Of a DNA stretch of 64,000 bases, positions 1-64,000 are shown piece by piece. The position numbers and the translations under genes are program-made. Every line of letters starts with the position of its first letter. Position 1 is the first letter of the stretch. This DNA is from Streptantibioticus silvisoli (GTDB lineage: Bacteria > Actinomycetota > Actinomycetes > Streptomycetales > Streptomycetaceae). The stretch lies in assembly GCF_027947535.2 (NCBI RefSeq), contig NZ_JAAGKO020000002.1:1-64000 (forward strand), read 5' to 3'. The notes under the pieces are model-generated. The model was not told where the DNA came from and searched no databases. It worked only from the letters and a program-made list of their open reading frames with translations.

Positions 1-185
1 CCCCCGCCATCCGCCCTGCGCCGGGGTACCCCGGACACGCCCCCGCCATCACCCCCCGGGCACGACCCCGCCCCCCGCCCGGCCGTGGGACTATGGAGGG
101 CAACGTAGCGACCGAGACCGAACGCCCGAGTCGAACCGAGTCGGAAAACCGAGTCGAGAACCCGAGTCGAGAATCAGGACCCCGC

Positions 186-2054
186 GTGCCCGCGACCCCA
201 TCCCATGTGCCGCAGCCCAGCCGTACCGACCCGGCGCTGATCCGTAACTTCTGCATCATCGCGCACATCGACCACGGCAAGTCGACACTCGCCGACCGGA
301 TGCTCCAGCTGACCGGGGTGGTCGACCAGCGGCAGATGCGCGCCCAGTACCTCGACCGGATGGACATCGAGCGCGAGCGCGGTATCACCATCAAGTCCCA
401 GGCGGTGCGGCTGCCGTGGGCGCCGACCGACGGTGACGGGCCGGGCACGACCCACGTGCTCAACATGATCGACACGCCCGGCCACGTCGACTTCACCTAC
501 GAGGTCTCCCGGTCGCTCGCCGCCTGCGAGGGCACCGTCCTGCTGGTGGACGCCGCCCAGGGCATCGAGGCGCAGACCCTCGCCAACCTCTACCTGGCGC
601 TGGAGAACGACCTCACGATCATCCCGGTGCTCAACAAGATCGACCTGCCGGCCGCCCAGCCGGAGAAGTACGCGGCCGAACTCGCGCACATCATCGGCTG
701 CGACGCCTCCGACGTGCTCAAGGTCAGCGCGAAGACCGGCGTCGGCGTGCCGGAGCTGCTGAACGAGGTCGTGCGGCAGGTCCCGCCGCCGGTCGGCGAC
801 GCCGACGCGCCCGCCCGCGCGATGATCTTCGACTCGGTCTACGACTCGTACCGCGGTGTCGTCACCTACGTGAAGGTCGTCGACGGGCACCTGTCGAAGC
901 GCGAGCGCATCCAGATGATGTCCACCGGCGCCGCCCACGAGCTGCTGGAGATCGGCGTCTCCTCACCGGAGATGACCGTCTCCGACGGCCTGGGCGTCGG
1001 CGAGGTGGGTTATCTGATCACCGGCGTCAAGGACGTGCGGCAGTCCAAGGTCGGCGACACCGTCACCCGGCTCCACAAGGGCGCCACCGATCCGCTGAGC
1101 GGCTACAAGGAGCCGCTGCCCATGGTGTTCTCCGGGCTGTACCCGCTGGACGGCTCGGACTACCCGGAGCTGCGCGAGGCGCTGGACAAGCTCCAGCTCA
1201 ACGACGCCGCGCTGGTCTACGAGCCGGAGACGTCCGCCGCGCTCGGCTTCGGCTTCCGCGTCGGCTTCCTCGGCCTGCTGCACCTGGACGTGGTCCGCGA
1301 GCGCCTGGAGCGGGAGTTCGGCCTCGACCTGATCGCCACCGCGCCCAACGTGGTCTACCGGGTGATCATGGAGGACGGCAGCGAGCACGTCGTCACCAAC
1401 CCCAGCGAGTTCCCCACCGGCAAGATCTCCGAGGTCTACGAGCCGATGGTGCGTTCCACCGTGCTGGCTCCCAGCGAGTTCGTCGGCGCGATCATGGAGC
1501 TGTGCCAGAACCGGCGCGGCACCCTGCTCGGCATGGACTACCTGTCCGAGGACCGGGTCGAACTGCGCTACACCCTGCCGCTCGCCGAGATCGTCTTCGA
1601 CTTCTTCGACCAGCTGAAGTCCAAGACCCGCGGCTACGCCTCGCTGGACTACGAGCCCACCGGCGAGCAGACCAGCGAGCTGGTCAAGGTCGACATCCTG
1701 CTGCACGGCGACAAGGTCGACGCGTTCTCCGCGATCCTGCACAAGGACAAGGCGTACGCGTACGGCGTCCGGATGGCCGGGAAGCTGCGCGAACTCATCC
1801 CGCGCCAGCAGTTCGAGGTGCCCATCCAGGCCGCCATCGGCAGCCGCGTCATCGCCCGCGAGACGGTCCGCGCCATCCGCAAGGACGTGCTGGCCAAGTG
1901 CTACGGCGGCGACATCTCCCGCAAGCGCAAGCTGCTGGAGAAGCAGAAGGAGGGCAAGAAGCGCATGAAGATGGTGGGCAACGTCGAGGTCCCCCAGGAG
2001 GCGTTCATCGCCGCGCTGTCCACCGACGACTCCGACGCCAAGGCCAAGAAGTAG
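186..2054 (+). CDS. lepA: Elongation factor 4 (LepA), translational GTPase
   Basis: EF4 is a ribosome-bound GTPase that back-translocates or remodels stalled elongating ribosomes. The G1 P-loop AHIDHGKST lies at about residues 26-34. It is followed by the switch region [11 protein letters not shown]3 DTPGHVDF and G4 NKID, and the C-terminal EF4-specific domain ends in a Lys-rich tail. The frame is open from an ATG at 93, but the GTG at 186 gives VPATP...[10 protein letters not shown], the start usual in Streptomyces, and a normal length of 622 aa. The extra upstream 31 residues are a low-complexity ESR/TE stretch unlikely to be translated. The gene is monocistronic here. Family and function are certain; only the start is inferred. 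Confidence 0.97.
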
Positions 2055-2219
2055 GCCCGGTGGCAGGGCCGGCCGCAGGCCGGTAGCACCTGGGAAGCAG
2101 GACGGGAAGCGGGACGGGCCGGGGCCGGCGGGCAGCACGCGAGCGGGGGCGCCGGTCCCGGTGAGCGGGCGGTCGGCGCCGGGACGCGGGGTGAACGGCG
2201 GCCGGGTGGTCCGCTCCAC

Positions 2220-2252
2220 TGCGTAACGGCCGGGGGCCGCGGCCGTTACGCA
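2220..2252. promoter_or_regulatory. Perfect 12-bp inverted repeat upstream of the His-rich protein gene
   Basis: The arms TGCGTAACGGCC (2220-2231) and GGCCGTTACGCA (2241-2252) pair perfectly around a 9-base G/C loop. The element lies 165 bases after lepA and 45 bases before the GTG of the next gene. No T-run follows, so it could be the lepA terminator or an operator for the downstream gene. The GTAAC/GTTAC core contains A and T positions that plain GC hairpins in this genome lack, which slightly favours a protein-binding site. Confidence 0.55.
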
Positions 2253-2297
2253 CGGTGGCAGCGGCGCGAGGGCGCGGCGCCAGGAAGGGATTCCACC

Positions 2298-2999
2298 GTG
2301 ACCGACATCTCCACCGCCGGACGGGCTCTGCTCGCCGCGGCCGGTTCCGCGCTCCTGCTGGGCGCGGCCGGCGCTCCGGCGCTCGCCGACGATTTCGACG
2401 GCCGCCACCTCAGCGTCAACCAGGGCGCCGAGTGCGCGGTCCGCGACGTGGGCCTGACGGGTGAACACGTGCTGGCCACCGGTGCGCTGCCCAAGGCGTT
2501 CAACGGGGTGCACGCCGGCCCCGGCAGCGACGGCGTCCGCGCGCTGTGCCACGCGGTGGACCCGGACGCCGCACCGCGGCCCGCCCACGCCGAACGCCCG
2601 GCGGCGAAGGCCCCGGCGGCGAAGGCCCCGGCCCGCCACGCCGCCCAGCCCGCCGCCGCCCACACCGCTGAGCACGCCACCGGTCATACCGCCGCCCACG
2701 CCCCCGGGCACGCCGCCAAGCACACCGCCGCCCACGCCACGGGCCGTACCGCCGAGCACGCCACCGGTCACACCGCCGCGCATGCCAGCGGTCATACCGC
2801 TGAACACGCCGCCCGGCCCGCCGGTCGGCACGCCCGGCCGCGGCAGGCGGGCCCCGCGCGGCCGGCGCACGTCGTTCAGGGCGCGCGGCAGGCTCCGCCG
2901 AAGCCCGCGGGGCTGCTGGGTGGCGGGGCGCTCGGCCAGGTCAGCGGGCTGCTGGGTGGACTTCCGGCCGGCGGGGGGCGGGTGCCGCTCGGTGGCTGA
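2298..2999 (+). CDS. Secreted histidine-rich repeat protein, unknown function
   Basis: This 233-aa protein starts at a GTG with a good ribosome site (AGGAAGGGA, 2282-2290). Residues 1-31 form a signal peptide: a short N-region, a hydrophobic AAAGSALLLGAAGAPA core and an ALA cleavage site before DDFDG. Residues about 32-95 form a small domain with two Cys (AECAVRD, ALCHAV). A repeat region follows, in which an 8-residue unit of the form HTAEHATG recurs about six times. The tail is Pro/Gly-rich (LLGGGALGQVSGLLGG). The regular His spacing suggests metal or pH binding outside the cell, but this is inference. I do not recognise a family. The reading frame is supported by a good start, a signal peptide and codon bias. 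Confidence 0.8.
   Translation: MTDISTAGRALLAAAGSALLLGAAGAPALADDFDGRHLSVNQGAECAVRDVGLTGEHVLATGALPKAFNGVHAGPGSDGVRALCHAVDPDAAPRPAHAERPAAKAPAAKAPARHAAQPAAAHTAEHATGHTAAHAPGHAAKHTAAHATGRTAEHATGHTAAHASGHTAEHAARPAGRHARPRQAGPARPAHVVQGARQAPPKPAGLLGGGALGQVSGLLGGLPAGGGRVPLGG
2653..2817 (+). repeat. In-gene 24-bp tandem repeat encoding HTAxHAxG units
   Basis: The repeat region of the secreted His-rich protein is built of degenerate 24-base units. Each encodes eight residues, with His at positions 1 and 5 and usually Gly at 8 (HTAEHATG, HTAAHAPG, HTAAHASG). Unit length resembles the 20-25-bp repeats found outside genes elsewhere in this window. Confidence 0.8.
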
Positions 3000-3164
3000 C
3001 GGGCGGTGCCGGACGCCGGGGCGGGAGCGGCGCCGTCCCGGGCCGCCGCGCCGGGCCGCGCCGCCGCCGGCGGTCCGCCGCGGGGCGGGCGATGACCGGA
3101 ACCAACCGTCCACAGGCCCTTACATGCCGCGAGGAGGGCGTCTAACCTGGTGCTCTGTTCAAGG

Positions 3165-3178
3165 TTACTCGTGAGTCA
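3165..3178. promoter_or_regulatory. Candidate operator of the acyl-CoA ligase gene
   Basis: TTACTC-GT-GAGTCA is a near-perfect palindrome with one mismatch per arm, in an unusually AT-rich patch 47 bases before the GTG at 3226. The size and symmetry fit a TetR-family site, a common way of controlling fatty-acid activation genes in actinomycetes. No regulator gene is adjacent, so the assignment is inference. Confidence 0.4.
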
Positions 3179-3225
3179 CTAAGCAGCGACGCGATGATGC
3201 GGGCCCCGTGGCCCCGGAGGTTTTC

Positions 3226-5109
<1,884 letters not shown>

Positions 5110-5116
5110 CCCCGGA

Positions 5117-5195
5117 CGGCGGCGGGGCCGTTTGCCGTACGGCGGCGGGGCCTCCCTCATGCGGCGGCGGGGCCTCCCTCTCGCGGCGGCGGGGC
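5117..5195 (+). repeat. Four tandem copies of a 22-23-bp GC-rich unit after the ligase gene
   Basis: CGGCGGCGGGGCC begins at 5117, 5140 and 5162, and a variant begins at 5184, each followed by a variable TTCC-type spacer. The array starts eight bases after the ligase stop codon and ends before hemW. The copies are close but not identical. Confidence 0.75.
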
Positions 5196-5270
5196 TTTCG
5201 GGCGCACCGCACGAGAACCCCGCCGCCGGGCCCGGGCCGGGCTTCGCCGCGGATGCCGGACAATGGCGTC

Positions 5271-6503
5271 ATGCCTTCCGTACTGCCCGACGGCGAGCCG
5301 GTGCCCGACGACGGGGCGCTGCCCGGTCACGCCCTCGCCGGGGCGGCCGGCCGCCCGCTCGGCTTCTACCTGCACGTGCCGTACTGCGCGACCCGCTGCG
5401 GCTACTGCGACTTCAACACCTACACCGCCTCCGAGCTGCGCGGTTCCGGTGGCGTGCTCGCCTCCCGGGACAACTACGCCGACACCCTCGCGCAGGAGAT
5501 CCGGCTCGCCCGCAAGGCGCTGGGCGACGATCCGCGTCCGGTGGAGACCGTCTTCGTCGGCGGCGGCACGCCGACCCTGCTGGCGGCGGCCGACCTGACC
5601 CGGGTGCTCGGCGTGATCCGCGCGGAGTTCGGGCTCGCCCCGGACGCGGAGGTCACCACCGAGGCGAACCCGGAGACCGTCGACCCGCGCTACCTGGCCG
5701 ACCTACGGGCCGGCGGCTTCAACCGGGTCTCGTTCGGCATGCAGAGCGCCCGGCCGCACGTGCTGCGCGTCCTGGACCGCACCCACACCCCCGGCCGGCC
5801 GCAGGCGTGCGTGGCCGAGGCGCACGCCGCCGGGTTCGAGCACGTCAATCTCGACCTGATCTACGGCACCCCCGGCGAGTCCGACGACGACTGGCGGGCC
5901 TCGCTGGAGGCGGCCGTCGGCGCGGGGCCCGACCACGTGTCCGCGTACGCGCTCATCGTCGAGGAGGGCACCCAGCTGGCCCGGCGCGTGCGGCGCGGCG
6001 AGATCCCGCCCACCGACGACGACGTGCACGCCGACCGCTACCTGCTGGCGGAGCAGGCGCTGACGGCGGCCGGGTACGGCTGGTACGAGGTGTCGAACTG
6101 GGCCACCGCACCGGCCGCGCGCTGCCGGCACAACGAGCTGTACTGGCGCGGCGCCGACTGGTGGGGTGCCGGGCCCGGCGCGCACAGCCACGTCGGCGGC
6201 GTGCGGTGGTGGAACGTCAAGCACCCGGGCGCCTACGCGCAGGCCCTCGCCGAGTCCCGTTCGCCCGGCGCCGGCCGCGAACTGCTCACCGACGAGGACC
6301 GCCGGGTCGAACGCGTGCTGCTCGAACTGCGCCTGTCCGACGGCCTGCCCCTCGACCTCCTGCGGCCGCCCGGCGCCCGTGCCGCGGCCCGCGCCGCCGC
6401 CGACGGCCTCCTCGACCCGGCCGCCCACGCCGCCGGCCGCGCGGTCCTGACCCTCCGCGGCCGCCTGCTCGCCGACGCGGTCGTCAGGGACCTGGTGGAC
6501 TGA
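5271..6503 (+). CDS. hemW: Radical SAM haem chaperone HemW (coproporphyrinogen III oxidase-like)
   Basis: A 410-aa radical SAM protein. Cys39, Cys43 and Cys46 of CATRCGYCDFNTY form the CxxxCxxC cluster motif. VGGGTPT and the GMQS region follow, and the C-terminal HemN/HemW domain is present. Proteins with this motif and no extra N-terminal Cys act as haem-binding chaperones rather than true coproporphyrinogen oxidases; they are often still annotated HemN. The ATG at 5271 is chosen because the protein aligns from there; the long open frame upstream is a shadow of the ligase gene. It converges with the DUF3097 gene. Confidence 0.94.
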   Translation: MPSVLPDGEPVPDDGALPGHALAGAAGRPLGFYLHVPYCATRCGYCDFNTYTASELRGSGGVLASRDNYADTLAQEIRLARKALGDDPRPVETVFVGGGTPTLLAAADLTRVLGVIRAEFGLAPDAEVTTEANPETVDPRYLADLRAGGFNRVSFGMQSARPHVLRVLDRTHTPGRPQACVAEAHAAGFEHVNLDLIYGTPGESDDDWRASLEAAVGAGPDHVSAYALIVEEGTQLARRVRRGEIPPTDDDVHADRYLLAEQALTAAGYGWYEVSNWATAPAARCRHNELYWRGADWWGAGPGAHSHVGGVRWWNVKHPGAYAQALAESRSPGAGRELLTDEDRRVERVLLELRLSDGLPLDLLRPPGARAAARAAADGLLDPAAHAAGRAVLTLRGRLLADAVVRDLVD

Positions 6504-6521
6504 TCACCTGATGGGGTGATT
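6504..6521. terminator. Short hairpin after hemW
   Basis: ATCACC (6504-6509) pairs with GGTGAT (6516-6521), directly following the hemW stop codon. The stem is only six base pairs and no T-run follows, so it is a weak terminator candidate between two convergent genes. Confidence 0.35.
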
Positions 6522-6627
6522 CCGCCCGCGAAGGCGAAGCGCTGGCCCGCGGGTCACCGTAAGCTGCTGGAGATCGACACGGTCCGCCCGCCGCCCCGCC
6601 ACGAGCCACCCGTGCCGTGCCGTGCCT

Positions 6628-6738
6628 GCGCGAGCCCGTCCCCGCACCGGCGCGAGCCCGTACCGCCCCGGCGCCAGCCCCCGCATCGCCCCAGCGCGAG
6701 CCGTCCCGCCCCGGCGCGAGCCGCCCCCGTCCCCGCAG
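6628..6738 (-). repeat. Five tandem 20-23-bp units beyond the DUF3097 stop codon
   Basis: GCGCGAGCC-type units begin at 6628, 6650, 6671, 6694 and 6714. They fill most of the 241-bp gap between the convergent hemW and DUF3097 genes, the last copy ending about seven bases from the DUF3097 stop. No coding potential is evident in the gap. Confidence 0.7.
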
Positions 6739-6744
6739 TCGTGG

Positions 6745-7578
6745 TCAGCCCTCCTCCGGGGCCGTCACGAAGTCGATCAAGTGCTCGACGGAGCCCAGCA
6801 GTTGGGGTTCCAGGTCGCGGTAGGAGCGGACGCACGACAGGATGCGCTGCCAGGCGGCGCCGGTGTTGGCGGGCCAGCCCAGCGCCTGGCAGACGCCGGT
6901 CTTCCAGTCCTGGCCGCGCGGGACGGCCGGCCAGCCGGGGATGCCGGCCGACGACGGCTTGACCGCCTGCCAGATGTCGATGAAGGGGTGGCCGACCACC
7001 AGCACGTGGTCGCCGGTGACGCGGGCCGCGATCCGGGACTCCTTGGAGCCGGGCACCAGGTGGTCGACGAGCACCCCCAGGCGGGCGTCCGGGCCGGGCA
7101 CGAAGCCGTCCACCACCGCCGGCAGGTCGTCGACGCCCTCCAGGTACTCCACGACGACGCCCTCGACGCGCAGGTCGTCGCCCCACACGCGTTCCACCAG
7201 CTCCGCGTCGTGCCGCCCCTCGACGTAGATCCGCCCGGCCCGCGCCACCCGGGCCCGGGCGCCGGGCACCGCCAGCGAGCCGGAGGCGGTCAGCCGGGGC
7301 GCGGCCGGACCGGACGCGGCGGCCGGCCGGACCAGGGTGACGACCTTGCCGTCGAGCAGGAAGCCGCGCGGGTCCATCGGGAAGACCCGCCGCTTGCCGA
7401 ACCGGTCCTCCAGCGTGACGGTGAGGCCCTGCGCCGACTTCTCGCAGCCCAGCACCGCGCCGCAGAAGCCGGTGGTGACCTCCTCGACCACCAGGTCGCG
7501 GTCGGCGGCCACCTCGGGGGCGGGCGCCGACTTCTTCCACGGCGGCGTCAGATCGGGGTCGTAACTCCTGCTGCGCAT
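6745..7578 (-). CDS. DUF3097 family protein
   Basis: A 277-aa actinobacterial protein of the DUF3097 family. It is recognised by its conserved core: an N-terminal [12 protein letters not shown] start, a β-rich segment with the [13 protein letters not shown] motif, then [21 protein letters not shown] and the [15 protein letters not shown] and [13 protein letters not shown] blocks. The [20 protein letters not shown] arrangement recalls TOPRIM-like folds in which acidic residues bind Mg, but this is only a resemblance. No function is established. It is followed on the same strand by no close gene and ends convergently with hemW. Confidence 0.88.
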
Positions 7579-7606
7579 GCGCGAGATGGTAGCCGCCGCC
7601 GGTCCG

Positions 7607-8344
7607 TCAGGCCCGGGCGGCGCGGGCCGCCAGCGCGTCGCGCTGCGCGCGCACGAAGCCGGCGTCGACCACCGCGCCGTGGCCGGGCACGTACCGGGCG
7701 CGCTCGCCGCCCAGCGCCAGCAGCCGGTCCAGCGCGGCCGGCCAGGCCGCCGGCACCGCGTCCGGGCCGGCCTGCGGGTCGCCGGACTCCTCGACCAGGT
7801 CGCCGCAGAAGACGACCGGCGGCGAACCGGGCACCAGCACCGCCAGATCGTGCCCGGTGTGCCCGGGGCCGGCCGTGAGCAGCGTCACGGCACGCCCGCC
7901 GAGGTCCAGCTCGCGGCGGCCGTCGACCGGCTCGTCCGGTACCGCCAGCGCGGCGACCGCCCGCGCCGCCCCGGCCGGGTCCACGCCGTGCCGGACGGCG
8001 TCGGCCCGCAGCGCGTCGCGGTCGTGCTCGCGGGCCAGCAGTTCGGCCAGCCCGGCGGCCGCATACACCCGTGGCGAGCCGCCGAACGCGGCGGTGCCCA
8101 GGACGTGGTCGAAGTGGCCGTGGGTGAGCACCACGTCGGTGACCCGCAGGCCGGTCAGGTCGCGCAGGCCGGCGGCGATCGCGGCGCCCTCACCCAGCGT
8201 GGAACCGCTGTCGACCACCAGCAGGCGCCCGGCGCCGGCGACCGCGCCGACGGTCACGTCCAGGAACGGCAGCCTGCGGCGCGCCACGCCGGGCGCGAGA
8301 TGTTCCCAGCCGTCCCGCTCGGCGGACTCCTGGTGGTTTCCCAT
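7607..8344 (-). CDS. MBL-fold metallo-hydrolase
   Basis: A metallo-beta-lactamase fold protein of 245 aa. The HxHxDH metal motif is THGHFDH with His75, His77, Asp79 and His80. Further ligands are likely at GPGHTGHDL and in the C-terminal VPGHGAVVD. The size and the single-domain layout fit a glyoxalase II-like or general hydrolase rather than an RNase. The ATG at 8344 begins [13 protein letters not shown]. The gene lies 28 bases upstream of the DUF3097 start on the same strand, so the two could be co-transcribed. Substrate unknown. Confidence 0.88.
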
Positions 8345-8463
8345 GGGCCGACGCTACCCCGGGGTCCTGTGGCGGTGGGCGCGGTACGGTGGCACGCGCG
8401 GCGGGCACCCGCCGGCGGCGGCGTATGCGCTCCGGCTCTTGCCCTGCCCCGGCTACCGGGCCG

Positions 8464-8469
8464 TACACT
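8464..8469 (+). promoter_or_regulatory. Candidate -10 box of the hrcA-dnaJ operon
   Basis: TACACT fits the TANNNT -10 consensus and would place the transcription start a few bases before the CIRCE element, the usual geometry for HrcA repression. A TTGCCC at 8439-8444 could be its -35, with a long 19-base spacer. This is inferred from position only. Confidence 0.4.
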
Positions 8470-8478
8470 TGACGAGAT

Positions 8479-8505
8479 CTGGCACTCGCGACGTTTGAGT
8501 GCCAG
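8479..8505. promoter_or_regulatory. CIRCE element (HrcA operator)
   Basis: CTGGCACTC, nine spacer bases, GAGTGCCAG: a perfect inverted repeat with the exact CIRCE architecture (9-N9-9, core GCACTC/GAGTGC). It lies 64 bases before the hrcA start, so HrcA represses its own operon with dnaJ and heat shock relieves it. The regulation is well established for this family; the site is seen directly. Confidence 0.95.
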
Positions 8506-8569
8506 CGCCCGGACGGTCGGCCCCCCCGGGGCCGGACGCACGAGAAGACGGTGGGAGGTGCACGCGCGA

Positions 8570-9586
8570 ATGCTCAGCGAACGCAGGTTGGAAGTGCTGC
8601 GCGCCATCGTCCAGGACTATGTCGGCACCGAGGAGCCGGTCGGCTCCAAGGCGCTGACCGAGCGGCACCGGCTCGGTGTCTCGCCGGCCACGGTCCGTAA
8701 CGACATGGCGGTGCTGGAGGACGAGGGCTTCATCCACCAGCCGCACACCAGCGCGGGCCGTATCCCGACCGACAAGGGCTACCGGCTGTTCGTCGACCGG
8801 CTGGCCGGCGTCAAGCCGCTGACCGTCGCGGAGCGGCGCGCCATCCAGAACTTCCTGGACTGCGCGGTCGACCTCGACGACGTGGTGGCCCGCACGGTGC
8901 GGCTGCTGGCGCAGCTGACCCGGCAGGTCGCGGTGGTGCAGTACCCGTCGCTGACGCGTTCGACGGTGCGGCACGTGGAGTTGCTGTCGCTGGCCCCGGC
9001 GCGGGTGATGCTGGTGCTGATCACCGACACCGGCCGGGTCGAGCAGCGCCTGGTGGACTGCCCGGCGCCGGTCGGCGAGACGTTGCTGGCGGACCTGCGG
9101 GCCCGGCTCAACAGCCGGGTGGTGGGCCGCCGGTTCTCCGACGTGCCGCCGCTGGTGCAGGACCTGCCGGACTCCTTCGAGCACGAGGACCGCCCGTCGG
9201 TCGCCGTGATGCTCTCCACGTTGCTGGAGACGCTGGTGGAGGAGACCGAGGAACGCATCATGCTGGGCGGCACCGCGAACCTCACCCGGTTCAACCACGA
9301 CTTCCCGTTGACCATCCGTCCGGTACTGGAGGCGTTGGAGGAGCAGGTCGTCCTGCTCAAACTGCTCGGCGAGGTCAAGGACGCCGGTGTGACGGTCAGA
9401 ATCGGTCATGAGAACGCCCACGAGGGTCTCAACTCCACGTCGGTCGTGGCGGTGGGTTACGGTTCTGGCGACGAGGCGGTGGCCCGGCTCGGCGTGGTCG
9501 GACCGACCCGCATGGACTACCCGGGAACGATGGGAGCGGTACGCGCAGTGGCGAGGTACGTCGGACAGATCCTGGCGGAGTCGTAA
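8570..9586 (+). CDS. hrcA: Heat-inducible transcription repressor HrcA
   Basis: HrcA binds CIRCE operators and represses the groE/dnaJ class of chaperone genes; folding-state feedback from GroEL controls its activity. The 338-aa protein begins [28 protein letters not shown], the winged-helix N-terminus. It continues through [38 protein letters not shown] (recognition helix and wing) and a GAF-like C-terminal dimerisation domain. The ATG at 8570 has GGGAGG (8553-8558) as ribosome site; a GTG at 8558 is in frame but overlaps it. The stop codon directly abuts the dnaJ start, so the two are translationally linked. A CIRCE site lies upstream. Confidence 0.97.
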
Positions 9587-10723
9587 GTGGCCACGGACTA
9601 TTACGCGGTCCTGGGAGTACGGCGCGACGCCGGCCAGGACGAGATCAAGAAGGCGTTCCGCCGACTCGCTCGCGAGCTGCACCCGGACGTCAACCCCGAT
9701 CCGAAGACCCAGGAGCGGTTCAAGGAGATCAACGCCGCCTACGAGGTGTTGTCGGACCCGCAGAAGAAGCAGGTCTACGACCTCGGCGGCGATCCGCTCT
9801 CGGCGAACGGCGGCGGTGGCGCGGGCGGCTTCGGCAACGCCGGATTCGGCAATTTCAGCGACATCATGGACGCGTTCTTCGGCCAGTCGCAGCAGCGCGG
9901 GCCCAGGTCGCGCACCCGCCGCGGCCAGGACGCGATGATCCGGCTGGAGATCGACCTGGACGAGGCCGCGTTCGGCACGACCAAGGACATCCAGGTCGAC
10001 ACCGCGGTCACCTGCGGCAGTTGCAGCGGTGAGGGCGCGGCGCCCGGCACCTCGGCGCAGACCTGCGACATGTGCCGCGGTCGCGGTGAGGTCTCGCAGG
10101 TCACCCGGTCCTTCCTGGGCCAGGTCATGACCTCGCGGCCCTGCCCGCAGTGCCAGGGGTTCGGCACGGTCGTGCCCACCCCGTGCCCGGAGTGCGCCGG
10201 TGACGGGCGGGTGCGTTCGCGCCGCACGCTGACGGTGAAGATCCCGGCCGGTGTGGACAACGGCACCCGCATCCAGCTGGCCGGCGAGGGCGAGGTCGGC
10301 CCCGGCGGCGGTCCGGCCGGCGACCTGTACGTGGAGATCCGGGAGACCTCGCACGCGGTCTTCCAGCGCCGCGGTGACGACCTGCACTGCACGGTCACCA
10401 TCCCGATGACCGCCGCGGCGCTGGGCACCCAGGTGCCGCTGGAGACGCTGGACGGCCTGGACGAGGTGGACATCCGCCCCGGCACCCAGTCCGGCCAGTC
10501 GATCCCGCTGCACCAGCGCGGCATCACGCACCTGCGCGGCGGCGGCCGGGGCGACCTGATCGTGCACGTCGAGGTGCAGACGCCCGGCAAGCTCGACCCG
10601 GAGCAGGAGGACCTGCTGCGGCGGCTGGCGGTGCTGCGCGGCGAGGAGCGGCCCTCCGGCCACTTCCAGCCGGGCCAGCAGGGACTGTTCTCCCGGCTGA
10701 AGGACGCGTTCAACGGCCGTTAG
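9587..10723 (+). CDS. dnaJ: Chaperone protein DnaJ (second DnaJ type)
   Basis: A 378-aa type I DnaJ, the co-chaperone that stimulates DnaK ATPase and delivers substrates. The J domain occupies residues 1-70 with the HPD tripeptide at 32-34. It is followed by a Gly/Phe-rich linker (GGGGAGGFGNAGFGNF). Four CxxCxGxG zinc-finger repeats come next (CGSCSGEG, CDMCRGRG, CPQCQGFG, CPECAGDG), then the C-terminal substrate-binding β-domains. The GTG start at 9587 is the base after the hrcA stop codon. In Streptomyces this hrcA-linked DnaJ is distinct from the copy in the dnaK operon. A strong terminator follows. Confidence 0.97.
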   Translation: MATDYYAVLGVRRDAGQDEIKKAFRRLARELHPDVNPDPKTQERFKEINAAYEVLSDPQKKQVYDLGGDPLSANGGGGAGGFGNAGFGNFSDIMDAFFGQSQQRGPRSRTRRGQDAMIRLEIDLDEAAFGTTKDIQVDTAVTCGSCSGEGAAPGTSAQTCDMCRGRGEVSQVTRSFLGQVMTSRPCPQCQGFGTVVPTPCPECAGDGRVRSRRTLTVKIPAGVDNGTRIQLAGEGEVGPGGGPAGDLYVEIRETSHAVFQRRGDDLHCTVTIPMTAAALGTQVPLETLDGLDEVDIRPGTQSGQSIPLHQRGITHLRGGGRGDLIVHVEVQTPGKLDPEQEDLLRRLAVLRGEERPSGHFQPGQQGLFSRLKDAFNGR

Positions 10724-10737
10724 GCGCAAGGACGTTG

Positions 10738-10779
10738 AGTGCGGCGGGCGGTGTGGCACACCGCCCGCCGCACTCTTTT
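10738..10779 (+). terminator. Rho-independent terminator of hrcA-dnaJ
   Basis: A perfect 16-bp stem, AGTGCGGCGGGCGGTG (10738-10753) with CACCGCCCGCCGCACT (10759-10774), closes a five-base loop and is followed by CTTTT. It lies 15 bases after the dnaJ stop. Confidence 0.93.
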
Positions 10780-10832
10780 CGCGTCCCGGCCCCGTGGCCG
10801 GTGCCCGGCACGGAACGTGACACCATGTGTGC

Positions 10833-11894
10833 ATGCCAGCGCTGACCGATCTGTTCACCGTCCCCGTCGTCCAGGCCCCGATGGCGGGGGGCGCGTCGTG
10901 CCCGTCGCTGGCGGCCGAGGTGAGTGAAGCCGGGGGACTGGGCTTCCTCGCGGCCGGCTACAAGAGCGCCGCGGCCATGACCGAGGAGATCGAGCGGCTG
11001 CGGACCCTGACGTCCCGGCCGTTCGGCGTGAACCTCTTCATGCCGCAGACCGGCACGCCGGACCGCCAGGCCGTGGAGGCCTACCGGGGTCGGCTGACCG
11101 GTGAGGCCGAGTGGTACGGCGTCGAGCTCGGCGATCCCTACGGCCCGGCCGACGACGCCTTCGACGCCAAGGTCGCGGCGCTGACCGCGGACCCGGTGCC
11201 GGTCGTCAGCTTCACCTTCGGCTGCCCGGACCGCGCGGTGCTCGAGGCGTTCGGCCGCGCCGGTACGTACACCGTGGTCACCGTCACCTCGGTCGCCGAG
11301 GCGCGGGCGGCGCGCACGGCCGGCGCCGACGCGGTGTGCGTGCAGGGCCTGGAGGCCGGCGGCCACCAGGGCACCCACGTCGACGACCCGGAACGCGACG
11401 GCGCCGGCGCGGGGCTGCTGACGCTGGTCACCGCCGTACGGGAGTGCGTCGGGCTGCCGGTGGTGGCGGCGGGCGGCATCATGCGCGGCGGGCAGGTCGC
11501 GGCGGTGCTGGCGGCCGGCGCCAGCGCGGCCCAGCTGGGCACCGCGTTCCTGGTCTGTCCGGAGTCCGGCGCGAACGCGCTGCACAAGCGGGCGATGACC
11601 GATCCGGCGTTCAGCCACACGGAGTTGACCCGGGCGTTCTCCGGCCGGCCGGCCCGCGGACTGGTCAACCGGTTCCTGCGCGAGCACGGCGGGTTCGCGC
11701 CGGCCGCCTACCCGGCGCTGCACTTCCTGACGTCCGGGCTGCGCAAGGCGGCGGCCGCCAAGGGCGACCCGCAGGGCATGGCGCTGTGGGCCGGCCAGGG
11801 CCACCGGCTGGCCCGGGAGCTGCCCGCCGCCCGGCTGGTGCACACGCTGGCCGCCGAGCTGGACGCGGCCCGTTCCGGTGCGGCCGGCCGGTGA
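10833..11894 (+). CDS. Nitronate monooxygenase-like flavoprotein (2-nitropropane dioxygenase family)
   Basis: An FMN-dependent TIM-barrel protein of 353 aa. VQAPMAGGAS at the N-terminus, GGLGFLAAGYKS, FGVNLFMPQ, CVQGLEAGGHQG (the residues that flank FMN and the catalytic His) and AAGGIMRGGQVAAVLAAGASAAQLGTAF (phosphate-binding region) are all present. The family oxidises alkyl nitronates such as propionate-3-nitronate, a detoxification role; some members have other flavin roles. The ATG at 10833 is preferred to an in-frame GTG at 10827. Its stop overlaps the rsmE start by four bases (GTGA), so the two are coupled. Confidence 0.9.
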   Translation: MPALTDLFTVPVVQAPMAGGASCPSLAAEVSEAGGLGFLAAGYKSAAAMTEEIERLRTLTSRPFGVNLFMPQTGTPDRQAVEAYRGRLTGEAEWYGVELGDPYGPADDAFDAKVAALTADPVPVVSFTFGCPDRAVLEAFGRAGTYTVVTVTSVAEARAARTAGADAVCVQGLEAGGHQGTHVDDPERDGAGAGLLTLVTAVRECVGLPVVAAGGIMRGGQVAAVLAAGASAAQLGTAFLVCPESGANALHKRAMTDPAFSHTELTRAFSGRPARGLVNRFLREHGGFAPAAYPALHFLTSGLRKAAAAKGDPQGMALWAGQGHRLARELPAARLVHTLAAELDAARSGAAGR

Positions 11895-12628
11895 CCGCGC
11901 CGGTCTTCGTCGTACCGGCCGCCGACCTGGCCGCCGACCACGTCACCGTCGCCGGAGCGGAGGGCCGGCACGCGGTGTCGGTGCGCCGGCTGCGGGTGGG
12001 CGAGGCCGTGGTGCTGACCGACGGTGCGGGCGGCGGCGCGGCCGGCACCGTCACCGCGGTCGAGGGCAAGGACCGCCTCCAGGTCGCCGTCACCGGCCGG
12101 CGCACCGAGGCCGCGCCGGTGCCGCGGCTGACCGTCGTGCAGGCGCTGCCCAAGGGCGACCGGGGCGAGCTGGCGGTGGAGACGATGACGGAGGCCGGGG
12201 TGGACGCGGTCGTGCCGTGGGCGGCCTCGCGGTGCGTCACGCAGTGGAAGGGCGAGCGGGGGGAGAAGGCGCTCGCGAAGTGGCGGGCCACCGCGCGGGA
12301 GGCCGGCAAGCAGTCGCGCCGGCTGCGGTTCCCCGACGTCACCGGCCCGATGACCACCCGGCAGGTCTGCGATCTGCTGTCCGGCGCGTCCTTCGCCGCC
12401 GTCCTGCACGAGGAGGGCGCGCTGCCGCTGGCCCGGGCGGTGCTGCCCGACCACGGTGACCTGGTGCTCGTCGTCGGCCCCGAGGGCGGCGTCGCCCCGG
12501 AGGAACTCGCCGCGTTCGCCGCCGTCGGCGCCGCCCCGCACCGGCTCGGTCCCACCGTCCTGCGCACCTCCACCGCCGGCGTGGCCGCCGCCGCCGTCCT
12601 GCTGACCCGCACCGGCCGCTGGAACTGA
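11891..12628 (+). CDS. rsmE: 16S rRNA (uracil1498-N3)-methyltransferase RsmE
   Basis: RsmE methylates U1498 of 16S rRNA in the decoding region, using SAM and a SPOUT (knotted) fold. The 245-aa protein has the PUA-like N-domain (FVVPAADLAADHVTVAG...HAVSVRRLRVGEAVVLTDG). The SPOUT core includes QALPKGDRGELAVETMTEAGVDAVVPW, KQSRRLRFP, LVVGPEGGVAPEEL and LGPTVLRTSTAGVAAAAVL. The GTG at 11891 overlaps the previous stop as GTGA, the standard coupled arrangement, and starts VTAPVFVV. The linkage of a nitronate monooxygenase-like gene to rsmE recurs in Streptomyces. Confidence 0.95.
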   Translation: MTAPVFVVPAADLAADHVTVAGAEGRHAVSVRRLRVGEAVVLTDGAGGGAAGTVTAVEGKDRLQVAVTGRRTEAAPVPRLTVVQALPKGDRGELAVETMTEAGVDAVVPWAASRCVTQWKGERGEKALAKWRATAREAGKQSRRLRFPDVTGPMTTRQVCDLLSGASFAAVLHEEGALPLARAVLPDHGDLVLVVGPEGGVAPEELAAFAAVGAAPHRLGPTVLRTSTAGVAAAAVLLTRTGRWN

Positions 12629-12641
12629 CGGCACCGGGTCC

Positions 12642-12723
12642 GTGCGGACGGCGTGCGGGGGGAGGCTTTCGTGCGGAGGGTGTGCGGGGACGCGTTCGGG
12701 CGGAACGCATGAGGGGACGCGCC
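12642..12723 (+). repeat. Three tandem 26-29-bp units after rsmE
   Basis: Units 12642-12670, 12671-12697 and 12698-12723 share a GTGCGGA-N-GTGTGCGGGGACGCGTTC-like pattern with progressive divergence. The array begins 13 bases after the rsmE stop codon and sits ahead of the DUF1992 gene. Confidence 0.65.
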
Positions 12724-12809
12724 GTGGCCCGCCCGGCGGCCGACCCCGTCGGCGCGGTGCCGTCCGGCATGATGGAAGCACCACCGCCGTGCCGACGGGA
12801 GGAGCCCCC

Positions 12810-13211
12810 ATGACCGAACGCAAGCCGCCCGGACTGGACTTCGAGTCCTGGGTCGACCGGCAGATCCGCGAGGCCGAGGAACGCGGCGCCTTCAAGGACC
12901 TGCCGGGCGCCGGGAAGCCGCTGGAGAGCCTGGACCGGCCCTACGACGAGACGTGGTGGCTCAAGCAGAAGATGGCCAGTGAGGGGCTGTCCTTCCTGCC
13001 GCCGGCCCTCGCGCTGCGCAAGGAGGCCGAGGACACCCTGGAACAGGCGTCCCGGGCCCCCTCCGAGGCCGCGGTCCGGCGCCTGCTGGAACCGCTGAAC
13101 GACAGGATCGCCGCAGCGGTCCGCCGCCCCCCGCCCGGCCCCCCGCTCGGCCTGAGGCCGATCGACGTCGAGGACTTCCTGCGCGAGTGGCGCACCCGCC
13201 GCTCGGCCTGA
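12810..13211 (+). CDS. DUF1992 (DnaJ homologue C28-like) domain protein
   Basis: A 133-aa single-domain protein matching the DUF1992/DnaJ C28 conserved domain. Recognisable blocks are WVDRQIREAEERGAFKDLPGAGKPL and WWLKQKMASEGLSFLPPALALRKEAE; the C-terminus is LRPIDVEDFLREWRTRR. The family is widespread, and vertebrate members carry the domain behind a J domain; the molecular role is not known. The ATG at 12810 has GGGAGGAG (12798-12804) as ribosome site. The frame is open further upstream but only through repeat sequence. Confidence 0.88.
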   Translation: MTERKPPGLDFESWVDRQIREAEERGAFKDLPGAGKPLESLDRPYDETWWLKQKMASEGLSFLPPALALRKEAEDTLEQASRAPSEAAVRRLLEPLNDRIAAAVRRPPPGPPLGLRPIDVEDFLREWRTRRSA

Positions 13212-13265
13212 CGGGGGCGCCGTGCGGATGCCACGGCTCGGCGCGCGGGCTCTTCCCCCGGTGCG

Positions 13266-13472
13266 GTTGCCGATGGGGGTGCCCACGGGTCCGATGCCGA
13301 CGGTGCGGGGTACCCCCGGGGCAGTTGCTGACGGTGCGCGGTGCCTCGTGGGTACGTTGCCGACGGTGCGGTTGCCGATGGCGGTGCCCCCGGGGCCGTT
13401 GCCGACGGTGCGGTTGCCCACGGGTCCGTCGCTGACGGTGGGGCGCCCCCGGGGCCGTCGCCGACGCCAAGG
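13266..13472 (+). repeat. About seven tandem copies of a ~30-bp unit
   Basis: The unit is approximately GTTGCCGACGGTGCGG followed by a (T/G)(T/G)(G/A)CCC(C/A)CGGG(G/T)CC segment. It recurs near 13266, 13295, 13323, 13355, 13397, 13427 and 13456 with substitutions and one internal expansion. The array lies between a DUF1992 gene and tricorn. Confidence 0.7.
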
Positions 13473-13615
13473 GTGCCCCGGCGAGGCACCGCGGCCCGCC
13501 GCCCGGCCCGGCTGCCGCCCGGCCGCCGCCCGGGCGCCCCCTGCGACCGCCGCGCGGGCGCCCCCGCCGGGACCGGCCTCGCCCGGGCACCCTCGTCGTG
13601 AAGCGTTCGCGTGGT

Positions 13616-13621
13616 TAATGT
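13616..13621 (+). promoter_or_regulatory. Candidate -10 box for leaderless tricorn transcript
   Basis: TAATGT fits the -10 consensus and ends seven bases before the preferred GTG start at 13629, so transcription would begin at or next to the start codon. No ribosome site is visible in front of the gene, which is consistent with a leaderless mRNA. Confidence 0.4.
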
Positions 13622-13628
13622 GGCGTTC

Positions 13629-16600
13629 GTGACGCAGCCTTCGTATCTCCGATACCCGCACCTGCACGGTGACTTGATCACCTTCACCGCCGAGGACGAC
13701 GTCTGGGCGGCGTCGCTGACCGGCGCCGGGCGTGCCTGGCGGGTCAGCTCCGACAACATGCCGGTGCGCCGGCCCCGGATCTCGCCGGACGGCCGGCACA
13801 TCGCGTACACCACCACGCGGGACGGCGCGCCGGAGAACGTCGTGGTCCCGGTGGACGGCGGCGCGGCGCGGCGGCTGACGCACTGGGGCGTCGGGCGCAA
13901 CGCGGTCTCGACCTGGACGCCGGACGGCGACGTCGTCGTGGTCAGTTCCCGGGGCGAGGCGTCGGCGCAGCGCTCCTGGGCCTACGCGCTGCCGGTCGGC
14001 GGCGGGCCGGCCCTGCGGTTGCCGTACGGCTGGGTCGGCGACGTGGCGTACGGGCCGGGCGGCGCGGTGCTGACCTGCTCGGTGCCCGGCATCCGGGAGG
14101 CCGCCGCGTGGAAGCGCTACCGGGGCGGCGGGGCCGGCAAGCTGTGGCTGGACCCGGACGGCGGTGGCGAGTTCCACCGGGTGCTCGCCGGGCTGGACGG
14201 CAACCTGGAGTGCCCGATGTGGGTGGGGGAGCGGCTGGCGTTCCTGTCCGACCACGAGGGCACCGGAGCGCTCTACTCCTGCCTGCCCGACGGCGACGAC
14301 CTGCGCCGGCACAGCGCGCTCGGCGGCTTCTACGCCCGGCACGCGGCCACCGACGGCGAACGCGTCGTCTTCACCGCGGCCGGCCGGCTGCACCTGGTCG
14401 AGTCGCTGGACGCCGGGCCGGACGCCGCCCGGGTGCTGGAGATCCGGCTGGGCGGGCAGGTCACCGACCGGCAGCCGTACCCGGTGCGCGCCGCCGCGCA
14501 CTTCGGCGACGCCTCGCCGGACCACACCGGCCGCGGCAGCGCGGTGGAGGTCCGCGGCACCATCCACTGGGTCACCCACCGCGACGGCCCGGCCCGCGCG
14601 CTGGCCGTCACCCCCGGCGTCCGCACCCGGCTGCCGCGGGTCTTCCGCAAGGGCGGCACCGGCGAGACGCAGGTGGTGTGGGTCACCGACGCCGAGGGCG
14701 ACGACGCCCTGGAGATCGGCGCGTCCACCGGCGTCACCGCCCCCGCCGCGCCGCGCCGGATGGCCGCCGGACAGCTGGGCCGGGTGCACGCGATGACCGT
14801 CTCGCCGGACGGCCGCCGGGTCGCGGTCGCCGCGCACGACGGACGCGTCCTGCTGGTCGACACCGACAGCGGCGAGGTGCGGACGGTGTGCGCCGACGGC
14901 GACGACGGCGACGCCTCCGGCCTGGTCTTCTCGCCCGACTCCGGCTGGCTGGCCTGGTCCCAGCCCGGCCCCGGCGGGCTGCGCAACCTGCGGATCGCCA
15001 ACGTCGCCACCCTCGCGGTCGCCGACGCCACCCCGCTGCGGTTCACCGACCACTCCCCGGCGTTCACCGCCGACGGCAAGCACCTGGCGTTCCTGTCGGA
15101 ACGGGCCTTCGACCCGGTCTACGACGCGCACGTGTTCGACCTGTCGTTCCCCAACGCCTGCCGCCCGCACCTGATCACGCTGGCTGCCGACACCCCCTCG
15201 CCGTTCGGGCCGCAGCGGGCCGGCCGGTCGCTGGGCCGCGGTGACGACGACGGCCACGACGGCGACAAGCAGCCGAAGGCCTCCGGCGCCGACGGCGAGG
15301 GCGACGACAAGCGCACCCCGGTCACCCGGGTCGACGTCGAGGGGCTGGCCGACCGCATCGTGCCGTTCCCGGTGGAGGCCGGGCGGTACTCCACGCTGCG
15401 TACCGCCGGCACCGGCGTGCTGTGGCTGCGCCACCCGCTGACCGGCGTGCTCGGCGACTCGCTGGCCTCACCGCAGGACCGCGCCCCGGTCTCGGTCCTC
15501 CAGCGCTACGACCTGGCCCGGCTGCGGTCGGAGGAGCTCGCCGAGGACGTGGCGGACTTCCGGGTCACCGGCGACGGCGAACGCCTGGCGCTGCTGTACG
15601 ACGCGCGGCTGCGGATCGTGCCGTCCGACAGCAAGTCCTCCGACGACGACGACGGCGACGGCAGCGTCACCGTCGACCTGTCGCGGGTGCGGCTCACCGT
15701 CGATCCGGCCGCCGAATGGCGCCAGATGTACGAGGAGACCGGCCGCCTGATGCGCGACAACTTCTGGCGTGCCGACATGAACGGCGTCGACTGGGACGGT
15801 GTCCTGGACCGCTACCGCCCGGTGCTGGACGGCGTCGCCACCCACGACGACCTGGTCGACCTGCTGTGGGAGGTGCACGGCGAGCTGGGCACCTCGCACG
15901 CCTACGTCCTGCCGCCCGGTGCCTACCACGACGTCGCCCGCCGCCAGGGGCTGCTGGGCGCCGACATCGCCCGTGACCCCGACGGCCTGTGGCGGGTGGA
16001 GCGCGTGCTGCCGTCGGAGACCTCCGACCCGCACGCCCGCTCGCCGCTGGCCGCCCCCGGGGTGGCCGTGCGCTCCGGCGACGCGATCACCGCGGTCGAC
16101 GGCCGCCCGGTGGAGGAGCTGACCGGGCCGGCGCCGCTGCTGGTCGGCACCGCGGGCAAGCCGGTGGAGCTGACGGTGCTGCCCTCCTCCGGCGAGCCGC
16201 GCGCCGTCGTCGTGGTGCCGCTGGCCAGCGAGGAGGCGCTGCGCTACCACGACTGGGTGGCCGGCCGCCGCGCCCACGTCCGCCAGGCCTCCGGCGGCCG
16301 GCTGGGCTACCTGCACGTGCCCGACATGATGGGCGCCGGCTGGGCGCAGCTGCACCGCGACCTGCGGGTGGAGCTGGGCCGCGAGGGCGTGGTCCTCGAC
16401 GTCCGGGAGAACCGCGGCGGCCACACCTCGCAGCTGGTCGTCGAAAAGCTGGCCCGCCGCCTGATCAGCTGGGACTACCCGCGCGACGGGACCCCGACGG
16501 CCTACCCGGCGGACGCCCCGCGCGGCCCGGTCGTCGCGGTGGCCGACGAGTTCGCCGGCTCGGACGGCGACATCGTCAACGGCGCGTTCCAGGCGCTCGG

Positions 16601-16913
16601 CATCGGCCCGGTGGTCGGCACCCGCACCTGGGGCGGCGTCATCGGCATCGACTCGCGGTACGCGCTGGTCGACGGCACGCTGATCACCCAGCCGAAGTTC
16701 GCCACCTGGATGGAGGGTTGCGGCTGGGGCATGGAGAACCACGGCATCGACCCGGACGTCGAGGTCGTCATCACCCCGCAGGACCGGGTGCACGGCCGCG
16801 ACCCGCAGCTGGACACCGCGATCCGGCTGGCCCTGGAGGCGCTGGAGGCCACCCCGGCCAGGACCCCGCCGCCGCTGCCGCCGGTCCCGGGCGGTGACCG
16901 AACGCAGGACTGA
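13629..16913 (+). CDS. Tricorn protease homologue (S41 family)
   Basis: A 1094-aa tricorn core protease, a giant cytoplasmic peptidase that trims proteasome products to short peptides. The N-terminal two thirds form β-propellers with SPDGRHIAYTTTRDG-type blades. The C-terminus holds the C1, PDZ and C2 catalytic domains. Catalytic residues align with archaeal tricorn: Ser756-His757 (GTSHAYV), nucleophile Ser978 with Asp979 (FAGSDGD) and Glu1036 (MENHGID). An acidic/Gly insert with DDDGHDGDKQ lies between the propellers. GTG codons occur at 13611, 13620 and 13629; VTQPSYLRYPHLHGD from 13629 is the usual start. No ribosome site is visible. Confidence 0.95.
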   Translation: MTQPSYLRYPHLHGDLITFTAEDDVWAASLTGAGRAWRVSSDNMPVRRPRISPDGRHIAYTTTRDGAPENVVVPVDGGAARRLTHWGVGRNAVSTWTPDGDVVVVSSRGEASAQRSWAYALPVGGGPALRLPYGWVGDVAYGPGGAVLTCSVPGIREAAAWKRYRGGGAGKLWLDPDGGGEFHRVLAGLDGNLECPMWVGERLAFLSDHEGTGALYSCLPDGDDLRRHSALGGFYARHAATDGERVVFTAAGRLHLVESLDAGPDAARVLEIRLGGQVTDRQPYPVRAAAHFGDASPDHTGRGSAVEVRGTIHWVTHRDGPARALAVTPGVRTRLPRVFRKGGTGETQVVWVTDAEGDDALEIGASTGVTAPAAPRRMAAGQLGRVHAMTVSPDGRRVAVAAHDGRVLLVDTDSGEVRTVCADGDDGDASGLVFSPDSGWLAWSQPGPGGLRNLRIANVATLAVADATPLRFTDHSPAFTADGKHLAFLSERAFDPVYDAHVFDLSFPNACRPHLITLAADTPSPFGPQRAGRSLGRGDDDGHDGDKQPKASGADGEGDDKRTPVTRVDVEGLADRIVPFPVEAGRYSTLRTAGTGVLWLRHPLTGVLGDSLASPQDRAPVSVLQRYDLARLRSEELAEDVADFRVTGDGERLALLYDARLRIVPSDSKSSDDDDGDGSVTVDLSRVRLTVDPAAEWRQMYEETGRLMRDNFWRADMNGVDWDGVLDRYRPVLDGVATHDDLVDLLWEVHGELGTSHAYVLPPGAYHDVARRQGLLGADIARDPDGLWRVERVLPSETSDPHARSPLAAPGVAVRSGDAITAVDGRPVEELTGPAPLLVGTAGKPVELTVLPSSGEPRAVVVVPLASEEALRYHDWVAGRRAHVRQASGGRLGYLHVPDMMGAGWAQLHRDLRVELGREGVVLDVRENRGGHTSQLVVEKLARRLISWDYPRDGTPTAYPADAPRGPVVAVADEFAGSDGDIVNGAFQALGIGPVVGTRTWGGVIGIDSRYALVDGTLITQPKFATWMEGCGWGMENHGIDPDVEVVITPQDRVHGRDPQLDTAIRLALEALEATPARTPPPLPPVPGGDRTQD

Positions 16914-16923
16914 CCCCGGCCGG

Positions 16924-16987
16924 GCGGTGCGGGACGCTGCGCTGTGCGGTGCGGGATGGCCGGCGGTGCGGTGGGTGCGGTGCGGGA
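16924..16987 (+). repeat. Irregular GCGGTGCGGGA repeats after the tricorn gene
   Basis: Copies begin at 16924, 16946 and 16977 with a partial copy at 16963. The cluster starts eleven bases after the tricorn stop codon. Spacing is irregular, so this is a weaker case than the other post-stop arrays. Confidence 0.5.
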
Positions 16988-17095
16988 CGCCGTCCCACCC
17001 CCACCACCCGGCTCGGCCATCCCGGCCACACCGGTGCCGTCCGGCCGGTAGGCTGCGGCGCGTAACGACCCGGAGCTGATGAAGGAGACGTGGCC

Positions 17096-17452
17096 GTGGC
17101 GGGAGAACCGCAGGCGGACTGCCTGTTCTGCAAGATCGTCGCGGGGGACATCCCGGCGACCATCGTCCGTGAGTCGCCGAACACCATCTCGTTCCGCGAC
17201 ATCAACCCGCAGGCCCCCACCCACGTTCTGGTCATCCCGCGCGTGCACTACGCCAACGCCGCCGAACTGGCCGACAACGAGCCGCAGTTGTGCGGGGAGC
17301 TGCTGAGCGAGGCCGGCGCGGTCGCCGAGCAGGAGAAGGTGGACGTCACCGGCTACCGCATCGTGTTCAACACCGGCGCCGGCGCCGGCCAGACCGTCTT
17401 CCACACCCACGCCCACGTCCTGGGCGGCCGTGACCTGCAACGCCTCGTCTGA
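17096..17452 (+). CDS. HIT family protein (HINT branch)
   Basis: A 118-aa histidine-triad nucleotide-binding protein. His103, His105 and His107 form HTHAHVL near the C-terminus, the catalytic triad that hydrolyses adenosine phosphoramidates and acyl- or lysyl-AMP. CLFCKIVAGDIPA at the N-terminus supplies the CxxC half of a structural zinc site found in many bacterial HINTs. The GTG at 17096 is chosen because AAGGAG (17082-17087) is well spaced from it and too close to the GTG at 17090. It is followed 21 bases later by the RNase Z gene, so the two are probably co-transcribed. Confidence 0.93.
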   Translation: MAGEPQADCLFCKIVAGDIPATIVRESPNTISFRDINPQAPTHVLVIPRVHYANAAELADNEPQLCGELLSEAGAVAEQEKVDVTGYRIVFNTGAGAGQTVFHTHAHVLGGRDLQRLV

Positions 17453-17473
17453 CAGCGGCGGTTGACCGACGCC

Positions 17474-18373
17474 ATGCGTGAACTCGTCGTGCTGGGCACC
17501 GCCAGCCAGGTGCCCACCCGGCACCGCAACCACAACGGCTACCTGCTGCGCTGGGACGGCGAAGGCATCCTGTTCGACCCCGGCGAGGGCACCCAGCGCC
17601 AGATGCTGCACGCCGGGGTCGCCGCCCACGACCTCACCCGGATCTGCGTCACGCACTTCCACGGCGACCACAGCCTGGGCCTGGCCGGCGTGGTGCAGCG
17701 GATCAACCTCGACCGCGTCCCGCACCCCGTCACCGCCCACTACCCGGCCTCCGGCGAGCACTTCTTCGACCGGCTGTGCCACGCCACCGCCTACCGCGAG
17801 ACCGTCGCCCCGGTCCGGGCACCGGTGGCCGGCGACGGGGTGATCGCCGAGACCGCCGGCTTCACCCTGTCCGCCCGGCGGCTGTCGCACCCCGTCGAGG
17901 CGTTCGGCTACCGCCTGGCCGAACCGGACGGCCGCCGCATCCTGCCCGACCGGCTCGCCGCCCACGGCATCACCGGACCAGACGTCGGCCTGCTCCAGCG
18001 CGACGGCGAACTGCGCGGCGTCACCCTGGACCAGGTCAGCGTGCCGCGCCCGGGGCAGAAGTTCGCGTTCGTGATGGACACCCGGATGTGCGACGCCGTC
18101 GGTGAACTCGCCGACGGCTGCGACCTGCTGGTCATCGAGTCCACCTTCCTCGACGCCGACGAGGACCTGGCCCGCGAGCACGGCCACCTCACCGCCGCCC
18201 AGGCCGCCCGCACCGCGGCCGCCGCCGGGGTGCGGCACCTGGTGCTCACCCACTTCTCCCAGCGCTACCGCGACCCCGACGCGTTCGAGCGGGAGGCCCG
18301 CGACGCCGGGTTCCAGGGCGCGCTGACCATCGCCCGCGACCTGGACCGGGTGCCGGTCCCCAAGCGCCGCTGA
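17474..18373 (+). CDS. rnz: Ribonuclease Z (MBL-fold tRNA 3'-endonuclease)
   Basis: RNase Z cuts tRNA precursors 3' of the discriminator base. The 299-aa protein carries the MBL motif THFHGDH with His61, His63, Asp65 and His66. It has the RNase Z-typical start [23 protein letters not shown]...[11 protein letters not shown], a flexible arm region ([14 protein letters not shown]), Asp in VMDTRM and His in LTHFSQRY. The ATG at 17474 is used; an in-frame TTG at 17462 would add four residues. The HIT gene precedes it closely. A hairpin follows. Confidence 0.9.
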
Positions 18374-18386
18374 TCTTGCGCCGTTT

Positions 18387-18417
18387 CGCCCACCGGGCAT
18401 CTTTCCCCTGGTGGGCG
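18387..18417 (+). terminator. Hairpin terminator after rnz
   Basis: CGCCCACC (18387-18394) pairs with GGTGGGCG (18410-18417) and continues inward through a G-T wobble and two G-C pairs to an 11-bp stem with a nine-base loop. It starts 13 bases after the rnz stop. There is no T-run, common for Streptomyces terminators. Confidence 0.6.
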
Positions 18418-18518
18418 CCGTGTGCGTACAGTGCACGCGTACCCCGCGCGCGTTCCGCCGGGCCGTGTCGGCCGGCCGGTACGCACGCGCGGGGGAGCAC
18501 GCCGAAAGGAGCCACCAC

Positions 18519-19619
18519 GTGTCCGAGCTTCCCGTTCCCGAGCTGCCGATCCTCGATCCGCTGGCCGCGCTGCGCCGCGCCGGGGACCCCGGGACCGACG
18601 TCTACCTGACCGGGACCGTCTTCCTGGACATCATCTTCACCGGCATGCGCAGCGCACCGGTACGCGGCACCGAGACCTGGGCCCGCGGCATGGGCTCCAG
18701 CCCCGGCGGCATCGCCAACATGGCCACCGCCCTGGCCCGGCTGGGCCTGCGCACCTCGCTGGCCGCCGCGTTCGGCGACGACGTCTACGGCGACTTCTGC
18801 TGGGAGTGCCTGGAACGCGACGAGGGCATCGACCTGACGCACTCGCGCCGGGTCCGCGGCTGGCACTCGCCGGTGACGGTCTCCATGGCGTACGAGGACG
18901 AGCGCACCATGGTCAGCCACGGCCACGAGGCCCCGCCGCCGGAGGAACCCGCCCCCAGCTGCCCGCCGGCCTCCCGCGCGTCGATCGCCTCGCTGGCCCA
19001 GGGCCGCCGCGAGGAGTGGATCGAGCACGCCGCCCGGCACGGCAGCCGGATCTTCGCCGACGTCGGCTGGGACGAGACCGGCCGCTGGGACCCCGCCGAC
19101 CTCGCCGACCTCGAACACTGCGACGCCTTCCTGCCCAACGCCGACGAGGCGATGCGCTACACCCGTACCGACGACCCGCGCATGGCGGCCCGCAAGCTCG
19201 CCGAACGCGTGCCGGTCGCCGTCGTCACCATGGGCTCGCGCGGCGCGTGCGCGGTCGACTCCGCCACCGGGGAGTCCGCCGAGGTGCCCGCCCTGCTGGT
19301 CGACGCCCTCGACCCCACCGGCGCCGGCGACGTCTTCGTCGCCGGGTTCGTCACCGGCTCACTGGCCGGCTGGCCGCTGGCCGACCGGCTCGCCTTCGCC
19401 AGCCTGACCGCCGCGCTGTCCGTCCAGGAGTTCGGCGGCTCGCTGTCCGCGCCCGGCTGGGTGGAGATCGCCGCCTGGTGGCAGCACGCGAAGTCCTACG
19501 ACGACCAGGACCGCGCCGCGCTGCGCCGCTACGCCTTCCTCGACGACCTGCTGCCCTGCGGCTCGCGCCGCTGGCCGCTGCGCCGCGCGGTGCCCACCAT
19601 CGGCTTCCGCACCGGATGA
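18519..19619 (+). CDS. PfkB-family carbohydrate kinase
   Basis: A 366-aa ribokinase/PfkB-type sugar kinase. The N-terminal substrate-binding segment has GGIANMATALARLGL. The C-terminal PfkB signature DPTGAGDVFVAGFV holds the anion hole and the catalytic base Asp. The GTG at 18519 follows GAAAGGA (18504-18510) at proper spacing. The sugar cannot be read from sequence; no transporter or catabolic gene is adjacent. The stop codon lies inside the first of three 20-bp tandem units. Confidence 0.88.
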   Translation: MSELPVPELPILDPLAALRRAGDPGTDVYLTGTVFLDIIFTGMRSAPVRGTETWARGMGSSPGGIANMATALARLGLRTSLAAAFGDDVYGDFCWECLERDEGIDLTHSRRVRGWHSPVTVSMAYEDERTMVSHGHEAPPPEEPAPSCPPASRASIASLAQGRREEWIEHAARHGSRIFADVGWDETGRWDPADLADLEHCDAFLPNADEAMRYTRTDDPRMAARKLAERVPVAVVTMGSRGACAVDSATGESAEVPALLVDALDPTGAGDVFVAGFVTGSLAGWPLADRLAFASLTAALSVQEFGGSLSAPGWVEIAAWWQHAKSYDDQDRAALRRYAFLDDLLPCGSRRWPLRRAVPTIGFRTG

Positions 19620-19680
19620 TCGGCCGAAGCACCGGGTGACCGGCCAACGTACCGGGTGACCGGCCGGCGCACGCGGTGCG
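19611..19680 (+). repeat. Exact-period 20-bp tandem repeat spanning the kinase stop codon
   Basis: Units 19611-19630, 19631-19650 and 19651-19670 share ACCGG(A/G)TGA(T/C)CGGCC plus a variable five-base end; a partial copy follows to 19680. The first unit contains the TGA stop codon of the PfkB kinase (19617-19619), and each later unit repeats the same TGA. Confidence 0.85.
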
Positions 19681-19826
19681 CGGGGCCCGCGGGCCGGGCC
19701 GGCGGCGGAACCGGACGGCAAATGCCCTCGGTACGTGGCGCCCCGGCGTCGTACCCTGGACACCCAAGGCCTCACGCGGGCCCCATCGCACCGGAAAGCG
19801 GGACAGGTAGGCCCTAGAGCCGGCCC

Positions 19827-20870
19827 ATGACACAGACACCGACCCAGCACCAGAAGCAGGCACGCGCCCACTTCGTCGTTCCGGCCAAGCACCCCATGGT
19901 CACCGTTCTGGGATCGGGTGACTCCCTGCTGCGCGTGATCGAGTCGTCCTTCCCCGAGGTCGACATCCACGTGCGCGGCAACGAGGTCAGCGCCACCGGC
20001 GACGCCGCCGAAGTGGCCCTGGTCCAGCGGCTGTTCGACGAGATGATGATCGTGCTGCGCGCCGGTCAGCCGATGACCGAGGACGCGGTGGAACGCTCCG
20101 TCGCGATGCTCCGCAAGAGCGGCACCCCCGGCGCCGACCCCGAGACCCCGGCCCAGGTGCTGACGCAGAACATCCTGTCCAGCCGCGGCCGCACCATCCG
20201 GCCCAAGACGCTCAACCAGAAGCGCTACGTCGACGCCATCGACACCCACACCATCGTCTTCGGCATCGGCCCGGCCGGCACCGGCAAGACCTACCTGGCG
20301 ATGGCCAAGGCCGTGCAGGCCCTTCAGTCCAAGCAGGTCAACCGGATCATCCTCACCCGCCCCGCGGTCGAGGCCGGCGAACGCCTCGGCTTCCTGCCCG
20401 GCACCCTGTACGAGAAGATCGACCCCTACCTGCGCCCGCTCTACGACGCGCTGCACGACATGGTCGACCCCGACTCCATCCCGCGCCTGATGGCGGCCGG
20501 CACCATCGAGGTCGCCCCGCTCGCCTACATGCGCGGCCGCACGCTCAACGACGCGTTCATCATCCTCGACGAGGCGCAGAACACCTCCGCCGAGCAGATG
20601 AAGATGTTCCTCACCCGGCTCGGCTTCGACTCCAAGATCGTGGTCACCGGCGACGTCACCCAGATCGACCTGCCCGGCGGCGGCACCAAGAGCGGCCTGC
20701 GCCAGGTCCAGGAGATCCTCGACGGCGTCGACGACGTGCACTTCGCCCGCCTGAACAGCACCGACGTGGTCCGCCACAAGCTCGTCGGCCGGATCGTGGA
20801 CGCCTACGAGGCGTTCGACAGCCGCACCGGGCAGCCCCCGGCCGCCGGCTCCCGCAGCGACAGAAAGTAA
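19827..20870 (+). CDS. PhoH-like ATPase
   Basis: A 347-aa PhoH/YbeZ-type protein. Walker A GPAGTGKT is at residues 148-155 and Walker B/DEAQ-like motif is [27 protein letters not shown] and [11 protein letters not shown] are the family's helicase-like motifs. An N-terminal KH-like RNA-binding region precedes them. In bacteria YbeZ works with the endoribonuclease YbeY in rRNA maturation and ribosome quality control; here ybeY follows 13 bases later, supporting the same partnership. The ATG at 19827 starts [19 protein letters not shown]. Confidence 0.93.
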
Positions 20871-20883
20871 CAGACACCGCACC

Positions 20884-21381
20884 ATGTCGATCGACGTCAA
20901 CAACGAGTCCGGGTGGGAGTTCGACGAGCAGTCGGTGCTCGACGCCGCCCGCCACGCTCTTCAGTCCCTGCGCATCCACCCGCTGTCCGAACTGTCCGTC
21001 ATCGCGGTGGACGCCGCGGCCATGGAGCAGCTGCACCTGCAGTGGATGGACCTGGCCGGCCCCACCGACGTGATGTCCTTCCCGATGGACGAACTGCGCC
21101 CGCCCGGCAAGGACGACGACGAGCCGCCGCAGGGCCTGCTCGGCGACATCGTGCTGTGCCCGGAGGTCGCCAAGCGCCAGGGCGAGGCCGCCGAGAGCCG
21201 GCACACCATGGACGAGGAGCTGCAACTGCTCACCGTGCACGGGGTGTTGCACCTGCTGGGCTACGACCACGAGGAACCGGCGGAACGCACCGAGATGTTC
21301 GGCCTGCAGAAGACCATCCTGGACGAATGGCGTGCCGCGCGCGGCGCCACCGGGCCCTCACCGGCCCCGACCACCCACTGA
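20884..21381 (+). CDS. ybeY: Endoribonuclease YbeY (rRNA maturation)
   Basis: YbeY is a single-strand endoribonuclease needed for 16S rRNA 3' processing. The zinc motif [11 protein letters not shown] supplies His119, His123 and His129, and [10 protein letters not shown] and [11 protein letters not shown] are conserved. The 165-aa protein follows phoH closely and is separated from the CorC gene by four bases, so phoH-ybeY-corC is one transcription unit ending near era. Confidence 0.95.
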
Positions 21382-21385
21382 CGCC

Positions 21386-22690
21386 GTGATCGTCGCCAGT
21401 GTCCTGCTGATCGTCGTCGCCTGGCTCGCCGCGTGCGCCGAGGCCGGCCTCGCCCGGGTCACCCCGTTCCGGGCCGAGGAGGCGGTGCGCGGCGGCCGGC
21501 GCGGCAGCGCCAAACTGCTGGCCATCGCCTCCGACCCGGTCCGCTACCTCAACGTCGCCCTGCTGGTCCGGGTCGCCTGCGAGACCTCCGCCGCGGTCCT
21601 CATCACCGTCTACGCCGACCGGCACTTCGACCGCCTGTGGGAAGTCCTGCTGGTCGCCATCGGCGTGATGGTGCTGGTCAGCTACGTGGCCGTCGGCGTC
21701 TCCCCGCGCACCATCGGCCGCCAGCACCCGCTCAACACCGCGACCGCCGCCGCCTACGTCCTGCTGCCGCTGGCCCGCGTCATGGGCCCGGTGCCCAAGC
21801 TGCTGATCCTCATCGGCAACGCGCTCACCCCCGGAAAGGGCTTCCGCCAGGGCCCGTTCGCCTCCGAGGCCGAACTGCGCGCCCTGGTCGACCTCGCCGA
21901 GCAGGACAGCCTCATCGAGGACGACGAACGCCGCATGGTGCACTCGGTCTTCGAACTCGGCGACACCCTGGTGCGCGAGGTCATGGTGCCGCGCACCGAC
22001 CTGGTGATGATCGAACGCGGCAAGACCATCCGGCAGGCCCTCACCCTCGCGCTGCGCAGCGGCTTCTCCCGCATCCCGGTCACCGGGGAGAACGAGGACG
22101 ACATCGTCGGCATCGTCTACCTCAAGGACCTCGCCCGCCGGGTGCACATCAACCGCGAGACCGAGGCCGACCAGGTCTCCACGCTGATCCGGCCCGCCAG
22201 CTTCGTGCCCGACACCAAGAACGCCGGCGACCTGCTGCGCGAGATGCAGAGCGTGCGCAACCACGTCGCCATCGTCGTCGACGAGTACGGCGGCACCGCC
22301 GGCCTGGTGACCATCGAGGACATCCTGGAGGAGATCGTCGGCGAGATCACCGACGAGTACGACCGCGAACTCCCGCCGGTCGAAGACCTCGGCGACGGCC
22401 GGTTCCGCGTCACCAGCCGCCTCGACATCGGCGACCTCGGCGAGCTGTACGGGGTCGAACTCGACGACGAGGACGTCGAGACCGTCGGCGGGCTGCTCGC
22501 CAAGTCCCTCGGCCGGGTGCCCATCCCGGGCGCCAGCGCGGTCGTCGTCCTGCCCGCCGACGCCTCGGCGCCCTCCGTCCACGCCCCCGCCGCACTGCGC
22601 CTGACCGCGGAGTCCCCGGCCGGCCGCCGCAACCGCATCGGCACGGTCCTGGTCACCCCGGTCGAGGACGAGCAGGCGGCGGACTCCTGA
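21386..22690 (+). CDS. Hemolysin family membrane protein (CNNM/CorC type, CBS pair)
   Basis: A 434-aa inner-membrane protein: a DUF21/CNNM transmembrane domain with three to four helices (VIVASVLLIVVAWLAACAEAG, VLLVAIGVMVLVSYVAVG, AYVLLPLARVMG) over residues 1-145. A CBS-domain pair follows (VMVPRTDLVMIE, FSRIPVTGENEDDIVGIVYLKDL, VVDEYGGTAGLVTIEDILEEIVGEI) and then a CorC_HlyC C-terminal domain. Homologues are linked to Mg/Co efflux. The GTG at 21386 lies four bases after ybeY. Position beside ybeY and era recurs across bacteria. Confidence 0.92.
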   Translation: MIVASVLLIVVAWLAACAEAGLARVTPFRAEEAVRGGRRGSAKLLAIASDPVRYLNVALLVRVACETSAAVLITVYADRHFDRLWEVLLVAIGVMVLVSYVAVGVSPRTIGRQHPLNTATAAAYVLLPLARVMGPVPKLLILIGNALTPGKGFRQGPFASEAELRALVDLAEQDSLIEDDERRMVHSVFELGDTLVREVMVPRTDLVMIERGKTIRQALTLALRSGFSRIPVTGENEDDIVGIVYLKDLARRVHINRETEADQVSTLIRPASFVPDTKNAGDLLREMQSVRNHVAIVVDEYGGTAGLVTIEDILEEIVGEITDEYDRELPPVEDLGDGRFRVTSRLDIGDLGELYGVELDDEDVETVGGLLAKSLGRVPIPGASAVVVLPADASAPSVHAPAALRLTAESPAGRRNRIGTVLVTPVEDEQAADS

Positions 22691-22754
22691 GGGCGGGTTC
22701 CCGGGGGCAGCAGACCGGCGGATTCCTGAAGATCCTCCGGCTATGCTCGCTCGT

Positions 22755-23099
22755 ATGAGCGACTCCCTGGGCCCCGAGGACCGCAAGATCATCACACTGG
22801 CGCGTTCCGCCCGCGCCCGCAACGGCGTACCGGAGGGCGCGTCGGTCCGCGACGAGACCGGCCGCACCTACGTGGCGGTCACCGTGGACCTGCCGTCGCT
22901 GCCGCTGAGCGCGCTGCGCACCGCGGTCGCGATGGCCGCCGCCGGCGGTGCCACCTCGCTGGAGGCCGCCGCCGTGGTCAGCGAGGCCACCGAGGTCACC
23001 GCCGAGGACGCCGCCGCCGTGCGGGACCTCGGAGGCCCGGGCACCCCGATCCTGCTGGCCGGCCCGGACGGCACGCTGGCCGCCACCACGACCACCTGA
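22755..23099 (+). CDS. Cytidine-deaminase-like protein lacking zinc ligands
   Basis: A 114-aa protein that sits where Streptomyces genomes carry a gene called cytidine deaminase, between corC and era. It has a CDA-like outline: helix (EDRKIITLARSARARNG) then GASVRDETGRTYVAVTVDLPS and LSALRTAVAMAAAGGATSLEAAAVVSE. However, it contains no Cys and no His at all. The HAE and PCxxC motifs that bind catalytic zinc are missing, so it cannot be a working deaminase. The ATG at 22755 is preferred to the one at 22743. The role is unknown; a structural or RNA-related role beside era/ybeY is inference. Confidence 0.8.
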   Translation: MSDSLGPEDRKIITLARSARARNGVPEGASVRDETGRTYVAVTVDLPSLPLSALRTAVAMAAAGGATSLEAAAVVSEATEVTAEDAAAVRDLGGPGTPILLAGPDGTLAATTTT

Positions 23100-23157
23100 G
23101 CGCGGCCGGGGCGGCCGGCGGTCGGGACAGCGCCGCGGATCGGGGACAATGGGCGCC

Positions 23158-24099
23158 ATGAGCGCTCGCACCCCCATCGAAGAGACCTCGCACCGCGCCG
23201 GATTCGCCTGCTTCGTCGGCCGTCCCAACGCGGGCAAGTCCACCCTCACGAACGCTCTGGTCGGTCAGAAGGTGGCGATCACCTCCAACCGCCCGCAGAC
23301 CACCCGGCACAGCGTGCGCGGCATCGTGCACCGCCCGGACGCCCAGCTCGTGCTGGTCGACACCCCCGGGCTGCACAAGCCCCGCACCCTGCTCGGCGAA
23401 CGTCTCAACGACGTGGTGCGCACCACCTGGGCCGAGGTCGACGTCATCGGCTTCTGCCTGCCGGCCGACCAGAAGCTCGGCCCCGGCGACCGCTTCATCG
23501 TCAAGGAACTCGCCGGCATCAAGAAGACCCCCAAGGTCGCCGTCGTCACCAAGACCGACCTGGTCGACAACGAGCGCCTCGCCGACCAGCTCATCGCCGT
23601 CGACCAGCTCGCCATCGAACTCGGCTTCGAGTGGGCCGAGATCGTCCCGGTCTCCGCCGTCGGCGACAGCCAGGTCGGCCTGCTCGCCGACCTGCTGGTG
23701 CCGCTGATGCCGACCGGGCCCGCGCTCTACCCGGAGGGCGACCTCACCGACGAGCCCGAGCAGATCATGGTCGCCGAACTCATCCGCGAGGCCGCGCTCG
23801 AAGGCGTCCGCGACGAGCTGCCGCACTCCATCGCGGTCGTCGTCGAGGAGATGATCCCCCGCGAGGACCGCCCGCAGAACAAGCCGCTGCTCGACGTGCA
23901 CGCCAACATCTACATCGAGCGCCCCAGCCAGAAGGGCATCGTCATCGGCCCCAAGGGCGCCCGGCTGAAGGAGGTCGGCACCAAGTCCCGCCAGCACATC
24001 GAGGCACTCCTGGGCACCCCGGTCTTCCTCGACCTGCACGTCAAGGTGGCCAAGGACTGGCAGCGCGACCCCAAGCAGCTGCGCAAACTCGGCTTCTGA
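23158..24099 (+). CDS. era: GTPase Era (30S ribosome assembly)
   Basis: Era is an essential GTPase that binds the 3' end of 16S rRNA during 30S maturation. The 313-aa protein has G1 GRPNAGKST at 21-29, G2 around NRPQTTRHSVRG, G3 DTPGLHKP, G4 TKTDLV. A C-terminal KH domain has the typical GIVIGPKGARLKEVGTKSRQHIEALLG. The ATG at 23158 is chosen; an in-frame ATG three codons upstream is possible. It closes the phoH-ybeY-corC gene group. Confidence 0.97.
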   Translation: MSARTPIEETSHRAGFACFVGRPNAGKSTLTNALVGQKVAITSNRPQTTRHSVRGIVHRPDAQLVLVDTPGLHKPRTLLGERLNDVVRTTWAEVDVIGFCLPADQKLGPGDRFIVKELAGIKKTPKVAVVTKTDLVDNERLADQLIAVDQLAIELGFEWAEIVPVSAVGDSQVGLLADLLVPLMPTGPALYPEGDLTDEPEQIMVAELIREAALEGVRDELPHSIAVVVEEMIPREDRPQNKPLLDVHANIYIERPSQKGIVIGPKGARLKEVGTKSRQHIEALLGTPVFLDLHVKVAKDWQRDPKQLRKLGF

Positions 24100-24570
24100 G
24101 CGAGCTGCCGCCGGCGCCGCCGGCGGTCGCGCCCGCACCTCCGTCCCCGCCCCGCACCGCTGACCCGGTGCTGCCGGCGCCGCCGGCGGTCGCGCCCCGG
24201 GGTGCCGGGTTCGGGCGCCGGTCATGTGCGGGCTGCCGACCTGATCCCGGCCCGCACCGGTGCCGGTGCCACCGGCGGTCAGAGGCGCACCTCCGCTCCC
24301 CGGCCCGCTCCCGCCCCGCTGACGCCGGTCGGACGCTGACCTCCGCCCCGCTCCCACCGCTGACGCCGGTCAGCCGCCCACCCCCCGTCCCCGCCCGCCC
24401 CGCTGACGCCGATACCGCCGGCGGTCGGGCCCGCTGGCGTCGGTCGGACGTGCGCCTCCTCCGTCCCCGCCCGCACCGCTGACCCGGTGCCGCCGGCGGT
24501 CGGGCCCGCTGGCGTCGGTCGGGCGCGCACCTCCCCGGACCCCGCCCGCGCCGCGCCCCCGCCCCCGCCG
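24100..24570. repeat. 471-bp convergent gap with long degenerate repeats
   Basis: No gene is supported between era and the emfourin gene. Segments such as CCGCCGGCGGTCGGGCCCG recur: a 33-base block is identical at 24415-24447 and 24490-24522, a 75-bp offset. Shorter CCGCTGACGCCGGTC and CGCCGGCGGTCG copies fill the rest. Frames on the minus strand read through repeated (RPTPAGPTAGG)-type peptides, which is a product of the repeat, not a gene. Confidence 0.75.
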
Positions 24571-24858
24571 TCAGGTGCCCCGCTCCAGCACCAGCCGGAT
24601 CAGTTCGCGCTGGGCCGCGGTCAGCCGGGGGTCGGCGCAGCGGGCGGTGCGGCCGTCCGCGGTGATCTCGTACCGGTAGCCGTCCGGCACGCCCCCGGCG
24701 CGGGCGCCGGCGCCGCCGCCGCGGGCGTCCGTACCGGGGGTGAGGGCCGCACGGGCCAGGGAGTGCAGGCGGTCCGCGTCGGGGTGGCCTTCGGTGTCGA
24801 GGGCGGCGCTGACGGTGCGGCCGGTCAGGCCGCCGGTCCTGGTGACGGTTATCCGCAT
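24571..24858 (-). CDS. Emfourin-type protealysin inhibitor
   Basis: A 95-aa protein beginning MRITVTRTGGLTGRTVSAALDT and ending LTAAQRELIRLVLERG, matching emfourin, the small protein inhibitor of protealysin-like M4 proteases. It is encoded immediately after the protease. The ATG at 24858 has GGAGGTGATC directly upstream; an in-frame GTG at 24864 overlaps the protease stop codon as GTGA. Known emfourins occur in the same operon as their protease, and this arrangement is repeated here. A Gly/Ala-rich loop (ARGGGAGARAGGVPDG) is an insertion relative to the compact family. Confidence 0.82.
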   Translation of the reverse strand: MRITVTRTGGLTGRTVSAALDTEGHPDADRLHSLARAALTPGTDARGGGAGARAGGVPDGYRYEITADGRTARCADPRLTAAQRELIRLVLERGT

Positions 24859-24860
24859 GA

Positions 24861-26006
24861 TCACCTCCGCTCCGGCTGGCGGGCCGCCTCGGCGGCCTGG
24901 CGGGGCAGCGTGCTGTCCGAGCGGCTGGTGGGGACGCCGACACCGGCCCAGGCGGCCGTCACCGCGCGGTGCTCCTCCCCGTCACCGTAGCGCCCGAGCG
25001 CGGTGGCGGCGGTGGCGGCGGCGAAGCCGATGAAGTCGACGTCGGGGCGCAGTTGTCCGCCGGTGAGGGTGTCGTACCAGATCTGCCCGGCGCGTTCCCA
25101 CGCGTGGCCGCCGAGCGCGGTGGCCACCAGGTAGAAGGCGTGGTTGGGGATGCCGGAGTTGATGTGGACGCCGCCGTCGTCCGCGGTGGTGGCGTCGTAG
25201 TGGATCATGGTGCCCGGCTGCGGGTCCTTGCCCAGGACCGGGTCGTCGTAGGCGGTGCCGGGGGCCTTCATGGAGCGCAGCGCGACGCCGTTGACGTGCG
25301 GGGCCAGCAGGCCGGCGCCGATCAGCCAGTCCGCCTCGTCCGCGCTCTGCCCCAGGGAGTGCTGTTTGACCAGCGAGCCGAAGACGTCGGAGATCGACTC
25401 GTTGAGCGCGCCGGACTGCCCGTGGTACGTCAGGTTGGCGCTGTACTGCGTGACGCCGTGGGTCAGTTCGTGGCCGATGACGTCGACCGCGACGGTGAAG
25501 TCGTTGAAGACCCGGCCGTCGCCGTCGCCGAAGACCATCTGGGTGCCGTCCCAGAAGGCGTTGTCGTACTGCTCGCCGTAGTGCACCGTGCCGATGAGCG
25601 GCAGGCCGGCGCCGTCGACGGAGTGCCGGTGGTAGACGTCGAGGTAGAGGTCGAAGGTGGCGCCGAGGCCGTCGTAGGCGCGGTTGACGGGGGCGTCCTT
25701 GACCGGCTTGCCGCCCTCGGAGCGGACCTTGCGGCCGGGGAGTCGTTCACTGTGCCGGGCGTCGTGGATGGTGCGCTCGGCGGTGTCGGCGGGCGCGGCG
25801 CCGGCGGCCGGGGGTGCGGCGGTGCGGGCGGTGGTGTGCCGGCGGACCCGGTGCGCGGCGTCCAGCTCCAGGGAGCGCCGGGCGGGCAGGTGGATGTCCG
25901 GGTCGGGGTGCGCGGCGAGCCGTTCGAGCATGTGCGGCGGCACGACCGCACAGGGGACGGGCGTTCGTGGCCCGTGCGGTGCGACGCTTTCCGTGAGGCG
26001 TTCCAT
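24861..26006 (-). CDS. Protealysin-type M4 metalloprotease
   Basis: A 381-aa thermolysin-family zinc protease. HELTH is at residues 179-183 with the third zinc ligand Glu203 in NESISD, the exact thermolysin spacing. The N-terminal propeptide is the short protealysin type (PCAVVPPHMLERLA, with PPHML at 23-27) rather than the long FTP/PepSY type. There is no signal peptide, so the enzyme may act inside the cell or leave by an unknown route. Start: the ATG at 26006 has GGGAG seven bases upstream; an ORF from 26147 would add 47 unlikely residues. Its last bases overlap the inhibitor gene. Confidence 0.92.
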   Translation of the reverse strand: MERLTESVAPHGPRTPVPCAVVPPHMLERLAAHPDPDIHLPARRSLELDAAHRVRRHTTARTAAPPAAGAAPADTAERTIHDARHSERLPGRKVRSEGGKPVKDAPVNRAYDGLGATFDLYLDVYHRHSVDGAGLPLIGTVHYGEQYDNAFWDGTQMVFGDGDGRVFNDFTVAVDVIGHELTHGVTQYSANLTYHGQSGALNESISDVFGSLVKQHSLGQSADEADWLIGAGLLAPHVNGVALRSMKAPGTAYDDPVLGKDPQPGTMIHYDATTADDGGVHINSGIPNHAFYLVATALGGHAWERAGQIWYDTLTGGQLRPDVDFIGFAAATAATALGRYGDGEEHRAVTAAWAGVGVPTSRSDSTLPRQAAEAARQPERR

Positions 26007-26193
26007 GGCGTGCTCCCAGTGCTGCTCCAGGCGGGGTTTCTCCTGTGGGTAAATGTGGCACTGCGTAGCGCTGTTGTAACTCATCGTGGTCGAAGTTGCC
26101 TGGAAAGAGTGGAAGATGGTGCTGTGGGGTTTGACGACGTCTTGCATGGTGAGAGGGATCGGGTGCCGGCTGGGCCTGGCGCCGCCGCTCGGT

Positions 26194-26199
26194 TAGGCT
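26194..26199 (+). promoter_or_regulatory. Candidate -10 box of leuA leader transcript
   Basis: TAGGCT fits TANNNT and ends nine bases before the ATG of the leader peptide, so the transcript would start just ahead of it. No clear -35 is visible. Confidence 0.35.
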
Positions 26200-26208
26200 T
26201 CCCGCATC

Positions 26209-26256
26209 ATGCGTTTCGGGCTGCTTCTCCTTAGCTGCCGCGGCGAGGGCCTGTAA
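26209..26256 (+). CDS. leuL: leuA leader peptide (four consecutive Leu codons)
   Basis: A 15-residue ORF, MRFGLLLLSCRGEGL, read from ATG at 26209 to TAA at 26254-26256. Four adjacent Leu codons (CTG CTT CTC CTT) near the start and one at the end are the signature of ribosome-mediated attenuation of leucine biosynthesis. Such Leu-rich leaders ahead of leuA are known in actinobacteria. It lies 90 bases before leuA. Downstream GC-rich segments could form alternative hairpins (GCGGCGAGG against CCTCCCCGC), but I could not fold them reliably. Confidence 0.85.
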   Translation: MRFGLLLLSCRGEGL

Positions 26257-28113
<1,857 letters not shown>

Positions 28114-28150
28114 CCCGGCCGGCCGCCGGGTGCGCCCGGGTATCGACCAC

Positions 28151-28192
28151 CCTGCCCCGGCCCGTTCCGTACGGGCCGGGGCAGGCCGTTTT
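28151..28192 (+). terminator. Rho-independent terminator of leuA
   Basis: A perfect 15-bp stem (CCTGCCCCGGCCCGT, 28151-28165, with ACGGGCCGGGGCAGG, 28171-28185), five-base loop, then CCGTTTT. It lies 37 bases after the leuA stop. Confidence 0.93.
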
Positions 28193-28346
28193 CCCGCGGT
28201 TTTCGGGCGGACCGCGCACACGCTACTGACGTCGCCGCGCACTGTGGTTAACATCACTCCAACACGGCGCCGTTGCCGGAGCGTTATGTCACTCTGCGCG
28301 CGCGTGCCGTGACTCGTTCCTGGACGCACCGCCGGGAGGACGCGAC

Positions 28347-29090
28347 GTGGACCTGCCAACGCTGGAGCTGCACTGCGGCGGACTGTTCATCATGGGTGTG
28401 CGCACCACCTGGCACACCGAGTCGGACGGCGAGTTCTACTGCGCCGCCTGCGGGGGAGACCGCAACTACCTGCGCCGCAGCGGCGTCCGGCGACTGACGG
28501 TCCTCAACGTCCCGCTGCTGCACCGCGGCACGGTCGCCGCCGTGGCCGAGTGCGGCACCTGCCACGAACGCTATGACCTGGACGCCCTCGAACTGCCGAC
28601 CTCGGGGCGGTTTTCGGCCATGCTGCGGGAGGCGGCGCACGCCGTCGCGCTCGCGGTGCTCAGCGCCGGCGGGGCCGCCGCCCGGCCGGTGCGGGAGGCG
28701 GCGCTGGAGACGGTGCGCGAGGCCGGTGGCGCGGACTGCGCCGACGACCGGCTGGCCGGACTGCTGGCCGCGCTCGACGCCGACGGGGACCGTCCGCCGG
28801 ACGCGGGGCCGGGCGGAGGCGAGGACGGCCCGGCCGGCCCGGACGACCTCGACGCCGTTTGCGAGGCCCGGCTGGCCATCGAGCTGCACGAGGCGCTGGA
28901 GCCGCTGACCTGCCACCTCGCCCCGCAGGGCCGCGAGCACATCCTGCTCCAGGGCGCCCGCATCGCCCTCGCAGACGGCCCCTACCTGCCGGCCGAACGC
29001 GAGGTGCTCGCCGCCGTCGGCCACTGCCTCGGGCTGCCCCGCGAGGACACCGCCCGCCTGCTGGAGGCCGCCACCGGCACCCCGTCGTGA
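28347..29090 (+). CDS. Zinc-ribbon plus TerB-like protein, unknown function
   Basis: A 247-aa protein. The N-terminal β-rich part holds four Cys in two CxxC pairs (CAAC at 32-35, CGTC at 69-72), a zinc ribbon. The rest is helical and resembles TerB/tellurite-resistance-type domains, with conserved-looking HEALEPLTCHL...GREHILLQGARIALADGPYLPAEREVLAAVGHCLGL. A Gly/Asp/Pro-rich linker lies around residues 150-170. The GTG at 28347 follows GGGAGGA (28334-28340). Homologues lie at this position in other Streptomyces. No function is assigned. Confidence 0.85.
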   Translation: MDLPTLELHCGGLFIMGVRTTWHTESDGEFYCAACGGDRNYLRRSGVRRLTVLNVPLLHRGTVAAVAECGTCHERYDLDALELPTSGRFSAMLREAAHAVALAVLSAGGAAARPVREAALETVREAGGADCADDRLAGLLAALDADGDRPPDAGPGGGEDGPAGPDDLDAVCEARLAIELHEALEPLTCHLAPQGREHILLQGARIALADGPYLPAEREVLAAVGHCLGLPREDTARLLEAATGTPS

Positions 29091-29185
29091 CCCGGCCCGC
29101 CCCGGCGGCCCACGGGCGGCCGGCGGGGCCGGCGCAGGGTGTCGGGGCGGGTGGGGCGTGCGCGGCGGTACGCGACAATGAACGC

Positions 29186-29932
29186 ATGACCCTGTTCCGC
29201 GACGACGGCGTGGTGCTGCGCACCCAGAAGCTCGGTGAGGCCGACCGCATCATCACCGTGCTCACCCGCCACTCCGGCCGGATCCGGGCGGTCGCGCGCG
29301 GGGTACGGCGCACCAAGTCGAAGTTCGGCGCGCGGCTGGAACCGTTCTCCCACGTGGACGTGCAGTTCTTCGCCCGCGGCAGCGAACTCGTCGGCCGCGG
29401 GCTGCCGTTGTGCGACCAGGTCGAGTCGATCGCGGCGTACGGCAGCGGCATCGTCGCCGACTACACCCGCTACACCGCCGGCACCGCGATGCTGGAGACG
29501 GCCGAACGCTTCACCGACCACGAGGGCGAGCCGGCGCTCCAGCAGTACCTGCTGCTGGTCGGCGGCCTGCGCACCCTCGCCTCCGGCGCTCACGAACCGC
29601 GCCTGGTGCTCGACGCCTTCCTGCTGCGCTCGCTGGCCGTCAACGGCTACGCGCCCAGCTTCGACGCCTGCGCCAAGTGCGGCATGCCCGGACCGAACCG
29701 GTTCTTTTCGGTCGCATCCGGAGGAGTGGTGTGCGCGGAATGCCGGGTGCCCGGCAGCGTCGTACCCTCAACGGAGTCACTGGAGCTGCTGGGGGCGCTG
29801 CTCACCGGCGACTGGCAGACCGCGGACGGCTGCCAGGACCGGCACGCCCGCGAGGGCAGCGGGATCGTCGCCGCGTACCTCCAGTGGCACCTGGAGCGGG
29901 GACTGCGCTCCTTGCGGTTCGTCGAGAAATAG
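29186..29932 (+). CDS. recO: DNA repair protein RecO
   Basis: RecO works with RecR and RecF to load RecA onto SSB-coated gaps and anneals single strands. The 248-aa protein has the N-terminal OB fold ([48 protein letters not shown]), a helical domain and a C-terminal four-Cys zinc finger (CAKCG...CAEC). The ATG at 29186 is chosen. It is followed 13 bases later by uppS, so the pair is co-transcribed. Confidence 0.95.
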
Positions 29933-29945
29933 GAGAATCACGCGC

Positions 29946-30785
29946 ATGGCACGTCGTGGGCTGCTCAGCCGCAACCGCCGCGAGTACCGGGTCCCCGACC
30001 CGCACCCCTCCGGTGCCCGGCCGCCCAAGATCCCCGCCGAGCTGGTGCCGGGCCACGTGGCCATCGTCATGGACGGCAACGGCCGCTGGGCCAAGGAACG
30101 CGGCCTGCCCCGCACCGAGGGCCACAAGGTCGGCGAGGGCGTCGTCATGGACGTGCTCAAGGGCTGCATCGAGATGGGCGTCAAGAACCTGTCGCTGTAC
30201 GCCTTCTCCACCGAGAACTGGAAGCGCTCGCCCGAAGAGGTCCGCTTCCTGATGAACTTCAACCGCGACGTCATCCGCCGCCGCCGCGACGAGATGGACG
30301 AGCTGGGCATCCGCATCCGCTGGACCGGCCGCATGCCCAAGCTGTGGAAGTCCGTGGTGGAGGAGCTCCAGATCGCGCAGGAGCAGACCGTCGACAACGA
30401 CGCGATGACCCTGTACTTCTGCGTCAACTACGGCGGCCGCGCCGAGATCGCCGACGCCGCCGCCGCGATGGCCGCCGACGTCAAGGCCGGCCGGCTCGAC
30501 CCGGCCAAGGTCAACGAGAAGACGCTCGCGAAGTACCTGTACTACCCGGACATGCCCGACGTCGACCTGTTCGTGCGGCCGTCCGGCGAGCAGCGCACGT
30601 CCAACTACCTCATCTGGCAGTCCGCCTACGCGGAGATGGTCTTCCAGGACGTTCTGTGGCCGGATTTCGACCGTCGCGACCTGTGGCGGGCCTGCCTGGA
30701 GTACGCCTCCCGTGATCGCCGCTTCGGCGGCGCGCTGCCCAACGAGATGCGGGCCCTGGACAAGAACGCCGACCCGAGCGACTGA
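29946..30785 (+). CDS. uppS: Isoprenyl transferase (undecaprenyl diphosphate synthase)
   Basis: A cis-prenyltransferase that extends farnesyl diphosphate with isopentenyl units to make the carrier lipid for cell-wall synthesis. The 279-aa protein has the catalytic Asp43 in MDGNGRWA. Other family motifs are [25 protein letters not shown] and the FPP/IPP-binding [20 protein letters not shown]. The ATG at 29946 has AGGAG at 29932-29936. It converges with zur. Confidence 0.95.
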
Positions 30786-30797
30786 CCGCACCGGTCC

Positions 30798-30818
30798 CGC
30801 GCCGGTTCCGGCGGCGCG
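30798..30818. terminator. Hairpin between convergent uppS and zur
   Basis: CGCGCCG (30798-30804) pairs with CGGCGCG (30812-30818) around a seven-base loop, in the 36-bp gap between two convergent genes. A short bidirectional terminator is plausible. Confidence 0.4.
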
Positions 30819-30821
30819 GTC

Positions 30822-31244
30822 TCAGCCGGACGTGCCGCAGCCGGCGGCGCAGTCGGCGCAGGTGCCGGTGATCTCGATGGTGTGGTCGACCTCGACGTAG
30901 CCGTGTTCGGCGGCGACGGAGTCGGCCCACTTCTCCACCGCGGGCCCCTCCACCTCCACCGCCTTGCCGCACGAGCGGCACACCAGGTGGTGGTGGTGAC
31001 CGCTGCTGCACCGCCGGTAGACCGCCTCGCCCTCGCTGGTGCGCAGCACGTCGACCTCGCCGGCGTCGGCCAGCGACTGCAGGGTGCGGTAGACCGTGGT
31101 CAGGCCGACCGAGTCGCCCCGGTGCCGCAGCATGTCGTGCAGTTCCTGCGCGCTGCGGAACTCGTCGACCTGGGCGAGCGCGGCGGACACCGCGGCCCGC
31201 TGCCTGGTCGCACGGCCCCGCACGGGCGGGTTGACGGTGGCCAC
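30822..31244 (-). CDS. zur: Zinc uptake regulator Zur (Fur family)
   Basis: Zur represses zinc acquisition and zinc-free ribosomal protein paralogues when zinc is sufficient. The 140-aa protein has the Fur-type winged helix (RSAQELHDMLRHRGDSVGLTTVYRTLQSLADAGEV). It also has the metal-binding HHHH motif at 83-86 and two structural zinc pairs, Cys89/Cys92 and Cys129/Cys132. The GTG at 31244 has GAGGAGGA (31251-31258) and gives the usual Streptomyces length. In Streptomyces coelicolor the znuACB transporter lies between zur and glyS; here it is absent. Confidence 0.95.
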   Translation of the reverse strand: MATVNPPVRGRATRQRAAVSAALAQVDEFRSAQELHDMLRHRGDSVGLTTVYRTLQSLADAGEVDVLRTSEGEAVYRRCSSGHHHHLVCRSCGKAVEVEGPAVEKWADSVAAEHGYVEVDHTIEITGTCADCAAGCGTSG

Positions 31245-31522
31245 GATCGTCCTCCTCGGGGTCCCCGGACCGGATGGCGGGCTGGCGGGGTGCCGGTGCC
31301 CTCCCATTGTGCCAGCGACGGATGATCACCGGGCCGGCGAACCCCTCCGGCCACGCCCCGCGGCCCGCCGGATCGGGCCCCGGAAGGCCACCGATTTGAT
31401 CCGGGGGGTGCGGACGCCGGTAACCTGAAGTATTCGCTGGGCCGCGACGGGCCGCATCACCACTCGACACGCGGAAGCCTGCGGACCCCACATGACCGCT
31501 TCGTCGTACTGAAGAGAGCACC

Positions 31523-32905
31523 GTGGCCGCCGACAAGATCGACACCATCGTCAGCCTGAGCAAGCGCCGTGGCTTTGTCTACCCCTGTAGCGAGATCTAC
31601 GGCGGTTCGAAGGCCGCCTGGGACTACGGGCCGCTCGGCGTGGAGCTCAAGGAGAACATCAAGCGCCAGTGGTGGCGCTCCATGGTCACCTCGCGCGACG
31701 ACGTCGTCGGTCTCGACTCGTCCGTGATCCTGGCCCCCGAGGTGTGGGAGGCATCCGGTCACGTCGCCACCTTCAGCGACCCGCTGACCGAGTGCACCTC
31801 CTGCCACAAGCGCTACCGGGCCGACCACCTGGAGGAGGCGTACGAGGCCAAGCACGGCCACCTGCCCGCCAACGGCCTGGCCGACATCAACTGCGCCAAC
31901 TGCGGCACCAAGGGCGCCTTCACCGAGCCCAAGCAGTTCTCCGGCATGCTGGCCACCCACCTCGGCCCGACCCAGGACAGCGGCTCGGTCGCCTACCTGC
32001 GTCCGGAGACCGCGCAGGGCATCTTCACCAACTTCGCCCAGGTGCAGCAGACCTCGCGCAAGAAGCCGCCGTTCGGCATCGCCCAGATGGGCAAGTCGTT
32101 CCGCAACGAGATCACCCCGGGCAACTTCATCTTCCGCACCCGTGAGTTCGAGCAGATGGAGATGGAGTTCTTCGTCAAGCCGGGTGAGGACGAGAAGTGG
32201 CAGGAGTACTGGATGGAGCAGCGGTGGAACTGGTACCGCGACCTCGGCATCCGCGAGGAGAACATCCGCTGGTACGAGCACCCCGCGGAGAAGCTGTCGC
32301 ACTACTCCAAGCGCACGGCTGACATCGAGTACCGCTTCAACTTCGGCGGCAGCGAGTTCTCCGAGCTGGAGGGGGTGGCCAACCGCACCGACTACGACCT
32401 CGGCGCGCACTCCAAGGCGTCCGGCCAGGACCTGTCGTACTTCGACCAGGAGGCCGGCGAGCGCTGGTTCCCGTACGTCATCGAGCCGGCGGCGGGCGTC
32501 AACCGCGCCATGCTGGCCTTCATGCTCGACGCGTACAACGAGGACGAGGCGCCCAATGCCAAGGGCGTCCTGGAAAAGCGCACCGTGATGCGCCTCGACC
32601 CGCGGCTGGCCCCGGTCAAGGTCGCGGTGCTCCCGCTGTCGCGCAACCCGGAGCTGTCGCCCAAGGCCAAGGGTCTGGCCGCCGACCTGCGCCGCAACTG
32701 GAACATCGACTTCGACGACGCCGGCGCCATCGGCCGCCGCTACCGCCGCCAGGACGAGATCGGCACCCCGTTCTGCGTGACCGTCGACTTCGACACCCTT
32801 GAGGACAACGCGGTGACCGTGCGCGAGCGCGACACCATGAAGCAGGAGCGCATCTCCCTCGACCAGGTCCAGGGCTACCTGGCCGGCCGCCTGCTGGGCT
32901 GCTGA
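31523..32905 (+). CDS. glyS: Glycyl-tRNA synthetase (single-chain, class II)
   Basis: The 460-aa homodimeric type (glyQS-like) that charges tRNA-Gly. It begins with [14 protein letters not shown]...WDYGPLG. The catalytic core has class II motif 2 ([25 protein letters not shown]) and motif 3 ([15 protein letters not shown]). The C-terminal anticodon-binding domain runs from [14 protein letters not shown]. The GTG at 31523 begins [16 protein letters not shown] near-perfect long hairpin follows. Confidence 0.97.
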
Positions 32906-32918
32906 GCCGCTGACGCAC

Positions 32919-32963
32919 CCGAGGGGCCCCGCACGTCCGCACCGGACGCGCGGGGCCCCTCGG
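32919..32963. terminator. Long hairpin terminator between glyS and a MarR gene
   Basis: Arms of 21 bases (32919-32939 and 32943-32963) pair with one mismatch around a three-base loop. It lies 13 bases after glyS and before the convergent MarR gene, so it can stop transcription from both sides. Confidence 0.9.
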
Positions 32964-33004
32964 CGCGTTCCCGCCGGCCCTGACGGGCACCCGCCCCGGG
33001 CACG

Positions 33005-33529
33005 TCAGCCCAGCAGTTCGGCCACGATGCGGTCGAGTGCCGCCAGGTCCCGCGGGGCGAGCGTGCGCAGGGCCGGCGGCGGGGTGTCCATGATCCGGTC
33101 GGCCTCCCGCGCCGCCGCCCGCCCGGCAGCCGTGACGCGGACCACCTTGCAGCGCCGGTCGTCCGGGTGCGGGGTGCGGTCGGCCAGGCCGCGCCGCACG
33201 AGGTCGTCGACGATGACCGTGGTGTAGGGCGCGTCGACCACCAGGAACTCGGCCAGCGCGCGCAGCGTCAGCGGTTCGGCGGCCACCCGCCGCAGCGCCT
33301 TGACCCGGTTGAAGCTCATGCCGAGGGCGTCGGCCACCTCCTTGCGGCGGTCGTGCCGCTCCAGCAGCAGCGTCCGCAGCCCCCGCCAGGCGTGCAGCGC
33401 GGTGCGGTCCGGGTCCGTGCCGGGATCGGGGGCGGGATCGGGGGCGGCCGGGGCTTCGGCGGCGGCCGGGAGCTCGGGGGCGGCCGGGGCTTCGGGGTCG
33501 GGATCGGGGGAGGCCGGGGCGGCCGTCAT
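33005..33529 (-). CDS. MarR-family regulator with acidic-Pro/Ala N-tail
   Basis: A 174-aa regulator. Residues about 1-40 are a low-complexity Pro/Ala/Asp stretch. The winged helix-turn-helix follows (RRKEVADALGMSFNRVKALRRVAAEPLTLRALAEFLVVDAPYTTVIVDDLVRRGLADRTPHPDDRRCKVVRVTAAGRAA), typical MarR with the wing DDRR. The ATG at 33529 overlaps the stop of the upstream MFS gene as ATGA, so it is translated with it. It probably represses its own operon. The inducer is unknown. Confidence 0.88.
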   Translation of the reverse strand: MTAAPASPDPDPEAPAAPELPAAAEAPAAPDPAPDPGTDPDRTALHAWRGLRTLLLERHDRRKEVADALGMSFNRVKALRRVAAEPLTLRALAEFLVVDAPYTTVIVDDLVRRGLADRTPHPDDRRCKVVRVTAAGRAAAREADRIMDTPPPALRTLAPRDLAALDRIVAELLG

Positions 33530-34974
33530 CCCACGTTCACCGGCGTCCTGGCCTCTTCCGTTTGCAGCCGTTCCGCGGTGCGGGCGGCGGTGGAGCGGGC
33601 CCAGCGGCCGGAGGTGACGGCGCCGACCACCAGCACCGCGCCGCCGCAGCCGGCGATGATCCACCAGGCGGTGCGCCCCGCGTCGGTGAACGCCTGGCCG
33701 TAGCCGCCGTTGACGCCGGCGGCCATGACCGCGCCGATGACGGCGACGCCGAGCGAGCTGCCGATCTGGCGGCTGGTGGAGGCGACCGCGGCGGCCACTC
33801 CGGCCTGGGCGCGCGGCATGCCGGACACCGCGGTGTTGGTGATCGGCGCGTTGACCAGGCCGAAGCCGATGCCGAAGACGACGTACCCGGCGAACAGCAG
33901 CGTGGTCGAGGTGTGCGCGGAGTACTTCAGCGCCTGGAAGACCCCGCTGGCGCACAGCGCGGTGCCGGCCAGCAGCAGCGGCGTGCGCGGCCCGCGGCTG
34001 GCGACGATCCGCCCCGACAGCGGCGCGAAGACCAGCGCCATCGCGGCCATCGGCAGCATGTACAGCCCGGCGTGCAGCGCGTCCAGGTGCCGGACGTTCT
34101 GCAGGTAGAGGGTGTTGAGGAACAGGAAGCCGCCGAGCGCGGCGAAGCCGGACACCGCGATCACGGTGGCCCCGGAGAACGGCGCGCTGCGGAAGAACCG
34201 CAGGTCGATCAGCGGTTCGCGGCGCCGGGGTTCGTAGATCAGCAGCGAGACCAGCGAGACCACCGCGAGTGCCACGCAGCCGAGGATCAACGGCGAGGAC
34301 CAGCCGCGGTCCGGCGACTCGATGATCGCGTACGTCACCGAGGCCAGCAGCGCGATCATCAGCGCCTGGCCGACCGGGTCGACCCGGCGGGCCTTGGGCG
34401 CCCGGGACTCCGGGACGAACAGCCGGGTCAGCACCAGGGCGGCCAGGCCGATGGGCACGTTGATCCAGAAGATCGCCCGCCAGCTGGTCGTCTGCACCAG
34501 CAGGCCGCCGACGATCGGGCCGATCGACATGCTGATGCCGACCACGCCGCCCCACACGCCGATCGCCCGGGCCCGTTCCTTGGGGTCGGTGAAGACGTTG
34601 GTGATGATCGACATCGCGACCGGGTTGAGCATCGAGCCGCCGATCGCCTGGAGCATGCGGGCCGCGATCAGCCACGGCAGGCTCGGCGCGAGGCTGCACA
34701 GCAGCGAGGCGACGGTGAAGACGGTCAGGCCGACCTGGAAGGTGCGGCGCCGGCCGATCCGGTCGGCGGTGGAGCCCGACAGCATCAGCAGGCTGGCCAG
34801 CACCAGGGTGTAGGCGTCGATCGTCCACTGGAGCCCGGAGACGCTGGTGTGCAGCTGGCGCTGCATCGACGGCAGGGCGACGTTGAGAACGGTGTTGTCC
34901 AGGCTGACGATCAGCAGGCTCATGCAGCAGATCGCCAGCACCAGCAGACGCCGCCGGCGGGTCAACTCGGGCAC
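33526..34974 (-). CDS. MFS drug/proton antiporter (DHA2, EmrB/QacA type)
   Basis: A 482-aa transporter of the 14-helix DHA2 branch. The start LLVLAICCMSLLIVSLDNTVLNVALPSM contains motif D1, and GSTADRIGRRRTFQVG is the loop 2-3 motif A. Motif C is in GPIVGGLLVQ. Likely exports toxic compounds or secondary metabolites. The GTG at 34974 (VPELTRRRR) has GGAGA upstream; the frame runs on to 35097 through a repeated Arg/Thr/His stretch that is unlikely coding. It is followed by, and coupled to, the MarR gene. Confidence 0.9.
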   Translation of the reverse strand: MPELTRRRRLLVLAICCMSLLIVSLDNTVLNVALPSMQRQLHTSVSGLQWTIDAYTLVLASLLMLSGSTADRIGRRRTFQVGLTVFTVASLLCSLAPSLPWLIAARMLQAIGGSMLNPVAMSIITNVFTDPKERARAIGVWGGVVGISMSIGPIVGGLLVQTTSWRAIFWINVPIGLAALVLTRLFVPESRAPKARRVDPVGQALMIALLASVTYAIIESPDRGWSSPLILGCVALAVVSLVSLLIYEPRRREPLIDLRFFRSAPFSGATVIAVSGFAALGGFLFLNTLYLQNVRHLDALHAGLYMLPMAAMALVFAPLSGRIVASRGPRTPLLLAGTALCASGVFQALKYSAHTSTTLLFAGYVVFGIGFGLVNAPITNTAVSGMPRAQAGVAAAVASTSRQIGSSLGVAVIGAVMAAGVNGGYGQAFTDAGRTAWWIIAGCGGAVLVVGAVTSGRWARSTAARTAERLQTEEARTPVNVG

Positions 34975-35078
34975 GGGGCTTCTCCGGTACGTGCGGGTGC
35001 GGGCGCGGGCGTGGTGGGGCGCGCGGTGCGGTGCGCGGTGGTCGGGGGTACGGGTGCGGTAGTTGGTTGTGCGGTCAT

Positions 35079-35102
35079 AACTATTTTTACAATACAACTA
35101 TT
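35079..35102 (-). promoter_or_regulatory. AT-rich promoter/operator patch ahead of the MFS-MarR pair
   Basis: Two identical heptamers AACTATT (35079-35085 and 35096-35102) flank TTACAATAC, forming a 24-base AT-rich island in otherwise GC-rich DNA. It lies about 100 bases upstream of the MFS start. On the minus strand it reads AATAGTT...AATAGTT. The island probably holds the promoter and a MarR site. Confidence 0.5.
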
Positions 35103-35223
35103 CCCCGCCGACCCGGCTTCTCCCGCTCCCCGGCCCCGCGGCGCACGGGCCCCAGCGCCCTCCGGAGCCCCACGGGCGTCCGCGGGCACCCGCGCGCACG
35201 CGGCCACCCGCGGAACGCGCCGC

Positions 35224-35820
35224 CTACCGAGCCGACAGCCCCCGCAGGACCAGCGCCACCACCGCGTCGTGCGCCTCCTCGATGCCGGCGGCCGACCAGT
35301 GGGCGGCGTGGACCGGGTCGTGGAAGCGGACGGTGGCGTCGAAGACGGCCTGGGCGGCGGTGGCCGGGTCGGCGGCGGGGCCGTCGGCGGCGAACTCCCC
35401 GCGGGCGGCGCCGTCCTCGATGATCACCCTCAACTGGCCGCACAGATCCGCCAGATGGGACCGTACGACCGCGCTGTGCTCGCCGAACAGCGACCGGTAG
35501 GTGGCGAACAGCTCCGGATCGCCCAGTGCCTTGCGGCGTTTGGCGGCGAACAGCGCCCCCAGCCACGCCGCCAGCCGCTCCGGCGCCGGCCCGGCGGCGG
35601 ACGCGATGCCGGCCAGTTCGCCGTGCGCGCGCTCCAGCCAGCGGCCGGTGACCGCCTCGCGCAACGCCACCTTGCTGGGGAAGTGCCGGTAGACGCTGCC
35701 GTGGCTGACCCCCAGCGCGCGGGCCACGTCCACCACGGTGGCCTTCGCGGGGCCGAAGCGGCGCAGCACGTCCTCGGTGGCTTCCAGGATGCGCTCGGGG
35801 GTCAGGACGTCCGGCGGCAT
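35224..35820 (-). CDS. TetR-family regulator
   Basis: A 198-aa TetR-type repressor. The N-terminal helix-turn-helix is RILEATEDVLRRFGPAKATVVDVARALGVSHGSVYRHFPSKVALREAV, with GSVYRHF as recognition helix. The helical C-terminal ligand-binding domain has a YRSLFGEHSAVVRSHLADLC core (TetR_C-type). The gene follows the aldo/keto reductase gene on the same strand with a 24-base gap, so the two form an operon. A palindromic operator lies at that operon's promoter. Confidence 0.92.
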   Translation of the reverse strand: MPPDVLTPERILEATEDVLRRFGPAKATVVDVARALGVSHGSVYRHFPSKVALREAVTGRWLERAHGELAGIASAAGPAPERLAAWLGALFAAKRRKALGDPELFATYRSLFGEHSAVVRSHLADLCGQLRVIIEDGAARGEFAADGPAADPATAAQAVFDATVRFHDPVHAAHWSAAGIEEAHDAVVALVLRGLSAR

Positions 35821-35844
35821 GGGGGTCCGGCCTTTCTGCGGGGG

Positions 35845-36849
35845 CTACTTCTTCTCGCTGTCCAAGTGGTGCATCTGGGCCGCAGGGTAGCGCTCGCCCG
35901 CCGCGGCGCCCGGCGGAACGGCCCGCTCGATGGCGGCCAGGTCCTGCGGCTCCAGCGTGACGTCCAGGGCGCCGAGCGCCTCGTCGAGCCGGGTGCGGCT
36001 GCGCGCGCCGATGAGCGGCACGATGTCCTCGCCCCGCGACAGCACCCAGGCGATGGCGGTCTGCGCGACCGAGGCGCCTTTGGCGTCGGCGACCTCGCGC
36101 AGCGCGTCGACCAGGCCGAGGTTGCGCTCCAGGTTGTCGCCCGTGAAACGCGGGCTCATCCCGCGGAAGTCGCCCGGGGTCAGGTCGCGGTCGCGGGTCC
36201 AGTGGCCGCTGAGCAGGCCGCGGGCCAGCACGCCGTACGCGGTGACGCCGACGCCGAGTTCGCGGGCGGTGGGCAGGATGTCGTCCTCGATGCCGCGGGA
36301 GAACAGCGAGTACTCGATCTGCAGGTCGCTGATCGGCGCGACCGACGCCGCCCGCCGCAGGGTGTCGGCCGACACCTCCGACAGCCCGATGTGCCGCACC
36401 CAGCCCGCCTCGACGGCCTCCGCGATCGCGCCGACGGTCTCCTCGATCGGCACGGCGGGGTCGACGCGGGCGATGCGGTAGACGTCGAGGTGGTCGGTGC
36501 CGAGGCGGTTGAGCGAGTAGGCCAGGAAGTTGCGGACCGCCTGCGGGCGGCCGTCGTAGCCGGACCAGCCGCCGGCCGCGTCGCGCAGCGCGCCGAACTT
36601 GACGCTCAGCTGGACGCTGTCGCGGTCCTGTCCGGCCGCCGCCAGTGCCTCGCCGATGAGCATCTCGTTGTGGCCCATGCCGTAGAAGTCGCCGGTGTCC
36701 AGCAGCGTGACGCCGGCGTCCAGGGCCGCGTGGATGGTGGCGATCGACTCCTTGCGGTCCGCCGTGCCGTACAGGGCCGACATCCCCATGCAGCCCAGTC
36801 CGATCGCCGAGGTCTGCGGTCCGGTGCTTCCGAGGTGGCGCGTGCGCAT
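35845..36849 (-). CDS. Aldo/keto reductase with catalytic His replaced by Ala
   Basis: A 334-aa NADPH-dependent aldo/keto reductase. Tetrad positions are Asp51 (DTGDF), Tyr56 (FYGMGHNE) and Lys84 (SVKFG). The fourth, normally His in an HRVDP block, is Ala127 in YRIARVDP, so proton relay is altered. VPLIGARSRTRLDEALGALDV is the cofactor phosphate region. The ATG at 36849 has GAAGGAG (36857-36863); the extra 20 upstream codons are promoter DNA. It is probably controlled by the TetR gene 24 bases downstream. Confidence 0.9.
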   Translation of the reverse strand: MRTRHLGSTGPQTSAIGLGCMGMSALYGTADRKESIATIHAALDAGVTLLDTGDFYGMGHNEMLIGEALAAAGQDRDSVQLSVKFGALRDAAGGWSGYDGRPQAVRNFLAYSLNRLGTDHLDVYRIARVDPAVPIEETVGAIAEAVEAGWVRHIGLSEVSADTLRRAASVAPISDLQIEYSLFSRGIEDDILPTARELGVGVTAYGVLARGLLSGHWTRDRDLTPGDFRGMSPRFTGDNLERNLGLVDALREVADAKGASVAQTAIAWVLSRGEDIVPLIGARSRTRLDEALGALDVTLEPQDLAAIERAVPPGAAAGERYPAAQMHHLDSEKK

Positions 36850-36880
36850 GGTTTCGCTCCTTCGTTGGATTCCCGACTCA

Positions 36881-36909
36881 AGAGTGACATGTGTGATGAC
36901 AGATTTCAA
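36881..36909 (-). promoter_or_regulatory. Promoter of the AKR-TetR operon
   Basis: On the minus strand TTGAAA (36904-36909) and CACTCT (36881-36886) are separated by exactly 17 bases. The -35 box lies inside the palindromic operator, so a bound TetR repressor would block it. Confidence 0.6.
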
Positions 36910-36920
36910 TATCTGTCATC
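36895..36920. promoter_or_regulatory. Palindromic TetR-type operator
   Basis: GATGACAGAT (36895-36904) and ATCTGTCATC (36911-36920) are perfectly complementary around six central bases. The site overlaps the -35 box of the AKR-TetR operon. Its size and spacing fit a TetR dimer site, most likely for the TetR encoded in the same operon. Confidence 0.8.
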
Positions 36921-36957
36921 CATCACCGGCTCGCGTACCCCGGACCCGCCGGACCCT

Positions 36958-37263
36958 CGCCCGACGCCCCCGCCCGCCGACCTCCTCGCCCGAGGCCCCC
37001 GCCCGCCGAACCCCTCGACCGCCGGTCCCGTCCCCCGGGACTCCGTCGTCCCCGTCTCCCTCCCGTCCCCTCGCCCCGCGATACGCGGTCCGTCGGGTAC
37101 CCCGTCCGGCGGCGCCCATCGCGCCGCCCTCGCGCCGCCCGACGCGGCGCCCCTCACGCCGCCCTCGCGCCGCCCGACGCGGCACCCCTCGCGCCGCCTT
37201 GGCGCGGCAGGCGCACGCCGCCGGACGCGCCCCCTCATGCCACCTGGCGCGGCAGGCGCACGC
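36958..37263. repeat. Tandem repeats beyond the second MFS gene, including a duplicated coding end
   Basis: A 29-bp unit occurs twice at 36958-37015. A 27-base block is identical at 37122-37148 and 37157-37183 (35-bp period), with a diverged third copy at 37192. TGGCGCGGCAGGCGCACGC occurs exactly at 37200-37218 and at 37245-37263, the latter encoding the last residues of the MFS protein. There is no gene in this stretch. Confidence 0.8.
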
Positions 37264-38767
37264 TCAGCGCGATCGCGGTGACCACCACCGCCAGCTGGAC
37301 CAGCAGCGTCACCGCGAGGGCGTCCAGCGTGCCGTGCGCGGCCGACAGCGACAGGAACAGCGTGCCGAGCGTCGCGACCCCCAGCGCCAGCGAGGACTGC
37401 TGGGTGGTGGTCAGGACGCCGCCGCCCACCCCGGCGCGGTCGGCCGGGACCTCCGACAGCACCACGCGGAACAGCGGGCCCATCACCAGCCCCTGGCCGA
37501 AGCCCAGCACGAGCATCGCCGGCACCAGGTCCAGCGCCCCCAGCCGCGGCCAGGCCGCGAACGCCGTGCCGATCACCGCCACCAGGCCCAGCCCCTGCGT
37601 CACCAGGCCGCCGGTCACCACGTGCCGCCCGAACCGGTTCACCAGGCGCGGCGCCAGCAGCGACGCGGCGAAGTAGGCCGCCGCCATCGGCGCCAGCGCG
37701 GTCCCGGCGATCACCGGACCCAGGCCCATGCCCTGCTGGAGCGCCACCGCCATCACGAACATGAAGCCGCCGAAGCCGGTGAAGTACGGCAGCGCCACCA
37801 GCAGCCCGCCGCGCATCCCGTCGTTGGCCAGCAGCGACGGCGGCAGCAGCGGGTCGCCGCCGGAACGCTCCGCCGACCGCTCCACCCGCCAGAACGCCGC
37901 GCCGAACACCGGGGAGAGCGCCAGCAGCAGCCAGGTCCACCACGGCCAGCCGACCGCGTGGCCCTCCATCAGCGGGACCAGCAGCGTCAGGAGCGTCGCC
38001 GCCAGCAGCGCCGTGCCCCGCACGTCCACCCGGGCCGGGCGCGGCGACCGGGTCTCCGGCACCGTCCGCAGGCTCAGCACGATCGCGGCCGCCGCCACCG
38101 GCACGTTGACCAGGAAGATCGACCGCCAGCCGCTGCCGGCGATGTCCGCCGCCACCAGCCAGCCGCCGGCCACCTGTCCCAGCACCGCCGCTATGCCGCC
38201 GGTGGCGCCGTACAGCCCGAGCGCCCGGCCGCGCCGCTGCCCGGTGGTGGTCGACTGGATCGTCGCCAGCACCTGCGGGAGCATCAGCGCGGAGGCGGCG
38301 CCCTGCACCACGCGGGCGACCACCAGCGTCCAGGCGTCCGGCGCCAGGCCGCACGCCAGCGAGGTCAGCGCGAACAGCGCGGTGCCGATCAGGAACAGCC
38401 TGCGCCGCCCGACGGTGTCGCCGAGCCGTCCGCCCAGGACCAGCAGCACGGCGTAGGCGACGCCGTAACCGGCCGCCACCATCTCCAGCATCGCCGGCCC
38501 GGCGTCGAGGTCCTTGTCGATGGTGGGCAGCGCGACGTTGACGATGAAGAAGTCGATCATCGGCAGCGCCGCGCCCAGCAGCAGCGTCAGCAGCCCCAGC
38601 GGGCTCAGCGCCCCGGGGGCGGACGGCGTGCCGGACGGGTCCAGGGGCGGGCGGGAGCCGGGGTCCGGCCGGCGCGGCCGGCCGAGGTGCCGCACGCGCG
38701 GTACGACGGAGGCGGGGGAGGGCAGGGGCGGGGTCGTCGTGGTCGATGCATTCACACCCCAGAGCAT
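37235..38767 (-). CDS. MFS transporter (DHA2-type, 14 helices)
   Basis: A drug-export-type MFS protein. Features are LIVNVALPT-like IDFFIVNVALPTIDKDLDA (motif D1), GGRLGDTVGRRRLFLIG (motif A) and VLGQVAGGWLV (motif C). A Pro/Thr/Ser-rich cytoplasmic N-tail of about 50 residues precedes the first helix. The start is uncertain: ATG at 38767 (510 aa) or GTG at 38755 (506 aa); upstream codons to 38875 are regulatory DNA. It is transcribed away from an XRE regulator, its probable controller. Its last codons are duplicated in the repeat array downstream. Confidence 0.88.
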   Translation of the reverse strand: MLWGVNASTTTTPPLPSPASVVPRVRHLGRPRRPDPGSRPPLDPSGTPSAPGALSPLGLLTLLLGAALPMIDFFIVNVALPTIDKDLDAGPAMLEMVAAGYGVAYAVLLVLGGRLGDTVGRRRLFLIGTALFALTSLACGLAPDAWTLVVARVVQGAASALMLPQVLATIQSTTTGQRRGRALGLYGATGGIAAVLGQVAGGWLVAADIAGSGWRSIFLVNVPVAAAAIVLSLRTVPETRSPRPARVDVRGTALLAATLLTLLVPLMEGHAVGWPWWTWLLLALSPVFGAAFWRVERSAERSGGDPLLPPSLLANDGMRGGLLVALPYFTGFGGFMFVMAVALQQGMGLGPVIAGTALAPMAAAYFAASLLAPRLVNRFGRHVVTGGLVTQGLGLVAVIGTAFAAWPRLGALDLVPAMLVLGFGQGLVMGPLFRVVLSEVPADRAGVGGGVLTTTQQSSLALGVATLGTLFLSLSAAHGTLDALAVTLLVQLAVVVTAIALSVRLPRQVA

Positions 38768-38803
38768 CCGGGCATTCCCAGAGGGGTACCAGAGTCTGCT
38801 TAT

Positions 38804-38824
38804 CCAGGTATCCGGCGAACCTGG
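38804..38824. promoter_or_regulatory. Candidate operator between MFS and XRE genes
   Basis: CCAGGT (38804-38809) and ACCTGG (38819-38824) are perfect inverted half-sites nine bases apart, in the intergenic region of the divergent pair. On the minus strand TTGCCA (38822-38827) with GATAAG 17 bases on could be the MFS promoter, overlapping the site. Confidence 0.5.
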
Positions 38825-38856
38825 CAACCGGCTGCGCCATCGGGCATCCTGGCAGC

Positions 38857-39747
38857 ATGACCGCCACGCCATCACCCGCCCCGGCCGCCGGCGAACTGAT
38901 CCGGCGCCGTGAACTCGCCGATTTCCTGCGCAGCCGGCGGGAGCGGATCACCCCGGACCAGGTCGGCCTGCCCCCCGGACGCCGCCGGCGCACCCCGGGG
39001 CTGCGCCGCGAGGAGGTCGCCCAGCTCTCGGCGGTCGGGGTCACCTGGTACACGTGGCTGGAGCAGGCCCGCGACATCCAGGTGTCCGCCCAGGTCCTCG
39101 ACGCGGTCGCGCGGGCGCTGCTGCTCGACCGGAACGAGCGCGCCCACCTGTTCGTGCTCGCCGGGGTCCCGGACCCCTCGCCCAGCAAGGACTGCCCGTA
39201 CGTCACGCCGTCGCTGCTGGCGATGATGCGGCAGCTGGAACCGCTGCCCGCCTGTGTGATGAACAGCCGGTACGACATTCTCGCGTACAACCGCACGTAC
39301 GCCCATCTGGTCAGCGACCTCGACCAGGTCCCGGACGCCGACCGCAACCTGCTGTGGCTGGTCTTCACCCACCCCGACTGGCGCGAGGCGGTGGTGGACC
39401 GCGACGAGTTCACCCGCCGCTGCACCGCCCAGTTGCGCGCCGCGATGGCCGAGCACGTCGCGGAACCGGCGTGGAAGACGCTGGTCAAGCGGTTGCGCCA
39501 GACGTCGCAGGAGTTCGAGCAGCTGTGGGCGCGGCACGAGGTGGTCCGGCCCTCCAGCACGCCCAAGCGGTTCCTCAACGCCCGCGTCGGCCTGCTCAAC
39601 CTCCAGCACAGCAGCATGTGGCTGGGCCCGGGCAACGGCAGCCGCATGGTGGTCTACACCCCGCTCGACGACGAGGCCCGCACCCGCCTGGAGATCCTGC
39701 TGGCCGCCGTGCGGGCCGAACCGCCGCGGCTGACCGTCGCCGTGTGA
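38857..39747 (+). CDS. XRE-type regulator with MmyB-like ligand domain
   Basis: A 296-aa regulator. The N-terminal XRE helix-turn-helix includes GLRREEVAQLSAVGVTWYTWLEQARDIQVSAQVLDAVARALLLDRNERAHLFVLAG. The C-terminal MmyB-like domain (YDILAYNRTYAHLVSDL...NLLWLVFTHPDWRE...GNGSRMVVYTPLDDEARTRLEILL) is a ligand-binding PAS-like fold, in which related proteins bind fatty-acid-like ligands. In actinomycetes such regulators usually sit beside a divergent transporter or oxidoreductase they control, as here. The ATG at 38857 gives MTATPSPAPAAGELIRRREL. Confidence 0.92.
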   Translation: MTATPSPAPAAGELIRRRELADFLRSRRERITPDQVGLPPGRRRRTPGLRREEVAQLSAVGVTWYTWLEQARDIQVSAQVLDAVARALLLDRNERAHLFVLAGVPDPSPSKDCPYVTPSLLAMMRQLEPLPACVMNSRYDILAYNRTYAHLVSDLDQVPDADRNLLWLVFTHPDWREAVVDRDEFTRRCTAQLRAAMAEHVAEPAWKTLVKRLRQTSQEFEQLWARHEVVRPSSTPKRFLNARVGLLNLQHSSMWLGPGNGSRMVVYTPLDDEARTRLEILLAAVRAEPPRLTVAV

Positions 39748-39832
39748 CCCCGCCGTCCGGACCGCCGCGGCTGACCGCCGCCGTCCGAACCGCCGCCGTC
39801 CGAACCCCGCTGTCCGAACCGCCGCCGTCCCC
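39721..39832 (+). repeat. Repeat duplicating the 3' end of the XRE gene
   Basis: CCGCCGCGGCTGACCG, the codons for the last residues (PPRLT), occurs at 39721-39736 inside the gene and again at 39762-39777 after its stop codon. It is followed by several (GAA)CCGCCGCCGTCC copies up to about 39832. Confidence 0.75.
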
Positions 39833-39887
39833 TGGGGGACAATGGGGTCGCCAGCGCCGACCGTCGTCCCGAGGGAACACCACCGCC

Positions 39888-41018
39888 ATGCCGCACCTGC
39901 AGATCGGCCCGCACACCGTGACGCCGCCCGTCGTGCTCGCGCCGATGGCCGGGATCACCAACGCGCCGTTCCGCACCCTGTGCCGGGAGTTCGCCGGCGG
40001 CCGGGGGCTGTTCGTCTGCGAGATGATCACCACACGGGCGCTGGTGGAGCGCAACGACAAGACGATGCAGCTCATCCGGTTCGGCCCCGGCGAGCAGCCG
40101 CGCTCCATCCAGCTGTACGGCGTCGACCCCGGCACCGTCGGCAAGGCGGTGCGGATGATCGCCGACGAGGACCTCGCCGACCACATCGACCTCAACTTCG
40201 GCTGCCCGGTGCCCAAGGTCACCCGCAAGGGCGGCGGCTCGGCCCTGCCGTACAAGCGCCACCTGCTGCGCTCCATCCTGCGCGAGGCGGTCGGCAACGC
40301 CGACGGCCTGCCGGTGACCATCAAGATGCGCAAGGGCATCGACGACGACCACCTCACCTACCTCGACGCCGGCCGCATCGCCGTCGAGGAGGGCGTCACC
40401 GCGGTCGCCCTGCACGGCCGCACCGCCTCCCAGCACTACGGCGGCACCGCGGACTGGGAGGCGATCGCCCGGCTGAAGGAGGCGGTGCCGGAGATCCCGG
40501 TGCTGGGCAACGGCGACATCTGGAGCGCCGACGACGCGGTCCGCATGATGCGCGAGACCGGCTGCGACGGGGTGGTGGTCGGCCGCGGCTGCCTGGGCCG
40601 CCCCTGGCTCTTCGGCGACCTGGTCAACGTCTTCGCCGGCTCGCCCGAGCGCACCCGCCCGACGCTGCGCCAGGTCGCGGTGGTCATGCGCCGGCACGCC
40701 GAACTGCTGGGGGAGTGGCTGGAGGACGAGGCGCGCGGCGTCATCGACTTCCGCAAGCACGTCGCCTGGTACACCAAGGGCTTCGCCATCGGCTCGCAGG
40801 CCCGCCGCGACCTGGCGATGGCCTCCTCGCTGGCCGCGCTGGACGAGCTGCTCGCCGGCCTCGACCTCGACCAGCCGTGGCCGGCCGGCGCCGAGGGCCC
40901 GCGCGGCCGCACCGCCGGCGCCAAGCGCGTCGTGCTGCCCGACAACTGGCTGGCCGACCCGTGGGACGTCACCGCCGCCGTCACCGCCGAGGCCGAGTCC
41001 GACACCTCGGGCGGCTGA
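39888..41018 (+). CDS. dusB: tRNA-dihydrouridine synthase (DusB type)
   Basis: A flavoenzyme that reduces uridine to dihydrouridine in tRNA D-loops. The 376-aa protein has the FMN TIM barrel (VVLAPMAGITNAPFRTLC), the catalytic Cys106 in NFGCPVPKV, the FMN-binding VTIKMRKG and GNGDIWSADDA, and the RGCLGRPWLFGD phosphate loop. The C-terminal helical domain includes HAELLGEWLEDEARGVIDFRKHVAWYTKG. The ATG at 39888 is taken (GAGGGA upstream). No close gene follows. Confidence 0.94.
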   Translation: MPHLQIGPHTVTPPVVLAPMAGITNAPFRTLCREFAGGRGLFVCEMITTRALVERNDKTMQLIRFGPGEQPRSIQLYGVDPGTVGKAVRMIADEDLADHIDLNFGCPVPKVTRKGGGSALPYKRHLLRSILREAVGNADGLPVTIKMRKGIDDDHLTYLDAGRIAVEEGVTAVALHGRTASQHYGGTADWEAIARLKEAVPEIPVLGNGDIWSADDAVRMMRETGCDGVVVGRGCLGRPWLFGDLVNVFAGSPERTRPTLRQVAVVMRRHAELLGEWLEDEARGVIDFRKHVAWYTKGFAIGSQARRDLAMASSLAALDELLAGLDLDQPWPAGAEGPRGRTAGAKRVVLPDNWLADPWDVTAAVTAEAESDTSGG

Positions 41019-41447
41019 TGCCCGCCGTCCGCCAGGTGAGACGGACCGGTCCGGCGGCCGGGTGATTCATGCCACGTTTGAATGACGCCGCGCTCATCCG
41101 AGCGGTGGTGTCCGCCGCGCTGCGCCTGCACTGCGTGCCGTCATCTCTCCAATGCGTGGCACTCGGTGTCGGCCCGCTGGGTTCACGGTCTCAAGAATGC
41201 GTCACGTTGGGTAGCCGAAATGGCCGCTCGGTTGTCCTGGTATCCGCTCATGTGTTGAAGACTTGAAGGTGGACCGCCGCCGCCCGCCCGGCCCGCGACG
41301 CGTCCGCCGACGGCGCGAGACGCTGCCGGCCCCCGGGCAGACGAGTGGTTGCGGCCACCTGACGTGCGGTGGGAGGTTCTGCGACCCCTCGCGGCTGGGT
41401 ACGCTCCCGGCCAGCAAGTCACTTCCCGGTCGCGAGGAGTTCGCCCC
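41019..41447. other. 429-bp gap before ppdK, mostly unexplained
   Basis: A region of lower GC than its neighbours separates dusB and ppdK, probably with the ppdK promoter. A 65-codon ATG ORF (41069-41266) is open but has mixed third positions unlike genes here, so it is not called. TTGTCC near 41233 could be a -35. No convincing structure was recognised. Confidence 0.6.
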
Positions 41448-44147
41448 GTGTCGGATCAGGAAACACCGCAGAAATTCGTCTACGACTTCACTGAGGGCAA
41501 CAAGGACCTCAAGGACCTCCTGGGGGGCAAGGGCGCCAACCTCGCGGAGATGACCAACCTCGGTCTGCCCGTCCCGCCCGGCTTCACCATCACGACGGAC
41601 GCCTGCAAGGTCTATCTGCGGTCCGGCGCGGAACCGGCGGCGCTGCGCGAGCAGGTCGGCGCGCACCTGGACGCCCTCCAGGAGCGGATGGGCAAGCGGC
41701 TCGGCCAGCCCGGCGACCCGCTGCTGGTCTCGGTCCGCTCCGGCGCGAAGTTCTCCATGCCCGGGATGATGGACACCGTCCTGAACGTCGGCCTGTCCGA
41801 CGCCTGCGTCGAGGGACTGGCCGCGCAGGCCGGCGACGAGCGCTTCGCCTGGGACTCCTACCGCCGGCTGATCCAGATGTTCGGCGCGACCGTGCTGGGC
41901 GTGGCCGCCGAACGGTTCGACGACGCGCTGGAGCAGGCCAAGGCCGAGGCCGGCGCGGTCAACGACGTCGACCTCGACGCCGGGCACCTGCGCGACCTGG
42001 TCGCCGTCTACCACGACATCGTGCGCCTCGACGCCGGGCGCGACTTCCCGCAGGACCCGCGCGAGCAGCTGGACCTGGCGGTCCGCGCGGTCTTCGACTC
42101 GTGGAACACCGAGCGCGCCAAGCTCTACCGCCGCCAGGAACGCATCCCCGGCGACCTGGGCACCGCCGTCAACATCTGCTCGATGGTCTTCGGCAACCTC
42201 GGCCCGGACTCCGGCACCGGCGTGGCGTTCACCCGCGACCCGGCCAGCGGCCAGCAGGGCGTCTACGGCGACTACCTGCAGAACGCGCAGGGCGAGGACG
42301 TGGTGGCCGGCATCCGCAACACCGTGCCGCTCGCCGACCTGGCCGGCCTCGACCAGAAGTCATACGACGAGCTGATGAGCATCATGGAAACCCTGGAGAC
42401 CCACTACCGGGACCTGTGCGACATCGAGTTCACCATCGAGCGCGGCACCTTGTGGATGCTGCAGACCCGGGTCGGCAAGCGCACCGCGGCCGCCGCGTTC
42501 CGCATCGCCACCCAGCTCGTCGACCAGGGCCTGATCGACGAGGCCGAGGCGCTCCAGCGGGTCAACGGCGCGCAGCTGGCGCAGCTGATGTTCCCGCGGT
42601 TCGCCGACAAGGTCACCGCCGACCGCCTCGGCCGCGGCATCGCCGCCTCGCCGGGCGCCGCGGTCGGCAAGGCGGTCTTCGACTCCTACACCGCGGTGAA
42701 GTGGTCGCGCTCGGGCGAGAAGGTCATCCTCATCCGCCGTGAGACCAACCCCGACGACCTCAACGGCATGATCGCCGCCGAAGGCATCCTCACCAGCCGC
42801 GGCGGCAAGACCTCGCACGCCGCCGTGGTGGCCCGCGGCATGGGCAAGACCTGCGTGTGCGGCGCCGAGGAGCTGGAGGTCGACACCAAGCGGCGCCGGA
42901 TGACCGCGCCGGGCGGCGTGGTCGTCGAGGAGGGCGACACCGTCTCCATCGACGGCTCCACCGGCAAGGTCTACCTCGGTGAGGTACCGGTCGTGCCGTC
43001 ACCGGTCGTGGAGTACTTCGAGGGCCGCACGCACGCCGGCGCCGACGACGCCGGCGAACTGGTCAAGGCGGTGCACCGGATGATGGCCTACGCCGACCGG
43101 ATGCGCCGGCTGCGGGTGCGGGCCAACGCCGACAACGCCGAGGACGCCGCGCGGGCCCGCCGGTTCGGCGCCCAGGGCATCGGGCTGTGCCGCACCGAGC
43201 ACATGTTCCTCGGCGAGCGCCGCGAACTGGTCGAACGCCTCATCCTCGCCGACACCGACGAGGAGCGGACCGCCTCGCTGGAGGCCCTGCTGCCGCAGCA
43301 GCGCGACGACTTCGTCGACCTGTTCGAGGCGATGGACGGCCTGCCGGTCACCGTGCGGCTGCTCGACCCGCCGCTGCACGAGTTCCTGCCGGACATCACC
43401 GAGCTGTCGGTGCGGGTGGCGCTCGCCGAGTCGCGCGAGGACTCCAACGAGAACGATCTGCGGCTGCTCCAGGCCGTGCACCGGCTGCACGAGCAGAACC
43501 CGATGCTGGGGCTGCGCGGCGTGCGGCTCGGGCTGGTGATCCCGGGACTGTTCACCATGCAGGTGCGGGCCATCGCCGAGGCCGCCGCAGCGCGCCGGGC
43601 GGCCGGCGGGGACCCGCGCGCGGAAATCATGATCCCGCTGGTGGGCACCGTGCAGGAGCTGGAACTCGTCCGCGACGAGGCCGAACAGGTCATCGCCCAG
43701 GTGCAGAAGCGCCACGACGTCGACCTGCACCTGGCACTCGGCACCATGATCGAACTGCCGCGCGCCGCGCTGACCGCCGGTCAGATCGCCGAGGCCGCCG
43801 AGTTCTTCTCGTTCGGCACCAACGACCTGACCCAGACGGTGTGGGGCTTCTCCCGCGACGACGTGGAGGCCAGCTTCTTCACCGCCTACCTGGAGAAGGG
43901 CATCTTCGGCGTCAGCCCGTTCGAGACCATCGACCGCGACGGGGTCGGCGCCCTGGTGGAACGCGCCTGCCGCGAGGGCCGCGCCACCCGCCCCGACCTC
44001 AAGCTCGGCGTCTGCGGCGAGCACGGCGGCGACCCGGAGTCCGTGCACTTCTTCCACGCGGTCGGCCTGGACTACGTCTCCTGCTCGCCGTTCCGCATCC
44101 CCGTCGCCCGCCTCGAAGCCGGCCGGGCCGCGGCGGCGGGCACCTGA
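41448..44147 (+). CDS. ppdK: Pyruvate, phosphate dikinase
   Basis: The enzyme interconverts pyruvate, ATP and Pi with phosphoenolpyruvate, AMP and PPi, linking glycolysis and gluconeogenesis. The 899-aa protein has the N-terminal nucleotide-binding part (YDFTEGNKDLKDLLGGKGANLAEM, LVSVRSGAKFSMPGMMDTVLN). The phosphohistidine is His457 in SRGGKTSHAAVVARGMGKTCVCG. The C-terminal PEP/pyruvate TIM barrel has the acid-base Cys856 in LGVCGEHGGDP. The GTG at 41448 has GAGGAG at 41434-41439. Spacing of catalytic residues matches the family. Confidence 0.96.
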   Translation: MSDQETPQKFVYDFTEGNKDLKDLLGGKGANLAEMTNLGLPVPPGFTITTDACKVYLRSGAEPAALREQVGAHLDALQERMGKRLGQPGDPLLVSVRSGAKFSMPGMMDTVLNVGLSDACVEGLAAQAGDERFAWDSYRRLIQMFGATVLGVAAERFDDALEQAKAEAGAVNDVDLDAGHLRDLVAVYHDIVRLDAGRDFPQDPREQLDLAVRAVFDSWNTERAKLYRRQERIPGDLGTAVNICSMVFGNLGPDSGTGVAFTRDPASGQQGVYGDYLQNAQGEDVVAGIRNTVPLADLAGLDQKSYDELMSIMETLETHYRDLCDIEFTIERGTLWMLQTRVGKRTAAAAFRIATQLVDQGLIDEAEALQRVNGAQLAQLMFPRFADKVTADRLGRGIAASPGAAVGKAVFDSYTAVKWSRSGEKVILIRRETNPDDLNGMIAAEGILTSRGGKTSHAAVVARGMGKTCVCGAEELEVDTKRRRMTAPGGVVVEEGDTVSIDGSTGKVYLGEVPVVPSPVVEYFEGRTHAGADDAGELVKAVHRMMAYADRMRRLRVRANADNAEDAARARRFGAQGIGLCRTEHMFLGERRELVERLILADTDEERTASLEALLPQQRDDFVDLFEAMDGLPVTVRLLDPPLHEFLPDITELSVRVALAESREDSNENDLRLLQAVHRLHEQNPMLGLRGVRLGLVIPGLFTMQVRAIAEAAAARRAAGGDPRAEIMIPLVGTVQELELVRDEAEQVIAQVQKRHDVDLHLALGTMIELPRAALTAGQIAEAAEFFSFGTNDLTQTVWGFSRDDVEASFFTAYLEKGIFGVSPFETIDRDGVGALVERACREGRATRPDLKLGVCGEHGGDPESVHFFHAVGLDYVSCSPFRIPVARLEAGRAAAAGT

Positions 44148-44214
44148 TCCACCACCGGTAACACCCTCACCGGGAGCGGCGCTTCGTGCGGGAGCCGCCG
44201 CCCCCACCCCGCGC

Positions 44215-44244
44215 GGGGCCCGCCGGAAGCCACCGGCGTGCCCC
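44215..44244. terminator. Hairpin between convergent ppdK and SDR genes
   Basis: GGGGCCCGCCGG (44215-44226) pairs with CCGGCGTGCCCC (44233-44244) with one mismatch, around a six-base loop. It lies between the two stop codons and can serve both directions. Confidence 0.7.
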
Positions 44245-44262
44245 CCGCGGCCGTGTCACCGC

Positions 44263-45189
44263 TCAGCCCGCCGCCAGGCCCTCGAAGCCGACGCCGGTCA
44301 TGGTCTGCGACGCGGTCCACAGCCGTTCGGCGGCGGCGTCGTCCCGGGTCCAGGGGGCCCGCCAGGAGCGCGCCGGGGCGCCGCGCCAGCCCTGCAGGCG
44401 GGGTCCGACGAAGTCGTCGGGGCGCACCCCGGCAGCGGTGGCGGCGTACAGCGTCGGCAGGGCGCCGGCGGCGGCCGGCTGGGCGACCAGGCGGTTGCTG
44501 ATCCGGCCCAGCCGCACCAGCAGCGCGCGGTTCTCCGGGGCGGCGCCGGCCGCGATCAGGTTGGTGTCGGCGTAGCCGGGGTGCGCGGCGGCCGCGACCA
44601 CCGTGGAGCCGGCCGCGGCCAGCCGCCGCGACAGCTCGTGGGTGAACAGCAGGTTCGCCGTCTTCGACCGGCCGTAGGCGATCCACCGCCGGTAGCCGTG
44701 CTCGCTGTTGAGGTCGCCGGGGTCGATGTCGGCCAGCGCGTGCAGCGCGCTGGAGACGGTCACCACCCGGGCGCCCGCGGTCGCCAGCAGCTTCGGCAGC
44801 AGCAGCCCGGTCAGCGCGAAGTGCCCGAGGTGGTTGACGCCGAACTGCGTCTCGAAACCGTCGGCGGTCCTGCCGTACGGCACGCCCATGACACCGGCGT
44901 TGTTGACCAGCAGGTCGAGCCGGTCGCCCTCGAAGTCGCCGGCGAAGTCCCGCACCGACGTCAGGTCCGACAGGTCCAGGTGCCGGTACGCCGTCCGGGC
45001 GCCGGGCACCTCGGCGCGCAGCCGCTCCGCCGCCGCCTGGCCGCGCCGCTCACTGCGGCAGGCCAGCAGCACGCGGGCACCGCGCCGGGCCAGGCCGCGC
45101 GCCGCGCAGTAGCCGATACCGCTGTTGGCGCCGGTGACCACGGCCGTGCGGCCGCTCTGGTCCGGGATATCGGTCTCGTTCCAGCCCAT
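44263..45189 (-). CDS. SDR oxidoreductase (retinol-dehydrogenase/protochlorophyllide-reductase-like)
   Basis: A 308-aa short-chain dehydrogenase. TGANSGIG is at residues 19-26, LLVNNAG is the NNAG motif, VSSALH supplies the catalytic Ser and YGRSK the catalytic Tyr-Lys pair. The CRSERR segment after β2 favours NADPH. Long C-terminal part (DDFVGPRLQGWRG...) is typical of the branch often annotated as light-dependent protochlorophyllide reductase-like, which in actinomycetes has varied unknown substrates. It stands alone and converges with ppdK. Confidence 0.9.
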   Translation of the reverse strand: MGWNETDIPDQSGRTAVVTGANSGIGYCAARGLARRGARVLLACRSERRGQAAAERLRAEVPGARTAYRHLDLSDLTSVRDFAGDFEGDRLDLLVNNAGVMGVPYGRTADGFETQFGVNHLGHFALTGLLLPKLLATAGARVVTVSSALHALADIDPGDLNSEHGYRRWIAYGRSKTANLLFTHELSRRLAAAGSTVVAAAAHPGYADTNLIAAGAAPENRALLVRLGRISNRLVAQPAAAGALPTLYAATAAGVRPDDFVGPRLQGWRGAPARSWRAPWTRDDAAAERLWTASQTMTGVGFEGLAAG

Positions 45190-45290
45190 CAGGCCTGCCG
45201 TCCCTCACGTCGTGGACGCGGCGTCGCGCGCCGCGCCGTCCCGGACCGCCCGCCCGGCGGACGGAACGGCACAGCATAGGCGCCGTCCGC

Positions 45291-46127
45291 TCAGTCGTCG
45301 ATGCCGGAACGCTCCACCCCGGCGACCAGGTGCCGTTGCAGCACCACGAAGACGATCACCAGGGGCAGGATCGACACCGCGGCGGCGACGAACAGTTCGT
45401 GCAGGTTGACCGCCTGCGCGTCGGTGAAGGTCGACAGGGCCACCTGCACCGTCCACGCCGACTCGTCCTGACCGATGACCAGCGGCCACAGGAAGGAGTT
45501 CCACGAGCCGATGAAGACGATCGCGCCGACCGCGGCGAACACCGCCCGGGAGTTGGGCACCACGATCCGCCAGTAGGTACGCCAGTACCCCAGCCCGTCC
45601 ACCCGCGCCGCGTCCTCCAGCTCGGGCGGGAAGCCCAGGAAGTACTGCCGGAACAAGAACGCGGCGAACGCGCTGAACAGCGTGGGGATCACCAGGCCGC
45701 GCAGCGTGGAGACCCAGCCCAGCGAGGAGACCAGCACGAAGCTGGGCACGAAGGTGACCGCCGAGGGGATCATCAGCGACCCGAGGATCGCGTAGAAGAC
45801 ATGATTGGCGTACTTGTACGGGATGCGGGCCAGCCCGTACCCGGCCAGCGACGCCAGGAACAGCGTGCCGACGGTGGTGAGCACCGCGATCCGCGCCGAG
45901 TTCCACAGCGAGTGCAGCATCGGCACCGACGGGTCGTCGAACAGCTCCCGCACGTTGCCCCAGTGCAGGCTGTGCGGGAAGAACGACCAGCCCGGCGCGG
46001 TGATGTCGGCCTCGGTCGACAGGCCGTCGCGCACCAGCAGGTAGAACGGGACGAGGAAGAGCACCGCCAGCGCCACCAGCACCACGGCACGCAGTGCGCG
46101 GCCGAACCTGGCCAGACCCGGTTCCAT
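45291..46127 (-). CDS. Carbohydrate ABC transporter permease (second, MalG-like)
   Basis: A 278-aa inner-membrane permease of the CUT1 family with six helices. The EAA-type loop that contacts the ATPase is PELEDAARVDGLGYWRTYWRIVVPNS. Its ATG at 46127 shares one base with the stop codon of the upstream permease gene (TGATG), and GGAGG precedes it, so translation is coupled. It is the last gene of the operon. Confidence 0.93.
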   Translation of the reverse strand: MEPGLARFGRALRAVVLVALAVLFLVPFYLLVRDGLSTEADITAPGWSFFPHSLHWGNVRELFDDPSVPMLHSLWNSARIAVLTTVGTLFLASLAGYGLARIPYKYANHVFYAILGSLMIPSAVTFVPSFVLVSSLGWVSTLRGLVIPTLFSAFAAFLFRQYFLGFPPELEDAARVDGLGYWRTYWRIVVPNSRAVFAAVGAIVFIGSWNSFLWPLVIGQDESAWTVQVALSTFTDAQAVNLHELFVAAAVSILPLVIVFVVLQRHLVAGVERSGIDD

Positions 46128-47041
46128 CACGCCTCCTTCCGGCCGAGGCCGAACCAGCGGGCCTGCGCCACGGTCACGATGGCGATGATCAGCGCCAGCA
46201 CCACCGCGCCCGCGCTCCCCACCCCCAGCTGCTGCCCCTGGCCCAGCGCCACGTAGTACAGGTACACCAGCGGCGGCCGGGCGTACGGCGGATAGCCGTT
46301 GGCCGTCGACAGCAGGTTGTAGAACTCGTCGAACGCCTGGAAGGCGTTGATCACCAGCAGCAGCACCACCGCCACCGACGTCGCCCGCAGCTGCGGGAAC
46401 GTGATGTACCGGAAGGTCTGCCAGCCCGGCCGGGCCCCGTCGACCGCGGCCGCCTCGTACAGCGCCCGCGGGATGCGCTGGAGCCCGGCGAGCAGCAGCA
46501 CCATGTAGAAACCGGCCTGGAGCCACAGCCGTACGGTGACGATGACCAGCCAGTACCACGGCGGATGCGTGGTCGACAGCCACGCCACCGGGTCGGCGCC
46601 GAACCAGCGCAGCACGGTGTTGGCCAGCCCGAACCGCACCCCGTTGAAGATCGACATCTTCCAGATCAGCGACGCCACCACGTAGCTGCACGCGGTCGGC
46701 AGGAAGAACACCGAGCGGAAGAACGCCCGGGCGAACCGCAGCCGGTGCACCATCAGCGCCAGCCCCAGCGACAGCGCGTAGGTGGCCGGCACGATGAACA
46801 GCGAGAAGACGGCGAACGTCAGCAGGCTGGAGGTGAACGCCGAATCCCCCAGCACCGTCGCGTAGTTCGACAGCCCCACGAAGTGCGTGGGGGTGACCGT
46901 GTTGCGGGCGTCGAAGAAGCTGAGGGTGATGCTCCACAGCAGCGGTACGTAGGTGAAGACGATCAGCCCGAGGACGAACGGGCCGGTGAAGATCCAGAAC
47001 CACAGGTTGCGCTTCTGCGGTCCGAGCAGCCGTGCGAGCAC
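46127..47041 (-). CDS. Carbohydrate ABC transporter permease (first, MalF-like)
   Basis: A 304-aa CUT1 permease. The N-terminal WFWIFTGPFVLGLIVFTYVPLLWSITLSFFDAR is typical, and the EAA loop is LYEAAAVDGARPGWQTFRYITFPQLR. The GTG at 47041 lies three bases downstream of the binding-protein stop codon. It pairs with the second permease to form the channel. Confidence 0.93.
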   Translation of the reverse strand: MLARLLGPQKRNLWFWIFTGPFVLGLIVFTYVPLLWSITLSFFDARNTVTPTHFVGLSNYATVLGDSAFTSSLLTFAVFSLFIVPATYALSLGLALMVHRLRFARAFFRSVFFLPTACSYVVASLIWKMSIFNGVRFGLANTVLRWFGADPVAWLSTTHPPWYWLVIVTVRLWLQAGFYMVLLLAGLQRIPRALYEAAAVDGARPGWQTFRYITFPQLRATSVAVVLLLVINAFQAFDEFYNLLSTANGYPPYARPPLVYLYYVALGQGQQLGVGSAGAVVLALIIAIVTVAQARWFGLGRKEA

Positions 47042-47044
47042 CCG

Positions 47045-48355
47045 TCAGCTCTGCTTCTGGACGCGCTTGAGCTCCGCCGCCGCCGTCGCGGCCGCCGCCT
47101 TGACCTGGGCGGCCGGCGAGGCGCCGTCCTTGATGATCCGGTTGGTGGCGTCCATCAGCGCCGACGTCGACGCGCTCGTCCACAGCAGCGGGTTGGCGTG
47201 CCCGTACTCGGTGGTCAGCCGCACCGCTTCGGCCGCAGCGCCGGTGCGCAGCTTCGCCGCCCGCTTGGCCAGCGAGATCCGCGCCGGGATGTGGAACCCG
47301 TAGGAGGTGGAGAAGTCCTCCTGGAAGTCGGTGCGGTCCACCCACAGCCACTTCACGAACGCCTTGCCGGCCGCGACGTGCTTGCTGCGCGCGCTGACCG
47401 CCGAGCCGTACGCGCCCACCGGCACCGCCGGCCGGCCGCTCGCGCCGTCCCGGGGGAAGGGCAGCACCCCGAAGTCGTCGCCGAGCGCCTTCTGCACCTG
47501 CGGCACCGCCCACAGGCCGCACCACTGCATGGCGGTCAGGCCCTGGGTGAACGCCGACGGGTCGGACCAGTCGGCGGGCGCGCCCAGCAGCAGCGACTTG
47601 TTCTTGTACAGGGTGTGCAGCTTGCCCAGCGCGGTGGCCGCCGCCGGGTCGTCGAAGCCCACCGTGCCCTGCGCGGTGACGAGTTCCAGGCCGGCCGCGA
47701 ACAGCGGGGTGCCGCCCATCACCCCGGCGCCGCCGTCGTTGCCCAGGAACAGGCCCTTGACGTCCTTGGTGGTCAGCCGGCCGGCCGCGTCGACGAGTTC
47801 GTCCAGGGTCTGCGGCGGGTTGACGCCGGCCTTCTTCAGCAGGCTCTTGCGGTAGAAGAGCATCTGCATGTCGATGACCTGCGGGACGGCCCAGACCTTG
47901 CCGTCGAAGATCTTCGGCGCCAGCACGGCCTGGTTGAAGTCGGACCGCACGGCCTCGATCTCGGCGGTCAGGTCGACGACCTGGCCGCCCTGGATCTGGT
48001 CCAGGGTGGGCCCGTTGACCTCGAAGACGTCCGGGCCGTTGGAGGTCAGCAGCGCGGCGGCGGTCTGCTGGTCGTAGTTGCCGGGCCGCCACTGCACGGT
48101 GACGTCGGCGGGCTTGTAGGCGGCGGCGTACCGCTTGACGGCCTGCTCGGTGCCGGCCTCGCCGTACTGGTGGTACCACTGCGACAGCGCCGGACCGCTG
48201 CCCGCGCCACCGCTTCCCCGGCCGGTGTTGGAACCGCAGGCGGTCAGCAGCCCGGCCGCGGCGAGACCACCGCCGGCGGCGAGCAGACCGCGGCGGCCGA
48301 GGTGGGGCAGGGGCAGCGAAGCGCGGTCGGACCGCGTGGACTCGGACATGGTCAT
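47045..48355 (-). CDS. ABC transporter sugar-binding lipoprotein
   Basis: A 436-aa extracellular solute-binding protein. The signal peptide has a twin-arginine-like GRRGLLAAGGG stretch and a lipobox LTAC, so the Cys near residue 40 is lipidated. The SBP_bac_1 fold continues with TVQWRPGNYDQQTAAALLTSNGPDVFEVNGP. First gene of a three-gene operon with no ATPase; in Streptomyces such systems share a multi-purpose ATPase (MsiK). The sugar is unknown and no regulator gene is adjacent. Two possible starts lie six bases apart (48355 and 48349). Confidence 0.93.
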   Translation of the reverse strand: MTMSESTRSDRASLPLPHLGRRGLLAAGGGLAAAGLLTACGSNTGRGSGGAGSGPALSQWYHQYGEAGTEQAVKRYAAAYKPADVTVQWRPGNYDQQTAAALLTSNGPDVFEVNGPTLDQIQGGQVVDLTAEIEAVRSDFNQAVLAPKIFDGKVWAVPQVIDMQMLFYRKSLLKKAGVNPPQTLDELVDAAGRLTTKDVKGLFLGNDGGAGVMGGTPLFAAGLELVTAQGTVGFDDPAAATALGKLHTLYKNKSLLLGAPADWSDPSAFTQGLTAMQWCGLWAVPQVQKALGDDFGVLPFPRDGASGRPAVPVGAYGSAVSARSKHVAAGKAFVKWLWVDRTDFQEDFSTSYGFHIPARISLAKRAAKLRTGAAAEAVRLTTEYGHANPLLWTSASTSALMDATNRIIKDGASPAAQVKAAAATAAAELKRVQKQS

Positions 48356-48569
48356 GAAGTATCGCGGTGGCGTGTGTAAAAAGCATCACGGATACGTGAA
48401 GCTTCGCCCTGCCGCCGCCGCCCGTCGCGGCCTGTCCCACCAGGTATTGCCGTGCCGGTGGGCCAACTGCCCGCCGGCGAGGGGGAGATGCCCCGGCGCG
48501 GCGCGGCGTTCGCGGTTCCGCGCAACGGTGACGACCCCGGTCAACCCGGCGTGCGCGCGTTCATCACTG
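48356..48569. promoter_or_regulatory. Upstream region of the sugar ABC operon
   Basis: A patch with TGTGTAAAAAGCATC and GAAGCTTC (48398-48405) stands out by its A/T content. It probably holds the operon promoter and a regulator site, possibly of the LacI or GntR type. No perfect long palindrome is seen. Confidence 0.35.
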
Positions 48570-49367
48570 TCAGTCGGTGGTGTCCACCGCCGGCGACCAC
48601 ACGCTGCGGATGCCCTCCAGCTCGGCCAGCTCCGCCACGAGCTGGTGCACGCTCCCGGTGCCCTGGATGGTCAGTTCGACGTCGGAGGTGCCCGGGTCCG
48701 CCGGCCTGGGCTCCTCGTCCCGCTCCAGCCACGGCGCCCGTTCCACCCGCACGTCCAGCACCCGGAACCCCGCCCGGGTGCACCGCTCCAGCACCCGGGG
48801 CAGCACGCCGCCCCCGATGTCGTACGCCACCTGGATCTGGGCCTGCGCGGCGGTGGAGATCGCCGGCACCAGCCGGGTCAGCAGCGGGTAGCCCCGCACC
48901 ACCAGGAAGTGCGTCGCGGTCGCCGCCAGCGCCAGCAGCGGCAGCCCGCCACCGCACGCCATGCCGATCGCACACGTCAGCCACACCGTCGCCGCCGTCG
49001 TCAGCCCGCGCACCGCGTCGCGCCGCACGAAGATGATGCCGCCGCCGATGAACCCGATGCCCGACACGATCTGCGCCGCCACCCGCGAGGGGTCGAACGA
49101 GATGTGCTGGAGGGCCAGCACGCTGTTGAACCCGTGCTGCGACACCTCCATGAACAGCGCGCTGCCCACGCCGACCAGCGTGTGCGTCCGCAGCCCCGCG
49201 CTCTTCTGCTGGACGGCCCGCTCCACCCCGATCACCGTCGACAGCACCAGCGCGAGCCCCAGCTCCGCCAGCTGCCGGAACCCCTGCCCCGCGGCCGGGT
49301 CCCACAACGGCAGCGCGATCTCCCGCACTTCGAATACGCCTCCACCCCATGTCGCCACCCCCGGCAC
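48570..49367 (-). CDS. MgtC/SapB family membrane protein
   Basis: A 265-aa protein. The N-terminal part has four to five helices with the family motif LSTVIGVERAVQQKSAGLRTHTLVGVGSALF and IVSGIGFIGGGIIF, then a cytoplasmic ACT-like C-terminal domain. MgtC proteins modulate the F-type ATPase and Mg/phosphate homeostasis in pathogens; in soil bacteria the role is unclear. The GTG at 49367 is the ORF start, but GTG at 49328 (with GGAGG upstream) is a good alternative. Confidence 0.9.
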   Translation of the reverse strand: MPGVATWGGGVFEVREIALPLWDPAAGQGFRQLAELGLALVLSTVIGVERAVQQKSAGLRTHTLVGVGSALFMEVSQHGFNSVLALQHISFDPSRVAAQIVSGIGFIGGGIIFVRRDAVRGLTTAATVWLTCAIGMACGGGLPLLALAATATHFLVVRGYPLLTRLVPAISTAAQAQIQVAYDIGGGVLPRVLERCTRAGFRVLDVRVERAPWLERDEEPRPADPGTSDVELTIQGTGSVHQLVAELAELEGIRSVWSPAVDTTD

Positions 49368-49450
49368 GCTCTCCGTCCGAAGGCCCGACCGCGAGCCTAG
49401 ATGACCGCTTTACGTCCCTCGTCCCCCACCGCCGCGACGCGGCCCGTGTC

Positions 49451-49512
49451 GCGGTGCGGCCCGTCCAGCGGTGCGGGCCCGCCTCGCGGTGCGGCTCATC
49501 CCGCGGTGCGGC
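49451..49512. repeat. Four 17-18-bp GCGGTGCGG repeats
   Basis: GCGGTGCGG begins at 49451, 49468, 49486 and 49503 with variable spacers. It lies upstream of mgtC and downstream of the rodlin terminator. Confidence 0.65.
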
Positions 49513-49590
49513 CGGGGGACAACGGGTGCCGCCGTCGCCGCAGGACAGCAGGCGGCCGACGGTGCGGCCGTGATCTTCCGCACCGCATGC

Positions 49591-49632
49591 CGAAGGCCCG
49601 TTCACCCGGTGAAGGGGGTGAACGGGCCTTCG
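49591..49632 (-). terminator. Strong hairpin, likely rodlin terminator
   Basis: CGAAGGCCCGTTCACCC (49591-49607) pairs perfectly with GGGTGAACGGGCCTTCG (49616-49632), a 17-bp stem with an eight-base loop. It lies about 145 bases downstream of the rodlin stop codon. No T-run follows. Confidence 0.7.
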
Positions 49633-49776
49633 GGCTATTCGGCGATCAATCCGCCGGGCCGGTTTATTCCGGTCGCCGGACGAGGAACGTCTCCGTGAGA
49701 GGAAGGCGTTTCTTCATACCGTACGGAATTCGCCTGGAGGACGGGCTGCGCCGTCGCTGGATTCCCGTGCGGGAAT

Positions 49777-50169
49777 TCAGCTGTTGGCGCCGTTGCCGGA
49801 CAGCACCGGGATGTTGCTGAGGATGTGCGACAGCGGGTCGTCGCCCTTGACCTGGCTGGAGTTCTCGGTGCACTGCTGGATCTGCGGCTGGGTCAGGATG
49901 TCCTGGACACCGATCGGCACCAGGCCGACCAGCGACGTGAGGTTCGCCTTGGCCGGCAGGCCGATGCAGGGCTTGTTCAGCGAGCCCTGGACCAGACCGA
50001 TCTGCGGGCTCATGTACCCGCCGGTGGTGGTGTTGCCGTAGGCCTGCTCGGCGCCGTCTCCGTTGGTGGAGCTGGGGCCGTGGTTGTTGCCGATGGCCAT
50101 CGCGGGAGCGGCGGTGACGCCGACCGCGGAAATGACGACCGCCGCGGTAGCGAGAACCTTCTTGATCAC
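49777..50169 (-). CDS. Rodlin (RdlA/RdlB-type sheath protein)
   Basis: A 130-aa secreted protein of the rodlin family, which helps organise chaplin fibrils into the rodlet layer on aerial hyphae and spores. The signal peptide is IKKVLATAAVVISAVGVTAAPAMA; the mature part has the family blocks AIGNNHGPSS, GNTTTGGYMSPQIGLVQGSLNKPCIGL, VGLVPIGVQD and QQCTENSSQ, with the two conserved Cys. The GTG at 50169 has GGAAGGAAA as ribosome site. Only one copy is present here, whereas S. coelicolor has two divergent copies. Confidence 0.93.
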   Translation of the reverse strand: MIKKVLATAAVVISAVGVTAAPAMAIGNNHGPSSTNGDGAEQAYGNTTTGGYMSPQIGLVQGSLNKPCIGLPAKANLTSLVGLVPIGVQDILTQPQIQQCTENSSQVKGDDPLSHILSNIPVLSGNGANS

Positions 50170-50388
50170 GAGAATTTCCTTCCGATCCTGGAGCGCCCCA
50201 CTAGCCGGAGCAGACTGAACAACTGTCACGGAACAGGATTGGTTCTCTTCGTTCACTCTCCCGGACCAATTCCGCCGGCCGCCGGTCCCGGCCGGCGGCC
50301 TGACGCGTTATCACTGTCCGTTCTCGCGCCCCGCCGGTAGCATTCCCCCACAGCCGGGGGGCTGTGGGGGACGGACGGGGGGAGCGGC
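50170..50388. promoter_or_regulatory. Divergent promoter region of rodlin and a small membrane protein
   Basis: Contains a 9-bp hairpin GGCCGCCGG/CCGGCGGCC (50277-50285, 50292-50300), a TAGCAT -10-like box at 50338-50343 for the rightward gene and a perfect 11-bp hairpin (50345-50370) just ahead of its ribosome site. Confidence 0.45.
50345..50370 (+). promoter_or_regulatory. Perfect hairpin in the leader of the small membrane protein
   Basis: CCCCCACAGCC (50345-50355) pairs with GGCTGTGGGGG (50360-50370) around four Gs, 18 bases before the ATG at 50389. If transcription starts after the TAGCAT box it lies at the very 5' end of the mRNA and could stabilise the message or act as operator. Confidence 0.5.
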
Positions 50389-50550
50389 ATGTCCGCGGAC
50401 GGTTCCGAGGAACTTCTGGTCACCATTCAGCCGCTGGCGGCGACCGCCGCCGCCGAGGGGGAGTACCGCCCGTGGCTCGGCCTGATGGTGGTCTTCGGCT
50501 GCCCGGTCCTGCTGGCGATCCTGGTATTCGTCGCCCTGATCATGCGCTGA
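50389..50550 (+). CDS. 53-residue single-pass membrane protein
   Basis: A short ORF, MSADGSEELLVTIQPL... with ATG at 50389 and stop TGA at 50548-50550. It has an acidic N-tail, a YRPW segment, then one strongly hydrophobic helix (LGLMVVFGCPVLLAILVFVALI) ending in MR. A purine-rich GGGGGGAGCGG precedes the ATG. Codon bias fits this genome. Function unknown; its location beside the rodlin gene may be incidental. Confidence 0.65.
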   Translation: MSADGSEELLVTIQPLAATAAAEGEYRPWLGLMVVFGCPVLLAILVFVALIMR

Positions 50551-50553
50551 TCA

Positions 50554-50753
50554 CACCGGCCCCACGTCGGCTCCATGTCAGGTCCCGCGTCGGCCCTACG
50601 TCAGGTCCCGCGCCGAGGGCCGCACCGCGCCGACGCCCGCACCAGGCCGACGCCTACGCCGCGCCGAGGCCCGCACCGGGTCCACCCCTGCACCGGGCCC
50701 CTCAGCGAACCTCTGCGCCGGCTTCCTCACCGAACCCCGCACCGGTGCACTCA
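50554..50753 (-). repeat. Tandem 23-25-bp repeats spanning the SanA-like stop codon
   Basis: On the minus strand, CGGTGAGTGCACCGGTGCG, CGGTGAGGAAGCCGGCGCA and CGCTGAGGGGCCCGGTGCA follow one another; the first contains the stop codon (CGG TGA) of the SanA-like gene. Further left CGCGGGACCTGAC units repeat with a 23-bp period up to the stop of the small membrane gene. No gene lies here. Confidence 0.75.
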
Positions 50754-51422
50754 CCGGGCCGCCCGCAGGGCCGCCGTCACGGTGTGCTCGCGCGGGCCGA
50801 GCAGGTCCGGGGCCGGGTCGGCGGCGGAGTCCAGCGCCGCCTTGCCGGAGGCGAGGACCTCCCGCACGCCGCCGTAGTACCAGGTCGCGTCGTGCCGTTC
50901 GTCGACACCGACGCCGTACGCCGTGATGCCCGCCGCCGCGCACAGCGCGAGCGCCCGGCGGATGTGGAAGCCCTGCGAGACCAGCACCGCGTGCGTCACG
51001 CCGAAGATCCGCCGGGCCCGCGCGCACGAGTCCCAGGTGTCGAACCCGGCGTAGTCCGGCACCACGCGCGAGCGCGGCACCCCGTGGCCGACCAGCCATC
51101 CGCTCATCGCGTCCGGCTCGTCGTAGTCGGTCCGGCTGTTGTCGCCGGTCACCAGAATCACCTCGACCTTGTGCTCGCGGTACAGCGCGGCCGCCGCCCC
51201 CAGCCGGTGCGCCAGGTACGGGGACGGCACGCCGTGGTCCAGCCCGGCGCCGAACACCACGGCCACCGGCTCGGCCGGCACGTCCGCCAGGTCCCGCACC
51301 CGCTGCGAGGCGCTGACGTACAGCCAGGTCATGGGCAGCAGCGCCGCCACGCACACCGCGGCCGCCCACCGCACCACCCGCCGCCGCCCGCGCGTCGTCG
51401 CGGGCCACCTCGGTCTCCTCAT
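50751..51422 (-). CDS. SanA/YdcF-like DUF218 membrane protein
   Basis: A 223-aa protein with one N-terminal membrane helix (RWAAAVCVAALLPMTWLYVSA) and an external DUF218 domain: VAVVFGAGLDHG, LVTGDNSRTDYDEPDAM, VVPDYAGFDTWDSCARA, VLVSQGFHIRRAL. E. coli SanA affects envelope barrier function and vancomycin resistance; the biochemical reaction is unknown. It converges with the small membrane-protein gene. Confidence 0.9.
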   Translation of the reverse strand: MRRPRWPATTRGRRRVVRWAAAVCVAALLPMTWLYVSASQRVRDLADVPAEPVAVVFGAGLDHGVPSPYLAHRLGAAAALYREHKVEVILVTGDNSRTDYDEPDAMSGWLVGHGVPRSRVVPDYAGFDTWDSCARARRIFGVTHAVLVSQGFHIRRALALCAAAGITAYGVGVDERHDATWYYGGVREVLASGKAALDSAADPAPDLLGPREHTVTAALRAAR

Positions 51423-51507
51423 GTCCGGCGTCCCCTCCCCGGGCCGGGCCGGCCCCCTGTGAACCCCGGACGCCCCGGTCCGCCCGGCGGTTCCGCATCA
51501 TGGCCGG

Positions 51508-51954
51508 GTGAGCACCCCACCCGCGCCGCCCGTCCCGCCCGACCGCCCGCCGGTCTTCGTATACGGCACGCTGCGCCCCGGCAACGCCAACCACGACCGC
51601 CTGCTGCGCGGCCGGACCGCCTGGACCGCCCCCGCCGTCCTGCCCGGCGCCGCGCTCCACGCCGGACCGGGCTACCCCTGGGCGGTCGACGGCACCGCGG
51701 CCGACCGTGTCCGCGGCGACCTCGTGCAGCCGCTGCCCGCCGCCTACGACCGCGTGCTCGCCGCCCTCGACCGGCTGGAGGAGTACGTGCCCGGCGACCC
51801 CGGCAGCCTCTACGTACGCGTGCGGCGCGACGTCCTCGGCCCGGACGGTACGGCGGTCGGCGCCTGGGTCTACCTGGCCGGCCCCGCCGCCCGCCGCCGG
51901 CTCGCCGCTCACGGCCGCAGGATCGCCGACGGCGAGTGGCACCCGGACCGCTGA
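51508..51954 (+). CDS. Gamma-glutamylcyclotransferase-like protein (AIG2/GGCT)
   Basis: A 148-aa protein of the GGCT/BtrG fold. VYGTLRPG is the substrate-loop motif and Glu in LDRLEEYVPG is the probable catalytic acid. The family cleaves gamma-glutamyl amines or dipeptides to 5-oxoproline; the substrate here is unknown. The start is GTG at 51508 ([17 protein letters not shown]). Confidence 0.9.
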   Translation: MSTPPAPPVPPDRPPVFVYGTLRPGNANHDRLLRGRTAWTAPAVLPGAALHAGPGYPWAVDGTAADRVRGDLVQPLPAAYDRVLAALDRLEEYVPGDPGSLYVRVRRDVLGPDGTAVGAWVYLAGPAARRRLAAHGRRIADGEWHPDR

Positions 51955-52086
51955 CCTTCCCCGGCACACCGGGTCCCCCGCACGGGTGGATGCCGGTGGG
52001 CCGGTTGCGGCTGACGGGTGGACGCCGGCACGCGCCGGGTACGTTTGTGCAACGAACGGGCAATCCGGTCGCCGCACACTACGTAC

Positions 52087-52368
52087 ATGACCGACGACAT
52101 CAGCCACTTCCGCGCACCGGACCCGCTGTCCGTCCCCGTCTCCTGCTGGTCCGGCGGACCGGAGGCGCTGCCCCGCCCGGCCCCGCCCGCCGAGGACGTC
52201 TTCGGCAGCGCGGAGACCCTCATGACCCGCTTCACCGCGCAGCTGACCGTCCAGCTCGCCCACCTGCGCCCCTTCCCGCAGCCCACCGGAGCCGACGCCG
52301 GCCCCCCGTTACGCCGACGCGCCCCCCGGGCCGGTACGGCTGACGCCACGCCGCCCCCGTACGGCTGA
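52087..52368 (+). CDS. 93-residue hypothetical protein
   Basis: A short ORF starting at ATG 52087: MTDDISHFRAPDPL, a middle VSCWSGGPEALPRP and then EDVFGSAETLMTRFTAQLTVQLAHLRP. The C-terminus is Pro/Arg-rich and its end overlaps a tandem repeat, with the TGA inside the second repeat copy, so the original end may have been earlier. No family recognised. Codon use is normal for the region. Confidence 0.6.
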   Translation: MTDDISHFRAPDPLSVPVSCWSGGPEALPRPAPPAEDVFGSAETLMTRFTAQLTVQLAHLRPFPQPTGADAGPPLRRRAPRAGTADATPPPYG

Positions 52369-52440
52369 CGCGACCCCGGAGCCCCCGCGCCGCTGACGTG
52401 CCCCCGCCCGCGTACCGCTGACGCCACGCCGGGCCCGTAC
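52334..52440 (+). repeat. Tandem 25-28-bp repeat around the hypothetical gene's stop codon
   Basis: GTACGGCTGACGC occurs exactly at 52334-52346 and 52359-52371; related CCGCTGACG copies begin at 52390 and 52415. The stop codon of the 93-residue ORF (52366-52368) lies within the second copy. Confidence 0.75.
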
Positions 52441-52505
52441 CACCGGACCGGCCCCCCGCCCCGCCGGACGCGCATGACCTCGGCCAGGCCGGTTACGGTC
52501 GTCGT

Positions 52506-53825
52506 ATGAACGGGAACCCGCCGGTGACGGCCGCGCACGCCACCGCCTCCGACGCGCCGTACGAAGAGGCGGCCACCGAGCGCTGGGTCCCGGAGCCGGA
52601 CAAGCGCGCCGGGCGCACCGCGTTCCAGCGCGACCGCGCCCGGGTGCTGCACTCCGCCGCGCTGCGCCGGCTGGCCGGCAAGACCCAGGTCGTCGACCCC
52701 GGTGCGGGCTCGCCGGAGATCAACACCTCACCGCGCACCCGGCTGACCCACTCCCTCGAATGCGCCCAGGTGGGACGGGAGTTGGGCGCCGCGCTCGGCT
52801 GCGACCCGGACCTGGTGGAGACCGCCTGCCTCGCGCACGACCTGGGCCACCCGCCGTTCGGGCACAACGGCGAACAGGCGCTGGCCGACGTGGCCCGCGA
52901 CATCGGCGGCTTCGAGGGCAACGCCCAGTCGCTGCGGCTGCTCACCCGGATCGAGCCCAAGCGGTTCACCACCGACGCGTCCGGCACCACGGTCGGCGTC
53001 GGCCTCAACCTCACCCGGGCCGCGCTGGACGCCGCCACCAAGTACCCCTGGCCGCGCGGCGAACGCCCCGGCGACCCCGGATCGCCGAAGTTCGGCGTCT
53101 ACGAGGACGACGAACCCGTCTTCCGCTGGCTGCGCGACGGAGCCCCGGCCGGGACGCGCTGCTTCGAGGCGGAGGTCATGGACTGGTCCGACGACGTCGC
53201 CTACTCGGTGCACGACGTCGAGGACGGCCTGCACGCCGGCCACCTCGACCCCAACATGCTGCACGCCGAGCCGGAACGCCGGGAGATCAGCGCGGTGGCC
53301 GCCGCCCGGTACGCGCCCGGCGCCGACCCGGCCGAGCTGACCGCGGCCCTCGACCGGCTGCTCGACCAGGAGTGGTGGCCGCACGGCTACGACGGCTCCG
53401 CGATCGCCCAGGCCCGGCTGAAGGACGCCACCTCCCAGCTCATCGGCCGCTTCTGCCTGGCCGCCGAACGCGCCACCCGCGACGCCTACGGCCCCGGCCG
53501 GCTGACCCGCTACGCCGCCCGGCTGGTCGTGCCGCGCGACGTCGTCCTGGAGTGCGCGATGCTCAAGGCGGTCGCCGACCGCTACGTCATGCAGCGCGCC
53601 GACCAGGCCCGCCGCCGCGCCGACCAGCGCGTCGTCATCGCCGAACTCGCCGAGTCGATCGCCGAGCGGGCCCCGGAGGGACTGACGCCGGAGTTCCGCG
53701 GCGCCTGGCACACCGCCGCCGATGACCGCGCCCGCGCCCGGGTCGTGGTCGACCAGATCGCCTCCCTCACCGACGCCGCCGCCATCACCCTGCACGCCCG
53801 CCTCACCGCCCGCACCCGCCCCTGA
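52506..53825 (+). CDS. dgt: Deoxyguanosinetriphosphate triphosphohydrolase-like protein
   Basis: A 439-aa HD-domain dNTP triphosphohydrolase that turns dNTPs into deoxynucleosides and triphosphate. Metal ligands are in the [17 protein letters not shown] and [15 protein letters not shown] motifs (H...HD...D), and [15 protein letters not shown] supplies the distal Asp. In actinomycetes this gene lies near dnaG, as here. The ATG at 52506 starts [22 protein letters not shown] 56-bp tandem unit begins in its last codons. Confidence 0.94.
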
Positions 53826-53960
53826 CGCCCTGCCACCCCTGGGGGACGGCTACCGCCCCTGGCATCCGCACCCGCCCCTGACGCCCCGGCACCCCCGGGG
53901 AGCGACCCCCGCCTCTGGCATCCACTCCCGCCCCTGATGTCCCGTCACCCCCGAGGAACG
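53817..53960 (+). repeat. 56-bp tandem repeat beginning at the dgt stop codon
   Basis: CGCCCCTGA begins at 53817, 53873 and 53929, exactly 56 bases apart. The first copy is the end of dgt (CGC CCC TGA). Following segments share CCCCTGGCATCC-like and CACCCCCG-like blocks with substitutions; the third copy is partial. Confidence 0.85.
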
Positions 53961-54158
53961 CCCCCGCCCCCGGCGCCCCGCGGCGGCGCGGTCCTTTCCA
54001 CCATTTCGTGGCCGATCGGTGAAGACCCCGCGAAGCAGGACCGTTCCTGCCGAACCGATCCGGCCTCCTGCGGTGCGGCGCTCTTCCCGCGAGCCGTGCG
54101 GTGAGGGACGCTCCGGTGAGAAGGATTCGCCGGGGGAATCCGCGCGAGGAGGCGCACA
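53826..54158. other. Gap between dgt and the FAD reductase gene
   Basis: The left half is the 56-bp tandem array. The right half (about 53990-54158) contains the probable promoter of the reductase gene, with no structure recognised. Confidence 0.6.
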
Positions 54159-55439
54159 GTGGTCGACGCAGATCTGACGTATCTCATCGTGGGAGCGGGA
54201 CTGGCCGGGGCGAAGGCGGCCGAGACGCTGCGCGCGGAGGGGTTCACCGGCCGGGTGATCCTCATCGGCGACGAACGCGACCATCCCTACGAACGGCCAC
54301 CGCTGTCCAAGGGGTACCTGCTGGGCCAGGACGACCGCGACTCCGTCTTCGTGCACGAGACCGCCTGGTACGCCGAGCACGACGTCGAACTCCACCTCGG
54401 CCAGCCGGTCACCACCTTGGACCGCGCCGCGAAGACCGTCACCCTCGGCGACGGCACGCCCCTGTCGTACGACAAGCTGCTGCTGGCCACCGGCGCCGAA
54501 CCGCGCCGCCTCGACATCCCCGGCACCGACCTGGTCGGCGTCCACCACCTGCGCCGCCTCGCGCACGCCGAACGGCTGCGCGCCGTGCTGGCCTCGCTGG
54601 GCCGCGAGAACGGCCACCTGGTGGTCGCCGGCGCCGGCTGGATCGGCCTGGAGGTGGCCGCCGCCGCCCGCTCCTACGGCGCCGAGGTCACCGTCGTCGA
54701 GCCCGCGCCCACCCCGCTGCACGCCGCCCTGGGCCCCGAACTCGGCGCGGTCTTCGCCGACCTGCACCGCGAGCACGGCGTCCGCTTCGCCTTCGGCACC
54801 CGGCTGACCGCCATCGAGGGGCAGGACGGCCTGGTGCTGGCCGCCCGCACCGACGACGGCGACGAACACCCCTGCCACGACGTGCTCGCCGCCATCGGCG
54901 CCGCCCCGCGCGTCGCGCTCGCCGAGTCGGCCGGCCTCGCCCTCGTCCCGGCGGCCGAGGGCGGCGGCATCGCGGTCGACGCCGGCCTGCGCACCAGCGA
55001 CCCCGACATCTTCGCCGCCGGCGACTGCGCCGCCGCCCGGCACCCGCTGCTCGGCATCCGGCTGCGCGTCGAGCACTGGTCCAACGCCCTGGACGGGGGC
55101 GCGGCCGCCGCCCGCGCCATGCTCGGCCGGGACGTCTCGTACGACAAGGTGCCGTACTTCTTCACCGATCAGTACGACCTCGGCATGGAGTTCTGCGGCC
55201 ACGCGGCGCCCGGCAGCTACGACCAGGTCGTGGTGCGCGGCGACATCGGCAAGCGGGAGTTCGTCGCGTTCTGGCTCGGCGGCGGCCAGGACGGGCGCGG
55301 GCCCCGGCTGCGGGCCGCGATGAACGTCAACGTCTGGGACGTCACCGACACCCTCCAGGCCGTCATCCGCGCCGGCCGCCCGGTCGATCCCGGCCGCCTC
55401 GCCGACCCCGGCGTGCCGCTGGAGTCCTTCCTCGGCTGA
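54159..55439 (+). CDS. FAD-dependent ferredoxin reductase-type oxidoreductase
   Basis: A 426-aa flavoprotein of the BphA4/rhodocoxin-reductase group, passing electrons from NAD(P)H to a ferredoxin. The FAD Rossmann motif GAGLAG is at residues 12-17. ERPPLSKGYLLG is the family signature. The NAD(P)H site is VVAGAGWIGLEVAAAARSYGAEVTVVE, and DIFAAGDCAA is the second FAD motif. The C-terminal reductase domain has VPYFFTDQYDLGMEFCG. The GTG at 54159 follows GAGGAGG (54146-54152). No ferredoxin or P450 gene is adjacent. Confidence 0.92.
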   Translation: MVDADLTYLIVGAGLAGAKAAETLRAEGFTGRVILIGDERDHPYERPPLSKGYLLGQDDRDSVFVHETAWYAEHDVELHLGQPVTTLDRAAKTVTLGDGTPLSYDKLLLATGAEPRRLDIPGTDLVGVHHLRRLAHAERLRAVLASLGRENGHLVVAGAGWIGLEVAAAARSYGAEVTVVEPAPTPLHAALGPELGAVFADLHREHGVRFAFGTRLTAIEGQDGLVLAARTDDGDEHPCHDVLAAIGAAPRVALAESAGLALVPAAEGGGIAVDAGLRTSDPDIFAAGDCAAARHPLLGIRLRVEHWSNALDGGAAAARAMLGRDVSYDKVPYFFTDQYDLGMEFCGHAAPGSYDQVVVRGDIGKREFVAFWLGGGQDGRGPRLRAAMNVNVWDVTDTLQAVIRAGRPVDPGRLADPGVPLESFLG

Positions 55440-55510
55440 CCCGCCGCGGCCGGGCTCCCCCGAACCCGGCCGCGCGCGACCGGGCCGGCCGGTGCCCGTA
55501 GGATTCCCGT

Positions 55511-57406
55511 GTGGCGGGACGGATCAGGGACGAGGACGTGAAGACGGTACGGGACGCGGTCCCGATCGACTCCGTCGTCGCGCAGTACCTCCAGCTGCGC
55601 CCGGCCGGCGGCGGCAACCTCAAGGGCCTGTGCCCGTTCCACGACGAGAAGTCCCCGTCGTTCCAGGTCAGCGCCAGCAAGGGGCTCTTCTACTGCTTCG
55701 GCTGCCAGGAGGGCGGCGACACCCTCGACTTCGTCATGAAGCTCGACCACCTCACGTTCTCCGAGGCGGTCGAACGGCTCGCCGCGCAGGCCGGCATCAC
55801 CCTGCGCTACGAGGACGGCGGCTACAACCCGGCCCGCCAGCAGGGCGAGCGCACCCGGCTGATCGAGGCGCACAAGGCCGCCGCCCGGTTCTACACCGAG
55901 CAGCTCGACAGCGCCGAGGCGGAGATCGGCCGCGCCTTCCTGGCCGCCCGCGGCTTCGGGCAGGACGCCGCCGCCCACTTCGGCGTCGGCTACGCCCCGG
56001 CCGGCTGGGACCACCTGGTGCGCTACCTGCGCGGCCAGGGCTTCACCGACAAGGAACTGCTCACCGGCGGCCTGGCCAGCGACGGCCGCCGCGGCCCCAT
56101 CGACCGGTTCCGCGGCCGCCTGGTCTGGCCGATCCGCGACATCACCGGCGAGGTCATCGGCTTCGGCGCCCGCAAGCTGCGCGACGACGACAACGGGCCG
56201 AAGTACCTCAACACCCCCGAGACCCCGCTCTACAAGAAGTCCCACGTCCTGTACGGCATCGACCTGGCCAAGAAGGAGATCGGCCGCACCGGCCGGGCCG
56301 TCGTCGTCGAGGGCTACACCGACGTCATGGCCTGCCACCTCGCCGGCGTCACCACCGCCATCGCCACCTGCGGCACCGCCTTCGCCGGCGACCACGTCAA
56401 GATCCTGCGCCGGGTGCTGATGGACTCCTCGCGCAACAAGGTCATCTTCACCTTCGACGGCGACGCGGCCGGCCAGCGCGCGGCGCTGCGGGCGTTCGAG
56501 GACGACCAGAAGTTCGCCGCCGCCACGAACATCGCGATCAGCCCGGGCGGCATGGACCCGTGCGAACTGCGGCTGGCCAAGGGCGACGAGGCCGTGCGCC
56601 AGCTCGTCGACGAGAGCACGCCGCTCTTCGAGTTCGCCATCCGCTCGGCGACCGACCAGCACGACATCGACACCCCCGAGGGCCAGGCCGCGGCCCTGGA
56701 GGCGGCGGCCCCGATCGTCGCCCGGATCAAGGACACCGCCATCCGGCACCGGTACGCGGTGATGCTCTCCGGGCTGCTCGGGTACGTCATCGAGAACCAG
56801 GTCGCCGTCCGCCGGGTCAGCCAGCTGGCCACCTGGCAGCGGGACCGCAAGCAGCAGCCCGAGGCCCGGCACACCCGTGGCCAGGCCGCTGCGGAGGCCC
56901 CCCCGCAGGCCGCGCGCGGCCTGACCGGCCCCCCGCTGAACCTGCGCGCCCCGCACCACCGCGTCGAACGCGAACTGCTCAAACTCGCCCTGCAATACCC
57001 GCAGTTGGTCGCCCCGGCGTTCGACGCCTACGGCGAGGACGAGTTCACCGGCCCGCCCTACGCGGCCGTGCGCCGGGCCATCGCCGAGGCGGGCGGCACC
57101 GAGGGCGCCGACGCCGACTACCTCCGGCGCGTCAGCGACGCGGCCCCGGACAACATGACCCGTTCGATGATCACCGAACTGGCCGTCGAGGCCGTTCAGA
57201 GCAAGTCCCCCGACGTCTACGCGGGCCGCATCCTGGTGGACGTCAGGCTCCAGGCGGTCAAGCGCCGCGAGGCCGAACTGCGGTCCGAGGCCGCCCGGTT
57301 GGGCATGAGCCCGGACCCCGAGCGGCACACCGCCGTGCACGGTGAACTGTGGGCGCTCCAGCAGTACGGCAAACGCCTGCGCGACCAGGGCGTCGAAGCA
57401 CTCTGA
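55511..57406 (+). CDS. dnaG: DNA primase
   Basis: DnaG makes RNA primers for replication. The 631-aa protein has the N-terminal zinc-binding domain (Cys41, His44, Cys62, Cys65: CPFHDEKSPSFQVSASKGLFYCFGC). The catalytic TOPRIM core includes VVVEGYTDVMACHLAGV and FTFDGDAAGQRAALRA. A C-terminal helicase-binding domain follows a Pro/Ala/Gln-rich linker. The GTG at 55511 gives VAGRIRDEDVKTVRDAVPID. The sigma factor gene follows after 182 bases. Confidence 0.97.
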   Translation: MAGRIRDEDVKTVRDAVPIDSVVAQYLQLRPAGGGNLKGLCPFHDEKSPSFQVSASKGLFYCFGCQEGGDTLDFVMKLDHLTFSEAVERLAAQAGITLRYEDGGYNPARQQGERTRLIEAHKAAARFYTEQLDSAEAEIGRAFLAARGFGQDAAAHFGVGYAPAGWDHLVRYLRGQGFTDKELLTGGLASDGRRGPIDRFRGRLVWPIRDITGEVIGFGARKLRDDDNGPKYLNTPETPLYKKSHVLYGIDLAKKEIGRTGRAVVVEGYTDVMACHLAGVTTAIATCGTAFAGDHVKILRRVLMDSSRNKVIFTFDGDAAGQRAALRAFEDDQKFAAATNIAISPGGMDPCELRLAKGDEAVRQLVDESTPLFEFAIRSATDQHDIDTPEGQAAALEAAAPIVARIKDTAIRHRYAVMLSGLLGYVIENQVAVRRVSQLATWQRDRKQQPEARHTRGQAAAEAPPQAARGLTGPPLNLRAPHHRVERELLKLALQYPQLVAPAFDAYGEDEFTGPPYAAVRRAIAEAGGTEGADADYLRRVSDAAPDNMTRSMITELAVEAVQSKSPDVYAGRILVDVRLQAVKRREAELRSEAARLGMSPDPERHTAVHGELWALQQYGKRLRDQGVEAL

Positions 57407-57588
57407 CGGCTGCCCGCCGGCCGGCCGCGCGACGAAAACCGCCCGCACACCCCTCGTCACGCGCAGTGCCGCGGCGCACACTGGAACCCTGAGGACCGCG
57501 CCGCCGGTCCCGGTGGCCCGTGCGGCCGCCGGGCCCTGGCGGGGCGCCCCGCCCTCCGAGTCGGCGACCGCGCTCAACGGGAGGCGTC

Positions 57589-58650
57589 GTGCAGATCAAG
57601 GCTCCGGAACCCCAACTCACCACCCCCGACGCCCCACCGGTCCAGGTCCAGGGACCGGTCCAGGTCCAGGTACCGGTCCAGCGCCGTGCCGCCGCCCGGC
57701 CGGACCGCCCCGACGCCGGCCCCTCCTCCGACCTGCTGCGCGTCTACCTGCGCGAGATAGGCCGCGTTCCGCTGCTGACCGGCGACGACGAGGTGGAACT
57801 CGCCCGCGCCGTCGAGGCCGGGCTGTTCGCGCAGGAGCGGCTGGCCGCCGGGTCCGTCCCCCTCGACCCCGCCGACCCCGCCGACCCGCGGCTCGCCGAC
57901 GACCTCGACCGGCTGGTGGTCCGCGGCCGGCTCGCCAAACGCCGGCTGATCGAGGCCAACCTGCGGCTGGTGGTCTCCATCGCCAAACGCCACGCCGGCC
58001 GCGGCCTGACCCTGCTCGACCTGGTCCAGGAGGGCAACCTCGGCCTGATCCGCGCGGTGGAGAAGTTCGACCACACCCGCGGCTACAAGTTCTCCACCTA
58101 CGCGACCTGGTGGATCCGGCAGTCCATCAGCCGCGCGCTGGCCGACCAGGCCCGCACCATCCGCGTCCCGGCACACGTCGTCGACCAGATGAACCGGGTC
58201 CTGCGGCTGCGCCGGACGCTGCACCAGGAACGCGGCCTGCCGCCCGGCAACGCCGAAGTCGCCGTCCTGGTCGGCCAGTCCGCCGAACGCGTCGCCGAAC
58301 TGCTGCGGCTGGCCCAGGAACCGGTCTCCCTGCACACCCCCGTCGGCGAGCGCGACAGCCTCCAGCTCGCCGACCTCATCGAGGACACCGAGGCCGCCTC
58401 GCCGCCGGACTCCGCCGCGTTCCTGCTGCTGCGCGAGCACCTGGCCGCGGTGCTGTCCACCCTCGGCCCGCGCGAACGCGAGGTCGTCCAGCTGCGCTAC
58501 GGCCTGCGCGACGGCCGCCCCCGCACCCTGGAGGAGATCGGCCGGATCTTCGGCGTCACCCGCGAACGCGTCCGGCAGATCGAGTCCCGCACCCTGCGCA
58601 AACTCCGCGAGCACGCCTGCGTCGAACAGCTGCGGGGGTATCTGGACTGA
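57589..58650 (+). CDS. RNA polymerase sigma factor, group 2 (Hrd type, possibly HrdA)
   Basis: A 353-aa sigma-70 protein without region 1.1. The N-terminus is Pro/Gln-rich with [14 protein letters not shown] repeats, then [33 protein letters not shown] (region 1.2). Region 2 is [70 protein letters not shown]. Regions 3 and 4 follow, ending [31 protein letters not shown], very close to the principal sigma consensus. The GTG at 57589 has GGGAGG upstream. Location next to dnaG favours HrdA among the Streptomyces Hrd sigmas. Confidence 0.93.
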
Positions 58651-59099
58651 GGGGGGTTGCCGCCGGGCGTGGCGGGGGCCGCCGTCGGGCGTGGCGGGGG
58701 CCGCCGCCGGGCGTGGCGAGGTCCGCCGTCGGGCGTGGCGGGGCCGCCGTCGGCCGTGGTCGGGGGTGCTGAGGGGTGCCGCCAGCGGTGGCGGGGGTGC
58801 CGACCGGTGGGGGCGGGGCTGCGGGCGGTGAGGGGAGCCGCAGGCGGGTGTGGCGGGGAGCCGTGTGCAGCCGCTGCCAGTGGTGCTGAAGGCTGCCGCC
58901 GGCCGTGGCGAGGGCCGCCGCCAGCGTGCGCAGGCCCGCCCGCCGGTCGTGCCGGGGAGCGGATGGTGCCCTGACGGGGGAGCGGGTGGAGGCTCCGGTG
59001 GTGGCCGACGGGCACCCGAGAGCGCCTGACCGGAAGCCGGTGATGCCTGCCGGAGCGCCGGTGGTGATCCGTTTCTGCGACAGTCTTACCGTCGGGCGG
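58651..59099. other. 449-bp convergent gap between the sigma gene and xylB
   Basis: The left part is a tandem 22-bp array; the rest (to about 58965) is diverged sequence of the same GTGGCGGGG/GCCGCC type. Reading frames here produce only Gly/Ala/Arg repeats. No gene or clear terminator is seen. Confidence 0.65.
58660..58765 (+). repeat. Five tandem ~22-bp units after the sigma factor gene
   Basis: CCGCCG(T/C)CGGGCGTGGCGGGG units occupy 58660-58678 (short), 58679-58700, 58701-58722, 58723-58743 and 58744-58765 (diverged). The array starts nine bases after the sigma factor stop codon. Confidence 0.8.
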
Positions 59100-60572
59100 T
59101 CACATCGGCGGCAGGGCACCCGGATGGGTCTGCTCGCGCACCGCGGCGTACTGCTGCCGTACCGCGTTGCCCAGCACCAGGTCGTCCCCGGGTTCCGTCA
59201 CCCGGCTGCCGGACAGCACCGCGGACTCCCAGTGCGGCGGCTCCTGCGGCGAGGCGGTGCCCTCCTGCACGCCCAGCGCCCAGGCCGCCTGCCGGGCCGC
59301 GCCCAGCGCCGTGTAGTCGGCCGGCGGCGGCACCACCACCGGCACGCCGAACAGCAGCGGCGCCATCGCCTGCACCGCTGGCAGCTCGCCGGACGGGCCC
59401 AGCAGGAAGACCCGGCGCACCTGAACGCCCCGGCCACGCAGCAGGTCCAGCGCGTCGGCCAGGCCGCACAGCATGCCCTCGAAGGCGGCGCGGGCCAGGT
59501 GCTCGCGCTTCATGCTCTCGCGCCGCAGGCCGGCCAGCGTGCCGGCGGTGTGCGGCAGGTCGGGAACGCGTTCGCCCTCCAGGTACGGCAGCATCACCAG
59601 CCCGTGCGCCCCCGGCGTGGACCGCAGCGCCAGTTCGGACAGGCCCGCCAGGTCGGTGCCCAGCAGCTCCGCGGTGCCGCGCAGCACCCGCACCGCGTTG
59701 CGCAGCCGCACCACCGGCAGATGGCGGCCGGTGGCGTCGGCGAACGAGGTGATGGCACCGGTGGGGTCGGTCAGCGCCTGCTCGTGCACGGCGAACACGG
59801 TGCCGGAGGCGCCCAGCGAGACCGCGGCGTCGCCCGGACCCAGGCCCAGGCCCAGGGCGGCGGCCATGTTGTCGCCGGTGCCGGCCGAGATCAGCAGGCC
59901 CTCCGGGGTCCGGCCGGCCGGCTCGGCGGGGCTGAGCACCTCCGGCAGCCGGACCCGGTGGCCCAGCGCCATTTCGATCAGTTCCTCGCGGTACCCGCCG
60001 GTCGCCGCCGACCAGTAGCCGGTGCCGGAGGCGTCACCGCGGTCGGTGACGCGGCGGGCGGGCCGGTCCAGCAGCTGCCACACCAGCCAGTCGTGCGGCT
60101 GGAGCACCTCGGCGATCCGGTGCGCGGAGGCCGGTTCGTGCTGCGCCAGCCAGCGCAGCTTGGCGATCGGGTAGGCGGCCTGCGGCACCGAGCCGACCGC
60201 CTCGGCCCAGCCGGCCGGGCCGCCGAGCGACTCGGTGAGGTCGGCGGCCGCCAGCTGGGCCCGTTTGTCGTTCCACAGCATGGCCGGGCGCACCAGCACC
60301 CCGCCCGCGTCCAGCGCGATCAGGCCGTGCTGCTGGCCGGAGACGCCGATGGCCCGCACGCCCTCCAGCACGCCGCCCTTGGCCGCCTCGCCCAGCGACA
60401 GCAGCCAGGACTGCGGGTCGGCCTCGGTGCGGCGCCGGGTCGACTCGCCGCCCTCGTCGCCGTCGGCGGGGTGCGGTGCGTACCCCTGCTTGAGCACGGC
60501 ACCACTGTCCGTGTCGCACACGATGACGGTGGTGCCTTCGGCTGAGCTGTCGATTCCGGCCACGATCCCCAT
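59100..60572 (-). CDS. xylB: Xylulokinase
   Basis: A 490-aa FGGY-family sugar kinase that phosphorylates D-xylulose. The N-terminal VAGIDSSAEGTTVIVCD is the ATPase phosphate-1 motif. GVSGQQHGLIALD is typical of xylulokinases (QQHG), and the phosphate-2 region is AVSLGASGTVFAV. FEGMLCGLADALDLLRGRGV and LLGPSGELPAVQAM form the C-terminal domain. The gene is alone; xylose isomerase is not adjacent. Confidence 0.9.
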   Translation of the reverse strand: MGIVAGIDSSAEGTTVIVCDTDSGAVLKQGYAPHPADGDEGGESTRRRTEADPQSWLLSLGEAAKGGVLEGVRAIGVSGQQHGLIALDAGGVLVRPAMLWNDKRAQLAAADLTESLGGPAGWAEAVGSVPQAAYPIAKLRWLAQHEPASAHRIAEVLQPHDWLVWQLLDRPARRVTDRGDASGTGYWSAATGGYREELIEMALGHRVRLPEVLSPAEPAGRTPEGLLISAGTGDNMAAALGLGLGPGDAAVSLGASGTVFAVHEQALTDPTGAITSFADATGRHLPVVRLRNAVRVLRGTAELLGTDLAGLSELALRSTPGAHGLVMLPYLEGERVPDLPHTAGTLAGLRRESMKREHLARAAFEGMLCGLADALDLLRGRGVQVRRVFLLGPSGELPAVQAMAPLLFGVPVVVPPPADYTALGAARQAAWALGVQEGTASPQEPPHWESAVLSGSRVTEPGDDLVLGNAVRQQYAAVREQTHPGALPPM

Positions 60573-60600
60573 GGGGCCGCATCATGCCGTACGAAACGGG

Positions 60601-60900
60601 TCAGCGGCTGCTGGTGCCCCAGTCGTCCTCGGCCCCGCCGGTCCGCTCGCGCAGGTACTTCACCCGTCCGGTGACCGATTCCGGCAGCTTGTCGCCGAAC
60701 CGCGTGGTCACCCGGTCCGCCGCCTTCGACGCCAGCGCCAGCCCGTTCTGCCCCGCGGACTCCACGGTGTTGCGTACCGCCGGGTTCTGCGCGATCCCCC
60801 GGGCGGCCTTACGCAGCTGCTCGTACCGCTCCCGTCCGGCCCGTGCGCCCAGCACGTAGCCGACGGCTGCTCCGGTGATGAACGTCAGCCGGTAGCGCAT
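60601..60900 (-). CDS. YtxH-domain small membrane-associated protein
   Basis: A 99-aa protein beginning MRYRLTFITGAAVGYVLGARAGRERYEQLRKAAR, an N-terminal membrane segment followed by a basic amphipathic YtxH-type helical region (AVRNTVESAGQNGLALASKAADRV). The ATG at 60900 has AAAGGGTGGAG upstream. Gram-positive YtxH proteins are linked to general stress; the role is unknown. Confidence 0.88.
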   Translation of the reverse strand: MRYRLTFITGAAVGYVLGARAGRERYEQLRKAARGIAQNPAVRNTVESAGQNGLALASKAADRVTTRFGDKLPESVTGRVKYLRERTGGAEDDWGTSSR

Positions 60901-61076
60901 GGCTCCACCCTTTCTTCGCTCGTCGTGATGCTTGGCGCCTACCCGCGGTGACCGGCGGACAACCCCGGCGATACGGGTTGGCGGAGCACCCCCCACCTTG
61001 CGCTAATGTATGTGGCGCAGCGACCACACGCCGCCCGGGAGACCGGCGGTGGGTGCATTCGAGGCATCCGATGCGT

Positions 61077-61149
61077 TCCCCTGTAGCTCAATTGGCAGAG
61101 CAGCCGGCTGTTAACCGGCAGGTTACTGGTTCGAGTCCAGTCGGGGGAG
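61077..61149 (+). tRNA. tRNA-Asn (anticodon GTT), copy 1
   Basis: The cloverleaf can be drawn: acceptor TCCCCTG with CGGGGGA, D arm GCTC...GAGC, anticodon stem CCGGC/GCCGG around the loop with GTT, T arm ACTGG/CCAGT with TTCGAGT. The gene has no encoded CCA. It is followed by an identical copy six bases later. Confidence 0.97.
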
Positions 61150-61155
61150 CTTCGG

Positions 61156-61228
61156 TCCCCTGTAGCTCAATTGGCAGAGCAGCCGGCTGTTAACCGGCAG
61201 GTTACTGGTTCGAGTCCAGTCGGGGGAG
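61156..61228 (+). tRNA. tRNA-Asn (anticodon GTT), copy 2
   Basis: The 73-base sequence is identical to copy 1, offset by 79 bases. Both copies are probably one transcript. A rho-independent terminator follows ten bases later. Confidence 0.97.
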
Positions 61229-61237
61229 CACGACGCC

Positions 61238-61261
61238 AGGACCCCACCCGGGGTCCTTTTT
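61238..61261 (+). terminator. Terminator of the tRNA-Asn pair
   Basis: AGGACCCC (61238-61245) pairs with GGGGTCCT (61250-61257) around a four-base loop, followed by a run of five T, an intrinsic terminator. Confidence 0.93.
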
Positions 61262-61404
61262 CATGCCCGCGCCCCACCCGCCCCGGGCCGCTCGAACACC
61301 CTCCCCGCGGGGGTGAACCTCGTCACCGCACGCATGCGTGACCCCTGAGGGCGACAGATCGTATGAGCGGCTATGCTGCCGCTCAGTGCACGACACGCCA
61401 GTAC

Positions 61405-61478
61405 GGGGCGGTAGCTCAGCCGGTTAGAGCAGCGGACTCATAATCCGTCGGTCGTGGGTTCGAGTCCCACCCGCCCCA
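61405..61478 (+). tRNA. tRNA with CAT anticodon (probably tRNA-Ile2)
   Basis: Acceptor GGGGCGG pairs with CCGCCCC; the D arm has GCTCAGCCGGTTAGAGC, the anticodon stem CGGAC with GTCCG-like pairing around CTCATAA, and the T arm GTGGG/CCCAC. CAT can be elongator Met or the Ile2 tRNA modified to lysidine. The overall sequence resembles actinobacterial Ile(CAU), but this is not certain. Its 3' end is the likely attachment site of the decayed integrase region to the right. Confidence 0.93.
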
Positions 61479-62496
61479 CCGCACACTGCGTCAGCTGAGA
61501 CGTTATGACCTGCGCAGGCGTCAGGATCGGACGCCACGCCGAAGGCCGCCCCTGATGGCCGACAGGCTCGCGTGACCGACGGTGAGCCCGAGGTGAGCCC
61601 GGTGGTTCCCAGCGCCCTCGGCACGATACGTGCGGCCCGTTCCGCTACCTCGCGGTCGATGTTCGGAAGCAGGTTTGTGTACGTGTCCGACGTGAGCTGG
61701 ATGGTGGTGTGACGCAGGACCTCCTTGATCGTGTGGAGGTCGGCGCCGCCCGCGTGCATGAGCGTGGCCGCCACATGGCGGAGATCTCGGAAGCCGATCG
61801 GAGGCAGGCCGGCGGCGCGTACGATGCGACGGAAGGCGGCTGACACCCCGTCCGGCTTCAGCCAGGCCCGTCCTCCTGCGTGAACACCTTGCCAGTGTTC
61901 TTCCAGGCGTCGCCGCACGTCAGCCGCAGCTCGTTCTGTCGGGTTCGGTTCCGGACTCCACACCATGATCGGGCTCGGAACTTCGCCGGTCTCCCGCCAG
62001 CGCCGGACGCGCTCCGGTGTCCACAGGACGCCCTTTGGGCGCTTGCCGTCACCGATGTGCGGCTTCCTGGCGGCGGGTTGTTGGTCAGGAACACCTCCAG
62101 CCACTCCGCCACGGTCATGTCCGACCGCAGGTCGACGCCGCCGTTGAGCTCGCGTCGTACCTCGTCCGCAGGCGGGATGTCCAGCTTCTTCGAGGTGACC
62201 TGCTCCAGGAGGTCGCCGATGCGGGCGCGGTCGTAGTCGCCGTCCTCCCCCTTGGGCGGAATCGCGAGGAGCGCGCGCACCTTGTCCACATCCGCCTGAG
62301 CGTCACCGGCGGAGTCGTAGCCGCTCCGCCGGAACGTCCGCCGGACCTCCTTGCCGTCCTCGACCTTCGGAGGCAGCTCCTGGCGCAGCCCCCAGGTGCC
62401 GTGGCGCTTCTGTTTGAACTAGGGGCATGATCGGCCGTACTGCTTCCCTGATTCGGGGTTCCGGCAGGCACACCGCCGGAACGTCGAGCCCTTCAT
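61424..62496 (-). pseudogene. Decayed tyrosine recombinase (integrase)
   Basis: Pieces of one integrase lie in two frames. ATG at 62496 gives MKGSTFRRCACRNPESG; an amber codon (62419-62421) interrupts it. The same frame continues with FKQKRHGTWGLRQELPP...MTVAEWLEVFLTNN. A frameshift near 62075 leads to KRPKGVLWTPERVRRWRETG...MVWSPE. The box I Arg region is then missing (junction about 61935-61955). A second frameshift near 61868 gives the C-terminal catalytic part with R/H (FRDLRHVAATL), His (VLRHTTI) and Tyr (SDTYTNL). The frame runs antisense into the tRNA. It cannot make an active recombinase. Confidence 0.85.
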
Positions 62497-62499
62497 GTC

Positions 62500-62727
62500 T
62501 TGTCCGCTTCTCTTTGACGTGATCTGTGGTTGGTCCGTCCGGCCACCGGCCTCGTCGGCGAGGTATCGGGGCAAGGGCGCGTAAAGGGTTGGCCTTCCCG
62601 AAGAGACCGGCTCGTCGGCGCAGCCGTGGGCCACCTCCGCCATGGTGAGGTCGGCGGCCCGTCGTGCTTCGCGGATCCCCTGGGCGATGCGGGCCGTGAG
62701 GGCGGTCGGCCATTGATCAGGTGTCAT
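62500..62727 (-). pseudogene. Truncated XRE-type regulator fragment
   Basis: ATG at 62727 opens MTPDQWPTALTARIAQGIREARRAADLTMAEVAHGCAD, the start of an XRE helix-turn-helix of the kind that precedes integrases in actinomycete integrative elements. The helix-turn-helix is cut short and the frame runs without stop through a Pro/Arg stretch into the integrase pseudogene start. GC content is lower than in the surroundings. Confidence 0.5.
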
Positions 62728-62763
62728 GGAAACACTTTGCGATCCGAAAAAGCGCTGCCGCAA

Positions 62764-63260
62764 TGAGGTGATACACCTCTGGCGTCACTGTGATACCTAC
62801 TGATCACCAGGGGGGCATCATGGCGGCATCTGCATTGTCCCGAGGGGCACGCGCGGGCCGGGAGCGAGCGCGGGTCTTCGCCCTCCTCGGATCGCGGCCG
62901 GAGAACCGTCGACCGCACCGGTTTCGCCATCGGTGATGGCGAGTCACCTACGGCCGCGACGGAGCGTCAAGCGTTCGCCGGGACCGCAGCGGCAACACGT
63001 GTGGCCTGCAGATGCCGGTCGCCGGCGCAGTGGGAACCGCGGGTCCCGGTCACCGGGCACCGGCCGCAGCGCGCCGGGTACGGGAGCACGGGGACCGGGT
63101 GTCGGAGCAACCTCCCCGGCACGGCGCCGGTTTGTAGGACGGCCGGGTCGTCCAGCAGACTGGGCCCCCTCCCGCGGCCGGTGGAGCGCGGGCGGATGAC
63201 GGCCCGGGCGGTGGCGCGTGCACCACGCGAGCCGGCCGCCGGGGCGGGAGACGGGGTGCG
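62764..63260. other. 497-bp gap right of the element relic
   Basis: The left part has GTGATACACCTC and GTGATACCTAC near 62770-62810, possible half-sites of the lost XRE regulator. A 38-codon ATG ORF at 62820 is basic and unconvincing. No copy of the tRNA 3' end (attachment site repeat) was found here, so the right boundary of the relic is not visible. Confidence 0.5.
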
Positions 63261-64000
63261 GTGACCAGGATACGGATGTCGGACCGGGTGTTCCTCGCGC
63301 TGGAGTCCGCGGCCACCCCGCAGCACGTGGGGCTGCTGATGACGCTTGCCCCGCCGGCCGGCGCCGATCCGGGTCCGTACGCCCGGCGGCTGTTCGAGCG
63401 GCTGGTGGGCGCGCCCGTCGCGGCGCCCTTCTCCTACCGGCTGCGCCCGGCCGGTGCCGGCCGGTTCAGCCGCAGCTGGCAGGTGCTCGCCGACGAGGAC
63501 GTGGATCGCTCGCACCACGTGCGCCGCCACCTGCTGCTCGCGCCGGGCGGTGAGCGCGAACTGCTCGACCACGTGGCGCTGGTGCACGCCCGCCCGCTCG
63601 AACCCGGCCGGCCGCTGTGGGAGTGCGAGGTGATCGAGGGGCTGGCCGGTGGCAGGCTGGCGTTCTACTTCAAAGTGCACCATGCGCTCACCGACGGGCT
63701 CGGCCTCCAGCGGAGCATGCGGCGGATGATCGGCGTCGACCCGCTGGACGAGGGCACCGACGCGCCGTGGGGCGCGGAGTGCGGAGCGGGCACGCCGGAG
63801 CCGGCCGGGGGCGAGCCGACCGGTGCGGGGGGCAGCGCCGCCGGGCTGGGCCGGGCCGCGTTGACGATGCTGGCCGGGCTGCGCGCGGCGGGCGACCCGG
63901 CGCGCGCCGTGCCGTTCGTGGTGCCGCGCTCCCCGGTCAACGGCGCGGTCGGAACCACGCGGTCGGTGGTGACCAGGACGTACGGCCTGGACCGGTTCCG
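63261..64000 (+). CDS. Wax ester synthase/diacylglycerol acyltransferase, 3' end beyond window
   Basis: The first 246 residues of a WS/DGAT acyltransferase, which esterifies alcohols or diacylglycerol with acyl-CoA in storage-lipid synthesis. The active-site motif HHALTDG (HHxxxDG) is at residues 140-146. The neighbourhood SHHVRRHLLLAPGG, PLWECEVIEGL and PRSPVNGAVGTTRSV is typical. GTG at 63261 starts the frame; ATG at 63276 (MSDRVFLALESA) is an alternative. The frame has no stop before the window end. Confidence 0.9.
   Translation, partial: MTRIRMSDRVFLALESAATPQHVGLLMTLAPPAGADPGPYARRLFERLVGAPVAAPFSYRLRPAGAGRFSRSWQVLADEDVDRSHHVRRHLLLAPGGERELLDHVALVHARPLEPGRPLWECEVIEGLAGGRLAFYFKVHHALTDGLGLQRSMRRMIGVDPLDEGTDAPWGAECGAGTPEPAGGEPTGAGGSAAGLGRAALTMLAGLRAAGDPARAVPFVVPRSPVNGAVGTTRSVVTRTYGLDRF

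What the first reader, a model, noticed from the sequence alone, without database searches (positions are those of the whole stretch)
19611..19680. Stop codon of the PfkB kinase is copied in an exact 20-bp array
Three units of exactly 20 bases (19611, 19631, 19651) each contain ACCGG-TGA-CGGCC; the first is the real gene end. This is direct evidence that a gene 3' end was duplicated in tandem, and it provides TGA codons at 20-bp steps, which falls in different frames.
Basis: seen in the sequence. Interest (0 to 1): 0.6.

Follow-up and report, generated by a model that had tools for sequence, protein, structure and literature searches.

The report
Tandem repeat copying a gene's end
The last few bases of a streptomycete sugar-kinase gene, including its stop codon, were duplicated in tandem several times in the spacer after the gene; this is probably harmless DNA slippage that happens at many gene ends in these bacteria, not a backup stop-codon device.

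Summary
The array is real, but longer and less exact than described: four 20-bp units, 19599-19678, at fixed spacing but only 65-80% alike. Unit 1 is the true 3' end of a PfkB-family kinase gene. It carries Ile/Leu-Gly-Phe codons found in 81 of 83 orthologs, so the gene end is the likely source and the spacer copies are derived. The reading "a gene 3' end was duplicated in tandem" holds.

It is not unusual in its setting. Of 86 ortholog loci, 20 have their own array in the same post-stop spacer, with unrelated units, and 8 copy the stop; on the kinase tree 19 arrays need 19 changes. One sister pair (97% identical kinase) shows a 21-bp gain including the stop. In the window's genome 24% of gene 3' flanks hold such arrays (shuffled null 0.3%) against 8% of 5' flanks.

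Stops are copied no more often than random placement predicts (18 seen, 22 ± 4 expected). Periods show no frame preference, arrays fold less stably than other 3' flanks, and readthrough of the kinase stop would miss both copied TGAs. Best explanation: slippage duplication tolerated just after stop codons; no function shown. Array load varies widely between genera without following GC.

The parts
18519..19619 (+). PfkB-family carbohydrate kinase gene (GTG start inferred from an upstream AAAGGAG; stop TGA 19617-19619)
   Evidence: Pfam PF00294 E=1.7e-34; frame and stop from sequence
19599..19618 (+). Array unit 1: coding end of the kinase, likely the source copy (ATCGGCTTCCGCACCGGATG)
   Evidence: Ile/Leu-Gly-Phe codons present in 81 of 83 orthologs; unit alignment
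19619..19638 (+). Array unit 2, derived copy; TGA copy at 19637-19639 spans the border with unit 3
   Evidence: 15 of 20 bases as unit 1
19639..19658 (+). Array unit 3, derived copy; TGA copy at 19657-19659 spans the border with unit 4
   Evidence: 16 of 20 bases as unit 2
19659..19678 (+). Array unit 4, decayed, no TGA copy
   Evidence: 15 of 20 bases as unit 3
19747..19757 (+). Conserved motif CGTCGTACCCT, probably part of the phoH promoter (role inferred)
   Evidence: found about 80 nt before phoH in 57 of 77 orthologs
19827..20870 (+). phoH, the next gene downstream
   Evidence: Pfam PF02562 E=5.8e-97

Best explanation
A minisatellite formed by stepwise tandem duplication of the kinase gene's last ~20 bp, most likely by replication slippage between short direct repeats such as ATCGGC...ATCGGC. 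The first duplication spanned the stop codon. Copy 1 kept the whole gene intact and the extra copies fell into the spacer before the phoH promoter, so the event was neutral and the copies have since diverged. Duplications of this kind are frequent in many Streptomycetaceae genomes and survive mainly downstream of stop codons, where they break neither reading frames nor ribosome-binding sites. The copied TGAs are passengers. Shown: the array, its polarity, independent gains in relatives, enrichment at gene 3' ends, stop-copying at the random rate. Inferred: slippage as the molecular step, and neutrality.
For: Unit 1 carries conserved coding sequence (81 of 83 orthologs). Twenty of 86 ortholog loci have their own significant array in the post-stop spacer with unrelated units, and 8 copy the stop. 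In the 83-row kinase tree, 19 array rows need 19 changes. Sister pair S. eurocidicus L061 / S. albireticuli L070 (97.2% identical kinase): a 21-bp duplication including the stop, spacer 165 vs 144 nt. Genome-wide in G000: arrays in 24.4% of 3' flanks vs 8.1% of 5' flanks, shuffled null 0.3% and 0.1%; stop copied 10 times, start 0. Over 12 genomes of the order: 156 of 1024 vs 62 of 1173 flanks (Fisher p=6e-15); boundary copied 27 vs 2 (p=1e-7). Stop-copying 18 observed vs 22.0 +/- 4.0 expected under uniform placement. Periods modulo 3: 33/36/37.
Against: Microhomology at unit borders was not tested across arrays. The array is old (65-80% identity between units), so the founding event at this locus cannot be seen directly. 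Array load varies strongly between genera (0-34% of 3' flanks) without following GC, so an unidentified lineage factor is involved; NucS and Ku are present in all 14 genomes checked and do not explain it.
Confidence: 0.82

Rival explanations
1. Fail-safe translation stop: the repeated TGA codons were kept because, at 20-bp steps, they supply stops in all three frames after the kinase and catch shifted ribosomes.
For: TGA copies at +17 nt (-1 frame) and +37 nt (+1 frame) after the stop.
Against: No in-frame stop for 195 nt after the kinase stop, so readthrough is not caught. Across 106 post-stop arrays the periods modulo 3 are 33/36/37, and stops are copied no more often than random placement gives. 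Relatives lack the copies or have unrelated arrays.
Confidence: 0.04
2. RNA or DNA signal: the array acts as a transcription terminator, RNA-stability element or binding-site array between the kinase and phoH.
For: Each of units 2 and 3 holds CCGG-GTGA-CCGG, which could form a small hairpin (sequence). Location between a gene end and a promoter.
Against: Fold of the region is no better than shuffles (z=-0.33); no terminator-like site; no Rfam match; arrays in this genome fold less stably than array-free 3' flanks (mean z -0.27 vs -1.33, p=0.002); not conserved in any relative.
Confidence: 0.07
3. Chance or spacer-born similarity: a GC-rich spacer array that grew by itself and merely resembles the gene end, without duplication of coding sequence.
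For: The part of unit 1 that is conserved in orthologs matches unit 2 at few positions beyond ATCGGC; the region is GC-rich.
Against: The register is kept across the stop with 15 of 20 matches between units 1 and 2; no shuffle reaches the score; stop-containing duplications are directly seen at this locus in L061 vs L070 and in L095, L097, L099.
Confidence: 0.07

Closest known systems
Bacterial minisatellites / VNTRs, e.g. the rnc-fpg1 intergenic array of the Mycobacterium tuberculosis complex (PMC2734929)
   Same: Species-limited direct-repeat array in the spacer after a gene's stop codon; near-empty spacer in related species
   Different: There the array starts 40 bp after the stop and varies among isolates; here it includes the stop codon and conserved C-terminal codons, and polymorphism is untested
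MIRU elements of mycobacteria (described in PMC2734929)
   Same: Short tandem repeats between genes of an actinobacterium
   Different: MIRUs are 40-100 bp repeats scattered over 41 places in H37Rv; here each locus has its own unit copied from local sequence
Tandem repeats of Borg elements (PMC9879509)
   Same: Arise independently, lineage-specific, can start inside the end of an ORF; most intergenic units not divisible by 3
   Different: Borg repeats are perfect and A-rich; these are diverged and GC-rich, on a bacterial chromosome
TAACTGA heptamer repeats of Beggiatoaceae (PMC4679880)
   Same: Tandem intergenic repeats that create stop codons in all three frames; 13 sets overlap an upstream stop
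   Different: One fixed 7-bp word at many loci, mostly just before start codons; here locus-specific words just after stops

Membership tests
Minisatellite / tandem-duplication array | Head-to-tail copies, period about 10-100 bp, beyond chance | tested here: met
   20-bp period, 4 units, 0 of 1000 shuffles
Minisatellite / tandem-duplication array | Copies derived from local sequence | tested here: met
   unit 1 is conserved coding sequence; unit is not a dispersed family
Minisatellite / tandem-duplication array | Presence varies between close relatives | tested here: met
   19 changes for 19 arrays on the kinase tree; sister pairs with and without arrays
VNTR | Copy number varies among strains of one species | not testable with these tools
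   only one genome of the genus is held
MIRU-type dispersed repeat | Same unit at many loci of the genome | tested here: not met
   two array copies plus 20 scattered one-mismatch hits in 8.7 Mb, none in arrays of the same unit among those inspected; reversed-pattern control 4
Intrinsic terminator | Stable hairpin followed by U-run | tested here: not met
   no site found; fold z=-0.33
Backup (tandem) stop codon | Second stop in frame shortly after the first | tested here: not met
   next frame-0 stop is 195 nt downstream; copied TGAs are out of frame

The most novel reading that the evidence does not exclude
Some streptomycete lineages carry a mutational process that makes short tandem duplications preferentially at gene 3' ends (for example linked to transcription termination, R-loops or replication-transcription encounters), so that the 3' excess reflects where duplications arise and not only where they survive. 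This would explain why array load ranges from 0% to 34% of 3' flanks among genera of similar GC.
Probability: 0.12. Interest if true: 0.6.

Novelty: new member of a known kind. Interest (0 to 1): 0.33.

Why it matters
The single array is ordinary for this group, but it exposes a measurable pattern: in some Streptomycetaceae genomes a fifth to a third of gene 3' flanks carry their own tandem array, while in others almost none do at the same GC. Spacers after stop codons could thus serve as a readout of the short-duplication rate. It also gives a caution: repeated stop codons just after a gene are expected by-products of such duplication and need no functional story.

Tried and rejected
Terminator or RNA-element reading not supported. 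Dispersed-repeat reading rejected. Frame-protection reading not supported. Absence of NucS or Ku as the cause of high array load rejected: both are present in all 14 genomes. Literature searches found no paper describing stop-copying arrays in Streptomyces; the library lacks most subscription journals, so this is no proof of novelty.

Full report
THE OBSERVATION. Window 19599-19678 holds four head-to-tail 20-bp units: ATCGGCTTCCGCACCGGATG, ATCGGCCGAAGCACCGGGTG, ACCGGCCAACGTACCGGGTG, ACCGGCCGGCGCACGCGGTG. The spacing is exact. The sequence is not: neighbouring units share 15-16 of 20 bases, units 1 and 4 share 13. TRF scores the array 81, and none of 1000 dinucleotide-preserving shuffles of the region reaches its self-match score (25 against a maximum of 17). 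The stop codon TGA (19617-19619) recurs at 19637 and 19657 in the -1 and +1 frames; unit 4 has lost it.

SURROUNDINGS. The gene is a PfkB-family kinase (PF00294, E=1.7e-34), followed by phoH (PF02562, E=5.8e-97); upstream lies RNase Z. The organism is an actinomycete whose nearest relatives are Streptomycetaceae (8.7 Mb, 130 contigs) and the only member of its genus held. Between stop and phoH lies a variable spacer, then a conserved motif CGTCGTACCCT (window 19747) about 80 nt before phoH, found in 57 of 77 orthologs and probably part of the phoH promoter (promoter role inferred). In several relatives the kinase stop sits only 23-24 nt before that motif. The array is therefore one of many expansions of this spacer.

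POLARITY. Unit 1 contains the Ile/Leu-Gly-Phe codons present near the gene end in 81 of 83 orthologs. The coding copy is therefore ancestral and the spacer copies derived. ATCGGC occurs at 19599 and again at 19619, exactly one period apart. It may be the short homology that seeded slippage, or simply the unit boundary; this locus alone cannot tell which.

SAME LOCUS IN RELATIVES. Scanning 86 orthologous kinase ends (a few are the same genome held twice, e.g. L006 and L047), 20 carry a significant array within 160 nt of the stop, periods 10-35, each with its own unit; 8 copy the stop. Examples: L095 has GGCCTGAGGCGGAGAGGGGCCCGCA twice, L097 a 23-bp unit, L099 a 35-bp unit, L058 an 11-bp unit. 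In the 83-row kinase tree, 19 array-bearing rows need 19 changes, so the tree shows no array shared by descent. S. eurocidicus (L061) and S. albireticuli (L070) have 97.2% identical kinases; L061 has CTTCCGCCAGCCGTGAGACCC CTTCCGCCACCCGTAAAACCC where L070 has one copy, with spacers of 165 and 144 nt. This is a stop-containing 21-bp duplication seen soon after birth. Other close pairs differ in having or lacking an array (L050/L056, L081/L082, L107/L109).

GENOME-WIDE. With a simple codon-bias gene caller (stop positions are exact for true genes, starts approximate), arrays cover 14.7% of convergent and 12.9% of co-directional spacer bases, 3.0% of divergent spacers and 1.1% of coding sequence in 454 kb of this genome. 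Counted per flank: 60 of 246 3' flanks (24.4%; null 0.3%) against 20 of 248 5' flanks (8.1%; null 0.1%); the stop was copied in 10, the start in none. The 5' figure is inflated because co-directional spacers count for both genes; convergent arrays can likewise count twice on the 3' side. Over 12 genomes of the order: 156 of 1024 against 62 of 1173 flanks (p=6e-15), boundary copied 27 against 2 (p=1e-7). A genome of another family in the same class (G054) has none in its flanks, and 150 kb of E. coli has no arrays at all. Load varies from 0% to 34% of 3' flanks between genera and does not follow GC.

WHY NO FUNCTION IS CLAIMED. If duplications land at random and those crossing the stop are tolerated, 22.0 +/- 4.0 of 106 post-stop arrays should copy the stop; 18 do. 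For starts, 5.8 +/- 2.1 of 36 are expected and 2 are seen, which fits selection against disturbing starts, though weakly. Periods modulo 3 are 33/36/37, so out-of-frame stops are not favoured. A ribosome reading through the kinase stop would meet no stop for 195 nt. Arrays fold less stably than array-free 3' flanks. There is no Rfam match and no terminator-like site.

COMPARISON AND VERDICT. The array works like, and belongs to, minisatellites made by local tandem duplication. It is not a MIRU-type dispersed element. The closest documented cases found are the rnc-fpg1 array of M. tuberculosis (PMC2734929), Borg repeats that may begin in the end of an ORF (PMC9879509), and TAACTGA repeats (PMC4679880). 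What deserves follow-up is the large difference in array load between genera.

LIMITS.

Noticed in passing
window 53810-53974: Tandem array of 56-bp units (TRF score 204) that starts inside the last codons of the gene ending at 53825 and copies its TGA stop.
   Followed up: partly
window 52303-52441: Another stop-copying array (period about 25 or 53) at the end of the called gene 52087-52368.
   Followed up: partly
window 58652-58766: 22-bp array (5 copies) beginning one or two bases after the stop of the gene ending at 58650.
   Followed up: partly
window 36945-37263 and 39716-39830: Clustered arrays (periods 29, 35, 45; and 41/29) at gene 3' ends on both strands, crossing the stops at 37235 (minus strand) and 39747.
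   Followed up: partly
window 24298-24554: Array with 43- and 75-bp periods filling the spacer between convergent gene ends.
   Followed up: no
G000, G012, G026 vs G015, G017, G005: Share of gene 3' flanks with tandem arrays differs from 22-34% to 0-3% among Streptomycetaceae genera of similar GC; cause unknown, not explained by presence of NucS or Ku.
   Followed up: partly
L145 2277-2526 (G009): Very clean 34-bp array (self-match score 190) that includes a gene's TAG stop, a candidate for copy-number typing.
   Followed up: no
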